Assembly: GCA_949948785.1 (NCBI GenBank)
Contig: CATLGX010000006.1
Location: forward strand, 1-53,371
Direction: 5' to 3'
Source: an uncultured Christensenella sp.
GTDB taxonomy: Bacteria; Bacillota; Clostridia; Christensenellales; Pumilibacteraceae
DNA: 53,371 nt
Position 1 is the stretch's first letter; each line of letters begins with the position of its first letter. Positions 1 through 53,371 of this stretch are shown in pieces. The notes beneath the pieces were generated by a model. It had not been told where the DNA came from. It made no database searches and worked only from the letters and a program-made list of their open reading frames with translations. The position numbers and the translations under genes are program-made.

Positions 1-2
1 AC

Positions 3-3000
3 CAGAATGAGCCAATCGTAACTTTAAAAACGGGCGGCGCTTCGGTCGACCTCGATATAAGCAAATTTATATACGACCCCGACGGTACGACCCCGACGTT
101 CGACACTCGTGCCGACTCGCTTAAAGCTCCGACTAACGAGTATGTTGCGGTTACGCGCGAGAACACGAGAATAAGTCTCAGAGCGGGAGTCTCGCATACC
201 AACTATACCGACGGCAGCGGCTATCTCGGCAAGACGAACGGCAATTACGCAGATGCCTACGACACGGGCGAGGGCGACGTTCCCGTTTGGCGCAGTGACC
301 TTACCGACGAGAAGATAACCCGCGTAATCGCCCAAGCCGGCAGCGGCGGCGCGGCGTCGGCGTGGGTTACATACAGTTATGTCGGAAGTTCCGTAATAAG
401 ATTTACTCCGCGCGCGGCGTCGCAGTACATGTACGCCGAAAACGGCAGAGACGGAGACTTTTACGTGCTCGTGCGCATTGTCGACCCGGGCGACACGACG
501 GACGACGGAATATGGTATCCCATCGCCATAAAGGTGGAATCCGCCGCGCCCCGCGAGCCGTCTACAACCGCGAATTTGACGCTCGATTTCGACGGGTTTA
601 TGCCCGGCACGGCGGATATGGACGGAAAACCCGGTACGGCGCAAAGCGCGTATCTTACGCCCGTCGGCTACACCGACGCTAACGGCACGCTGCACGGTAT
701 AGGTGTAACCGACGTAAGAACCGTTTTTGCCAACGATGCCGACCATGCGCTTCCGTTTGTAACGGACAATGATAACTTTGCCATAGGCTCTTCGGCATCG
801 CGTTCGAGCGAGTACAACGAAATAGTCGTTTTGGGCGGCTCGACACTCGAAGACGTAATCGCGACTTGCGGAACGAACGAATTTTTCGAAGTTTCGCTTA
901 TAAAGCTGTTTGCGTCGAGCACGGTATTCTCCAATCTGTCGCCCGCCGTTCAGGCGAAAATGGGCATAATGGCTCTTACCGACGAAGAGGCGGCGCAAAC
1001 GAACCAAAACCGCAATTCCATTAAGAGTTTTTGGGGTTTGAAGGTTACCGCAAAGCGCGCGACAAATAATAATTATTACGAATTCGACGTAAAGGTCAAA
1101 GACTCGCACGATACCTTGCCGGAAGCTATTGACGGCGTAACGGCGGGTTCCGTTCGCGTTTACGTAAAAGTCAATAACCGCGCGCCTAATTTGCGCCGCG
1201 ACGTCGATGACGACGTTTCGCACGCTTCGCGTACGGCGTACCCGTTCAATACCACAGAGTACGGTACGTACACGCCGAAAGCCGGCGCGCGCGTCGCATC
1301 CGTAAATTATAAAATCACCGCGGGACAGGAAATCATAATAACTCCGTACGATTTAGCTTACGATTTCGATTCCGCATCCGGATTGAACGTCAAAACGGAA
1401 AAAGGTTACGACTACAATACAAACCCGCTCGACGGAGGCTTTGACGCGGCGGCGACCCGAATACTCGCAAAATACAGCGTAAGGAGCACGACTGTTCCGA
1501 GCGCTGCGGCAAAACCGGAGACGGTCGGTCTCGGCGCGCTGTCTTTCGCCAATAAAGACAGATTCGCTTCGGCGGCCGCGGAGTACCGTAATTATTTGAC
1601 GGCGTCGATAGAGGATAATTTCTATATTGGCGATAAACTTTATACGATGTCGTGTATAAAACTCGTCGCAAACTCGCGTACCACGGCAAACAACCCGCTT
1701 TTGACGGTTACAATCAGCGACGGCGTATCTACAATAGATTTTGCAATATCTGTTACAGTAGAGAATGCCGCGCCATATCTCAAAGACCCCGACACGCACA
1801 TAACGCTCACGTCGGGTAAGAGCAATAAACTCGAAAATTCGATACAGCTTATAGCCTGGCAGCCCGACGAGACCGTTAAAGACGGACTTGCGCTCGATGT
1901 CGATAACGATACCGTTTTCTTCGACAATATTCCGGTAAGAATAGTAGCGTATAATTCCGTCGATAAAAGATATTACGATAAATTAAAGGCTAACAATGAC
2001 GGCACGTATACGCCGTCGGACAGCGGCGATATCGTTTTGTCAGATTACGTAGGCGCGGCTATAACGAGCGGCACAAAAGAATATATCGGTCAGCAGGTAT
2101 TGCTTGTGCAAGCCAAATCGTCCACACAGCTTTTCGACGTTCCTATTTACGTCGAGTTCGGCGTGGTCGACAGTTGGAAAGCCCAGCCGGGGTATGCTAC
2201 GCTTCGCATCGGCGTGGAAGTTATTAACAGCAATCCCACGTACGAAAACAGCGCGCTTACAAAAGGCGAGAACGACGATGCCGGCAAAGATTTCTGGTAT
2301 ATGCCGTACGAAACGCTGTCGCAAAAGGCCGCGGAGCGTTATATTGTCAACAACAGAGACCTTTACAATTCGTCCGCCATTCCCGCTTCTGCGTCCAATA
2401 AAGTTTTACTGTTCGACGATGCAGACACGGCACAGACCGTATTGCTCGATACCGGACTTAACGATAATGTAATAACAAATTCGCTCGTAACAAAGGTAAG
2501 CAGCGCCGACCCTTCGAATCCGGACGCCGAAACCGTAATAAACGCGGGCACTTTTGCCGCCGGCACAGCGGTTCTTTACAACCGTACGTATCCGACGACG
2601 GCAGGAATTAATCCTCCCGAAAACGCGTATCTCGAAGTAAGCGTAGTGTTCTATACGAGAACGGGTTCTGCCGAGGAAGGTTATACTTTCACCGAAATTA
2701 CGGATACAACTACCTACAATAACCTCGACGCAAACAAGTACTGGGCTATCCGCATAAAGGATAACGCCGGCACGACCTCAACCGCCAATAACACGCAGAT
2801 TGCTATCCGTGTCAAGGACAATCATTACGGAAAGACTGTCTATACGTATGATAAGGAAAGCAAACAGCTCCAAGCCGACGTCAATACTACGTCGGGTTTG
2901 ACGGTATGCAATTTCTATTATCAATATCAAGAACCCGGCATACGTCCTATGCACGAGTATTACCGTACCGACGGGCAGGCGGAGTCGATAGTTCTTGCCG

Positions 3001-6000
3001 ACGCCACTAAGCCGTCCGGCGATAAGAAGGTCGACCTCAGATATTTAAGCGCCGACATGTTCGAGAGCAAGTCCTTGCCTTCTTCGCAAGCCGACCTTAA
3101 AGACGCGATATTCACATCCGAATTCAGATACCGTTATTTCGTCAATATCGTAACGGGCGAGGGTACGGACAGTGCCGAAGTCGGCAAACGTTACGACGGC
3201 GGCGCGGCTAAGGACGCGTTCTATTTCAAACCTGTCGAGCTTACGGCGGACGCGGCTGTGTCCGTTCCGATGAGTTATTTGGCAATGCCCAAGTCGTTCG
3301 ATATCAATAAGGGTACGGCGGCAACGGGCGAAACTCACGTAATTCCCGCGAACGTGGGAACGGTCGGCGATGCCGCGTATACCGACGGTGCATTCACGTC
3401 CACGGACGCAACGCCGACATACGTGCGTTGGGTGAACGACGCCAAATATCAAAAGCTGATATTGGACAATCTCACGCTTACCGACAGCGACGGCAATACC
3501 TGGAAAAACGGTACTTCCAATGCGCTCGACTCGAATCCGTATATAACGATTGAGTATACGGCGAATCAAAACAAACTCGCTTCGGACTATATCAATTATA
3601 AGCGCGGCGAGCTTACATATTCCGACGGTACGAACGTAAATAAGACGTTCACTACGAACATCAACTTCAGCCAGAGTTCTCCGTCCAGTCCCTATTTGGA
3701 GGACAGATACGGCTTTAAGATTTCGCGTAAAGACGACAGCGCGCGCTATACCGGTTTGCTTCGTCTCACTGCGGAAGTTAAGACAAGCAGTTCCACAGCA
3801 AAAGTCGAAACGGCTTTTGTAGACATAGAACTCGGCAATTCCGCCCCCGGTTTCACGTATTCGGCTTCCAAACAGATTGTCGAAGTCGATACGGGCAGAA
3901 GCGCCGACGGTCGCGATATAGGATTGACGATGGCGAACGCCGACGGCGGCGCTCCCGGCGCTTATGTTGCGTTCTCGCGTGCTGGCGCCGCGACGTTCCC
4001 GCAAGGCGCTGCTTATACTTATTCGTTGCCGTTCACCGATAAAGACAGCACTGACGTCATGATGTTCTATATGCCTACGGCGACTAACGGAGTTATAGGC
4101 GGCGACGCAGGCTCTCTCACCCAAGCGGAGCGCGAATATCTCGTTGCCAATTCCGTATCGAGCGACAGCTTAACGAGTTATTTGCGCATAGTTACCGATT
4201 TGCAGGCAACCGAAGAATATATGCGCACTTATACTCCTAACCCCGGTTACGAAAACTTCTTCTCCGTGTCAAATACAAAAGGCTCGACGCGGACACTGCA
4301 AATAATACCCAAAGCCAAGACGTCGCTAAATATTCCGGTAAAGCAAAACGGAGAAAGCGATACCGATTACAACGCGAGGTACAATACTTATCTTACGTCA
4401 AACAATCTCGAAGAGGACTCTCACGGTATTTATTATCCGTTCAGAGTGCTTGCTTACGACAGTTGCAACGGTTCGGGCTTTACAGAGGGCAAATGGGTAC
4501 TTGTCTTAATTAAGGTTCACATTTCCAACAGCCCGATAACTTCCAATTCCGTGAGCGAAACAAAACTCACAAAGGGCGTTGCGTCCACGCTTGACGTTTC
4601 CACGCTCATAAACGACAACGACATTCCTCTTATCGGAGGAAAATACACTACTGAAGTCGACCAGTGGACCGATTTACCGCACGACGAAAACAGCAACAAA
4701 GTATCCGAAAACGCCGTGCTCGCAAGGGATATCTTGGTAATGCCGCTCGATGCCGACGGCAACGTCGTGTTTACGGCGACTGACGCCAACGGAAGAACGG
4801 TTGAAAAGGATGCGTTGCCGATAACCGTTACGGTCGATTCCGTTTCTCCCACGACGCTTGTATTTAACGCTACGAGCGCGTTCAAGACCAAGTATAACCT
4901 GACTTTCACGTTCAAGGATTCGGCTCTTCCCGAACCTTCGCAAACGACGGTAACCGTTCCGTTTGCTTATTCCAACGAAGCGCCGACCGAGCATGTCGAT
5001 ACTTACGGCGGCTCCACTCTCAATATTACGATGAGAACGGGCGACAGCTTTACCGTCAATGCCGCGGACGTAAACGGTTTTGCCGCGGATAGAAAAGGAC
5101 AGTTCGTTTCGCCTACGTATTTTGACGCGATAAGCGGAAGTTACACGCAAGAAACGGCGAGTGATTTGAGAGATAAGTTCGCTCCGTTTATCGGCGGGTA
5201 CGACGAAGACGAGGCGGCGGCGCGCGACCATATGCTCGGCGACCTCATTATTGCAAACGACGACGCGCCCAGCACCGTCAGGTTCTTGGAAAACGGCACG
5301 GGCATGACGGACGAAAATCTCCGCAATTTGATATTCGTTGATTTCTCCAATAAAATACGCAACGAGAATGACAGTTCGATGAATCCCGTAACGGTAACCG
5401 TAACGGCGAACGGAGTCGTTACCAACGCGCCGCTTCGAATTTCGATGATTGACAGCGAGGGACAGAACCACCTTACCGAACTGATAATCTACATTACCGT
5501 ACAGTCCACCGCGCCCGTAGTAAAAGACGAACTTCCGGATAACATGACAAAGCGCGTTGTTTCCGAGGGCGGCGAACAAAAGACCGTTTACGACGTCAGT
5601 CTCAAATACGGCGGCGCGCCGTTCGAGTATGAGTTCGAGCAATTCATGCACGACGCGGATTACGGCGACAGCGACGGTTTTGTCGCGCCGGCTATTTACG
5701 ACGGGTTACAGTACAAGATAACCAATTCCGCCGGTCTTGCCGATATGGTTATTTCCCCGGTGAGCGTTTCGACAACGAGCGGGCTTGACCGAGGCAACAG
5801 CATACGTATCGAGGCTACGGACTATATACCCGTGAAAGGCGAATATACAGATGTAACGTTCCGCGTAACCGACGAGCACGGCATGCAGTCCGAAGAGGTA
5901 ATACTCAGAATTTCGATTGAACCTGAAGAAATGCGTACCGTGTCTACGCCGGCGGCTCCCGCCGATATTACGGTGCAGAGCTACTTGCAGTATGCGAATA

Positions 6001-9000
6001 ATCCGGTAAAGCAAGTGTTTAATCTTGTTTCGGACGGCAGAGACGCGCAGTTCATATCGGATAGCGACGCGAGCGCGCCGTCGGCAAGCTACGACGTATC
6101 AATTTACGCGATGCTTCAAAAGAAAGACGACGGTTCTATCGGCGTAATTCGCAGACTTACGGAACTCACCGGAGAGGTTAAAGACAACGCGCTGCTTGTC
6201 AACGTAAGGGCTGGCGTAGGCGAATCCAATCTCGAAAGCGACATTTATAAATACGTCAAAAAATTCTTCGAGCTTACTTTGTCGACCGACGGCAAGACGC
6301 TTACGCTTGTTCCCAACGCCGCAAATATCAATACGAACGGCGCGCTCAACAGCATTGCGTTGTATATCGAGGTCGGCAAGCGTTACAAGTCCGATGCCGC
6401 AACTGTTATGGATACTGTCGGCGAGGTGCTGACAAACGTTACGGTAGCCAATTCCAAGCCCGAGGCTACGAAGAGCGACGGACTCAATTACGGTTATCCG
6501 CTTAAAGACGGCTCGGAAGAATTGCGTAACGAGAACTTCTTGGAGTTCAGCGGCTATGCCGGCGATTCGCTTACCTGGGACCTTTGCAATCCCGACGACG
6601 AAACAATAGGCTTGTTCCGCGATTACGATATGACGCGCAATAAGAGCGGCAACGAAAAACTCGTGTTCGTCGCGGCTCGGCTCGGCAGCGGTGCGGCGGT
6701 ACCTAATAATGAGAACATATTCGAGGATAACACCAAGCCCAACGACCCCGTTTTGTCGGTAACGAGCAGTGAAGAAAAGGGCACGCTCACTATCAAGATT
6801 AACCGTAAAGTGAAAGACGGTACGAATCCTAAGACAGTCATTCCCGTAGATATTTACGTTGCGGACAGATACACCAAAAAGAACTATGACGACAAAAACG
6901 CCACTCTTGCCGACTGCGCAAAAACGACGATAATGGTAACCGTCATGAACAGTGCGCCTCAGTTCAAAGAGGTGGACGACATTGCGGTAAACCGTTATAC
7001 GCTTTCTTACGACGCGCAGAACGGATACGAGATGTTCTTGACTCTTTCAAAAGATAAGTCTTTGACAGTCAACGTAAAAGACATAATTTCCGATACGGAT
7101 ATAGATTTCGATAAGTACACGCTTGTCAATACCGATATGCCGTGCATCATGGAAAAATCTTCGGACGAACCCGGCTCAATTAACGATGCCAACAATGCCG
7201 AGCTGTTCAAATACTTTACCGTAAGCGGCAATAACGATTACGGTTACAGAACGGTCAAAAGCATCACGTTCAAGGGTGTATCGACAGACCGCGGCGCGAC
7301 CACGACGTGTTACATGATGCTTGCGGACAGTTCGTCTGTAAGGACGAGTAAGCTTACAATACACCTTACCGTGGGCAACATCGCGCCTAAGCAAAAGGCC
7401 GAAGAAGTTCGCGCCATTACGGTTATGGGTATTCCTCTCGGCTCCGAAAACTTGAATGCGAGCATCCAATCGGGTAAGAACAACGTCGTATATTATGTAA
7501 CCGACGAAAATCCCAAAGATGCCATTGACGTGGCTACGGGATACGACCCCGATGCGACGGAGAAAAAGTCTTATTCCTACGTATATATCGACAGTTTTAA
7601 CGTTTATTCTACCGAAACGGCGGATTCTTCCAATATGCCCGTTATATACGGTCCCGGCAAGACGACTACCGAAGAGGATAAGATAACAGGTGAGACGACT
7701 ACGATTGAAGCCACTACGGTTTGCGATATCACCTGGGCTGACGAGTACACGCACCAGACGTTTGCCATAACGCTTAAACCGGGAGTATACGGCACGCAGC
7801 GCATAGACCTTCGTTGCTACGACGGCGGCTTTATGGACGGCGAAGCGGCGAGAATAAGCGACGCCGAGTCGGTGCTCGTCGAGCTTGTAATCACGGTTGC
7901 CTGCCCCGTGGAGGACTCCGATTTGGAGGTTGTTGAAATAGCCGAAAGCGTTTCGCGCAAGATAACGCCCGAAATGTTGCTCAATACCGACGACGAGCCG
8001 CGCCGTGCGGAAGGCTATAAGATTACGGGAATTACTGCGGAAGGCAATCTGCGTGTTTTAGAGCCTGCGGCAACGCAGTCGTCTGCGACAGTATCCGCAG
8101 CCGCAGAAGGCGAGTTATGGCGCGTACAGGCTTTGCGTCGTGGCGGCGCTTCCGACAAGATTACGGTAACGTTCGACGTCGGCGGAATAACCCGTACCAA
8201 TATCTTCAACGTCTTCGTAACGGAAAACAACGCGCCCGAGCCTATAATCAAGGCTATCAAGTTTACCAAGAGCGAGTTGCGTGACGGCAATATAGTAACT
8301 ATTTCTCCCGAAAAATGGTTCGTCGACGAGGACGAGGACGACGTAGTGCGGTTTGTCTCGCCTGTCAAGGTATCGTCGTCTCAGTACGCCGATGCGTTCC
8401 TGCACGAAAATACCAACACGATAGACCTCAAATTCAAATACAGAGGCGTTACCAAAATAACCGTTACGGTATCCGACGCCACAAATAAACTTTACACCTA
8501 TGACCTTACCGTCGAATGTACGGATATGCCGGAACCCGGTTGGTTTACTACGTTTATCAGCGATATCGAAGCGCACCCTGTGCGTTGGGGACTTATCTTC
8601 GGCGGAATACTGCTGTTCATTATCTTCCTCATCATACTCATCGTGATTCTTCACAAGCGCAGAAAAATGCGCCGCGAGATTGAGGCACTCCTTAATTCCG
8701 AAGCGGAGCTGAACGAGGAAATGATGCGCCTTTCGGGCGGAGCGGGAGCTACAATGTACCAGTCGTACGGCTATCTACCTCCGACGTCTCAAACGTTTAA
8801 CGACCCGGGGCTTATGCTCGGAAGTTCCTCTAATAATCCTACTCCCAACAGCTTGCAATTGGGAATGGGTACCGGTCAGAGTACGGGAGTGCAACCCAAC
8901 AACGGCTATCCGCAGAGCAATCCGCGGTATAACAATATCCCCGTCGACAGCATGCCCGGCTCGGCTCGTTCGGGAATGCCGCCTGTTAACAGCGTGCCCG

Positions 9001-9110
9001 GCAATATGCCTCCGATAAACAGCGTACCCGGAAGTATGCCGCCGATAAACAGCGTGCCCGGCACGACCATGCCGAATACTGACGACGGGTTCGACCCCGA
9101 CAGCTTCTAA
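3..9110 (+). CDS. Giant surface protein with repeated Ig/cadherin-like segments, C-terminal TM helix and Pro/Gly-rich cytoplasmic tail (5' truncated; open from base 3, so the listed ATG at 429 is not the real start)
   Basis: Frame 3 is open from base 3 to the TAA at 9110 (reads QNEPIVTLKTGGASVDLDISKF... before the listed ORF start). Recurrent segment boundaries such as VNNRAPNL, VENAAPYL, VINSNPTY, LGNSAPGF, YSNEAPTE, VQSTAPVV, VANSKPEA, VMNSAPQF, VGNIAPKQ, VTENNAPEP. TM segment WGLIFGGILLFIIFLIILIVIL followed by KRRKMRR near the C-terminus. Confidence 0.85.
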   Translation, partial: QNEPIVTLKTGGASVDLDISKFIYDPDGTTPTFDTRADSLKAPTNEYVAVTRENTRISLRAGVSHTNYTDGSGYLGKTNGNYADAYDTGEGDVPVWRSDLTDEKITRVIAQAGSGGAASAWVTYSYVGSSVIRFTPRAASQYMYAENGRDGDFYVLVRIVDPGDTTDDGIWYPIAIKVESAAPREPSTTANLTLDFDGFMPGTADMDGKPGTAQSAYLTPVGYTDANGTLHGIGVTDVRTVFANDADHALPFVTDNDNFAIGSSASRSSEYNEIVVLGGSTLEDVIATCGTNEFFEVSLIKLFASSTVFSNLSPAVQAKMGIMALTDEEAAQTNQNRNSIKSFWGLKVTAKRATNNNYYEFDVKVKDSHDTLPEAIDGVTAGSVRVYVKVNNRAPNLRRDVDDDVSHASRTAYPFNTTEYGTYTPKAGARVASVNYKITAGQEIIITPYDLAYDFDSASGLNVKTEKGYDYNTNPLDGGFDAAATRILAKYSVRSTTVPSAAAKPETVGLGALSFANKDRFASAAAEYRNYLTASIEDNFYIGDKLYTMSCIKLVANSRTTANNPLLTVTISDGVSTIDFAISVTVENAAPYLKDPDTHITLTSGKSNKLENSIQLIAWQPDETVKDGLALDVDNDTVFFDNIPVRIVAYNSVDKRYYDKLKANNDGTYTPSDSGDIVLSDYVGAAITSGTKEYIGQQVLLVQAKSSTQLFDVPIYVEFGVVDSWKAQPGYATLRIGVEVINSNPTYENSALTKGENDDAGKDFWYMPYETLSQKAAERYIVNNRDLYNSSAIPASASNKVLLFDDADTAQTVLLDTGLNDNVITNSLVTKVSSADPSNPDAETVINAGTFAAGTAVLYNRTYPTTAGINPPENAYLEVSVVFYTRTGSAEEGYTFTEITDTTTYNNLDANKYWAIRIKDNAGTTSTANNTQIAIRVKDNHYGKTVYTYDKESKQLQADVNTTSGLTVCNFYYQYQEPGIRPMHEYYRTDGQAESIVLADATKPSGDKKVDLRYLSADMFESKSLPSSQADLKDAIFTSEFRYRYFVNIVTGEGTDSAEVGKRYDGGAAKDAFYFKPVELTADAAVSVPMSYLAMPKSFDINKGTAATGETHVIPANVGTVGDAAYTDGAFTSTDATPTYVRWVNDAKYQKLILDNLTLTDSDGNTWKNGTSNALDSNPYITIEYTANQNKLASDYINYKRGELTYSDGTNVNKTFTTNINFSQSSPSSPYLEDRYGFKISRKDDSARYTGLLRLTAEVKTSSSTAKVETAFVDIELGNSAPGFTYSASKQIVEVDTGRSADGRDIGLTMANADGGAPGAYVAFSRAGAATFPQGAAYTYSLPFTDKDSTDVMMFYMPTATNGVIGGDAGSLTQAEREYLVANSVSSDSLTSYLRIVTDLQATEEYMRTYTPNPGYENFFSVSNTKGSTRTLQIIPKAKTSLNIPVKQNGESDTDYNARYNTYLTSNNLEEDSHGIYYPFRVLAYDSCNGSGFTEGKWVLVLIKVHISNSPITSNSVSETKLTKGVASTLDVSTLINDNDIPLIGGKYTTEVDQWTDLPHDENSNKVSENAVLARDILVMPLDADGNVVFTATDANGRTVEKDALPITVTVDSVSPTTLVFNATSAFKTKYNLTFTFKDSALPEPSQTTVTVPFAYSNEAPTEHVDTYGGSTLNITMRTGDSFTVNAADVNGFAADRKGQFVSPTYFDAISGSYTQETASDLRDKFAPFIGGYDEDEAAARDHMLGDLIIANDDAPSTVRFLENGTGMTDENLRNLIFVDFSNKIRNENDSSMNPVTVTVTANGVVTNAPLRISMIDSEGQNHLTELIIYITVQSTAPVVKDELPDNMTKRVVSEGGEQKTVYDVSLKYGGAPFEYEFEQFMHDADYGDSDGFVAPAIYDGLQYKITNSAGLADMVISPVSVSTTSGLDRGNSIRIEATDYIPVKGEYTDVTFRVTDEHGMQSEEVILRISIEPEEMRTVSTPAAPADITVQSYLQYANNPVKQVFNLVSDGRDAQFISDSDASAPSASYDVSIYAMLQKKDDGSIGVIRRLTELTGEVKDNALLVNVRAGVGESNLESDIYKYVKKFFELTLSTDGKTLTLVPNAANINTNGALNSIALYIEVGKRYKSDAATVMDTVGEVLTNVTVANSKPEATKSDGLNYGYPLKDGSEELRNENFLEFSGYAGDSLTWDLCNPDDETIGLFRDYDMTRNKSGNEKLVFVAARLGSGAAVPNNENIFEDNTKPNDPVLSVTSSEEKGTLTIKINRKVKDGTNPKTVIPVDIYVADRYTKKNYDDKNATLADCAKTTIMVTVMNSAPQFKEVDDIAVNRYTLSYDAQNGYEMFLTLSKDKSLTVNVKDIISDTDIDFDKYTLVNTDMPCIMEKSSDEPGSINDANNAELFKYFTVSGNNDYGYRTVKSITFKGVSTDRGATTTCYMMLADSSSVRTSKLTIHLTVGNIAPKQKAEEVRAITVMGIPLGSENLNASIQSGKNNVVYYVTDENPKDAIDVATGYDPDATEKKSYSYVYIDSFNVYSTETADSSNMPVIYGPGKTTTEEDKITGETTTIEATTVCDITWADEYTHQTFAITLKPGVYGTQRIDLRCYDGGFMDGEAARISDAESVLVELVITVACPVEDSDLEVVEIAESVSRKITPEMLLNTDDEPRRAEGYKITGITAEGNLRVLEPAATQSSATVSAAAEGELWRVQALRRGGASDKITVTFDVGGITRTNIFNVFVTENNAPEPIIKAIKFTKSELRDGNIVTISPEKWFVDEDEDDVVRFVSPVKVSSSQYADAFLHENTNTIDLKFKYRGVTKITVTVSDATNKLYTYDLTVECTDMPEPGWFTTFISDIEAHPVRWGLIFGGILLFIIFLIILIVILHKRRKMRREIEALLNSEAELNEEMMRLSGGAGATMYQSYGYLPPTSQTFNDPGLMLGSSSNNPTPNSLQLGMGTGQSTGVQPNNGYPQSNPRYNNIPVDSMPGSARSGMPPVNSVPGNMPPINSVPGSMPPINSVPGTTMPNTDDGFDPDSF
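8976..9065 (+). repeat. Three tandem 30-nt coding repeats (MPPVNSVPGN/MPPINSVPGS/MPPINSVPGT)
   Basis: Three consecutive 30-nt units each starting atgcc, read directly from the sequence. Confidence 0.9.
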
Positions 9111-9122
9111 TACTCCAACTTG

Positions 9123-9150
9123 AAAACGGAGAGCTTTGCTCTCCGTTTTT
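9123..9150 (+). terminator. Intrinsic terminator after the giant surface protein gene
   Basis: aaaacggagag-cttt/g-ctctccgttttt hairpin followed by T-rich tract. Confidence 0.85.
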
Positions 9151-9320
9151 CTTTTCGTAATTATCACGCATCTTGTCATTTATCTGTGTTTGCCGCATCA
9201 TGCAAACACGAATTGTTATGCCGCACAATTTATGCGAGAGTGCTAATACTTCCGTTGTAATTAAAATGTACGGCTCATACGCAACGCTTACATGCGCGTA
9301 TCTCGCACTCGGTAAATAAT

Positions 9321-9845
9321 TCAATCAAAAAATCCGTAAAATTTGCGCGCCGTCGATATATCGTCGAGATATTTAATAGTTTCGGGGAATACGGGTTCTC
9401 CGTTTAAAAACTTGCGTGCGTTTACTTCGCCTGCATTGTACGCCATTAGCGCCGCTTTCGTGTCGCCGTTGAAATTATCAATCAGCCGAGATAAGTAGTA
9501 ACAGCCGCAACGCAGATTGTCGCGTGCGGAATACGGATTTGCGTTTCGAATATAAAGCTCGGTTGCGCATTCCGCAAAAGTGTTTGGCATCAACTGCATT
9601 AAACCTTTCGCGCCTTTGTTTGATTTTGCGTTTTTGTCGAATTTACTTTCCGCCCAAACTACCGAGCGTACGAGTGTGCGGTCGAGTCCGAATTCGTCCG
9701 CCGCGCCGTTTAGCTCGGTTGCGTACTTATTGGGAAACACGGCGCAAACCGCGACTGCGCCGATAATCAGCACAGCCGCTACCGCCGCCGCAATAACGAC
9801 GCTTATTTTTTTGCGCATATGTTTGCGCTCGGAATTACTCGCCAT
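9321..9845 (-). CDS. Lytic transglycosylase, SLT/Slt70-like catalytic domain, membrane anchored
   Basis: N-terminal TM; LVRSVVWAESKFDKNAKSNKGAKGLMQLMPNTFAE ... LMAYNAGE motifs. Confidence 0.85.
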   Translation of the reverse strand: MASNSERKHMRKKISVVIAAAVAAVLIIGAVAVCAVFPNKYATELNGAADEFGLDRTLVRSVVWAESKFDKNAKSNKGAKGLMQLMPNTFAECATELYIRNANPYSARDNLRCGCYYLSRLIDNFNGDTKAALMAYNAGEVNARKFLNGEPVFPETIKYLDDISTARKFYGFFD

Positions 9846-9874
9846 ACCGTAATTATATGTATAACGGTGTAAAT

Positions 9875-10513
9875 CTATCCTTTGCGCCGTTTAAACAAAG
9901 CGTCGAAAAGTTCGACGACTTCCGCTTCGAATTCGGTTTTATCGACATCAGACGGAATACAGAAATCGGATAGCGTAGCGCGAACGGCATCGGGCGTTTG
10001 CATGTTTGTCATGCGCGTAGCTTCATCTATCGACATCGCGTCGCGTTCCGCCAGCCGTCTAATGCGAAGTTGCTTGGGGCATACGACGCATACGACCGCA
10101 TCGCACAGCGATGACAGCGCAGTCTCGAACAACAGCGGCGCGGAGAGCACGACGGGTGGCGTTGTGCCAGATAGGATAGCTTTTATGCGTTCGTATATGA
10201 GCGGGTGAGTGTAGCCGTCGAGCGTTTTACGCGCGCTGTCGTCGACGCATATCAGTCGACGCAACGCTTTGCGGTCGAGTGTGCCGTCGGCGGATTTTGC
10301 GGCGGGAAAAAGTTCGATGAGGCGTTGTTCGCATGGCGTCCCGTTTGCGGTAAGCTCGCGCGAAATCTCATCGGCGTCGACAACCGTATAGCCCGCGCGA
10401 CGCAGTGCGTCGGTTGCCGCAGTCTTGCCTGATGCTATACCGCCTGTAAGTCCTATTATGCGAAAGTCGCGGTTAATCGCGGCAATTTCGCGTTGGTTGC
10501 GTGTAAATTTCAT
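9875..10513 (-). CDS. coaE: Dephospho-CoA kinase
   Basis: IIGLTGGIASGKTAATDALRRAGYTVVDADEISREL Walker A and following CoaE signature. Confidence 0.9.
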   Translation of the reverse strand: MKFTRNQREIAAINRDFRIIGLTGGIASGKTAATDALRRAGYTVVDADEISRELTANGTPCEQRLIELFPAAKSADGTLDRKALRRLICVDDSARKTLDGYTHPLIYERIKAILSGTTPPVVLSAPLLFETALSSLCDAVVCVVCPKQLRIRRLAERDAMSIDEATRMTNMQTPDAVRATLSDFCIPSDVDKTEFEAEVVELFDALFKRRKG

Positions 10514-10524
10514 AGCGCGTTATA

Positions 10525-13008
10525 CTATTTACATTCCATCCAGTTTTTTCCGACAGATATTTCGACGTCGAGCGGCACGGACAGCGAGACGGCGTTTTCC
10601 ATTTCGGTTTTCAGAATTGTCTTGACTTCTTCGAGTTCGTCGGTTGTCGCGTCTACCACAAGCTCGTCGTGAACTTGCAGGATAAGTTTTGACTTCATGT
10701 TTTCGAGCCTATGCCCGACGTTTACCATAGCTATTTTGATAATATCGGCGGCGGTGCCTTGGAGCGGCGTGTTCATGGCAATGCGTTCTCCGAACTTGCG
10801 CATTTGATATTTTGCCGAAGTAAGCTCGGGAATTGCGCGTCGTCTTCCGAACGCCGTTTCCGCATATCCGCGGCTTTTCGCGAGTTCTATAAGTCCGTCG
10901 AGATAGTTTTTAACGGTAGGGAAGCGCTCGAAATAGCGTTTGATGTATTGGTCTGCTTTCTTTGCAGAGATATGAATATTACGGCCAAGCCCGAAATTGC
11001 TTATGCCGTAAACGATGCCGAAATTGACCGCTTTCGCGTCGCGGCGCATGGCGGGAGTAACTTCGTCGGTCGGCACGCCGAATACTTCTGCGGCGGTCGA
11101 GCGGTGAATGTCGGCGCCCGTGACAAATGCTTCCGTCATTTTGGGGTCGCCCGAAAAATGTGCGAGGAGTTTTAACTCGATTTGGCTGTAATCTGCATCG
11201 ACCAGGACGTTGCCGTCGCGCGGAACGAAAATCGAGCGCAGTATGCGTCCTTCGTCGGAACGCGTCGGGATGTTTTGTAGGTTCGGGTCGGTAGACGACA
11301 GTCGCCCCGTCGCGGTGGACATTTGGTTGAACGACGTATGAACGGTAAAATCGGAACGCAAAGCCTTTCTTATTCCGTCGATAAATGTCGATTTGATTTT
11401 AGAGTTAAATCTGTATTTGAGAATTTCGTCTACGATTTCGTACTCTTCGGCAAGCGGTTGCAAAATTTCTGCTTTTGTCGAGTACGGCGGTTTGCCGACG
11501 TACGGAATTTTAAGGTCGTCGAACAGCGCTGTCGCGAGTTGTTTGGGCGAATTGAGGTTAATGTCTTTGCCGTAAATTTCGCGTATTCGCTCTGCGCTCG
11601 CCGCTTCCAAAGAAGAAAAGTGCGCGTCTATTTCGTCGAGCTTGTTTCGGTCGACAGTGAAGCCGACGGTTTCCATATCGAACAATACGCGCAACAGCGG
11701 AAGTTCGATATCCGAATACAGCGTCAGCATATTGCGCTCGGAAAGCGCGTTTTTGCATTCGTTGCAGTCTGCAAAAAGTTCGGCGGCGTTAGTCGGCGTG
11801 AGCCGGTATTCGAGAAGATACCCCATGAGCGCAACGTCGTCGGCATCGTCGATTTCGTGAGGCGAAACCGTATGCAACAATGATTTGAGGTCGAAAGCCA
11901 ATATATGCCGCTTGAAAAGCGGTGCTATCGTGTCCACGCAAGCGTCGGCGGTAAATGCCGAAAGCAGATTATCCGTTACGGGCGCAAAGTAGTCGGTCAG
12001 TCCGTCAAACGCCAAGTGCAACCCGTCTTGCGTCATCATTACGGCGACGTTTGCGCCTGCTTTTTGCACAAGCGCGGCAAGTTCCGCTTGGCTTTCGAGT
12101 TTAACTGTTTGCGTATGCTTGTCGCGGGTGATTGCGGCAGCGTTATCGCTTTCGAAAATATCGTTGCGGCGCAATAGCGTTTTAAATTCGTATCTGCTCA
12201 TCGCGTTCCGTGCGGCGAACGGAAAAGGAAAGCGCAGTTCGCATGTTTCGAGTTCGAAGTCCATCGGAACGTCGCAGTCGATAGTGGCGAGACGATACGA
12301 CAGATATGCGTCCTCCTTACCGTTTACGAGTTTGTCATGCCTTGCTCCGTTTATGTCGTCGATATTTTTGTAAATGCCGTCGAGCGACCCGTATTTGGCA
12401 ATCAGTTCTTTTGCCGACTTGTCGCCGATGCCCGCAACGCCCGGGATATTATCCGAACTGTCTCCCGCGAGCGCCTTGAAATCTATTACGCGGTCGGACG
12501 GCACGCCGAAAATATTCGGTACTTCCGTAGGCGAAACGTCCTCGATGTCGGTAATTCCGCGCTTTGTCAATAGCACGTGCGTTGTGTCGGAAACGAGTTG
12601 AAGACTGTCTCTGTCGCTCGTAACGACGTAAGTAAAAACGCCGGAACGCTTTGCTATCGTGCCGATAACGTCGTCCGCCTCATATCCTGCCAACTCGAAA
12701 CGCTTGATTCCCAAAACGTCGAGAAGCGCTTTCATGCCGTCTATCTGCGCGGCAAGGGCGTCGGGCATGGGTTTTCGCGTAGCTTTGTATGCGTCGGACA
12801 TTTTGTGTCTGAACGTAGGCGCGTGCACGTCGAAAGCGGCGGCGATATATTTCGGCTTGTATTCTTCTATCAGTTTGGTAAGCATTACGGTAAAGCCGTA
12901 CATCGCACCGACAGGTTCGCCGCGCGACGTAACAAGCCCCGTCATGGCGTAGAACGCGCGGTTTAAGAGCGAGTTGGAATCTATAATTATAAGACTGTCT
13001 TTTTCCAT
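10525..13008 (-). CDS. polA: DNA polymerase I (start likely at internal MEKDSL, ORF listed from 13026)
   Basis: 5' nuclease domain (LLNRAFYAM...), polymerase motifs A/B/C (DYSQIELKLLAHFSGD, RRDAKAVNFGIVYGIS, LQVHDELV). Confidence 0.95.
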   Translation of the reverse strand: MEKDSLIIIDSNSLLNRAFYAMTGLVTSRGEPVGAMYGFTVMLTKLIEEYKPKYIAAAFDVHAPTFRHKMSDAYKATRKPMPDALAAQIDGMKALLDVLGIKRFELAGYEADDVIGTIAKRSGVFTYVVTSDRDSLQLVSDTTHVLLTKRGITDIEDVSPTEVPNIFGVPSDRVIDFKALAGDSSDNIPGVAGIGDKSAKELIAKYGSLDGIYKNIDDINGARHDKLVNGKEDAYLSYRLATIDCDVPMDFELETCELRFPFPFAARNAMSRYEFKTLLRRNDIFESDNAAAITRDKHTQTVKLESQAELAALVQKAGANVAVMMTQDGLHLAFDGLTDYFAPVTDNLLSAFTADACVDTIAPLFKRHILAFDLKSLLHTVSPHEIDDADDVALMGYLLEYRLTPTNAAELFADCNECKNALSERNMLTLYSDIELPLLRVLFDMETVGFTVDRNKLDEIDAHFSSLEAASAERIREIYGKDINLNSPKQLATALFDDLKIPYVGKPPYSTKAEILQPLAEEYEIVDEILKYRFNSKIKSTFIDGIRKALRSDFTVHTSFNQMSTATGRLSSTDPNLQNIPTRSDEGRILRSIFVPRDGNVLVDADYSQIELKLLAHFSGDPKMTEAFVTGADIHRSTAAEVFGVPTDEVTPAMRRDAKAVNFGIVYGISNFGLGRNIHISAKKADQYIKRYFERFPTVKNYLDGLIELAKSRGYAETAFGRRRAIPELTSAKYQMRKFGERIAMNTPLQGTAADIIKIAMVNVGHRLENMKSKLILQVHDELVVDATTDELEEVKTILKTEMENAVSLSVPLDVEISVGKNWMECK

Positions 13009-13115
13009 ACCGTAATTATACACCATTTCCGAAAAGAATACAAGGTATTTGTCCGATAAAGAAATCCGTAATTGCGGAAACTAAAAAGCAAAATAGAAAA
13101 TCACACTTCAAACGG

Positions 13116-13144
13116 TTGACAACCGAAGTAAGATTTGATATTAT
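13116..13144 (+). promoter_or_regulatory. sigma70-type promoter for the tRNA-Ala/tRNA-Ile locus
   Basis: TTGACA - 17 nt - TATTAT about 20 nt upstream of the tRNA-Ala 5' end. Confidence 0.75.
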
Positions 13145-13164
13145 ATTTTACGGTTCGAGGCTGT

Positions 13165-13240
13165 GGGGATATAGCTCAGTTGGTAGAGCGCCTGCTTTGC
13201 AAGCAGGATGTCAGCGGTTCGAGTCCGCTTATCTCCACCA
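13165..13240 (+). tRNA. tRNA-Ala (TGC), CCA encoded
   Basis: ggggata...tatctcc-a-cca acceptor pairing; anticodon stem-loop ctgctttgcaagcag; ggttcgagtcc T-loop. Confidence 0.97.
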
Positions 13241-13271
13241 ACATTTCCTTACATAAACGGCGCGTTCGACA

Positions 13272-13500
13272 GTCGGGCAACGCAATGACAGGTGCAACCC
13301 GAAACGAATAAAACCGAATAAAGCAAATAAAGGAATGTAGCTCAGCTGTCGGGCAACGCAATGATATGTGCAACCCGAAATGAATAAAACCGAATAAACT
13401 CAAATAAAGGAATGTAGCTCAGCTGTCGGGCAACGCAATGATATGTGCAACCCGAAACGAATAAAACCGAATAAACTCAAATAAAGGAATGTAGCTCAGC
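13272..13500 (+). repeat. Three tandem 76-77-nt repeats, each ending with the 5' 16 nt of tRNA-Ile; the third copy runs into the intact tRNA-Ile
   Basis: gtcgggcaacgcaatgayatgtgcaacccgaaaygaataaaaccgaataaa..caaataaaggaatgtagctcagc at 13272, 13348 and 13425; tRNA head copies aggaatgtagctcagc at 13331, 13408 and 13485. Confidence 0.95.
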
Positions 13501-13561
13501 AGGTTAGAGCACCACCCTGATAAGGTGGGGGTCGGTGGTTCGAGTCCACTCATTCCTACCA
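13485..13561 (+). tRNA. tRNA-Ile (GAT), CCA encoded
   Basis: aggaatg...cattcct-a-cca acceptor pairing; anticodon loop ctgataa; ggttcgagtcc T-loop. Confidence 0.97.
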
Positions 13562-13585
13562 AACGACCCTTTTCGGGTCGTTTTT
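13562..13585 (+). terminator. Intrinsic terminator downstream of tRNA-Ile
   Basis: acgaccc-ttttc-gggtcgt followed by ttttt. Confidence 0.85.
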
Positions 13586-13672
13586 GTATGAGCGTAAATT
13601 GGCTCTGCAGTCGGGCGTACTTATTACGCAATAACCGTGAAGCGATTTATAAGTCATGGTCGGCGGTAACTC

Positions 13673-13735
13673 GCATAATGCCGCGTAAGCGGCAACCGCC
13701 GCAAGAGGCGGCGGCGCACCGCGGTGCGATTATGC
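13673..13735. other. Compact multi-hairpin palindromic element
   Basis: Outer 7-bp inverted repeat gcataat/attatgc enclosing gccgc-gtaa-gcggc, ccgcc-gcaaga-ggcgg and the perfect palindrome cgcaccgcggtgcg. Confidence 0.6.
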
Positions 13736-13748
13736 TCGTGAATGCCGC

Positions 13749-13782
13749 GCCGAAAATGCCCTTGCAAGCAAGCATTTTCGGC
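13749..13782. other. Hairpin, 11-bp stem and 12-nt loop
   Basis: gccgaaaatgc ... gcattttcggc perfect inverted repeat. Confidence 0.7.
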
Positions 13783-13792
13783 TTGCATATTA

Positions 13793-13820
13793 CGAGTCCG
13801 CTCATTCCTACCAAACGACC
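13793..13820 (+). repeat. Second copy of the tRNA-Ile 3' end plus flank (att-like direct repeat of 13541-13568)
   Basis: cgagtccgctcattcctaccaaacgacc versus cgagtccactcattcctaccaaacgacc at 13541; one mismatch in 28 nt. Confidence 0.9.
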
Positions 13821-13847
13821 AGAAAAAAGGGGGGGGGTACCGTATTC

Positions 13848-13876
13848 TTGATATATGCGCGTTTTTGTGTTATACT
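13848..13876 (+). promoter_or_regulatory. Promoter of the flavoprotein gene
   Basis: TTGATA - 17 nt - TATACT. Confidence 0.65.
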
Positions 13877-13898
13877 GTATCAAACAACGGAGGCGGCA

Positions 13899-14486
13899 AT
13901 GAAAATTACCTGTATAAACGGAAGTGCGCGCAACAACGGCAGTTGTAATTATTTGCTGGATAGTTTTATCGGCGGAATAACGGGCGACAGCGTCGACACA
14001 GTGAAATATTGCGTCGGCGATGCCGATTTGCATTTTTGCAAGGGCTGTAAAAAATGTTATTTCGACGGCAAATGCGTTCAATCGGACGACGCGAAAAAAA
14101 TCATCGATGATATTCTGACTGCGGACATAGTTGTTATTGCCGCGCCGTCGTATTGGGCGGATGTTCCCGCGCAACTCAAAACGTTGTTTGACAGAACAAC
14201 TCCGTACGGCGATACCAATCCGAACAGAATTTTAACCGCGAGAAAATCCATTAAAGGTATTGCGATAGCCGTTCGCGCGGGCGTAAGGGCGCAGGAAAAC
14301 GAATTGATATTAAACGCCATAGAACATTACTTCGGGCATTTGGGCATCGACACCGTAAGTCGCATATCGATAACGCAGGTGGATAAACTTAACGATTTGA
14401 TAGTCAATCACGAAAGTGATATTCGTCAAATCGTCGAATTGGCAAACAAATTATCGCAGAATCCGATTTGTTATCCGCATAAGTAA
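13899..14486 (+). CDS. NADPH-dependent FMN reductase / flavodoxin-fold protein
   Basis: MKITCINGSARNNGSCNYLLDSF, CKGCKKCYFDGKC, IAAPSYWADVPAQLKTLFDRT; start preceded by ggagg. The listed ORF start (13848) is upstream of the RBS. Confidence 0.85.
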   Translation: MKITCINGSARNNGSCNYLLDSFIGGITGDSVDTVKYCVGDADLHFCKGCKKCYFDGKCVQSDDAKKIIDDILTADIVVIAAPSYWADVPAQLKTLFDRTTPYGDTNPNRILTARKSIKGIAIAVRAGVRAQENELILNAIEHYFGHLGIDTVSRISITQVDKLNDLIVNHESDIRQIVELANKLSQNPICYPHK

Positions 14487-14591
14487 CGACGTAAAACAGG
14501 AAAGTAACGCGACGGGATATTTACATACCGTTACGAAAGCAGTATTATGAACACGCATAGAAGCAATTCATTTTGGGCGGGGAGGTTGTCA

Positions 14592-14718
14592 TTATGCAAT
14601 TTCGGCAAAAGGTTAAAGCAATTAAGAGACGAGAAAGGAATTAGTCAAGCAGAGCTTGCCGAAAAAATTTTCCGTAAGCCGCAGCGCCGTTGCCGCTGTC
14701 GCAATATCCATTCCTAAA
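14592..14718 (+). pseudogene. Remnant of an XRE-type HTH gene, frameshifted
   Basis: One frame reads FGKRLKQLRDEKGISQAELAEKI; +1 frame continues SVSRSAVAAVAISIPKKD; break near 14668-14671 (aaaaaatttt). Confidence 0.7.
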
Positions 14719-14846
14719 AAGGATTCTACGTGGAACTATATGCCCGCCACCGTTTTGATATCCGCCGAATAGCAATTGAATTTAAATCGCTCAATCGAAT
14801 ACCCGTCGGTCGATGGGTATTTTAGCTTTAAAGCGTATTTATATAT

Positions 14847-15944
14847 TTGCCGTTGTGCAATATATACAGTATGTATGGAAATGCGCGCATAAAAAAGCGG
14901 TTGATTTGTATGGTGATAGCTATTGCGCTTATTTCGGCAGCGGCTTTGCGCGGCGTCTTTTTTTATGCGTCGCATGCGGACGACGAAAATACGGCGTATG
15001 ACGGAAAGGTCGAACATATATTTACGCATGAACTTATATTCGATACGGCAAAGGCTTTTTCGCCGAAAAACTCCGTGCGCGATTGTTTCGACAAAGACCA
15101 TTTGACCGCCGCGGAGTTCAAAGCGCTGCTCGGAGAACTGTATAAAAACGGTTATGTGCTGGTGTCGCTCGACAATGTAATAAATGGGAAAATCGCCGTG
15201 CCGCGCGGCAAAAAACCGCTCGTCATGTCTTTTGACGATATGACATACGACACGGTAAACAGAGGCTGCGTCGACAAGATAATCATATCCGACGGCAAGC
15301 TGTGCGACTACACGAAAAATGCCGAGCCAAAAATATCGCGCGACCGTGAAAACGTTACGATACTCGAAAGCTTTATCGAAGAACACCCCGATTTTTCATG
15401 CGACGGAGCACGGGCGACGCTGTGCGTAAACGGATATAACGGTATTTTGGGTTACAGATGTACGCCCGACTGCAACGTGTCCGAACAAAGACAAGCCGAG
15501 GACGTTTCGGCGTGCAAGAAACTTGTTGCGGAGTTGAAACGCCTCGGATACGAGTTTGCGTCGCACACCTATTATCACAGATATTTCAAGAGCAGTTCCG
15601 CAAGCGCGATAGAAAAAGACTGCGCCGCGTGGCAAAAGTATATTCAGCCGATAGTGGGAGAATCGCGCGTGCTTTGCTATCCCGCAGGCGAGCATAATGC
15701 AAAGAGCGAAAAGAACGCGATATTTGGGCGTTACGGCTTCTATGTGTTTTTGTGCGTGGGAGACTATGCCGGCACGGACTATGAACGCGCGAGCAAGGAC
15801 GCGAAGTATTATTACCGCTTGCCGTTTGACGGCACGGCGCTGAGACTGTACGAAAAGCCGTATGCCCGCATTGCCGACACCCGAGCTATATACGACGAAA
15901 CTCGGTTTCGTCCGTTCTCGTATAAAGGCTCGTATCACAAATAG
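14847..15944 (+). CDS. Secreted or anchored polysaccharide deacetylase-like protein
   Basis: N-terminal hydrophobic segment; FTHELIFDTAKAF, LVMSFDDMTYD, GYEFASHTYYHRYF, VLCYPAGEHN resemble NodB-like deacetylase elements. Exact start uncertain. Confidence 0.6.
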   Translation: MPLCNIYSMYGNARIKKRLICMVIAIALISAAALRGVFFYASHADDENTAYDGKVEHIFTHELIFDTAKAFSPKNSVRDCFDKDHLTAAEFKALLGELYKNGYVLVSLDNVINGKIAVPRGKKPLVMSFDDMTYDTVNRGCVDKIIISDGKLCDYTKNAEPKISRDRENVTILESFIEEHPDFSCDGARATLCVNGYNGILGYRCTPDCNVSEQRQAEDVSACKKLVAELKRLGYEFASHTYYHRYFKSSSASAIEKDCAAWQKYIQPIVGESRVLCYPAGEHNAKSEKNAIFGRYGFYVFLCVGDYAGTDYERASKDAKYYYRLPFDGTALRLYEKPYARIADTRAIYDETRFRPFSYKGSYHK

Positions 15945-16075
15945 ACCGCTTATTCATTCGTACGCGGCTTAAATAAAACGTCGCGTACAGAGTATTGTTT
16001 TCTGCTGCGGAACGATAGGTCGGATTGACTTAATAATATTTAAATTGCGCATGCTACCCGTGCGAGCCGTTACAT

Positions 16076-17050
16076 ATGAAAAACGGAATTAAAGAAAAGA
16101 CGCAATGCGTCGGAAATAAAATCAAAAGTATGGGCGCGGTGCGTGTTGCGTTGCTTTTGATTTTAGCGGCGGGTACGGTTTGTTCGTTCGTATTTCACGA
16201 CGATATTTTTGCGGCGGATTCGGTATTCAACAGGGGAATTTCCGATTCGCAATTCGTCAACGGCGCGCTCGCGTTTGTACCCAAGCTGATACAGGCTGTG
16301 CGCGTGATAACGATAATTCTCGTCGTCGCAACGGGTTCGCTCGCCGTTATCGGCAGGGTGTTTAATAAAACGCAACGCCAAATAACGGTCGCTCGGTTAA
16401 TCAACAATATGATAAGAAGCGTCGTTGCCGTAATCCTCGTAATAGCGGTTCTTGCCGTTTTGGGAATAGACACTACCGCCCTAATTACGGGCGCAGGCGT
16501 ACTGACGCTGGTTGTAGGACTCGGCATGCAAAGCCTTATATCGGACGTGGTTGCGGGGCTGTTTATCGTATTTGAAAACGAGTTCAACGTCGGCGACATA
16601 GTTACCATAGACGGATTCCGCGGTACTGTTGTTTCCATCGGAATACGCACTACAAAACTCGAAGCGCTCGGCAATATCAAAATCGTAAACAACAGCGACA
16701 TACGCGGCGTGCTCAATCAGACGGTCAAGCCGTCTACCGCCAAAGCGCTTATCGATATAGAATACGAACAATCGCTCTCCGAGGTGGAGCGCATTATAAA
16801 GTCCGAATTGCCTAAGATACAAGTCGACGGCGTAATCGGCGATATTATATACGACGGAGTGGCGGAATTGGGCGATTCGGGCATAACGCTCCAATTTACA
16901 GCGTCTTGCAATGAGGACGATATTTTTTCCGTTCAACGCGAAATGAACAAACGGTTAAAAATGCTGTTCGACGAAAACGGAATAGGCATACCGTATAATC
17001 AGCTCGTCGTACATTTGCCGCAACGCTCGGGCGGCGAACCCGTCGCATAG
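16076..17050 (+). CDS. Small-conductance mechanosensitive channel (MscS family)
   Basis: GAGVLTLVVGLGMQSLISDVVAGLFIVFENEFNVGDIVTIDGFRGTVVSIGIRTTKLE. Confidence 0.93.
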   Translation: MKNGIKEKTQCVGNKIKSMGAVRVALLLILAAGTVCSFVFHDDIFAADSVFNRGISDSQFVNGALAFVPKLIQAVRVITIILVVATGSLAVIGRVFNKTQRQITVARLINNMIRSVVAVILVIAVLAVLGIDTTALITGAGVLTLVVGLGMQSLISDVVAGLFIVFENEFNVGDIVTIDGFRGTVVSIGIRTTKLEALGNIKIVNNSDIRGVLNQTVKPSTAKALIDIEYEQSLSEVERIIKSELPKIQVDGVIGDIIYDGVAELGDSGITLQFTASCNEDDIFSVQREMNKRLKMLFDENGIGIPYNQLVVHLPQRSGGEPVA

Positions 17051-17268
17051 CCGTACATCACGGCTCGCCGATGTCATTGAAAATTATTGTCGCAGTGAAA
17101 TAACGGAACTGCGACGGCAGAAACGTTTTGTCGGAGTGCGTTATGCGAAAACGGAAAGGACGCAGTAAAATGCGGCGGCGAAAAATATCACGGGCACTGC
17201 CGTATAACATCGGTCTGCATGTGTTCCGTCGGAGATTTCTACGTGGCTTTTGTGTGTAATTTTCCATG

Positions 17269-17297
17269 TTGACAGCGCGGTGAAATTGTAGTATAAT
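17269..17297 (+). promoter_or_regulatory. Consensus sigma70-type promoter
   Basis: TTGACA - 17 nt - TATAAT. Confidence 0.85.
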
Positions 17298-17316
17298 TTT
17301 TTCGTGAGGATTGATT

Positions 17317-18429
17317 ATGCGTAAATCTTGCAATGCTTTGACGGCGACGGCGGTCGTGTGCGCGCTGTGCGTGTTTCCGCTTTTCGGTTGCGGCGGAGAG
17401 TCCGACACTCCGAAACCCGTCGAAACGGACGGCGTTTTCGATTGGCATACCGAACAGCAAGCCGAGTATTTATCGTCGTCCGATTACAATGTTTTGCCGA
17501 CAGACGTAAACGGCAAAGCGGAAAAAAGCAGACCGCGCCCGCTAACGCTCGAATGGACGGGCGGCGGAGATTGCGAGAGCTATACCGTCGAGGTGTCGCA
17601 AAACGACGATTTCTCCGACAGCTTGACGTACAAGACGACGGGGCGCAGTATAGAGCTTTACAATCTTTGCGTCGAATCGGCTTATGCGTGGCGCGTAACG
17701 GCAAACGGAAAAAACGGCAAGACCTATACTTCCGAACCGTCGTACTTTTTTACGGCGGGCGTTGCGCCTCGCAATATGTATGTGGACGGCGTTACAAACG
17801 TGCGCGACCTCGGCGGTTACCGTGCGGGAGAAACTCGCGTAAAACAAGGTATGATTTATCGTTGCGGCAGACTCAACAAGAGCAAACAGCCCGATGTCGA
17901 AATAGAAATAACCGAACGCGGCATTGCGACAATGAAAGGCGAAATGGGCGTGAAAACAGAAGTCGATTTGCGTCGGCCCGACAATAACAACGAAACGGGC
18001 GGGATAACGTCGAGTCCGCTCGGCGCGGGCGTAAACTATATCAATATCCCGATGGAATTCGATAGGTCCGACCCCATACTCGGAAATATGCAGGCGGTTA
18101 TAGACATGTTCGCCGTACTCGGGAATGCAAGCAATTATCCGCTTATTTTCCACTGCGATATAGGCACCGACAGAACGGGGCTTTTCGCATTTTTGATAAA
18201 CGGGCTTTTGGGCGTTTCCGAAGACGATTTATACCGCGATTACATGTTCTCCAATTTCGGTAATATCGGCGGTAGTCGCAGCGCAAGTTCCATAAAAAAT
18301 AAGTACGTGAATAATATTAAGGCGTTTGAGGGCGCAACGCTGTCCGAAAAAATCAAAAACTACCTCGTCGTTAAAATAGGCGTCGAAGAGAGCGATATAA
18401 ACGCGTTGCTCGAAATTATGAGCGCTTGA
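17317..18429 (+). CDS. Lipoprotein with FN3-like segment and tyrosine-phosphatase (Y_phosphatase3-like) domain
   Basis: Signal/lipobox-like CALCVFPLFGCGG; TNVRDLGGYRAGETRVKQGMIYRCGRLN; P-loop HCDIGTDRTG. Confidence 0.8.
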   Translation: MRKSCNALTATAVVCALCVFPLFGCGGESDTPKPVETDGVFDWHTEQQAEYLSSSDYNVLPTDVNGKAEKSRPRPLTLEWTGGGDCESYTVEVSQNDDFSDSLTYKTTGRSIELYNLCVESAYAWRVTANGKNGKTYTSEPSYFFTAGVAPRNMYVDGVTNVRDLGGYRAGETRVKQGMIYRCGRLNKSKQPDVEIEITERGIATMKGEMGVKTEVDLRRPDNNNETGGITSSPLGAGVNYINIPMEFDRSDPILGNMQAVIDMFAVLGNASNYPLIFHCDIGTDRTGLFAFLINGLLGVSEDDLYRDYMFSNFGNIGGSRSASSIKNKYVNNIKAFEGATLSEKIKNYLVVKIGVEESDINALLEIMSA

Positions 18430-18507
18430 ATCGCCCTCAAACGATTGCTATACTGCGCGTTAAATGGTATAATGAGCGCATAAGAATCAAATCAAAAGGA
18501 GCTGATT

Positions 18508-18984
18508 ATGAGTAAGATTTTGGTAGCGTATTTTTCGTGCGGCGGCGATACAAAGCGCGTCGCGGAAGAAGTTGCGGCGGCGTGCGGCGCGGATATATAC
18601 GAGATTAAGCCCAAAGTTCCGTACACCGAAGCCGACCTCGATTGGAAAGACAAGGACAGCCGTACATCGGTGGAAATGCGCGCGCTTTCCCGTCCCGAAA
18701 TAGAGGGGAGCGTTCACAATATGGCAAGCTACGACAAAGTGCTTGTCGGGTTCCCCGTCTGGTGGTATATGGCGCCCATGATTGTCAATACGTTTCTCGA
18801 AAGCTACGACTTTTCCGGTAAGACAATCGTGCCGTTCGCAACCAGCGGCGGAAGCGATATAATCAAGGCGGAAGCCGTGCTTAAAGCGCGTTGCGCACCC
18901 GACACCGAGTGGCTTGACGGAAAGTTGTTAAACGGAGTTTCCGCCGCCGATATAAAGGCGTGGGTGGACAGCCTCGGACTTTGA
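18508..18984 (+). CDS. Flavodoxin
   Basis: [23 protein letters not shown] ... [37 protein letters not shown]. Confidence 0.9.
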
Positions 18985-19007
18985 TAGGGAATTAAGTAAA
19001 CAATTTT

Positions 19008-19040
19008 AAAAGGACGACCGCAGTAATCGGCCGTCCTTTT
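19008..19040. terminator. Bidirectional intrinsic terminator between flavodoxin and ldh
   Basis: aaaaggacg ... cgtcctttt flanked by A/T runs on both sides. Confidence 0.8.
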
Positions 19041-19042
19041 AA

Positions 19043-19984
19043 TTAAAATCCTATGCTTTTTATCGCGTCTTTGAGAGTTTTTGCCGATAGCGCGAGCTTG
19101 GCGCGCTCTTCGTCGTCGAGGTCGATGTCGAGCACGTCCTCCGCGCCGCAAGAGCCGACGAGCGTCGGCACCGATATATACATGTCGTCAAGCCCGTAAT
19201 GCCCGTTTACAAGCGTGCTCAGCGGCATAATCGAATGTTCGTCGCGCACAATGCACTCGCATATTCGACGTACTGCCGCGGCTATGCCGTAGTAGGTTGC
19301 GCCTTTGCGCGCTATGATTTCGTATGCGGAGTTTTTGACGTCGTTTTCGAGCGTCTTTCTGTTTTCCGCGTGGCGTGTAAAGCCTTTCAGCGAGCAGTAA
19401 TCAGACAGTTTTACTCCGCTCACATTGGCGCTCGACCACACGGCAAGCTCGCTGTCGCCGTGTTCTCCGACGACGAAAGCGTGTACGCTGCGCGGGTCGA
19501 CGTTGAGCCGTTTCCCGAGCATAAACCTAAGCCTTGCCGTGTCGAGCACAGTGCCGCTGCCGAAAACCCTGTTGTGCGGATAGCCGGACAGTTTATACGT
19601 TACGTAAGACAGTACGTCGACGGGGTTGGAGACCACGAGAATAAAACAGTTTCGGTTGTGCGCGGTAATGCGCGGCACGATTGATTTCAAAATGCCGACA
19701 TTTTTGTTTATGAGGTCGAGTCTTGTTTCGTTAGGTTTTTGCGCCGCGCCCGCCGCTATAATAACGATGCCGCAGTCCGATATGTCGGCGTAGTCGCCCG
19801 CGCGCACTTCAACGGGCGAGATATACGGATTGCAGTGCGACAAATCCATTGCTTCGCCCTCGGCGCGTTCGGCGTCGCGGTCGATTAAAATCATATCTGT
19901 GAAGTATCCGCTCTCCATGAGCGCGAATCCTACGGTCGCGCCGACCGCGCCGCAACCTATAACCGCGATTTTACGTAAGTCCAT
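19043..19984 (-). CDS. ldh: L-lactate dehydrogenase
   Basis: KIAVIGCGAVGATVGFAL, VVSNPVDVLSYVTYKLSGYPHNRVFGSGTVLDTARLR, GEHGDSELAVWS. Confidence 0.93.
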   Translation of the reverse strand: MDLRKIAVIGCGAVGATVGFALMESGYFTDMILIDRDAERAEGEAMDLSHCNPYISPVEVRAGDYADISDCGIVIIAAGAAQKPNETRLDLINKNVGILKSIVPRITAHNRNCFILVVSNPVDVLSYVTYKLSGYPHNRVFGSGTVLDTARLRFMLGKRLNVDPRSVHAFVVGEHGDSELAVWSSANVSGVKLSDYCSLKGFTRHAENRKTLENDVKNSAYEIIARKGATYYGIAAAVRRICECIVRDEHSIMPLSTLVNGHYGLDDMYISVPTLVGSCGAEDVLDIDLDDEERAKLALSAKTLKDAIKSIGF

Positions 19985-20031
19985 AATAATAGTAAGCGCA
20001 AAATAGGTCGGGGTTATGCGACAAATAACGC

Positions 20032-20060
20032 TTGACAGCGCCGACTGAATTTGATAGAAT
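20032..20060 (+). promoter_or_regulatory. Promoter upstream of the phosphohexomutase-led gene run
   Basis: TTGACA - 17 nt - TAGAAT. Confidence 0.75.
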
Positions 20061-20094
20061 AAAACTTGATGAATACGTTAGCAAAATTTCAATC

Positions 20095-20133
20095 GGAGAA
20101 GTGTAACCGAGTGGTATACAGTTCTCTTTTTTT
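20095..20133 (+). promoter_or_regulatory. Leader hairpin with U-tract (attenuator-like), sequence resembles a tRNA 5' half
   Basis: ggagaa-gtgta-accgagtgg-tatac-(ag)-ttctct-tttttt lies between the promoter and the aaggggg RBS. Confidence 0.55.
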
Positions 20134-20146
20134 AAGGGGGTAAATT

Positions 20147-21775
20147 GTGCGGGACGCAAAAGCAATGTATTCCGAATGGCTTGAAAAAGCAGAGCTGTGC
20201 AAAGCGGAACTTCTGGCGATGAAAGACGACGAAGCTTTCGACGCGTTTTACAGAGATTTGGAGTTCGGCACGGCGGGGCTTCGCGGCGTTATCGGCGCGG
20301 GTACGAACAGGCTTAACGTCTATACGATAGGCGGAGTTACGCAAGGACTTTGCGATTATCTTAAAGCGCATGTAAAAAATCCTACGGTTGCGATAAGCTA
20401 CGATTCGCGCCATTTCTCGGAAGAGTTCGCGCGGCATGCGGCGGCGGTGCTCTCGCATAACGGTATAAAATCGTTTATCACGAAAGAACTTAAACCTACG
20501 CCGTATTTGTCGTTTATGACGCGGCATTTTTCGTGCGACGCGGGTATTATGATAACCGCGAGCCACAATCCGGCTAAGTTCAACGGCTATAAAGTTTACG
20601 GCAGCGACGGCTGTCAGGTAACGGACGCCGCCGCCGCGGAAATTTTTTCGTATATTCGAAAAGTAGATGTTTTCGACGTTGCGGCAGACGAGTTCGCCTC
20701 TGCCGTAAAATCCGGAACAATAGAATTCGTCGATGTTACTCGCGAGTATCTCGACGAGGTATATAAACGTTCGGTCGGCAAGGCGCGCGACGTAAGAATA
20801 GCTTACACGCCGTTAAACGGCACTGGTTGCGATATCGTGCCGCAAATGCTCGGCGAACGCGGCTTTAAAGACGTTGTTATCGTCAGCGAGCAGGCGCGTC
20901 CCGACGGCGCGTTCCCGACCTGCTCGTACCCCAATCCCGAAAAAGCCGAGGCGTTGAGACTCGCGGTAGAACTCGGTCGGAGAGAGAACTGCGACGTTGT
21001 TATCGGCACCGACCCCGATGCCGACAGACTGGGCGCGGCGGTGAGAACCGCGGACGGATACAGGCTCATAACGGGGAACGAGATGGGCGTGCTTTTGATA
21101 GATTATATTTTCTCGCACGCGAAAAACCTGCCCGAAAAGCCCGTGGTCGTAAAAACCATCGTAACTACCGACCTTGCCGTCGAAGTGGCGAAAGCCTACG
21201 GCGCCGAAGTTCGCGAAGTGCTTACGGGATTTAAGTACATAGGCGAGACCGTCAAAAAACTTGAAGAAAAAGGCGAGGGCGAGCGGTTTGTGTTCGGATA
21301 CGAAGAGAGCTACGGGTATCTTTCCGGCGCTTATGTGCGCGATAAGGATGCCGTGGTCGCTACAATGCTTGTCGCCGAAATGACCGCCGATTACAAGGCG
21401 GCGGGCAAGACGCTTGCCGACGTTCTCGACGGCATATATGACAAATACGGCAGATATTACCACCGCACGGTTTCTTTCACGTACGAGGGTGCGGCGGGTG
21501 CGCAAAAGATGCGCGACGTTCTCGGCGCAATACGCAATAACCCGCCTGCCGACATCGACGGCTCGAAAGTGGTAAAATCAATAGATTATCTTACGCAGAC
21601 GGAGTTTGATTTGCCCCGAGCGGACGTACTCTCGTTCAAGGCGGAGGACGGAAGCAAACTCATCGTCCGTCCGTCGGGAACGGAACCTCTTATCAAAGTG
21701 TACATCACTGCGGCGCGCGGCGGAGAAAAGCGCATAGACGCAATACTCGCCCAAGCCGAAAAATTTATGAAATAA
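20147..21775 (+). CDS. Phospho-sugar mutase (phosphoglucomutase/phosphomannomutase family)
   Basis: FGTAGLRGVIGAGTNRLN, GIMITASHNPAKFNGYKVYG, VIGTDPDADRLG, RPSGTEPLIKVYI; GTG start with aaggggg RBS. Confidence 0.93.
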   Translation: MRDAKAMYSEWLEKAELCKAELLAMKDDEAFDAFYRDLEFGTAGLRGVIGAGTNRLNVYTIGGVTQGLCDYLKAHVKNPTVAISYDSRHFSEEFARHAAAVLSHNGIKSFITKELKPTPYLSFMTRHFSCDAGIMITASHNPAKFNGYKVYGSDGCQVTDAAAAEIFSYIRKVDVFDVAADEFASAVKSGTIEFVDVTREYLDEVYKRSVGKARDVRIAYTPLNGTGCDIVPQMLGERGFKDVVIVSEQARPDGAFPTCSYPNPEKAEALRLAVELGRRENCDVVIGTDPDADRLGAAVRTADGYRLITGNEMGVLLIDYIFSHAKNLPEKPVVVKTIVTTDLAVEVAKAYGAEVREVLTGFKYIGETVKKLEEKGEGERFVFGYEESYGYLSGAYVRDKDAVVATMLVAEMTADYKAAGKTLADVLDGIYDKYGRYYHRTVSFTYEGAAGAQKMRDVLGAIRNNPPADIDGSKVVKSIDYLTQTEFDLPRADVLSFKAEDGSKLIVRPSGTEPLIKVYITAARGGEKRIDAILAQAEKFMK

Positions 21776-21807
21776 AGTCGGCTGTTACCGACTTACGGGA
21801 GTGTGCC

Positions 21808-23016
21808 ATGACGTGCTCTAAAAGCGAATTATTGGAATACGTAAAAGAAAACGATGTCAAGTTCGTAAAACTGACGTTTTGCGATTTGCTCGGGCGGCAG
21901 CGCAATATATCCGTGTTAAGCTCTCAGCTCGAAGACGCGTACGAACGGGGCGTTTCAATCGACAGTTCCGCAGTTACGGGCGTGGGCGGCGTAGACTTGA
22001 AATTGATGCCCGTATCGTCGCTGTTATCCGATTTGCCGTGGAGACCGCATTCCGGCAAGGTGGTCAGCGTGTTTTGCAGGCTTGCCAATATCGACCGCAC
22101 GCCGTATGCGTGCGACCCCATGGCGCTTCTCGAACGTCAGGTCAAGAAACTGAAAGACCTCGGGTTCACCGCCGAGGTCGCGACCGAGTGCGAGTTTTAT
22201 GTATTTAAAGAAACGGAGCAGTCGCTCGAACCGATTGACGGCGCCGATTACTGCGCGTGTTCGCCGTTCGATAAGTGCGAGAGCCTGCGCCGCGACGTTA
22301 TACTCAGTCTCGAAGACATGGGGCTTAAACCCATATCGTCGCACCACGAGCGCGGTTGCGGTCAGAACGAGATAGATTTCGAAAGCGCGGACCCGCTTTC
22401 GGCGGCGCGCAACTTCGTCATGTTTAAAGCGGCGGTTAAAAACGTGTGCGCAATGAACGGCGTGCATGCGTCGTTCCAACCCAAGCCCATGAGCGACCAG
22501 CCGGGCAGCGGACTTCATCTTTCCATTACGCTTTCGGGCAAAGATAAAGAAAAGGCGACGCGCGCTTTTGCCGAGGGTGTTTTGAGACGTTGCAGGGAGA
22601 TTTCGTGCTTTTCCAACCCCACGCTAAACAGCTATAAGCGGTTGGGCAAGTCGTACAGAATATCGTACGATAACATGCGCGGTTATGCAATGCGCATATT
22701 CGGCGACAACAACGAGATAATACAACTGCGCACGCCCGACTCGTCGTGCAATATCTTTGCGGTGCTCGCTCTTGTCTTTGCGGCGGGGCGCGAGGGCATA
22801 GAGAATAAATTGGAACTTCGGGAGCAGGGTGCGGGCGAAGAGTATTTGTTCGGCAACATTCAGGACGCGATAGCTTTTGCGCGTAAGAGCGAGTGGCTTC
22901 ACGAAAATTTCCCCGAGCAGCTCGAAAACGTGCTCGATTCTCTTTCGCACCGTTGCAGTTCCGCGCTCGGATTGAAAACGGACCTCGAATTTTTCAAGTT
23001 CTATTCGGACATTTAG
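21808..23016 (+). CDS. Glutamine synthetase family protein (divergent)
   Basis: TECEFYVF, GQNEIDFE, GSGLHLSITLSG, NSYKRL, LRTPDSSCN; 402 aa. The canonical GYEAP...NRS flap region is not conserved. Confidence 0.8.
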   Translation: MTCSKSELLEYVKENDVKFVKLTFCDLLGRQRNISVLSSQLEDAYERGVSIDSSAVTGVGGVDLKLMPVSSLLSDLPWRPHSGKVVSVFCRLANIDRTPYACDPMALLERQVKKLKDLGFTAEVATECEFYVFKETEQSLEPIDGADYCACSPFDKCESLRRDVILSLEDMGLKPISSHHERGCGQNEIDFESADPLSAARNFVMFKAAVKNVCAMNGVHASFQPKPMSDQPGSGLHLSITLSGKDKEKATRAFAEGVLRRCREISCFSNPTLNSYKRLGKSYRISYDNMRGYAMRIFGDNNEIIQLRTPDSSCNIFAVLALVFAAGREGIENKLELREQGAGEEYLFGNIQDAIAFARKSEWLHENFPEQLENVLDSLSHRCSSALGLKTDLEFFKFYSDI

Positions 23017-23034
23017 ATTCGCGAGGGAAAGAGT

Positions 23035-23601
23035 TTGGAAGCGTTAATCGTCGCAAGCACCATAAAACAGCAGCACTCTCTGTCGGAGGTACTGCATGCC
23101 GTCAAGATAGACGGTGTTGTGTGCTCGTCCGCCGCAGAGGCGCGGCGCGCGACGCTTTGCCGTTCGTTCGATATGTTCGTGGTTAACGGGGGACTTCCCG
23201 ACGAGCAGGGCAACGAGCTTGCCCGCTTTATAGCGGATACGTGCGATTGCGGCGGAGTGTATATCGACGACTTCGCCGAGGTCGATATGTTTTCGGAGGA
23301 TTTGGCAGGGGTAGGCGTGCTTACGCTCGTGCGCCCCATCACCAAAACCGCGCTTGCCGAAGCGGTCAATCTGATTTCGGTAGCAAACGCGCGGGTGCGC
23401 GCGCTTAAAGCAAAGAATAACGAGCTTATGGGCAAGATTGACGATATGAAGTTTATCATGCGCGCCAAAATCGTGCTCATGCGTTCGCTCGGCTATACGG
23501 AAGAGCAGGCGCACCGATATATAGAAAAGAAGTCGATGGACATGCGCGTATCGCGGCGAAGGGTCGCGATGGACATTCTCAAAACTTACGAGGCTTACTG
23601 A
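23035..23601 (+). CDS. ANTAR-domain response regulator-like RNA-binding antiterminator
   Basis: C-terminal KIVLMRSLGYTEEQAHRYIEKKSMDMRVSRRRVAMDIL matches the ANTAR helix pattern; N-terminal receiver-like region; TTG start. Confidence 0.8.
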   Translation: MEALIVASTIKQQHSLSEVLHAVKIDGVVCSSAAEARRATLCRSFDMFVVNGGLPDEQGNELARFIADTCDCGGVYIDDFAEVDMFSEDLAGVGVLTLVRPITKTALAEAVNLISVANARVRALKAKNNELMGKIDDMKFIMRAKIVLMRSLGYTEEQAHRYIEKKSMDMRVSRRRVAMDILKTYEAY

Positions 23602-23604
23602 ATA

Positions 23605-24998
23605 ATGTACGACAAACTTCACGAAGAATGCGGCGTGTTCGGGATAATATCGCCAAAGCCCGTACAGACGGTTCCGCTTACGGCTACCGCGCTTCTCGCG
23701 TTGCAGCACCGCGGTCAAGAGAGCGCGGGAATAGCTACTTTCGTAGACGGCACGCTTAAATGCAAAAAGGGTATGGGACTGGTGTCGGAGATTTTTTCGC
23801 ACGATTACCTCAACTTCGTCGCCAATACGAAAATAGCAGTCGGACACGTCAGGTATTCTACGACAGGCTCGTGCAATATCGAAAACGCACAGCCCATAGA
23901 AACGGTGCACAGCAAAGTTTCGCTTGCGCTCGCCCACAACGGCAATCTTACCAATTCCGCGCAGATACGGCGCGAACTTGTGCAGTCGGGCATGGTCATG
24001 CACACGTCAAACGATACCGAGATATTGAATATCCTTATCGTTCGCAATATTATAAAAACCAACGACCTCGAAAAAGCGATAATAGACGCGATGAACTTTG
24101 TCGAGGGCGCGTTTTCCATAGTTATCGCCACAAAGGACAAGCTGATTGCCGTGCGCGACCGAAACGGTTTCCGTCCGCTTTGTATAGGAAAGCTGGGTGA
24201 ATCGGTCGTGTTCGCATCGGAAAGTTGCGCGCTCGACGCGCTCGGCGCCGAGTTCGTTCGCGACGTCAAGCCCAGCGAACTCGTAAGTTGCGATATCAAA
24301 GGCAACATGACGAGTTATATGCTCGACCGCGCGTCCCAAAGCGGATTGTGTTCGTTCGAGTTTATATACTTCGCCCGTCCCGATTCGGTGATTGACGGCA
24401 TAAGCGTGTACGACGCGCGCGTAAAAATGGGACGTGCGCTGTACCGTCAAAAACCGACCGAAGCGGATTACGTGTGCGGAGTGCCCGACTCGGGTTTGCA
24501 GGCGGCAATGGGGTACTCGCTCGAATCGGGCATACCGATGGCGCCCGCGTTCGTCAAGAACAAGTACGTAGGCAGAAGTTTTATTCTGCCCGACCAGCTG
24601 TCGCGCGAGCTTGCCGTAAATACCAAGCTCAATCCGATAAAAGCGACCGTCGAGGGCAAGCGTATAATCCTAATCGACGATTCGATAGTTCGTTCGACGA
24701 CGAGCACGCGCATTATAAAAATGCTGCGCCGCGCGGGCGCGAAGGAAGTATGCGCATCAGTTCGCCGCCGTTTAAGTACGAATGTCATTTCGGCGTCGAC
24801 ATCGACAGCAGAGAAAATCTCGTTGCAAACCATCACGATGTAGACGGCATTTGCAAGTTGATTGGCGCGGACAGTCTCGAATATCTGTCGCTTGAAAATC
24901 TTCGCGCAATCTCGCCGTCGACGTCGTTCTGTACGGGGTGCTTTACGGGCGATTATCCCGCGCCCGTGTCGCAGACCCTGAAAAACACCTTCGATTAG
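23605..24998 (+). pseudogene. purF: Amidophosphoribosyltransferase, frameshifted near 24749/24750
   Basis: Frame 1 reads MYDKLHEECGVFGI ... IKMLRRAGAKEV; the conserved continuation MRISSPPFKYECHFGVDIDSRENLVANHHDVDGICKLIGADSLEYLSLENL...CTGCFTGDYP is in frame 0 from 24750 to 24998. Confidence 0.85.
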
Positions 24999-25218
24999 AC
25001 GGCGTAGTCCTCGCCGTATGACGATTGCGTGTGCGGCTGGGTATATGGCGGTTCTGCGCTCTTGCGCGTTTTCGGACAACGGCGCGGTAAAATATAAGGC
25101 GCGCAAGCGAAACTGTCTGCGGCCGCGCGCATACGCTCACATGCAAAACTACGCGCGCAAAGCGATTGGAAACACGGTACATACAAAAACACTCGACAAG
25201 GAGAATGTTCTATAAGAC

Positions 25219-26301
25219 ATGAAACGATACCTTATAATGAAAGACGGAACCGTTTACACGGGCGAGGCGATAGGCGCGAGCGGAACGGTCATGGGCGAAG
25301 CGGTGTTTACGACCGCTATGTGCGGATATTTGATGACGCTGACAGACCCGAGCTATTACGGTCAGATAGTGGCGCACACATTTCCGCTCATAGGCAATTA
25401 CGGCGCGATAGCGGTGGATGCTGAAAGCGAAAAACCGTATTTGTCGGGATACATAGTGCGCGAGCTTTGCGAGCACGGTTCCAACTACCGCAAGCAGGAA
25501 GAACTTGACGAGTTTTTAAAGCGCAACAATATAGTCGGCATTGCCGGCATAGACACGCGCGCGCTGACGCGCAAGATACGCTCGTCGGGCGTCATGAACG
25601 CCATGATAACCGACGACGCGAAAAATCTGCCGGCGAAGCTCGCCGAGCTTAAAAAGTTCAAAATATCAAATGCGGTAGAACATACGTCGTGTGCGCGCCC
25701 GCAAAAGCTCAACGAGAACGGCAAGTATACTGTCGTACTTTACGACTTCGGCGCAAAAAACAATATCGAGCGCATGTTGATAAAAAACGATTGCACGGTA
25801 GTGCGCGTGCCGTATAACACGACGGCGGAAGAAGCGCTCGCTTATCGTCCCGACGGAATAATGCTGAGCAACGGCGGCGGCGACCCCAAGGACAACGTCG
25901 CGGTTATAGAAGAGCTTAAAAAACTGATAGACAGCGACGTGCCCATGTTCGGTATTTGTCTCGGGCATCAGCTTTTGGCGCTCGCGCACGGGTTTGAAAC
26001 CGTCAAACTCAAATACGGACACCGCGGCGCAAACCAGCCGGTCAAAGACGTCGTTACGGGCAGGACGTTTATAACAAGCCAGAACCACGGTTATGCGGTT
26101 AAGCCCGACAGTGTAGACCCCGAAGTCGCTTCGGTGCGTTTTACAAACGCCAACGACAAGACGGTTGAAGGCGTGGACTACAACAGCGGACGAATATTTA
26201 CCGTTCAGTTTCACCCCGAAGCGTGCGGCGGACCTAAGGATACCGAATACATTTTCGGTCGTTTCGTAGACATCATGGAGAAATATCATGCCGAGAGATA
26301 A
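25219..26301 (+). CDS. carA: Carbamoyl-phosphate synthase small subunit
   Basis: MKRYLIMKDGTVYTGEAIG; MFGICLGHQLLALAHGFETVKLKYGHRGANQPV. Confidence 0.95.
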   Translation: MKRYLIMKDGTVYTGEAIGASGTVMGEAVFTTAMCGYLMTLTDPSYYGQIVAHTFPLIGNYGAIAVDAESEKPYLSGYIVRELCEHGSNYRKQEELDEFLKRNNIVGIAGIDTRALTRKIRSSGVMNAMITDDAKNLPAKLAELKKFKISNAVEHTSCARPQKLNENGKYTVVLYDFGAKNNIERMLIKNDCTVVRVPYNTTAEEALAYRPDGIMLSNGGGDPKDNVAVIEELKKLIDSDVPMFGICLGHQLLALAHGFETVKLKYGHRGANQPVKDVVTGRTFITSQNHGYAVKPDSVDPEVASVRFTNANDKTVEGVDYNSGRIFTVQFHPEACGGPKDTEYIFGRFVDIMEKYHAER

Positions 26302-29300
26302 AAGTATCAAGAAAGTATTGGTATTCGGGTCGGGACATATAACAATAGGTCAGGCGGCGGAGTTCGACTATGCGGGAACGCAGGCGTGCAGAACGCTCAA
26401 AAGCCGCAAGGTCGAGGTTGTACTCGTCAATTCCAACCCCGCTACAATCATGACTGACAAGGCAATGGCGGACGCTATTTACATAGAGCCGTTGACCGTG
26501 CCGACGTTAGAGCGTATAATTGCGCTCGAAAAACCCGACAGCATACTCCCCGGACTCGGCGGACAGACGGGGCTTACGCTCTCGATGGAACTTGCCAAGT
26601 CGGGATTTTTGGAAAAACACGGAGTGAGACTGCTCGGCGTTCGTCCCGACACGATAGATAAGGCGGAGGACCGCGAGCTGTTTAAAGAGGCGATGCTCGA
26701 AATCGGTCAGCCGTGCGTGCCTTCCGACGTAGTTACGGACGAGCAGGCGGCTGTCGATTTTGCCGAGACGATAGGGTATCCCGTGATTGTGCGTCCCGCG
26801 TTTACGCTGGGCGGCGCGGGCGGCGGTATAGCCGAAAACGAGAACGAACTGCGCGAAATAGTGCGCGGCGGTCTCGAACTTTCGCCCATACATCAGGCGC
26901 TGATAGAAAAGAGCATTTACGGCTGGAAGGAGATAGAGTTCGAGGTCATGCGCGACTCGGCGGGCAACGTCATTTGCGTATGCTCGATGGAAAACCTCGA
27001 CCCCGTAGGTATACATACGGGCGACAGCATAGTCGTAGCGCCCACAATGACGCTTTCCGATAAGGATTTTCAGATGTTGCGCTCCGCTGCGCTCGACATC
27101 ATTACGCACCTTAAAATAGAGGGCGGTTGCAACTGTCAATTCGCGCTCGACCCCCATTCGTCCGAATACGCCGTTATCGAGGTAAATCCGCGCTTGTCGC
27201 GTTCTTCGGCGCTCGCGAGTAAAGCTACGGGTTATCCGATTGCCAAGGTGGCTACGCTTATCGCGCTCGGCTATACGCTCGACGAGATTCAGAACGCCGT
27301 AACAGGCAAGACGTGCGCGTGTTTCGAACCTGCCATAGATTACTGTGTGGTAAAACTTCCCAAGTGGCCGTTCGATAAGTTCGTGTACGCAAAGCGCACG
27401 CTTGGCACGCAGATGAAAGCTACCGGCGAAGTTATGTCCATTGCGCCGTATTTCGAGGCGGCGTTGTTAAAGGCGGTGCGCGGTGCGCTCGGGCTTTCTA
27501 CGCTCGAAAATCCGCATTTTGCAGACTGTTCGGACTCCGAGATAGAGCAAATGCTCATGCCTGCCACGGACTTCCGTCTGTTCATACTGTACGAAGCGAT
27601 AAAACGCGGTATACCGCTCGAACGCATTTACGAAAAGACGTATATCGACATGTGGTTCCTCGATAAGATTAAGAACTTAGTCGATTACGAAAACTCGATA
27701 AGAAATACCGAGCTTGGCGCGGAAACATATCTCAAAGGCAAAAAACTCGGTTATCCCGATAAAGCGCTCGAAAAAATATCGGGACACAAACTCAAACATC
27801 ATCGCCGCGCCGTGTTTAAAACGGTAGATACCTGCGCCGCCGAGTTTAAGGCAGAGACGCCGTACTTCTACTCGACTTACGACGACGAGAACGAGGCGAA
27901 AGAGTATATCGGCGACAAGAACAGCAAAGCGAAACGCGTCATAGTTTTCGGTTCGGGGCCCATACGTATAGGACAGGGCATAGAGTTCGATTACGCGTCG
28001 GTACACTGTGTTTGGGAACTTAAAGAACTCGGATACGATGTGGCTATTGTCAACAACAATCCCGAAACGGTTTCTACCGATTTCGATACCGCGGACAGAC
28101 TGTATTTCGAGCCGCTTACCGACGAAGACGTTGACAACGTAATAGCGACCGAAAAACCGTACGGCGTCGTCGTTGCATTCGGCGGACAGACCGCAATCAA
28201 GCTGACAAAGCATTTATCCGAAAAAGGCGTGCGCATACTCGGCACTCCCGCGGATTCTATCGACGCGGCGGAGGACAGAGAACGCTTCGACGCGCTTTTG
28301 GAAGAACTCGGTATCGCGCGCCCCAAAGGTCATACCGTCAAGACAACCGAAGAAGCGCTCATAGCGGGCAACGACCTCGGCTATCCCGTACTGCTTCGCC
28401 CGTCGTACGTGCTCGGCGGACAAAACATGATTATCGCGTTCTCGGACGAGGACGTCAAAGAATACATGGCGATTATTCTCGACGAGAACCCCGATAATAT
28501 CGTGCTTATAGATAAGTACGTCATGGGTACCGAAATCGAAGTGGACGCCATTTGCGACGGCGAAGACATTTTAATTCCGGGCATAATGGAACATATAGAG
28601 CGCGCGGGCATACACAGCGGCGACTCGATAGCCGTTTATCCGTCGCAGAATATTTCGGATAAGAATAAAGAAGAAATTATCGACTATACGCGAAAGCTCG
28701 CGCTTGCGCTTGACACGAAAGGGCTGGTCAATATACAATATATAATATCGGACGGCAAGATTTACGTAATAGAGGTCAATCCGCGCTCGTCGCGCACCAT
28801 TCCGTACATAAGCAAAGTTACGGGCGTGCCCATGATAAAACTCGCCACCGAGTGCATGATTGGTAAGAAACTTGCCAAGCTCGGTTACGGCACGGGGCTT
28901 TATCCGTCCGCGCCGTACGTAGCGGTAAAAGTGCCTATATTCTCGTTTGAAAAGCTGACCGACCTCGACACACATCTCGGACCCGAAATGAAGTCGACGG
29001 GCGAGGTTCTCGGCGTCGGCAAGACGCTCGGCGAGGCGCTTTATAAGGGACTTGTCGCGGCAGGTTATAAGATGAAGCGGTCGGGCGGAATACTGCTTTC
29101 GGTGCGCGACGCCGACAAACCCGAGATTTCCAATATCGCCAAGAATTATTACGAACTCGGGTTTAAACTGTACGCGACGCGCGGCACCGCCGAGGTTATT
29201 GCGCGCAGCGGCATGAATGTTACGGTAGTCGACAAAATAAACGAGGCCGACGGCGGTGAGAGCACCATGAGCCTGCTCGATTCGGGTAAGATAGACTACT

Positions 29301-30337
29301 TCGTGTCTACTTCCACCAAGGGCAGAATACCCACGCGCGACGACGTTAAGCTCAGACGGCGCGCCGTAATGCTCAGCATCCCGTGCCTTACGGCAATCGA
29401 TACCGCAAACGCGCTTATTTACGCGTTAAAGAGCCGTTACAGCCAGAACAACACCGAGCTTGTCGATATAAACGATATGCGCACCGAGAGACAGAAGCTC
29501 AACTTCATCAAGATGCAAGGGTGCGGTAACGATTACATCTACGTCGACTGTCTTACAAGGCCGATAACCAATATGGAATCGGTGGCAGTCAATCTGTCTG
29601 ACAGGCGGTTCAGCGTGGGCGGCGACGGCGTGATATTTATTTATCCTTCGGAAAAGTGCGATGCGTTGATGCGCATGTTCAACGCCGACGGCAGCGAGGG
29701 AAAGATGTGCGGCAACGGCATACGTTGCGTCGGCAAATACCTTTACGACAACGGCAAGATAGCCAAAGACAAACTCGAAATAACCGTAGATACGCTGTCG
29801 GGCGTTAAAAAGCTCAAACTGTTCGCACGCGACGGCAAGGTCAATTCGGTTAAAGTGGACATGGGCAAAGCCGTTCTCGACGCCGCGAAAGTTCCCGTCA
29901 ATCTCGACGGCGGAAGCGTCGTAAACCGCAGTATCGACACGCCTACGGGCGAGTATGCGATTACGTGTTCGTCGATGGGCAATCCTCATGCCACGGTGTT
30001 TGTGTCGGACGTTCAAAACTACGATATCGAGCGCGCGGCAAAGTCGATAAGCACGAAAGAACTGTTTCCCGAGGGCGTTAATGTCGGGTTCGTGCAAGTT
30101 ATCGACCGTACGCACTTAAAAGTACGCGTTTACGAGCGCGGCACGGGCGAAACGCTCGCGTGCGGCACGGGCGCGTGCGCGGCGGCAGTCGCGGCGGTGC
30201 TCAACGGTTACTGCGATAAGGACGCCGACATTTCCGTGCGTCTCCCCGGCGGCGAGCTTATCGTTCGTTATACGGACGACGGCGTGTTTATGACGGGCGA
30301 GGCACAGGAAGTTTTTCGCGGAACAGTCCGACTTTGA
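26288..30337 (+). CDS. Fusion of carbamoyl-phosphate synthase large subunit (about aa 1-1063) and diaminopimelate epimerase (about aa 1064-1349)
   Basis: Single uninterrupted 1349-aa ORF. Complete CarB including C-terminal MGS-like domain (LLSVRDADKPEISNIAKNYYELGFKLYATRGTAEVI), then DapF (FIKMQGCGNDYIYVD, DGSEGKMCGNGIRCVGKYLYD, LACGTGACAAAVAAV). Confidence 0.93.
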   Translation: MPRDKSIKKVLVFGSGHITIGQAAEFDYAGTQACRTLKSRKVEVVLVNSNPATIMTDKAMADAIYIEPLTVPTLERIIALEKPDSILPGLGGQTGLTLSMELAKSGFLEKHGVRLLGVRPDTIDKAEDRELFKEAMLEIGQPCVPSDVVTDEQAAVDFAETIGYPVIVRPAFTLGGAGGGIAENENELREIVRGGLELSPIHQALIEKSIYGWKEIEFEVMRDSAGNVICVCSMENLDPVGIHTGDSIVVAPTMTLSDKDFQMLRSAALDIITHLKIEGGCNCQFALDPHSSEYAVIEVNPRLSRSSALASKATGYPIAKVATLIALGYTLDEIQNAVTGKTCACFEPAIDYCVVKLPKWPFDKFVYAKRTLGTQMKATGEVMSIAPYFEAALLKAVRGALGLSTLENPHFADCSDSEIEQMLMPATDFRLFILYEAIKRGIPLERIYEKTYIDMWFLDKIKNLVDYENSIRNTELGAETYLKGKKLGYPDKALEKISGHKLKHHRRAVFKTVDTCAAEFKAETPYFYSTYDDENEAKEYIGDKNSKAKRVIVFGSGPIRIGQGIEFDYASVHCVWELKELGYDVAIVNNNPETVSTDFDTADRLYFEPLTDEDVDNVIATEKPYGVVVAFGGQTAIKLTKHLSEKGVRILGTPADSIDAAEDRERFDALLEELGIARPKGHTVKTTEEALIAGNDLGYPVLLRPSYVLGGQNMIIAFSDEDVKEYMAIILDENPDNIVLIDKYVMGTEIEVDAICDGEDILIPGIMEHIERAGIHSGDSIAVYPSQNISDKNKEEIIDYTRKLALALDTKGLVNIQYIISDGKIYVIEVNPRSSRTIPYISKVTGVPMIKLATECMIGKKLAKLGYGTGLYPSAPYVAVKVPIFSFEKLTDLDTHLGPEMKSTGEVLGVGKTLGEALYKGLVAAGYKMKRSGGILLSVRDADKPEISNIAKNYYELGFKLYATRGTAEVIARSGMNVTVVDKINEADGGESTMSLLDSGKIDYFVSTSTKGRIPTRDDVKLRRRAVMLSIPCLTAIDTANALIYALKSRYSQNNTELVDINDMRTERQKLNFIKMQGCGNDYIYVDCLTRPITNMESVAVNLSDRRFSVGGDGVIFIYPSEKCDALMRMFNADGSEGKMCGNGIRCVGKYLYDNGKIAKDKLEITVDTLSGVKKLKLFARDGKVNSVKVDMGKAVLDAAKVPVNLDGGSVVNRSIDTPTGEYAITCSSMGNPHATVFVSDVQNYDIERAAKSISTKELFPEGVNVGFVQVIDRTHLKVRVYERGTGETLACGTGACAAAVAAVLNGYCDKDADISVRLPGGELIVRYTDDGVFMTGEAQEVFRGTVRL

Positions 30338-30413
30338 CGACTCGGGCGATTGACTGCGTTTATACAAAACAGACAAACTATAATTACGCAAAAACGTAAA
30401 CGGAGAAACTCTC

Positions 30414-32027
30414 ATGGAAAAGTACATATTCGTAACGGGCGGCGTCGTGTCGGGACTCGGAAAAGGAATAACCGCCGCGAGCCTCGGGCGCATACTCAAA
30501 GCCAAGGGACTTAAAGTAATCGCGCAAAAGCTCGACCCGTATATAAACGTAGACCCCGGCACCATGAGCCCGTATCAGCACGGCGAGGTGTACGTAACCG
30601 AGGACGGCGCGGAAACCGACCTCGACCTCGGGCATTACGAGCGGTTTATCGACGAGAACTTAAATAAGTTCTCCAATCTTACGACCGGCAGAGTGTACGA
30701 GACTGTGCTCGATAACGAGCGGCGCGGCGTGTATAACGGCGAGACTGTTCAGGTCATTCCGCACGTAACCAACGAAATAAAGAAATTTATTTATTCGGTC
30801 GGTAAAAAAATCGACGCGGACGTCGTAATAACCGAAATTGGCGGAACGGTAGGAGATATAGAGAGTTTGCCGTTTATCGAGGCTATTCGTCAGGTCAGTA
30901 ACGACGTAGGCAGAGAGAATTGTCTGTTCGTGCACGTTACGCTTGCGCCCTGCCTTCCGAGCGGGGAAGTCAAGACCAAGCCGACCCAGCATTCGGTTGC
31001 GACATTGCGCTCGCTCGGAGTGTCGCCCAATCTTATAGTTTTGCGCACGAGCAAACCGCTCGACGTGAAGTTAAAGAAAAAGCTCGCGCTGTACTGCAAT
31101 GTGGAGCCGGACTGCGTTATAGAAAACCGCGACGCCGATTTGTTGTACGAGGTGCCGCTGATGCTTCTCGACGGCGGCATTGACGAAATAGTGTCGCGCG
31201 AACTCAATCTGCCCGCTACGCCGCCCGAGTTATCCGACTGGCGCGCAATGGTGGAGCGTGCAAAAAAGCGCGAAGGCACCGTTACAATCGCGCTTGTCGG
31301 CAAATACGTTCAGATGTTCGACGCGTATTTGTCGGTCGCGGAAGCCTTGACGCACGGCGGCATACACAACGGCGTCAAAATCGACCTTAAATGGATTGAC
31401 GCGGAAAAACTGACCGATAAGACCGTACGGGAATATCTCGATTGCGCAGACGGCGTAATCGTGCCGGGCGGGTTCGGCGACCGCGGCATCGAAGGAATGA
31501 TTTCGGCGGCGAAATACTGCCGCGAAAATGACAAACCTTATTTCGGTATTTGTCTCGGAATGCAGATTGCGGTAATCGAGTTCGCGCGCCACGTCTTAAA
31601 GTACGCGGACGCGACGAGCCGTGAGTTTAATCCCGCGTCCGCTCATAAGGTCATAGATATTATGGAGGACCAGATAGGTTACGAAAACACGGGAGGAACC
31701 ATGCGTCTCGGCGCGTACGAGTGCGTAATAACGCCGGACACGACTCTTGCGCGCTGTTACGGCGAGGGCGTAAAGTCGGTTATGGAACGCCACCGCCACA
31801 GATACGAATTCAACAATGCCGAACGCGAAAACATGCAGGCGGCGGGGCTTACGCTTTGCGGCATTTCGCCGAACGGCAATCTCGTAGAAGCGGTCGAGGT
31901 AAGCAAAAATCTTTTTCACGTCGGCGTGCAGTACCACCCCGAGTTCAAATCGCGTCCCGCAGCGCCTCAGCCTATTTTCCGCGAATTTATTGCCGCGGCA
32001 AAAACGTACAAGGCTAAGAGAAAGTAA
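30414..32027 (+). CDS. pyrG: CTP synthase
   Basis: [53 protein letters not shown]. Confidence 0.97.
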
Positions 32028-32071
32028 TCAAACGGCAGTTGCGGACGTATCATCATTAAAAGGAGAAAACG

Positions 32072-33277
32072 ATGAAACTCAACAAAAATTTTAAAAACCT
32101 CGGCGAGGATTACCTTTTTGCGGAAGTCGCCAAACGCGTCGCCGCATACAAGGCGGAGTTTCCCAATTCCGACGTTATAAGCCTCGGCATAGGCGACGTA
32201 ACACAGCCGCTTTCCGTCAAGGTTTCGGACGCGTGCAAGGACGCGGGCGTGGAAATGAGCACCAAGCTCGGCTTCCGCGGTTACGGTCCGTACGACGGCT
32301 ATCCTTTTCTTAAAAATGCGATAGTCGGTTATTACAAGATACGCGGCATTGACATCAACCCCGACGAGGTGTTTGTAACCGACGGGGCTAAGGATGCGCT
32401 CGGCGGATTTCTCGACCTTTTCGACGCGGACAACACCGTTATGATACCCGACCCCGTATATCCCGCGTATGTCGACGCCAACGTCATGAGCGGACGCAAG
32501 ATAATTTACGTCGACGGAAACCGCGAAAACGGATTTCTTCCCATGCCGCCTGCGCGCGGCAAGGCGGATATTATTTATATCTGCTCGCCCAACAATCCGA
32601 CGGGCGCGGCGTACACGGCGGAACAGCTCAAAGAATGGGTTAGATTTGCGCTCGACAACGACGCGATAATACTTTACGACGCCGCATACGAAGCGTTTGT
32701 GGAAAAGAGAAGCGGCGCGGCGCGGTCTATATTCGAAGTTACCGGCGCGCGCGATTGCGCCGTCGAGTTCTGTTCGTTCTCTAAAATGGCGGGCTTTACG
32801 GGCGTGCGTTGCGGCTGGACGGTAATACCTATGGCATCGCCGCTCAACCGTATGTGGCTGAGACGTCAAGCGACAAAGTATAATGGCACAAGCTATGTAG
32901 TTCAGCGTATGGCGGAGCGCGCGCTGAGAAGCGGATACGAGGAAACGACCAAATCCGTCGCCGTGTATAAGCGCAACGCCGAAATAATAACGAATAAACT
33001 CGACGAACTCGGTATCGAATATCTCGGCGGCAAGAATGCGCCGTACGTATGGTTATACTGCGACATCAAGTCGTGGGATTTCTTCGACTACCTGCTCAAA
33101 AAAGCGCGCATAGCGGTTACGCCGGGCAGCGGTTTCGGAAGAAACGGCGAAGGCTGGATACGCATGACGTCCTTCAATACGACGGAACGCACGGAAGAAG
33201 CGATGAAGCGGTTCGATGCGTTCTGGAAAGAGTACGTCGAGGTCAAGGAAAAACTGTTCCGTCCGCTTTCCAAATAA
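32072..33277 (+). CDS. dapL: LL-diaminopimelate aminotransferase
   Basis: LNKNFKNLGEDYLFAEVAKRVAAYKAEFPNSDVISLGIGDVTQPL; YICSPNNPTGAAYTAEQLKEWV. Confidence 0.92.
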   Translation: MKLNKNFKNLGEDYLFAEVAKRVAAYKAEFPNSDVISLGIGDVTQPLSVKVSDACKDAGVEMSTKLGFRGYGPYDGYPFLKNAIVGYYKIRGIDINPDEVFVTDGAKDALGGFLDLFDADNTVMIPDPVYPAYVDANVMSGRKIIYVDGNRENGFLPMPPARGKADIIYICSPNNPTGAAYTAEQLKEWVRFALDNDAIILYDAAYEAFVEKRSGAARSIFEVTGARDCAVEFCSFSKMAGFTGVRCGWTVIPMASPLNRMWLRRQATKYNGTSYVVQRMAERALRSGYEETTKSVAVYKRNAEIITNKLDELGIEYLGGKNAPYVWLYCDIKSWDFFDYLLKKARIAVTPGSGFGRNGEGWIRMTSFNTTERTEEAMKRFDAFWKEYVEVKEKLFRPLSK

Positions 33278-33278
33278 T

Positions 33279-35384
33279 TTGAAATATACGGTCAAAATCA
33301 AAAAGAGCGTTCTTTCCGCCCCGATAGACTTCGGCGCGATGATAAAAACGCGCCGTTCGTGCGGCGTGGCGCTCGATTGCGAGGAATATCCGTTTATGCA
33401 AATCGACGGCAATATCGTCGTTTTCGACGCATATTCCGCCGCGCACAGATACGCGCCGCTCGAAATAACGAGCGGCGTTATTGCTTTTCCGTTCAGATTG
33501 AGTTGCGAAACAGACTCGGGCGAGCGAGTTGCGTATTGCGGACTGCGGTTTTCGGAAACGCCCGCCGCGGAGTGGAAACCCGTAATACCGAATGCGACAA
33601 AAGCGCGGCTCGCAGTCGACGGCGACGCCGCCGCAATACCCATAAGTTCGGGCGTGTGTTGTATTTCGAGCGTCGAGGGGTACGAAGAATACCGTTCGCA
33701 TCTTAAAGACGAAGTGCATCCGCTGTCGGGTCAAATAGTTCTCGACGGTCAGATTCACACGGAGGTTGAGCTTTTCGGACATAAGTACGCGGTGTTTTCG
33801 ACGGGCTGGGGCGACGGGCGATATAAATGTTATGCCGGTTATACCGTGGACGGCAACGTCGCCGCAATAATCATTGACTTCGGGATGATAGAATATCCCG
33901 CGCCCGAGAACGATGCGTGCGTCGACGTCGAAGTAGAGGGCGACGAGATGTATTTTGCCGACCCCGACAAGTCCGAACCACAGAACAACATCGACAGATG
34001 GACGAGCGCGCTCGCCGCGGCAAAAACGCCGACGTCGAGGTTTACCGCATATTCTCGGCGCGGCTATGCCTATCATTCAATAGGCGATTCCGAAAATGCG
34101 CTGTCCGACTATGTGCGCGCCGTCGAAGAGTGTAAGAACATAAGCGACAGAAATGTGCTGCTTCGCGCTTGGTCCGTGTACGACAATGCGGCTGATATAT
34201 ATATCAGAAAAAGCGATTACGAGTCGGCGATTTCTCTTATGACGACTGCGCTCGGGGTCGGCGATTACTTTTATGCAGGCGCGTTTGTGCGGCTGATAGA
34301 TTTGTACATGCTGACAAAGCGCGCCGACAAAGCGATGGAAATTGCCGAAAAAATGCTTATAGCGCGTAGAAGCGACCCCGTCGCAAATATGAAATACGCC
34401 GAAGTGTGCGTTTCCGAAATGAAGTACGCCAAAGCGGCTCAGACATATAAGCGGCTCGTAGAAGAATTCAAGCTGTACGATAATATTTTCGACGAAGCGT
34501 CCTGTCTTATAGAACTCGGCGACCTCGACGGCGCTTTCGGCGTGCTCGAACAGTATCCGTCCAAAGAATATAACGAACAGTATTGGTATTATAAAGCGTA
34601 TATCGATTTTAAAAAGCGCAGGTATACGGACGCGCTGAAAAATGCCGAGCGTTCCCATGACCTCGACGAAGAATATATGCCCGCGCTGTACTTGCTTATC
34701 GATATACATTCAATCATGCAAGAGTATCACGCCGTCGCGTTATATGCCGAAAAGTACAAAAAGCTCCGTCCGGACAAGGAGTACGGTTACAGCGTTTGCG
34801 CCGAAGCGCATTTGATTCTCGGCAATTTTTCCGAAAGTTCCAAGAATTATTGGTATCTATATGAAAAAATAAATAAGACTGACAAATACGCCGCGCTTGC
34901 CGCGGTAACGTCGGCGCGAATGGGCGATAACAAACGCAAGAAGAAACTCGTAAAAATTTTGCGGAAAAAGCGCAGCGATTATTACGGCGGCGTCATTTAC
35001 GCGCTGTACGTAACAAAGTACAGAAAGCGCGGCATTGCGCTCAGCAAGGTTGTTTACAACCTCAAAGCCGACGACGACTTTCTGTTGCAGCTTGCCGTGT
35101 ACTTTTCCGGCACGGGCAACGTCTTGCCTGCGACGCATATTCTCGATATACTGTTCAAACGCAATAACGGGTCTTTCGAGATTGCGGCTCAGCAAGTACG
35201 TACGGCTGTGCGGCTTGGCGACGAAAAACTTTTTTCCAAACTTTTCGGTTATTATATAGAGCGTTATGCGGGTAGCGTGTCCGAGCACGATAAGCAGCTA
35301 ATCGCAGAGCGGTTTCGGCGCGGCGGCAAGAATAAATCCGGCGCAGTTATCGAGTTTGACGGCGGGGAGAGCGATATACCATAA
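33279..35384 (+). CDS. DUF4241-like N-terminal domain plus TPR repeat protein
   Basis: KYAVFSTGWGDGRYKCYAGYTVDGNVAAIIIDF resembles DUF4241; C-terminal half is TPR-like helical repeats. Probable TTG start one base after the dapL stop (the listed ORF start at 33216 overlaps dapL). Confidence 0.65.
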   Translation: MKYTVKIKKSVLSAPIDFGAMIKTRRSCGVALDCEEYPFMQIDGNIVVFDAYSAAHRYAPLEITSGVIAFPFRLSCETDSGERVAYCGLRFSETPAAEWKPVIPNATKARLAVDGDAAAIPISSGVCCISSVEGYEEYRSHLKDEVHPLSGQIVLDGQIHTEVELFGHKYAVFSTGWGDGRYKCYAGYTVDGNVAAIIIDFGMIEYPAPENDACVDVEVEGDEMYFADPDKSEPQNNIDRWTSALAAAKTPTSRFTAYSRRGYAYHSIGDSENALSDYVRAVEECKNISDRNVLLRAWSVYDNAADIYIRKSDYESAISLMTTALGVGDYFYAGAFVRLIDLYMLTKRADKAMEIAEKMLIARRSDPVANMKYAEVCVSEMKYAKAAQTYKRLVEEFKLYDNIFDEASCLIELGDLDGAFGVLEQYPSKEYNEQYWYYKAYIDFKKRRYTDALKNAERSHDLDEEYMPALYLLIDIHSIMQEYHAVALYAEKYKKLRPDKEYGYSVCAEAHLILGNFSESSKNYWYLYEKINKTDKYAALAAVTSARMGDNKRKKKLVKILRKKRSDYYGGVIYALYVTKYRKRGIALSKVVYNLKADDDFLLQLAVYFSGTGNVLPATHILDILFKRNNGSFEIAAQQVRTAVRLGDEKLFSKLFGYYIERYAGSVSEHDKQLIAERFRRGGKNKSGAVIEFDGGESDIP

Positions 35385-35444
35385 AATCGCAAAAAAGTCA
35401 ATAGGTTTTTCAAAAATAAGTTGAGAAAAATTTTGCGTTTTGTA

Positions 35445-35473
35445 TTGTTATTTTGCGCCGCTCCGTATATAAT
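35445..35473 (+). promoter_or_regulatory. Promoter of the putative 6S RNA
   Basis: TTGTTA - 17 nt - TATAAT. Confidence 0.75.
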
Positions 35474-35479
35474 AAAGTT

Positions 35480-35676
35480 AAGTCCTGCGGTGTTCGAGAT
35501 GACGCCTAATTTATAACCTCAATTCATAAAAGGGACGGTGCGTATGCCGCGCTATGTCGGGCCTCAGTAATTTTACTTTATGTAAGCAGGGGAAGGCAAA
35601 ATGCGGCGTCAGCCGACCCACCTGCCAAAAGGCGGGTTTGAATACGGTTGATTCTGCGGCACAGGCGGGATTTTTT
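35480..35676 (+). ncRNA. ssrS: Probable 6S RNA
   Basis: About 197 nt from the promoter to a T6 run. 5' gtcctgcggtgttcg and 3' gttgattctgcggcacagg resemble conserved 6S closing-region sequences; no good ORF on this strand. Confidence 0.7.
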
Positions 35677-35752
35677 CTTGCAATATTTTAAATGCGCAAA
35701 CTCATACTTAGTGTTGACACTTTGAAATTTCGGTGTTAAAATATCATCGAAC

Positions 35753-36820
35753 ATGCCGTTTAAACAAAGATTGACAATAACAATAATAAGCGCAGTCGTT
35801 TCCGCCGCGATAATCGTTACGGCAGCTTTTTTGATGCGCGGTTGGGGCGCTTTTACGCAAACAGTCATTTACGGACTTGCGTCTGTTTTTCTTATAGGCA
35901 GTATCGTCCTTTGCGCGCTTAAAAAAGATAAACTGCTTAAATCCGCGTTTGTGTTTTTGCTGTGCGTTGCCGTCGTTTATATAGCGCTCGTCGTAACCAA
36001 TACGGTTGCGGGTCTCGATAAATACAAAGACGACGGAGACAAACTCGACTATATAGTCGAACTTATCAAGAGTACGGGCGGTTGGGGAATGACGGTGTTC
36101 GTAATACTGCAAATTTTGCAAGTACTCGTTCTTCCGCTTCCGGCTGTTCTGTGCTACGTTTCGGGCGTTCGAATTTGGGGCGCGTGGCCTGCGTTCGGAT
36201 TGGCATGTTTGGGAGTATTCGTCGGCTCGATGCTGTGCTTTGTGATAGGCCGATACGCCGGCAAAAAAGCGGCATATTGGATAGCGGGCAAAGAAACGGT
36301 AGACAAGTATGCCGACATCATAGGCTCGAAAGGTAAAGCGCCGTTTATCATAATGCAGATACTGCCGTTCTTTCCCGACGATATACTATGTATAATAGCG
36401 GGGCTCAGCAGTATGAGTTTACCGTTTTTTACGGTCGTAATGCTTACAGTGCGTCCCGCCGTTATCGCCGTGTATTGCTTTCTCGGAAGCGGTAATATTA
36501 TACCGTTCGGCGGTTGGGGGATTCCCGTATGGATAGCGATATTTGCGGTGTGCATAGTCGCCGCCGTTCTCGTGATAAAATATCAGGATAAAATCTACGC
36601 GTTTTTCAAGCGCAAGTTCCGCAAGCACGACGTGCAAGCCGCCGTATGCGACGGTGCCGTCGATTGCGCGCCTTCGGCGGATGACGCTGATGCGGACGCA
36701 GTGCGCGTCGGGATGAGTAACGCCGTTGCGGGGAGTTGCGTGGATACGGCGGAAAAAGAAAAACCGCCGACCGAAAACAGTACGGCGGAATCCGAAAATA
36801 CGGACGATAACAACGGTTAA
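35753..36820 (+). CDS. TVP38/TMEM64 (DedA/SNARE-associated) family membrane protein
   Basis: VLVLPLPAVLCYVSGVRIWGAWPAFGLACLGVFVGSMLCFVIGRYAGKKAA; ILPFFPDDILCIIAGLSSMSLPFF. Confidence 0.85.
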   Translation: MPFKQRLTITIISAVVSAAIIVTAAFLMRGWGAFTQTVIYGLASVFLIGSIVLCALKKDKLLKSAFVFLLCVAVVYIALVVTNTVAGLDKYKDDGDKLDYIVELIKSTGGWGMTVFVILQILQVLVLPLPAVLCYVSGVRIWGAWPAFGLACLGVFVGSMLCFVIGRYAGKKAAYWIAGKETVDKYADIIGSKGKAPFIIMQILPFFPDDILCIIAGLSSMSLPFFTVVMLTVRPAVIAVYCFLGSGNIIPFGGWGIPVWIAIFAVCIVAAVLVIKYQDKIYAFFKRKFRKHDVQAAVCDGAVDCAPSADDADADAVRVGMSNAVAGSCVDTAEKEKPPTENSTAESENTDDNNG

Positions 36821-37479
36821 ATTTTTTTGCTTGTTAAAAGTCGTAAGGCGCGCGGAATAGATTGCGGGTTGGGTCTGTCCGAGCTTTTATGGTCGAAACA
36901 GTCGGCAAACGCGCGCAAATCGGCTTCGGTCCCGTCAAGTTCGGCTTTAAGTCCGTTGCACAGTGCCGCGGCGAATGCTGCGATATTTTTTCCCGCATGT
37001 TCGGCGGAATACAAAAGGGCGATTGCATGTTTGAAACAATGTTTTGCGGACGCGAACAGCTCGGAGAAATCTTTTTCGGCGGAAAACATTTGCGCGATTG
37101 TCATATAGTAGCGCGGCATGAAATCTTCGAGTTCGGAGCAGATAACGCAACCGCGGCAGGCGGAAAGTTTATCCGCCGTTTTTTTTGCCGCCTTTTTATC
37201 AACGAGCGGCGACTTTAACAGACTGCCGAGATATGCGGCGCGCGTTTCGAGTTGAAGCGCAAGCCCGAGTTTGTTTTCTCCTTCGTACAGCATGCCGGAA
37301 TGTTCTGCGCAAAACCCGAATGCGTTGGAGCGTTCTCGAAAATGCGGGTCCATAACGTTTTCGTTGAGATATGCTTTGATAAGCCGTTTTTGCTTAGCCT
37401 CGTAAATCGCGCACAAAGGACACCCGTCGCTTTCGCGGTATGCGTCCCAAACGAGCGCGGTCTGTATGTGGTATTGCAT
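36817..37479 (-). CDS. DUF6062-like protein with Cys-pair motifs
   Basis: MQYHIQTALVWDAYRESDGCPLCAIYEAKQKRLIKAYLNENVMDPHFRERSNAFGFCAEH; the true start is this internal Met with its own upstream region. The ORF track extends implausibly over the divergent gene. Confidence 0.75.
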   Translation of the reverse strand: MQYHIQTALVWDAYRESDGCPLCAIYEAKQKRLIKAYLNENVMDPHFRERSNAFGFCAEHSGMLYEGENKLGLALQLETRAAYLGSLLKSPLVDKKAAKKTADKLSACRGCVICSELEDFMPRYYMTIAQMFSAEKDFSELFASAKHCFKHAIALLYSAEHAGKNIAAFAAALCNGLKAELDGTEADLRAFADCFDHKSSDRPNPQSIPRALRLLTSKKI

Positions 37480-37581
37480 ATTTACTCCCGATGTAAAATA
37501 TAATGGTTTAATCGGTGCGGCGAGCCTTTTTGCATGCCGTCTCCGACTATTATACCACGATTTTCGCAATCGGGCAAGACT

Positions 37582-38277
37582 ATGGCAGAATATAATACGG
37601 GAGCACATTTCATATCGCGCAAGAGAAGGGGCGGCGGCGGACGAAAAGCGTTCGGCGTTATTGTAACGGTGCTGTTGATTTTGACGGCGGCAATTTGTCT
37701 CTTGGTGGTGTTGCTTCCCAAAGCGACGGAGCGCGACGCGTCGGACAGCGTTGCGTTCGGCGGCAAAAAATTTTATTTTCTCGCAACGTCGGAGAGCGAC
37801 GACAGAGCTTCGGCTCTTACCGCGGCGCAAAATACCGCGGCACGGGGCGGGGCGGGATACGTGTATAACGACGGAAAGTATAAAACGATTGCCGCCGCGT
37901 ATAAGAATAAAGCGGACGCGGACGCGCTCGCCGGCGTAAACGACGGCGCGTTCTGCGCTGAATATTCCGTACCGGCATGCAATCTTTCGGGCGGCGACCT
38001 CAAAGCGGCGCGCTATCTCGTCGGCGAATGGTTCGATTCGCTGTACAACGCCGCTTCCGAGCTTGAACGCAGCAATATAACCGAAGCGCAAGCCGAGCGC
38101 GTCGCAAAAACCGCATGCGTCAGGCTGTCGAGGCTTGCAGACGGCGCAAAATCCGTTTCGATTCGTCGTGCGATAGAAAAATCCGCCGACTATTCTCCGC
38201 CGAGCGGAATAACGGTCAAATCGTATATCCGATATGTCTCGGTCGCCGCCGTAGTCGCCCTCGGCGAGGCTCTGTAA
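37582..38277 (+). CDS. Membrane-anchored hypothetical protein (SPOR-like character)
   Basis: Basic N-terminus, TM AFGVIVTVLLILTAAICLLVVLLP, then KFYFLATSESDDRASALTAAQNTAARGGAGYVYNDGKYKTIAAAYKNKADAD. Confidence 0.6.
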   Translation: MAEYNTGAHFISRKRRGGGGRKAFGVIVTVLLILTAAICLLVVLLPKATERDASDSVAFGGKKFYFLATSESDDRASALTAAQNTAARGGAGYVYNDGKYKTIAAAYKNKADADALAGVNDGAFCAEYSVPACNLSGGDLKAARYLVGEWFDSLYNAASELERSNITEAQAERVAKTACVRLSRLADGAKSVSIRRAIEKSADYSPPSGITVKSYIRYVSVAAVVALGEAL

Positions 38278-38308
38278 TTAAAAATTATATGCGATTACAG
38301 TGTGTGAA

Positions 38309-39058
38309 TCAATATCGTTGTATGGTATAATCGACATCTAATCCGTATTGAAAACCGTAACGTTTTGTTCCGCAATGATTGCAGCTGAAAGTTTTTACGT
38401 TTACGTTATGATTACCGTCATGTTCTCTTAAATAGTACATGTTAATGTCTGACGAATTACCGTTTCCGTCGCTTACATATCCTACTTTTTGACTGTGCTT
38501 AGTATAGTATTTGATTTTTTCGGTAGACGTCTTTTCCGAATCGATTTCGGTTAATACTCGACCGCAGTTTTTGCATTTTTTTATTTTAAGAATTAAAAGC
38601 GCACTTATAAAGCAGAGCGCTGCCGCAAAATAATGCGATATTAAAGACATTTCAAAAATTGGAAATACGGTTGCCGATAAAATGAACATAGTTCCGAGTA
38701 TAGACATTGGAAGAGCGGTAAATATGTTAAGTATATATTTTTTGTTATTACCGTACGCAATTATCGGGAACGGTTTGATTATAAAGCCAATCATTCCCAA
38801 TATATCGCCGATTTTACTGATTATCGAACTGGTCGAAAAGAATAAATCGTCTAACCAACCCCCTAAAATTCCGTATAAATACAGATATAAAATGAAATCG
38901 ACAATCGAACATATGATTATCGCGCTTATGTCGTTGTTGAGTTCGAGAAGCGTTACGGGGAAGGCTATAAAAACACCTAAAATGAACCAATTTAAAAGTA
39001 CTCCCAAAACCATAATCGCAATGGATTTTGCGGATATTTCGGTTGTGTTATTTTCCAT
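38309..39058 (-). CDS. Polytopic membrane protein with C-terminal Cys-pair (zinc-ribbon-like) segment
   Basis: Four or more hydrophobic segments; KKCKNCGR and CNHCGTKRYGF. Confidence 0.7.
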   Translation of the reverse strand: MENNTTEISAKSIAIMVLGVLLNWFILGVFIAFPVTLLELNNDISAIIICSIVDFILYLYLYGILGGWLDDLFFSTSSIISKIGDILGMIGFIIKPFPIIAYGNNKKYILNIFTALPMSILGTMFILSATVFPIFEMSLISHYFAAALCFISALLILKIKKCKNCGRVLTEIDSEKTSTEKIKYYTKHSQKVGYVSDGNGNSSDINMYYLREHDGNHNVNVKTFSCNHCGTKRYGFQYGLDVDYTIQRY

Positions 39059-39067
39059 AATATAACC

Positions 39068-39325
39068 CTATTTAGTAAAAGTCATTTTTACTTGCGGGTC
39101 GTGTATCGCGTCTTTTCCCAACAACGGACGGATTAAATTAAGCAATGACGTCAATATTCCATCTTTGAAATAATTGCCGCCTTTTTCTATGTAGGTGAGA
39201 ACATATCCCTGATTTTCCCATTCCATAGCTTCGCGTTCCACCGCCGTCCAAAATGCCGCGTTATTTCGCCCGTTGAGTGTAATTGTTACGGAACCGTCTC
39301 TGTTTGTCTTGGCTTTGCGTTTCAT
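39068..39325 (-). CDS. Small hypothetical protein
   Basis: MKRKAKTNRDGSVTITLNGRNNAAFWTAVEREAMEWENQGY; RBS caggag upstream of the internal ATG. Confidence 0.6.
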   Translation of the reverse strand: MKRKAKTNRDGSVTITLNGRNNAAFWTAVEREAMEWENQGYVLTYIEKGGNYFKDGILTSLLNLIRPLLGKDAIHDPQVKMTFTK

Positions 39326-39387
39326 GTTTTTCTCCTGTTTCTTGTAATTTTCGATACATTTTTCAGTGTATCTATTTTCGATTATAT

Positions 39388-39424
39388 CAAGTCTTATAAG
39401 ACTTGTCAAGTCTTTTTTGACTTG
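39388..39424. promoter_or_regulatory. Two adjacent palindromic operators of the XRE regulator
   Basis: CAAGTCTTATAAGACTTG (perfect, 18 nt) and CAAGTC-TTTTTT-GACTTG. Confidence 0.75.
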
Positions 39425-39443
39425 CGCAAGGTATAATATTTAT

Positions 39444-39644
39444 ATGGAATTTTCTAAAAGATTAAAAGAGCTTCGTGCTGCCGCAAATCTGAGCCAAATG
39501 GACTTATCGATAAAGACGGGGATAAGTCAATCCGCAATTGCAAAATGGGAGCTTGAAAAGACGGAGCCGACGGCTTCCGCAATTATTACGCTTGCGCGCT
39601 TTTTTAATGAATCGACAGACTATTTATTGGGTTTGATTGATTAA
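39444..39644 (+). CDS. XRE-family HTH transcriptional regulator
   Basis: MEFSKRLKELRAAANLSQMDLSIKTGISQSAIAKWELEKTEPTASAIITLARFF. Confidence 0.9.
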   Translation: MEFSKRLKELRAAANLSQMDLSIKTGISQSAIAKWELEKTEPTASAIITLARFFNESTDYLLGLID

Positions 39645-39785
39645 ATTGTATTCATAACATAGAATAATCGAGTAACCGAGGACGGTGTTACTTAAAATGG
39701 GGCAGGGTATTCAAATTATTCTAAATACAATGTGTATTCATGTAGTTAGCGGTGGCTAACTTTTGATTAAAAAAGGCGGTAATAC

Positions 39786-39814
39786 TTGAAATGCGTCGAA
39801 AAATATGTTAAAAT
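39786..39814 (+). promoter_or_regulatory. Promoter of the hydrogenase operon
   Basis: TTGAAA - 17 nt - TAAAAT, about 80 nt upstream of the first ORF. Confidence 0.6.
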
Positions 39815-39901
39815 CATTTCGTACGGCGTAAACGCGGTTTGGATTGTCGGTTTCGTATCGGCTCGGGCGCGCCGCGATAAAATTTAAGGAGCATACATAA
39901 T

Positions 39902-40369
39902 ATGACCGAAGAAAAGGATAAACAGTTCGGCGAGGTTTTGGAAAGTCTAAAAGACGTGCCGGGCCCCGTTATGATGGCGATGCAAAAAGCGCAGGAGATA
40001 TACGGGTATCTTCCCATAGAGGTTCAACTGCGCATAGCCGATTATTTCGGCGTGCCGCTCGCTACCGTGTACGGCATTGCGACTTTTTACTCGCAGTTCC
40101 GTCTCGAACAGCCCGGTCAGATAAAGATAGCTGTCTGCCTCGGCACGGCATGCTACGTAAAAGGCAGCGGCGGGGTAATCGAGAAGTTCGGACGCATGCT
40201 CGGCGTAGAGCCGGGACATACCACGCCCGACGGCAGATTCACGCTCGAAGCGACGCGTTGCATCGGTTGTTGCGGTCTCGCGCCCGTGCTTACTGTAAAC
40301 GGCGAGGTTTACGGCAAAGTTACCGAGGACAGCGTCGACGAGATAATGGCTAAGTATAATAACGCGTAG
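39902..40369 (+). CDS. NuoE-like 2Fe-2S subunit of NAD(P)-linked [FeFe] hydrogenase
   Basis: VMMAMQKAQEIYGYLPIEVQLRIADYFGVPLATVYGIATFYSQFRLEQPG; CLGTACYVKG; CIGCCGLAPV. Confidence 0.93.
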   Translation: MTEEKDKQFGEVLESLKDVPGPVMMAMQKAQEIYGYLPIEVQLRIADYFGVPLATVYGIATFYSQFRLEQPGQIKIAVCLGTACYVKGSGGVIEKFGRMLGVEPGHTTPDGRFTLEATRCIGCCGLAPVLTVNGEVYGKVTEDSVDEIMAKYNNA

Positions 40370-40370
40370 C

Positions 40371-40493
40371 TTGAAGACGGTTGCATCGCGTGATGCAGAT
40401 TGCGTGCTTGTGCCGTGATAGTCGTGTAGTCCGTTCTACGCTTATCACGCGCGTTTAGCCGTCTGTCTGCCCGATGCGCGCCTATGTCTTCAA
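40371..40493 (+). other. Structured intergenic region within the hydrogenase operon
   Basis: Outer ttgaagac/gtcttcaa; alternative agacgg/ccgtct; hairpins gcatc-gcgt-gatgc and cgtgata..gtgtag-tccgtt-ctacgc..tatcacg. Confidence 0.55.
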
Positions 40494-40526
40494 AACCACT
40501 TTGCGATAAGGAGCAAATACAAATAC

Positions 40527-42395
40527 ATGAAAACATTAAAAGAACTTCAAGAGATACGCGACCGCGAAAAGGGCGGTCTCGACGAGCGCTGCGAAGGCGC
40601 GACCGTTACCGAGGGCGCGCCGCGCGCGCATGTTTTGGTTTGCGGCGGTACGGGTTGCACGTCGGGCAACAGCAAGATAATTTACGATAACTTCAAGACG
40701 CTTCTCGCGGAGAAGAACGTTACGGACATAAACGTCATAATGACGGGCTGTTTCGGACTTTGTTCGAAAGGTCCCATCGTCGTCGTATATCCCGACGGTT
40801 CGTTCTATACGCACGTAAAGCCCGAGGACGTAGCCGAGATTGTCGACGCGCACCTTATCGGCGGCGCGCCCGTCGAGCGTTTGCTTCACGCCGAAAAGGA
40901 CGCAGACGGGCAGATGAAGTCCATTAACGACACCGACTTCTATAAGAGCCAGCGTCGCGTCGTGCTTCGCAACTGCGGCGTTATCGACCCCGAAAATATA
41001 GACGAATATCTCGCTCGCGACGGTTACAAGGCATATGAAAAAGCCGTGTCTACCATGACGCAGCAACAGGTCATAGACGAAATCAAAAAGAGCGGTTTGC
41101 GCGGCAGAGGCGGCGCGGGCTTCCCGACGGGCATGAAGTGGCAGTTTACTCACGACGCGCCCGGCACGGACAAATACGTCGCTTGCAACGCCGACGAGGG
41201 CGACCCCGGCGCGTTCATGGACAGGTCGCTTCTCGAAGGCGACCCGCACGCCGTCATCGAAGCAATGATGATAGCGGGCTATGCCGTAGGCGCGGAGCGC
41301 GGCGTAATTTACGTTCGTGCAGAGTACCCGATAGCCGTTCACCGTCTCGAAGTTGCAATCAAGCAGGCGCACGAGTACGGCATACTCGGCGACAACGCTT
41401 TGGGTCTCGGACACAAGTTCGAACTCGAACTCCGTCTCGGCGCGGGCGCGTTCGTATGCGGCGAGGAGACTGCGCTTCTCAATTCGTCGGAAGGCAAGCG
41501 CGGCGAGCCGCGTCAGCGTCCGCCGTTCCCCGCGGTCAAAGGCTTGTTCGGCAAGCCGACGCTCATCAATAACGTCGAGACTTACGGCAACATTACTCAG
41601 ATTATACTCAACGGCGCGGACTGGTTTGCGAGCGTCGGAACTGAAAAGAGCAAGGGCACCAAGGTGTTCGCGCTCGGCGGCAAGCTCGAAAACGTCGGTC
41701 TTGTGGAAATACCGATGGGCACGACGCTCCGCACTATCGTCGAGGATATCGGCGGCGGTTGCCCGCACGGCAAAAAATTCAAAGCGGCGCAGACGGGCGG
41801 ACCGTCGGGCGGTTGCATACCCGCGTCGCTCATAGACACGCCCATAGATTACGACAGCCTTATGGCTATCGGTTCGATGATGGGGTCGGGCGGACTTATC
41901 GTCATGGACGAGGATAACTGTATGGTCGACATCGCCAAGTTCTTCCTCGAATTCACTGTTGACGAGTCGTGCGGCAAGTGCACGCCCTGCCGAATCGGCA
42001 ACAAACGCCTTTTGGAAATGCTCGATAAGGTTACAAAAGGCGAGGCGACGCTCGAAGACCTCGATAAGATGGAAGAGCTTTGCTACTACATAAAGGAAAA
42101 CTCGCTTTGCGGACTCGGTCAGACCGCGCCCAACCCCGTGCTTTCTACGCTTCGCTATTTCCGCGACGAGTACGAGGCGCACTGCAACGGTAAGTGCCCC
42201 GCGGGCGTATGCAAGGCGCTCGTCAGCTATAAAGTCGACCCCGAAAAATGTATCGGTTGCACGATATGCGCGCGCAACTGTCCCGTCGGCGCGATATCCG
42301 GCTCCGTTAAGCAAACGCATTCCATCGACCCTAAAAAGTGCATTAAGTGCGGTGTGTGCGCGTCCAAGTGTCCCAAGGGCGCAATATCCAAATAA
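40527..42395 (+). CDS. NuoF-like flavin/FeS subunit of NAD(P)-linked [FeFe] hydrogenase
   Basis: GLRGRGGAGFPTGMKWQFT; NADEGDPGAFMDRSLLEGDPH; GAFVCGEETALLNSSEGKRGEPRQRPPFPA; C-terminal two 4Fe-4S motifs. Confidence 0.95.
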   Translation: MKTLKELQEIRDREKGGLDERCEGATVTEGAPRAHVLVCGGTGCTSGNSKIIYDNFKTLLAEKNVTDINVIMTGCFGLCSKGPIVVVYPDGSFYTHVKPEDVAEIVDAHLIGGAPVERLLHAEKDADGQMKSINDTDFYKSQRRVVLRNCGVIDPENIDEYLARDGYKAYEKAVSTMTQQQVIDEIKKSGLRGRGGAGFPTGMKWQFTHDAPGTDKYVACNADEGDPGAFMDRSLLEGDPHAVIEAMMIAGYAVGAERGVIYVRAEYPIAVHRLEVAIKQAHEYGILGDNALGLGHKFELELRLGAGAFVCGEETALLNSSEGKRGEPRQRPPFPAVKGLFGKPTLINNVETYGNITQIILNGADWFASVGTEKSKGTKVFALGGKLENVGLVEIPMGTTLRTIVEDIGGGCPHGKKFKAAQTGGPSGGCIPASLIDTPIDYDSLMAIGSMMGSGGLIVMDEDNCMVDIAKFFLEFTVDESCGKCTPCRIGNKRLLEMLDKVTKGEATLEDLDKMEELCYYIKENSLCGLGQTAPNPVLSTLRYFRDEYEAHCNGKCPAGVCKALVSYKVDPEKCIGCTICARNCPVGAISGSVKQTHSIDPKKCIKCGVCASKCPKGAISK

Positions 42396-42467
42396 CGTCG
42401 TATGCGTTAACACCTAATTTATTAGCGCGCAATTCGCACATAATATACAAGGAGAAACATAGTAAAT

Positions 42468-44219
42468 ATGAAAAATATAAATCTTACCGTCAACGGCGTA
42501 CCCGTAACAGTGCCCGAGGGCACGCGCATACTCGACGCGGCTATCAAAGCGGGGTTTAAAGTGCCCACGCTGTGTTACATGAAAGACTTGTGCAACGAGT
42601 CCAGCTGCCGCGTGTGCGTCGTTGAGATTAAGGGCAATCGCAAACTTATGACGGCTTGCTCGACGGTCGTTTCAGAGGGCATGGAAGTACTGACGAATAC
42701 GCCCAAGGTTCGCGCGTCCAGAAAGATAACGCTCGAACTCATGCTCAGCAACCATCATAAAGAATGTCTCAGTTGCGTGAGAAGCGGCAACTGCGAGCTT
42801 CAAACGCTTGCAAACGAGTACGGCTGCGACGCCGAAAAGTACGAAGGCGCTATGAACTCGTACGACGTGGACGACGCAACGGAGTACCTCGTCCGCGACA
42901 ATAACAAGTGCATACTTTGCCGCAGATGCGTAGCGGCGTGCAACAAAGTTCAGACCGTCGGCGTAATCGACGCGGGCAACCGCGGCTTTGCGACGCGCAT
43001 AGCCAGCCCGTTTGAAAAAGACCTCGGCGGAGTGCCGTGCGTCGCTTGCGGACAGTGCATAAACGTTTGCCCGACGGGCGCGTTGCGCGAAAAAGACAGC
43101 ATAAAAGCAGTCGAAAAATTGCTTGCCGACCCCGAAAAGACGGTAATCGTCGGAACGGCGCCGTCCGTCCGCGCCGCGCTCGGCGAGGAGTTCGGCTATC
43201 CTATCGGCACGGATACCGAGGGCAGAATGGTCGCCGCGCTCAAAGCAATCGGCTTCGACAAAGTGTTCGACGTCGATATGGCGGCGGATATGACGATAAT
43301 GGAAGAGGGAACGGAATTTATTTCCCGTCTCAACGACAAAAACGCCGTTCTTCCCATGATAACTTCGTGCAGCGCGGGCTGGGTTCGGTTTATCGAGTTT
43401 AACTATCCCGAGCTTTTGCCGCACCTTTCGACGTGCAAGTCGCCGCAACAGATGTTCGGCGCAATCATGAAAACATACTACGCCAAGAAAATCGGCGTCG
43501 CCCCCGAGAATATCGCGGTCGTAACCGTCATGCCGTGCATTGCAAAGAAGTTTGAAAAACTGCGCGACGACGAGTGCGCCGCCGGCGCGGGAATTCCCGA
43601 TATCGACGAGTCTATAACCACACGCGAGCTTGCGCGAATGATAAAGAACTACGGCATAAACTTCAATGCGCTCGACCCTAAAACCGAGTTTGACAATCCC
43701 ATCGGCAAGGGCAGTACCGCAGGTCTGATTTTCGGAGCAACGGGCGGCGTTATGGAAGCCGCGCTCCGAACCGTGGCGGAAACGGTAACGGGCGAGACGT
43801 TGGAAAATATCGACTTCAAAGCGACGCGCGGTACGAAAGGCATAAAGGAAGCGACGATAACGCTTGCCGGCAAGCAGATAAATATCTGCGTCGCCAGCGG
43901 CTTGGCCAACGCGCGCAAGATAATGGACGATATTAAAGCCGGAAAGAGCAAGTACCACTTTATCGAAATCATGGCTTGCCCCGGCGGTTGCGTAAACGGC
44001 GGCGGTCAGCCGATAGTCAGCAGCGAAAAGCGCAATCTCGTTGACGTAGCCAAAACGCGCGCCGGCGTTCTTTACAAGAAAGACAAAAAGGACGCGCTCA
44101 GAAAATCTCACGACAATCCCGTCGTGAACACTCTGTACGGCGACTACTTCGAAAAACCCAACAGCCACGTTGCGCACAAAACGCTCCATACGAGCTACGT
44201 AAAACGCAACAGATATTAA
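42468..44219 (+). CDS. hydA: [FeFe] hydrogenase catalytic subunit
   Basis: N-terminal 2Fe-2S and HHKECLSCVRSGNC cluster motifs, two 4Fe-4S motifs; L1 TSCSAGW, L2 MPCIAKKFE, L3 EIMACPGGCVNGGGQP. Confidence 0.95.
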   Translation: MKNINLTVNGVPVTVPEGTRILDAAIKAGFKVPTLCYMKDLCNESSCRVCVVEIKGNRKLMTACSTVVSEGMEVLTNTPKVRASRKITLELMLSNHHKECLSCVRSGNCELQTLANEYGCDAEKYEGAMNSYDVDDATEYLVRDNNKCILCRRCVAACNKVQTVGVIDAGNRGFATRIASPFEKDLGGVPCVACGQCINVCPTGALREKDSIKAVEKLLADPEKTVIVGTAPSVRAALGEEFGYPIGTDTEGRMVAALKAIGFDKVFDVDMAADMTIMEEGTEFISRLNDKNAVLPMITSCSAGWVRFIEFNYPELLPHLSTCKSPQQMFGAIMKTYYAKKIGVAPENIAVVTVMPCIAKKFEKLRDDECAAGAGIPDIDESITTRELARMIKNYGINFNALDPKTEFDNPIGKGSTAGLIFGATGGVMEAALRTVAETVTGETLENIDFKATRGTKGIKEATITLAGKQINICVASGLANARKIMDDIKAGKSKYHFIEIMACPGGCVNGGGQPIVSSEKRNLVDVAKTRAGVLYKKDKKDALRKSHDNPVVNTLYGDYFEKPNSHVAHKTLHTSYVKRNRY

Positions 44220-44233
44220 ATCCGTTATTATTT

Positions 44234-44268
44234 AAGGACGCTCTCGTATATGCGAAAGCGTCCTTTTT
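44234..44268 (+). terminator. Intrinsic terminator after hydA
   Basis: aaggacgct ... agcgtcctt followed by ttt. Confidence 0.85.
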
Positions 44269-44345
44269 CATATTTCATAATCCGATTATTGCGCTATGAA
44301 AACAGCGCACGGCAAATCGGAAATGCCGTTTGCGTGTTTTCCGCT

Positions 44346-44555
44346 TTAATAATCGCGCAAGCCGAGAATATAATCCGCCGAAAAACCGAGTTCCTTACAA
44401 AGCCTCGCAAACGTAGTGAGAGACGGCAGTTTGTCCGTGGTTGCGTACTGCGTTACCATTTCCGAACTTACGCCTATGCGCGCGGCGATTTCCACCGTTG
44501 TAAGCCCGCTACCGCGCAGTTCCTCTTTAAGTCGGCTTTTTATTATTGATTGCAT
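44346..44555 (-). CDS. Small XRE-family HTH regulator
   Basis: LKEELRGSGLTTVEIAARIGVSSEMVTQYATTDKLPSLTTFARLCKELGFSADYILGL. Confidence 0.85.
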   Translation of the reverse strand: MQSIIKSRLKEELRGSGLTTVEIAARIGVSSEMVTQYATTDKLPSLTTFARLCKELGFSADYILGLRDY

Positions 44556-44619
44556 ATAGTTCCCCCTTTTTGATTGCCGTCGTATATTATAGTTTTTAAG
44601 TTCCGTTAAAATTTTATCA

Positions 44620-44667
44620 CTAACCGACGGTTAATTGCTTGACACTAACCAATGGTTAGTTTATAAT
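44620..44667 (+). promoter_or_regulatory. Consensus promoter (TTGACA-17-TATAAT) with a perfect palindromic operator in its spacer and a second operator upstream
   Basis: TAACCGACGGTTA at 44621-44633; CTAACCAATGGTTAG at 44645-44659 lies between -35 (44639-44644) and -10 (44662-44667). Confidence 0.85.
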
Positions 44668-44671
44668 AAAA

Positions 44672-44776
44672 GCGCCGGTACATATCGGCGCCGTTGATTT
44701 GTTGCCTCCCAGCGCAAATACGGGATAGGGGAGCGCGTGCCGAGCGGCGCGCGTTTCCGTTTGCGGAAACGCGCGC
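44672..44776 (+). other. Structured leader or possible small RNA
   Basis: Hairpins gcgccg-gtacatat-cggcgc (44672-44691) and gcgcgcgtttccg-tttg-cggaaacgcgcgc (44747-44776, 13-bp perfect stem) directly downstream of the promoter. Confidence 0.5.
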
Positions 44777-44871
44777 ATGATTGCTTGATTTTTCGGAGCT
44801 GAATATGGTATATTTTCGCATATGGAAAAATATGCGGAACATAAGGCATCCGACGCGACGCGAGCGTGCGT

Positions 44872-45993
44872 ATGTGGATAGCGATTTTCTCGGCGGCGAT
44901 TATTTTCGCAGTCGGTTGTTTTGCTTACTTGTGCAGGCGGATATATAAGCTGATGCCCGAAACGGTGGTTGCGCCTGCCGTAAAACACGGCAAACTTTTT
45001 CGCATGTTTGCCGTTGTGTATTCGTTATTGCTGTGCTTTGTGCTGTCGGCGATTTTTCTCGACGCTATAAACGCTTTGCTCGTTTTCGTGCATCTCGTCG
45101 TGTTTCTTGTAGTATTCGACGTGATATTTTATATTATCAAACGCGTGCGAAAAAAATCGTTTCGATTCGATTTTTCGTTTGTATCGGCAATTATCGCGAC
45201 GGCGGTTTATCTTACGGTCGGATATGTGCTTGCAAACACGGTTTCGGCTACGCGATATGCGTTGAGCACCGAAAAACATGTAGGAGACTTCCGCGTTGTA
45301 ATGTTTGCGGACTCCCATGTCGGAACGACGTTTGACGGTGCGGAACTTAACCGATACGTATCGCGGATGAACGCTTATAATTCGGACGTCGTAATTATTG
45401 CGGGCGATTACGTTGACGACGATACGTCGCTCGCCGACATGCGCGATGCTTGCCGCGCGCTCGGTCGGCTTAAAACTCGTTTCGGCGTTTATTTCGTTTT
45501 CGGCAATCACGACGCGGGATATTACGACAATTCGAAGCGCGGTTACGATGCCGACGACCTCGCGCGCGAACTTGAAAATAACGGAGTTTCCGTTATCGAG
45601 GATGAAGCGGTATTGATAGACGACAGAATTTATATCGTCGGACGGCGCGATAAATCGGCAGAGAGTAAGGGTGAAAAACGCGAAGATATGAAAAGTCTGA
45701 CGTTCGGGCTCGATAAATCAAAGTATATAATAGTCGCCGACCATCAACCGGTCGATTACGAAAAACAAAAAAACGTCGTCGACCTCGTTTTGTCGGGGCA
45801 TACCCACGGCGGGCAAATGTTCCCGATTGGTTTGGTCAGCGACATGTTCGGTTTAAACGACCTTGTATACGGGCACGAGCGCCGAGCCGACACGGATTTT
45901 ATCGTAACATCCGGAATATCGGATTGGGCGTTTAAGTTCAAGATAGGTTGTCGGTCGGAATTTACTGTAATAGACATTCGCGAAAAGACGTGA
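44872..45993 (+). CDS. Membrane-anchored metallophosphoesterase (YkuE/YaeI-like)
   Basis: N-terminal TM segments; VVMFADSHVGTTFD, VIIAGDYVDDD, YFVFGNHDAGYY, IIVADHQP, LSGHTHGGQMFP. Confidence 0.9.
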   Translation: MWIAIFSAAIIFAVGCFAYLCRRIYKLMPETVVAPAVKHGKLFRMFAVVYSLLLCFVLSAIFLDAINALLVFVHLVVFLVVFDVIFYIIKRVRKKSFRFDFSFVSAIIATAVYLTVGYVLANTVSATRYALSTEKHVGDFRVVMFADSHVGTTFDGAELNRYVSRMNAYNSDVVIIAGDYVDDDTSLADMRDACRALGRLKTRFGVYFVFGNHDAGYYDNSKRGYDADDLARELENNGVSVIEDEAVLIDDRIYIVGRRDKSAESKGEKREDMKSLTFGLDKSKYIIVADHQPVDYEKQKNVVDLVLSGHTHGGQMFPIGLVSDMFGLNDLVYGHERRADTDFIVTSGISDWAFKFKIGCRSEFTVIDIREKT

Positions 45994-46095
45994 TGTTTAG
46001 CCAAATTGCAAAGCGAAAAAACAGTTGATTTAATGTAACGATTGTTGTATAATATATGCGAGGATTTCCGCTATGCCGAGAATTACGTCTGTACT

Positions 46096-46782
46096 ATGAA
46101 TATCGACGGGCTTAAACGCAATCTCGACGCGGTGTTGTCCGCAGTCGAAAAAACGGCATCTCGCGTCGGACGTTCGGTTACGGTTGTCGCCGCGACAAAA
46201 ACCGTGAGTGCGCAAACGGTATCGGAGCTTGTCGGTTTCGGCTTAAAAGACGTCGGAGAAAACCGCGTGCAGGAATATCTCGCGAAGAAAGACGGCGTTA
46301 AAGGCGCGAATTGGCACTTTATAGGCACATTGCAGCGCAATAAGGCAAAGTACCTTGTCGGCGACGTCGCTCTTATACAGTCGGTGTCGAATGTCGCTCT
46401 CGCCGAGGAAATAGACGCCATTGCCGCAAAGCGCGGTGTCGTTCAGCCAATACTCGCGGAACTTAACGCGGCGGACGAAGAGTGCAAGACGGGCGCAAAA
46501 TCTTACGAGATAGAGCGTCTTATCGAGGTAGCGTCCGCACTGCGCAACGTGGAACTACGGGGACTTATGGCTGTTCCGCCGATTGGAGCGGGCGACGAAG
46601 TTTATCGGTACGTTTACGGCGTTTACGAGAAATACCGCGGCGGTGCGTTCGATATTTTGTCGGTGGGCATGAGCGGAGACTTCGAGCGCGCGATTGAGAA
46701 CGGAAGCAACATGGTGCGGATAGGCTCTGCGATTTTCGGGTCGCGCCCGCCGCTCGCACATAAAATACAAGAGGAGAAATAA
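46096..46782 (+). CDS. yggS: YggS family pyridoxal-phosphate homeostasis protein
   Basis: VVAATKTVSAQTVSELVGFGLKDVGENRVQEYLAKKD; WHFIGTLQRNKAKYLV; SVGMSGDFERAIENGSNMVRIGSAIFG; internal Met start. Confidence 0.93.
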   Translation: MNIDGLKRNLDAVLSAVEKTASRVGRSVTVVAATKTVSAQTVSELVGFGLKDVGENRVQEYLAKKDGVKGANWHFIGTLQRNKAKYLVGDVALIQSVSNVALAEEIDAIAAKRGVVQPILAELNAADEECKTGAKSYEIERLIEVASALRNVELRGLMAVPPIGAGDEVYRYVYGVYEKYRGGAFDILSVGMSGDFERAIENGSNMVRIGSAIFGSRPPLAHKIQEEK

Positions 46783-46788
46783 GCGAAT

Positions 46789-47361
46789 ATGCCGAACGAC
46801 GATTTCGATACGTTTCTGTGGCGTGCGAGCAATTACAAGGGCGGCAAGCCCGAGATTTTCGAGGACACGCACGACGAGTACGACAATTATGTCGGCGACA
46901 AAAAGAAGAAGCAGCAAAACGCTTTCGGTTACACGCAGCCGTCTTATGCCGCGCCGCAACAGCAGGCATATCCGCAGTTTCCGCAGAAATCGGATTCGGT
47001 TACCAAGATTGAACGCGATTTGGTAAATCCTCCGAAGTTTCAGTATTACGACGTGCCTGCGCCCGAAAAAAAGGCGGCGCCGCTTCCCAAAGTCGACCAG
47101 TTCATTTCTCCGCGGTTATATCAAAACATCGTGCTTTACACTCCGCGCAACGCGTCGGACGTAGAGCGTCTGATAGACTATATGCGTCGCCGCGAGCCTG
47201 CTATCGTGGACCTTGACCCCATATCTGACACCGAGGACGCGCAGCGGGTGCTCGACTTCACGTCGGGCGCCGTGTATGCGTTGGGCGGCAGAGTTATATC
47301 CATCAAGACAAACATGTTCCTCATTGTGCCGGAAGGCATAGAGGTGGCAAAACCCGAGTAA
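46789..47361 (+). CDS. sepF: Cell division protein SepF
   Basis: RNASDVERLIDYMRRREPAIVDLDPISDTEDAQRVLDFTSGAVYALGGRVISIKTNMFLIVPEGI. Confidence 0.92.
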   Translation: MPNDDFDTFLWRASNYKGGKPEIFEDTHDEYDNYVGDKKKKQQNAFGYTQPSYAAPQQQAYPQFPQKSDSVTKIERDLVNPPKFQYYDVPAPEKKAAPLPKVDQFISPRLYQNIVLYTPRNASDVERLIDYMRRREPAIVDLDPISDTEDAQRVLDFTSGAVYALGGRVISIKTNMFLIVPEGIEVAKPE

Positions 47362-47400
47362 AACGCCCGATATAAAAATAAGCGCAAATTCGGAGTGCGA

Positions 47401-48360
47401 ATGGCTAACGAAAACAAATCGACATTCAAAGATAAACTGCGCGCCTTTTGGGCGGTTGTGAAACGCTGTGCAAAACGCGTGTGGGCGTATCTCAAAGTTG
47501 CGAAAATGGAGTACATCGTCATGCTCTCTCTTTTCGCGTTAGATTTGATTTCCAAAGCGATAATCGACGCCACTATGACCCCGGGCGACACGATAGTAAT
47601 AAGCCCGTACGTTTTGCAGTTCCACTACACGCACAATCCAAACGCCGCGTTCGGCTCGGGATTTTTGAAAGATTGGTTCGGCGCGCTCGGCGCGCGCATA
47701 TTCTTCTGCGTGTTCGCCGTAGCGGCGTCGGTTGTGTTTATCCTTATATTGATAAGGCATAAAGGCGGGAATAAACTGTTCCGCATCGCGCTCGCCATGC
47801 TTGTCGCGGGCGCAATGGGCAACTGTATCGACAGGTGGGCGCTTTCGTACGTGCGCGATTTTATACAGTTTGTATACTTCGGACTGACTATTGCCGGCAG
47901 CAAGACTTTTTATGTGTTCAACATCGCGGATGCGGAACTCGTTATAGGCGTGATACTCGTCATAATATACTTTATATTCGTATATAAAGATAAAAGCAGC
48001 GAGAAAAAGCATGCGAAGCGGGCAAAGGCGAACGCCGTCGCCGCATCGGCGGACGGCGCGAACACGGATTCCGTTGCCGGCGGCGAAACTGACAACGGCG
48101 GCGAGAACGTCGACGGCGGCGAAAATCTTGCCGACGGCTTGGAGTCGGATGCAATAGAGCGGAACGAAGCGGAGACCGAAGAGAACGGGCAATCTTCATT
48201 TTCATCCGACGGGCAGTCCTTTGCCGACGGAGATTGCGAAAATGCCGACGTTTCGGAAACGCCGGAAGAAGAGTGTAATAGCGAAATCGCGGATGCGGCG
48301 GAGACGTCGGAACAAGACGGCGAAGCAAAAGACGACGGGGGCGGCGCAGACGGAAAATGA
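47401..48360 (+). CDS. lspA: Signal peptidase II with N-terminal extension and long acidic C-terminal tail
   Basis: LQFHYTHNPNAAFGSG; GAMGNCIDRWALSYVRDFIQF; FNIADAELVIGVILVI. Confidence 0.88.
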   Translation: MANENKSTFKDKLRAFWAVVKRCAKRVWAYLKVAKMEYIVMLSLFALDLISKAIIDATMTPGDTIVISPYVLQFHYTHNPNAAFGSGFLKDWFGALGARIFFCVFAVAASVVFILILIRHKGGNKLFRIALAMLVAGAMGNCIDRWALSYVRDFIQFVYFGLTIAGSKTFYVFNIADAELVIGVILVIIYFIFVYKDKSSEKKHAKRAKANAVAASADGANTDSVAGGETDNGGENVDGGENLADGLESDAIERNEAETEENGQSSFSSDGQSFADGDCENADVSETPEEECNSEIADAAETSEQDGEAKDDGGGADGK

Positions 48361-49274
48361 CGACAGTGTACTGCACCGAAGGCGGCTCGCGTCTGGACGT
48401 TTTTTTGGCGGACGAGACAGAACTGACGCGCTCGCACATAAAACGACTAATCGAGACGGGAAAAGTGTTTGTCGGCGGCAGTGCCGCGGTTAAGGCGGGA
48501 CAAGCCGTAAAGACGGGCGACGAAGTGTCTTTCGACGACGCGTCCGACGATTGCGAGATTGTCGCTGAGAATATTGCGCTCGACGTTATTTACGAGGACG
48601 ACGATTTGGCTGTCGTAAATAAGCAGCGCAATTTGGTGGTTCACCCGGGTGCGGGCAACCGTACGGGAACGCTCGTCAACGCATTGAAATATCGTTACGG
48701 CGACGGACTGTCGTCGGCATACGGCGCGGCGCGCGCCGGTATTGTGCACAGATTGGATAAAGACACGACGGGACTTATCGTTGTGGCGCGGAACGATTTC
48801 GCTCACGCGCGGCTGTCGGCGCAGTTTGCCGAACGCACAGTAAAAAAATCGTACCGCGCAATCGCGGACGGCAATTTCAAGGCCGACAGCGGCACGGTGG
48901 AAAACAACATCGGGCGGGATAAGCACAACAGGCTTAAAATGGCGGTCGTGCCCGACGGCAGGCACGCGGTTACGCGATACAGCGTGCTCGAACGGTTCGA
49001 AAAAAACTGCTATTGCGAGTTCGAACTTTTGACGGGGCGCACACACCAGATTCGCGTGCATTGCGCGTATCTCGGTCATCCCGTTTCATGCGATGCGCTG
49101 TATGGCGGAAGCATGAAACTCGGCGTGAGCGGACAGCTTTTGCATTCGTATAGCATAGCGTTTTCGCACCCGCGCGACGGCAGAGTAATGAGCTTTGCGG
49201 CGGATGAACCGACAGACTTTAAAGCCGCGCTCACGCGCTTGCGTAAAAGTGCGGACGCTAAGGAGAACGTATGA
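48357..49274 (+). CDS. RluA/RluD-family pseudouridine synthase
   Basis: S4-like N-terminus; GIVHRLDKDTTGLIVVARND; LLTGRTHQIRVHCAYLGHPVSCDALYGG. Confidence 0.93.
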   Translation: MTTVYCTEGGSRLDVFLADETELTRSHIKRLIETGKVFVGGSAAVKAGQAVKTGDEVSFDDASDDCEIVAENIALDVIYEDDDLAVVNKQRNLVVHPGAGNRTGTLVNALKYRYGDGLSSAYGAARAGIVHRLDKDTTGLIVVARNDFAHARLSAQFAERTVKKSYRAIADGNFKADSGTVENNIGRDKHNRLKMAVVPDGRHAVTRYSVLERFEKNCYCEFELLTGRTHQIRVHCAYLGHPVSCDALYGGSMKLGVSGQLLHSYSIAFSHPRDGRVMSFAADEPTDFKAALTRLRKSADAKENV

Positions 49275-50179
49275 AAAGAAAGGACATTCTCGGAATCAAA
49301 GATTTATCGAAATCGGAGATAAACGAGCTTCTTTCCGAAGCGGAAAAAATGCGCGGACATATCGACCGCCGCGAACGTTTATCCGTATTGTCGGGAAAGA
49401 CGGTTGCGACGCTGTTTTACGAGAATTCGACGCGCACGCGCAATTCTTTCGATATGGCGGCGAAAAACCTCGGCGCTTCGACCATGGGTATTTCCGTCGC
49501 TACTTCGTCTGTACAGAAAGGCGAATCGCTAATCGATACGGGCAAAACTCTCGTTGCGATAGGCGTCGATGCGATAGCTATACGGCACAGCGCGGCAGGT
49601 GCGCCGCGCCTGCTTGCCGAGAACGTGCCGATTAGCGTATTGAACGCGGGCGACGGGCAGGCGGAACATCCGTCGCAGGCGCTTTTGGACGTGTTCACGG
49701 CAAAGCGACATTTCGGCGACCTCGCGGGGCTTAAAGCCGTTATCGTCGGCGATATCAAGCATTCGCGCGTGGCGCGAAGCGACGTTCTCGCTTTTACGAA
49801 ACTCGGCGCGAGCGTTACGGTTTGCGCGCCGCACACCCTTCTTCCCGACGCGATAGAGGAAATGGGTGCGGCGGTCGAAACGGATTTCGACAAGGCGATA
49901 ACCGACGCTAATGTCATAATGCCGCTCCGCATACAGCTCGAACGCATGCACGGCGCGTACTTCTCCACAATCGAAGAGTACCGCGAATACTACGGCGTTA
50001 CGGAACGGCGGTTGGAGCGCGCGGCGGCGGACTCGGTCGTCATGCACCCTGCGCCCATAAACCGCGGTGCGGAAATAGACGGCGACGTAGCCGACGGGGT
50101 CAAGAGCCTTATAGAAGAGCAGATGACAAACGGCGTTGCCGTGCGCATGGCTATGCTCAACTGTCTGTTGTCGGCTTAA
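49271..50179 (+). CDS. pyrB: Aspartate carbamoyltransferase
   Basis: FYENSTRTRNSFDMAAKNLGA; GDGQAEHPSQALLDVFT; VMHPAPINRGAEID. Confidence 0.95.
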   Translation: MKRKDILGIKDLSKSEINELLSEAEKMRGHIDRRERLSVLSGKTVATLFYENSTRTRNSFDMAAKNLGASTMGISVATSSVQKGESLIDTGKTLVAIGVDAIAIRHSAAGAPRLLAENVPISVLNAGDGQAEHPSQALLDVFTAKRHFGDLAGLKAVIVGDIKHSRVARSDVLAFTKLGASVTVCAPHTLLPDAIEEMGAAVETDFDKAITDANVIMPLRIQLERMHGAYFSTIEEYREYYGVTERRLERAAADSVVMHPAPINRGAEIDGDVADGVKSLIEEQMTNGVAVRMAMLNCLLSA

Positions 50180-50197
50180 CATCGAGGAGGATTTATC

Positions 50198-51460
50198 ATG
50201 TTGCTTTTGAAAAATGCGACGGTTGTCAATGCCGACGGTATGACCGAGACCGATATACTGATAGAAGACGGAATAATATCGCGGATGGCAAGCGCCATTG
50301 ACGAACCCGACGCAAAAATCGTCGATTGCGAGGGTAAACTCGTTTTTCCCGGTTTTATAGATATGCACTGCCATCTCCGCGACCCCGGGCAAACCCATAA
50401 AGAGACGATAGAGAGTGGTTCGCGCGCGGCGGTTTTCGGCGGATATACCGCTGTTTGCTGTATGCCGAACACGACGCCGCCGCTCGATAACGAAGCGATG
50501 ATAACTTATGTTCGTTCGCGCTCGGCATCGGCCGGCAATGCCGAAGTGTACCCGATAGGCGCGATAACGCGCGGACAGGAGGGCGGACAGCTTACCGAGT
50601 TCGGTAAAATGAAAGCGGCGGGCGCGGTGGCGGTTTCGGACGACGGCAAACCCGTCGAAAGCGGCGCCGTCATGCTCAATGCGTTAAAGTATGCCAAAAC
50701 ATTCGGGATACCGCTCATATCTCACAGCGAGGATAAGAGCATAAGCGACGGCGGAGTTGTAAATGCGGGGGAGAACGCTACAGTTTCGGGACTTCGCGGT
50801 ATTCCGCGCGCGGCGGAAAGCGCGGCGGTTGCGCGCGATGTTCTTCTCGCGGAAGAGGCTGATGCGGCTATACACATAGCGCACGTTTCCACTGCGCGTT
50901 CGGTAGACGCGGTGCGTCGGGCAAAAGAGCGCGGCGTAAAAGTTACTTGCGAAACCTGTCCGCACTATTTTTCGGCGACGGACGACGAGATATTGTCTTA
51001 CAATACCAATGCGAAGATAAATCCGCCGCTTCGCGCGCAGAGCGACCTCGACGCTGTGATAGCGGGCATAAAAGACGGCACGATTGATGTAATCGCCACC
51101 GACCACGCGCCGCACAGCCGCGACGAAAAGAACCGTGAATTCGATTACGCGCCGTTCGGTTCGGTGGGGCTTGAAACGGCGTTTTCGGTCGCTTACACGC
51201 ACCTTGTTTTGACGGATAACATAAAACTTACTGACCTTTGCAGACTGATGAGTTATAAACCCGCCGAAATTCTCGGTTTGGAAGGCGGACGGATTGCGGA
51301 AGGCGTTCGCGCCGATATTGCCGTAATAGACCCCGACGCCGAGTACACGGTAGACGCGGAAAACTTTGTCTCGAAAGGAAAAAACTCGGTGTTCGACGGC
51401 TGGCGGCTTAAAGGCAGAGTTGTCAGGACTATCGTCGGCGGCAAAGATTTCGAGCTTTAA
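50198..51460 (+). CDS. pyrC: Dihydroorotase
   Basis: FIDMHCHLRDPGQTHKETIESGSRAAVFGGYTAVCCMPNTTPP; DVIATDHAPHSRDEK. Confidence 0.95.
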   Translation: MLLLKNATVVNADGMTETDILIEDGIISRMASAIDEPDAKIVDCEGKLVFPGFIDMHCHLRDPGQTHKETIESGSRAAVFGGYTAVCCMPNTTPPLDNEAMITYVRSRSASAGNAEVYPIGAITRGQEGGQLTEFGKMKAAGAVAVSDDGKPVESGAVMLNALKYAKTFGIPLISHSEDKSISDGGVVNAGENATVSGLRGIPRAAESAAVARDVLLAEEADAAIHIAHVSTARSVDAVRRAKERGVKVTCETCPHYFSATDDEILSYNTNAKINPPLRAQSDLDAVIAGIKDGTIDVIATDHAPHSRDEKNREFDYAPFGSVGLETAFSVAYTHLVLTDNIKLTDLCRLMSYKPAEILGLEGGRIAEGVRADIAVIDPDAEYTVDAENFVSKGKNSVFDGWRLKGRVVRTIVGGKDFEL

Positions 51461-51517
51461 GCGCGGTTGCGATGTATTAAGGTAATCAATTTAAAAAGGA
51501 TATTAAAGGAGCGGACA

Positions 51518-52399
51518 ATGTTAAACATTACGGATAAACTAATCGACAAAATCAAAGCGGTAGGAAACCCTACGGTCGCGGGACTCGATACGCGGTTGGA
51601 GTTTCTTCCCGAATCCATGCGCAAAAACGCCAAGAGCGGCGAGGATGTTGCAAAAGCCATAACGGAATATAACTGCAACCTTATAGACGCGCTTTGCGGT
51701 ATAGTTCCTGCCGTCAAAATACAGTCCGCATATTACGAAATGTATGCGCACTTCGGAATATATGCAATGTACACGACGGCGGCGTATGCAATGAGCCGTG
51801 GCATGGCAGTCATGGCGGACGTAAAGCGTAACGATATAGGCGCGACGGCGGAAGCGTACGCGGCGGCGTATCTCGGCACGACGGGTTACGATTACATAAC
51901 GGTCAATCCGTATCCCGGATATGACGGAATCAAGCCGTTCGTAGACGCCTGCGAACGCAACGGCAAGGGCATTTTCGTGCTCGCGCGCATGTCCAATCCG
52001 TCGGCGGCGGAACTGCAAAACCTCGACGTCGGCGGCGAACCGCTGTATATGCGCGTCGGCTCGCTCATCGAAAAATGGGGTAGCGGACTTATTGGCGAAC
52101 ACGGTTACAGCGCCGTCGGCGCCGTAGTCGGCGCTACCAATCCGCAGGAGGCGCGCGAACTGAGAAACAGGTTCAAATCGGTGTTTTTCCTCGTGCCCGG
52201 ATACGGCGCGCAGGGCGGCAAAGGCGCGGACGCAGCAGCGGCGTTCGACGAGAATGGCGGCGGCGCGATAGTCAACAATTCGCGCGGAATAATCGCCGCG
52301 CACATGATTGACAGGTACAACGGCATGAGTTACGTCGACGCGGCGGTCGCGGCGGCATGCGATATGCGCGACGACCTTGCGAAAGCGTTGAAACTCTAA
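51518..52399 (+). CDS. pyrF: Orotidine 5'-phosphate decarboxylase, type 2
   Basis: TVAGLDTRLEFLPE; GMAVMADVKRNDIGATAEAYAAAYLG; FLVPGYGAQGGKGADAAAAF. Confidence 0.93.
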   Translation: MLNITDKLIDKIKAVGNPTVAGLDTRLEFLPESMRKNAKSGEDVAKAITEYNCNLIDALCGIVPAVKIQSAYYEMYAHFGIYAMYTTAAYAMSRGMAVMADVKRNDIGATAEAYAAAYLGTTGYDYITVNPYPGYDGIKPFVDACERNGKGIFVLARMSNPSAAELQNLDVGGEPLYMRVGSLIEKWGSGLIGEHGYSAVGAVVGATNPQEARELRNRFKSVFFLVPGYGAQGGKGADAAAAFDENGGGAIVNNSRGIIAAHMIDRYNGMSYVDAAVAAACDMRDDLAKALKL

Positions 52400-52438
52400 A
52401 CGGAATTATAAATTAAACAGCAAGAGGAATACTTGATT

Positions 52439-53197
52439 ATGAAAGCCGTACAAGCAGAGCTTACGATAAAGCGCATAGAGCGACACGGAGATAATCTGTA
52501 CCGCGTCGAATGCGAGACGGAGCGAGATTTGCCGCACATGGCGGCGGGACAGTTTGCGCATATAAAAGTACCTAACAGGGATTTGCGGCGCCCGATATGT
52601 ATATACGACAGCGGCAAGACCGAAGTATCGTTTATCATTGCCGATGTAGGCGCGGGGACTTCTGCATTTACTGCGCAAAAAGCGGGCGCGCGTTTCGACG
52701 CACTGCTGCCGCTCGGCAACGGGTTCCCCGTGCTTCCCGACGTTACCAACGTCGCGCTTCTCGGCGGCGGAACGGGTTGCGCGCCTCTTTTGAAGATAGC
52801 GAAAGATAATCCGCATCTCAATTGCACCGCGCTTTTGGGTTTTCCGTGCGCGGAAGCCAAGTCGGTATACGGCGACGATTTTGAAAAGTATTGCAAGAAA
52901 GTATGTTACTGTACCGACGACGGAAGTCTCGGCTATCACGGCTATCCGACAGAGCTTTTGACAGAAATCGCGCCCGACGTCCTTTACGTTTGCGGTGCGC
53001 CCGGCATGATGCGGACGGCGCAGAAGTTTTGCAAAGACCGCGGCACGGTAGGTTTTGCGAGCACAGAACAGCGCATGGGTTGCGGCGTGGGCGCGTGTCT
53101 CGTGTGTTCCGTCAAAGTAATGAGAGACGGTAAAGAGCGCCTTTTACGCGCTTGCGCGGACGGTCCCGTATTTCCCATCGAGGAGCTTGTATTATGA
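52439..53197 (+). CDS. pyrK: Dihydroorotate dehydrogenase electron transfer subunit
   Basis: [38 protein letters not shown] 2Fe-2S motif. Confidence 0.92.
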
Positions 53198-53371
53198 TCG
53201 TCGATATGAAAACGACTGTGGCGGGAGTCGAGTTTAAAAATCCCGTAATAGCGGCGTCCGGAACGTTCGGGTTCGGACGCGAATATAACAACTTTTACGA
53301 CGTCGGTTTGCTCGGCGGCATTAGTTCAAAAGGTCTTACGTTAAAGCCGCGCGAGGGAAATCCGCCGGTGA
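53194..53371 (+). CDS. pyrD: Dihydroorotate dehydrogenase catalytic subunit, 3' truncated by window end
   Basis: ATGA overlap with pyr[59 protein letters not shown]. Confidence 0.92.

Follow-up and report, generated by a model that had tools for sequence, protein, structure and literature searches.

A repeated tRNA-Ile 3′ end, a hairpin element, and a genus-wide family of structured tRNA-tail units

Mobile DNA classically lands at the 3′ ends of tRNA genes, with any one integrase usually restricted to one or a few of these sites; casposon-like insertion also uses tRNA ends. The tRNA-integrated elements of S. meliloti have repeats of 12-98 bp (PMC11476347), and in another described case an island is punctuated by the repeated last 20 bp of tRNA-Lys(CTT), with the tRNA at the border (PMC10872708). 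Here, we analyze a tRNA-Ile locus with a direct repeat of the tRNA 3′ end, of the kind seen in attL/attR island scars. The locus lies on a 53-kb contig, which is the whole stretch of DNA analyzed and is referred to as the window, from a metagenome-assembled genome (G000) of 1.58 Mb that is 84% complete. This genome and its relatives are taken to be gut bacteria of the genus Anaerocaecibacter (Pumilibacteraceae, Clostridia). The genus set comprised 20 genomes, and 54 other genomes of the family were also searched (74 in all).

The tail repeat and the segment between its copies

The tRNA block of the window contains tRNA-Ala(TGC) at 13165-13240 (forward strand, as are all further features of the locus), identified with ARAGORN and Rfam RF00005, and a working tRNA-Ile(GAT) gene at 13485-13561, also identified with ARAGORN and Rfam. 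The latter is followed by an intrinsic terminator, AACGACCCTTTTCGGGTCGTTTTT, recognized from its sequence at 13562-13585. Between the two genes, at 13331-13484, lie two 77-bp tandem units that each start with the 5′ head of tRNA-Ile (AGGAATGTAGCTCAG); the head repeat GGAATGTAGCTCAG is found at 13332, 13409, and 13486. These 77-bp units look like strongly decayed tRNA-Ile copies, and similar upstream copies are present in relatives. In G009 (L040), units of a similar kind, 76 bp long, lie upstream of tRNA-Ile. An earlier note on this DNA had pointed to repeated 5′ heads and to a tRNA locus remodeled on both sides. The heads exist, as the 77-bp tandem, and the tRNA-Ile locus does vary between species on both sides. 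We note that polA (10525-13026, reverse strand) lies upstream of the tRNA block and divergent from it, whereas in the tRNA-Ile loci of G006 (L046) and G008 (L053) polA lies downstream and is co-oriented with the tRNAs; an inversion of either the tRNA block or polA has therefore occurred. Elsewhere in the window, a 6S RNA was recognized at 35479-35675 (Rfam RF00013, 57.8 bits).

The first copy of the repeat, CGAGTCCACTCATTCCTACCAAACGACC (13541-13568), extends from C56 of the T-loop to the CCA end and includes 7 nt of the terminator. The second, CGAGTCCGCTCATTCCTACCAAACGACC (13793-13820), consists of another tRNA-Ile tail plus the initial 7 nt of a duplicated terminator, which breaks off there. 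The two copies are identical at 27 of 28 positions and are spaced 252 bp apart. An exact 19-nt core of the repeat has two occurrences in the 53 kb and no more; the expected number of core matches was 0.05 even when up to 3 mismatches were allowed, and none of 100 shuffled sequences had two. Across the whole genome, which is 84% complete, the core was found nowhere outside these two places. The att-like repeat of 28 bp described in the earlier note is therefore real, lies at the coordinates given there with its one mismatch, and is far beyond chance. Directly after the second copy, where the second terminator breaks off, is the stretch AGAAAAAAGGGGGGGGG (13821-13839); in a metagenome-assembled genome, such a run of nine or more G could also be a weak point of the assembly.

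The segment at 13597-13667, which follows the first terminator, aligns in order with the D-arm, the anticodon arm, and the T-stem of an extra tRNA-Ile copy in G001 (L047). The alignment includes a hairpin inserted in the anticodon loop and reaches the T-stem GGCGG, and on this basis we assign the segment to a second tRNA-Ile copy, of which it would form the 5′ part. The score against the G001 copy was 44, compared to a mean of 17.6 and a maximum of 33 in 1000 dinucleotide shuffles; against the insert-bearing second copy of G014 it was 42, with a maximum of 34 in 1000 shuffles. Aligned with the plain tRNA-Ile gene, the segment did no better than shuffles and the match was not significant, so the case for a second copy is drawn from the insert-bearing copies of other species. 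Exact or single-mismatch versions of the anticodon-loop insert are present at the tRNA-Ile loci of six species. Pairing of the T-stem is kept across the element H that interrupts it (see below): GGCGG pairs with CCGCT, as compared to GGTGG with CCACT in the working gene, and the compensatory change from T51-A63 to C51-G63 has its two bases on either side of H. At the same place in G001 there is a clean tandem duplication of tRNA-Ile including the terminator. It is the alignments with G001 and G014, the T-stem pairing across H, and the clean duplication in G001 that lead us to read the second copy as tRNA-Ile-like. The two repeats are thus probably the 3′ ends of tandem tRNA-Ile copies, of which the second has decayed and holds H in its T-loop.

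A hairpin element at T-loop-like sites

By its junctions and fold, H was placed at 13668-13793 (GGCGGT-H-GAGTCC, with the last base ambiguous). It is ∼125 bp long, hairpin-rich, and noncoding. When the interval between the repeats was compared with the genus by BLAST, matches were obtained in 16 of the 20 genomes. Among the nine best-matching loci outside the window, eight have H immediately 3′ of a tRNA gene (Met, Ser, Pro, Arg-CCG, Glu, Thr, Glu, and Arg-CCT), and at the ninth (L103) there was no tRNA in reach. Close copies of H in relatives lie mostly inside T-loop-like GGTTCG sites. Their junction is GGT-H-GCTAG (from GGTTCGCTAG), with small variations, and that of the window is GGT-H-GAGTCC (from GGTTCGAGTCC); the two bases of GGTTCG that are replaced by H are the same ones in the window and the relatives. 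The window copy also bears the signature of the family, AACTCGC...GCTCGTGAATRC-hairpin-TTGYAT inserted in GGTTCG, and scores 86.8 bits with a model of the H hairpin, R2, being itself one of the nine sequences that built this model.

Two tandem units of G014, 96-98% identical in their flanks, are distinguished by H, which is present in one and absent from the other. A partial second copy of tRNA-Arg(CCT) in G006 (L107) holds H in its T-loop, and a 25-bp tail repeat flanks H on both sides; the design is the same as in the window. Given these parallels, the replacement of the same two GGTTCG bases, and the linkage to tRNA genes at eight of nine loci, we read H as a T-loop insert. With R2, weaker relatives of the H hairpin were detected in each of the 20 genomes, and many of these do not lie near tRNAs. 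Dispersed hairpins of the form AAAATGCNNTTGCAAGCAAGCATTTT were seen away from tRNAs in G013 and others, with up to 24 weak R2 matches in G013. The fold of the 252-bp interval is 5 sd better than that of shuffled sequences, and Rfam recognized no known RNA family in the interval or in the units described below, tRNAs aside. Most likely, H is a small noncoding element aimed at the T-loop motif GGTTCG, a smaller second element beside those units.

Units with displaced tRNA tails across the genus

The H insertion sites of relatives are part of a unit whose conserved module, R1, consists of two hairpins. From 5′ to 3′, the layout is a tRNA, its terminator, usually an antisense tRNA tail, hairpins, and a sense tail of the same tRNA from position 58. 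Units are ∼190-210 bp in size, noncoding, and structured; a genome can have as many as 16 units, and tandem arrays of them also occur. With a covariance model of R1, about 130 copies were identified in 17 of the 20 genus members and none in the window's own genome. Beyond the genus, R1 was found in 1 of the 54 other family genomes, giving 18 of 74 for the family. Exact-pattern matches in other phyla scored near chance with the model, and a single match in IMG/VR was not supported. The isolate A. muris (CLA-AA-M11) also carries the unit family, and we found no account of such units in the literature.

The tails are specific to their tRNA. For 70 of the 104 R1 copies examined, a tRNA on the same strand was located upstream within the fetched DNA, at distances from CCA to R1 that cluster mostly at 126-148 nt. 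The sequence after R1 takes up the tRNA from position 58 onward and matches the tail of the tRNA in its own unit: the own tail was the strict best of 21 tails in 59 of 63 unique cases, covering 18 isoacceptors, and the mean match score was 11.9, compared to 6.0 for the highest of 200 permutations. An antisense tail scoring at least 8 was present in 43 of the 70 units, usually just 3′ of the terminator. Covariation in R1 was strong, with a score of 0.576 versus 0.170 in shuffles and 97.2% of cells paired.

The same architecture was seen with a second module (CGAGCGGCTGTGCCGCGAAGTGG) at several tRNA-Leu genes and at Thr and Pro genes, and 10 of the 13 sites of this module had an upstream tRNA in the locus. 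The window's own genome has such a locus on contig C95 (L295/L416), where tRNA-Leu(CAG) is followed by a terminator, an antisense tail, a module of the second type, and a displaced sense tail. At tRNA-Arg(CCG) of G012, G003, and G004, the terminator after the displaced tail is of type GTCAGTGGGTCTATAAGTAG or CTCCGAGCCTAAATTGAAC, and the working gene has another terminator followed by an inverted stretch. In G008, a GTCAGTGGGTCTATAAGTAG-type terminator is found on both sides of 5 kb of cargo at this tRNA gene, and in G006 a CTCCGAGCCTAAATTGAAC-type terminator lies directly 3′ of it. The distribution of terminator types indicates that, in G012, G003, and G004, insertion occurred between position 57 and the original tail with its terminator.

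Like the units, the window has a displaced sense tail of its own tRNA downstream of the terminator; neither R1 nor the second module was found at its tRNA-Ile locus. The interval could itself be a miniature unit with H as the right-hand module instead of R1, the 28-bp repeat being a tail duplicated on insertion and the tRNA-like segment a result of chance or later conversion. Its parts would then follow the order seen in about 130 genus units, and GTATGAGCG (13586-13594), a short stretch after the terminator whose pairing with the complementary CGCTCAT in the tail of the second repeat copy is predicted, would be an antisense-tail remnant, since it occupies the position of that tail in related units. 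It also fits that at L107 H abuts the displaced tail directly, without R1, and that elsewhere in this genome tRNA-Leu(CAG) is accompanied by a unit of another subfamily. Nevertheless, we consider this unlikely: across H, the repeat is preceded by a matching T-stem and by an anticodon arm with a known insert, R1 is absent from the own genome, and unit tails start at position 58 after R1, whereas H of the window splits TTCGAG, as it splits GGTTCG elsewhere.

Islands, origin of the locus, and known systems

For ten R1 copies that have no tRNA nearby, larger maps revealed the matching tRNA at a distance of 0.9-7.6 kb on the upstream side, and genes in the intervening DNA. Several of these islands carry defense genes; among the cargo are a type IIG restriction-modification system with Shedu SduA, a type IV restriction enzyme, a STAND-like NTPase, a ClpP-like protease, leucine-rich repeat proteins, and a Thg1-like protein; at tRNA-Ser, an HNH nuclease is located between two tandem units. 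Lamassu LmuB and a UvrD-like helicase with a PD-(D/E)XK domain were found at two more R1 loci in which the tRNA was not reached. Several islands end, before the unit, with the box ATTCGTTTTAGGTT-N5-TGCTCYACCA. In G010 (L248, 7729-9249) and G018 (L418), the end of a gene for a CcrB-like large serine recombinase adjoins a unit at the tRNA-Lys tail. The two proteins are 97% identical between the species, which indicates a recent move; the next feature is R1 in one of the genomes and the second module in the other, with divergence of the sequences at GTACCA. In our reading, the unit was already present when this element, an island, was inserted between it and the tRNA, which suggests that units are probably not just remnants of islands. 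A derivation of the mini units from islands by loss of cargo is weakened accordingly, as the same serine-recombinase element adjoins either R1 or the second module.

Two tyrosine recombinases were found in the genome of the window, one XerS-like and encoded beside thrS, the other XerC/D-like. The XerS-like gene beside thrS is the only tyrosine recombinase common to the genus, and no tRNA-specific tyrosine integrase common to the genus was found. A longer spacing in the PF00589 match had suggested an integron integrase, a candidate that was rejected on the NCBIfam evidence: XerS was the best match for the common recombinase, and integron-integrase models scored far below cut-offs.

These searches bear on the proposal of the earlier note that the interval is the collapsed scar of an integrative element or a minimal insert. 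The part about an insert is partly borne out, in that the interval holds a small, mobile-looking insert (H) and tRNA 3′ ends are recurrent insertion points with duplicated tails; in addition, when relatives were compared for an invariant 252-bp interval, it proved highly variable. In favor of an ordinary island, brought to the tRNA-Ile 3′ end by an integrase and since collapsed to a scar, one may cite the typical length of the repeat and the fact that islands with cargo and duplicated tails do exist at other tRNA genes in the genus. Such a scar is improbable, however, as no cargo, island gene, or integrase remnant was found in the 252 bp, which also contain the 5′ part of a second tRNA-Ile and are explained by this copy and H, and as the genome has no further repeat core and the genus no shared tRNA-specific tyrosine integrase. 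It is highly improbable that the second copy and the units are functional RNAs, such as tRNA-like decoys or regulators, kept for their fold and not mobile DNA: the covariation of R1, the compensatory T-stem change in the window copy, and the fold of the interval would agree with this, but units lie 3′ of an intrinsic terminator, their presence varies between species and tRNAs, and folded single-stranded DNA used by a recombinase would give the same covariation.

On the preferred reading, that of tandem tRNA-Ile copies, the gene would have been duplicated in tandem together with its terminator, and the second copy would have decayed and holds H in its T-loop; the locus is now probably an inert remnant. 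H and the units would be, or would once have been, nonautonomous mobile elements inserted at the T-loop or tail of tRNAs. We infer that they were placed by a recombinase acting in trans and that the tail was duplicated on insertion, which would leave the tRNA intact. The antisense tail might, as a guess, arise through snap-back copying at the terminator hairpin. More broadly, we tentatively suggest that the genus may possess an undescribed class of miniature elements that insert in many tRNA T-loops, duplicate the tRNA's own tail, and carry an antisense tail. Their ends, conserved in structure and variable in sequence, would be read as folded DNA by a trans-acting recombinase, the duplicated tails would serve as landing platforms for defense islands, and the window would represent a decayed locus with a hairpin that targets the T-loop.

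A single structural family fits at least 18 tRNA types through the matching tail, forms tandem arrays, and often adjoins anti-phage defense islands. If it is mobile, it would show how the T-loop shared by all tRNAs can be a general target without destruction of the gene, and it would help to explain the high variability of tRNA loci in the genus.

With tRNA-integrated islands and prophages, the locus and its relatives share the duplicated tRNA 3′ end and the retention of a working tRNA, and the genus has cargo islands at such sites; the genus units differ in being ∼190-210 bp long, noncoding, and structured, in occurring at no fewer than 18 tRNA types, in mostly having an antisense tail, and in lacking an integrase. 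The additive islands and tycheposons of Methylophilaceae and Prochlorococcus likewise have repeated tRNA ends with the tRNA at the border, but they are large, cargo-bearing elements, and the tycheposon has xerD, whereas the genus units are cargo-less, structured, and spread over many tRNAs, and the only such enzyme common to the genus is XerS-like. Integron attC arrays resemble the units in their tandem imperfect palindromes of conserved structure and variable sequence; the units, in contrast, have no integron integrase and no attC consensus, and their arms are tRNA tails. H, in turn, is short, noncoding, hairpin-rich, and dispersed, with weaker relatives away from tRNAs, like hairpin elements of the MITE and REP kind, but its close copies are found only at T-loop-like sites near tRNA genes. 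Compared to known repeats of tRNA ends, the units are distinguished by their small size, their fold, their antisense tail, and the number of tRNA types involved.
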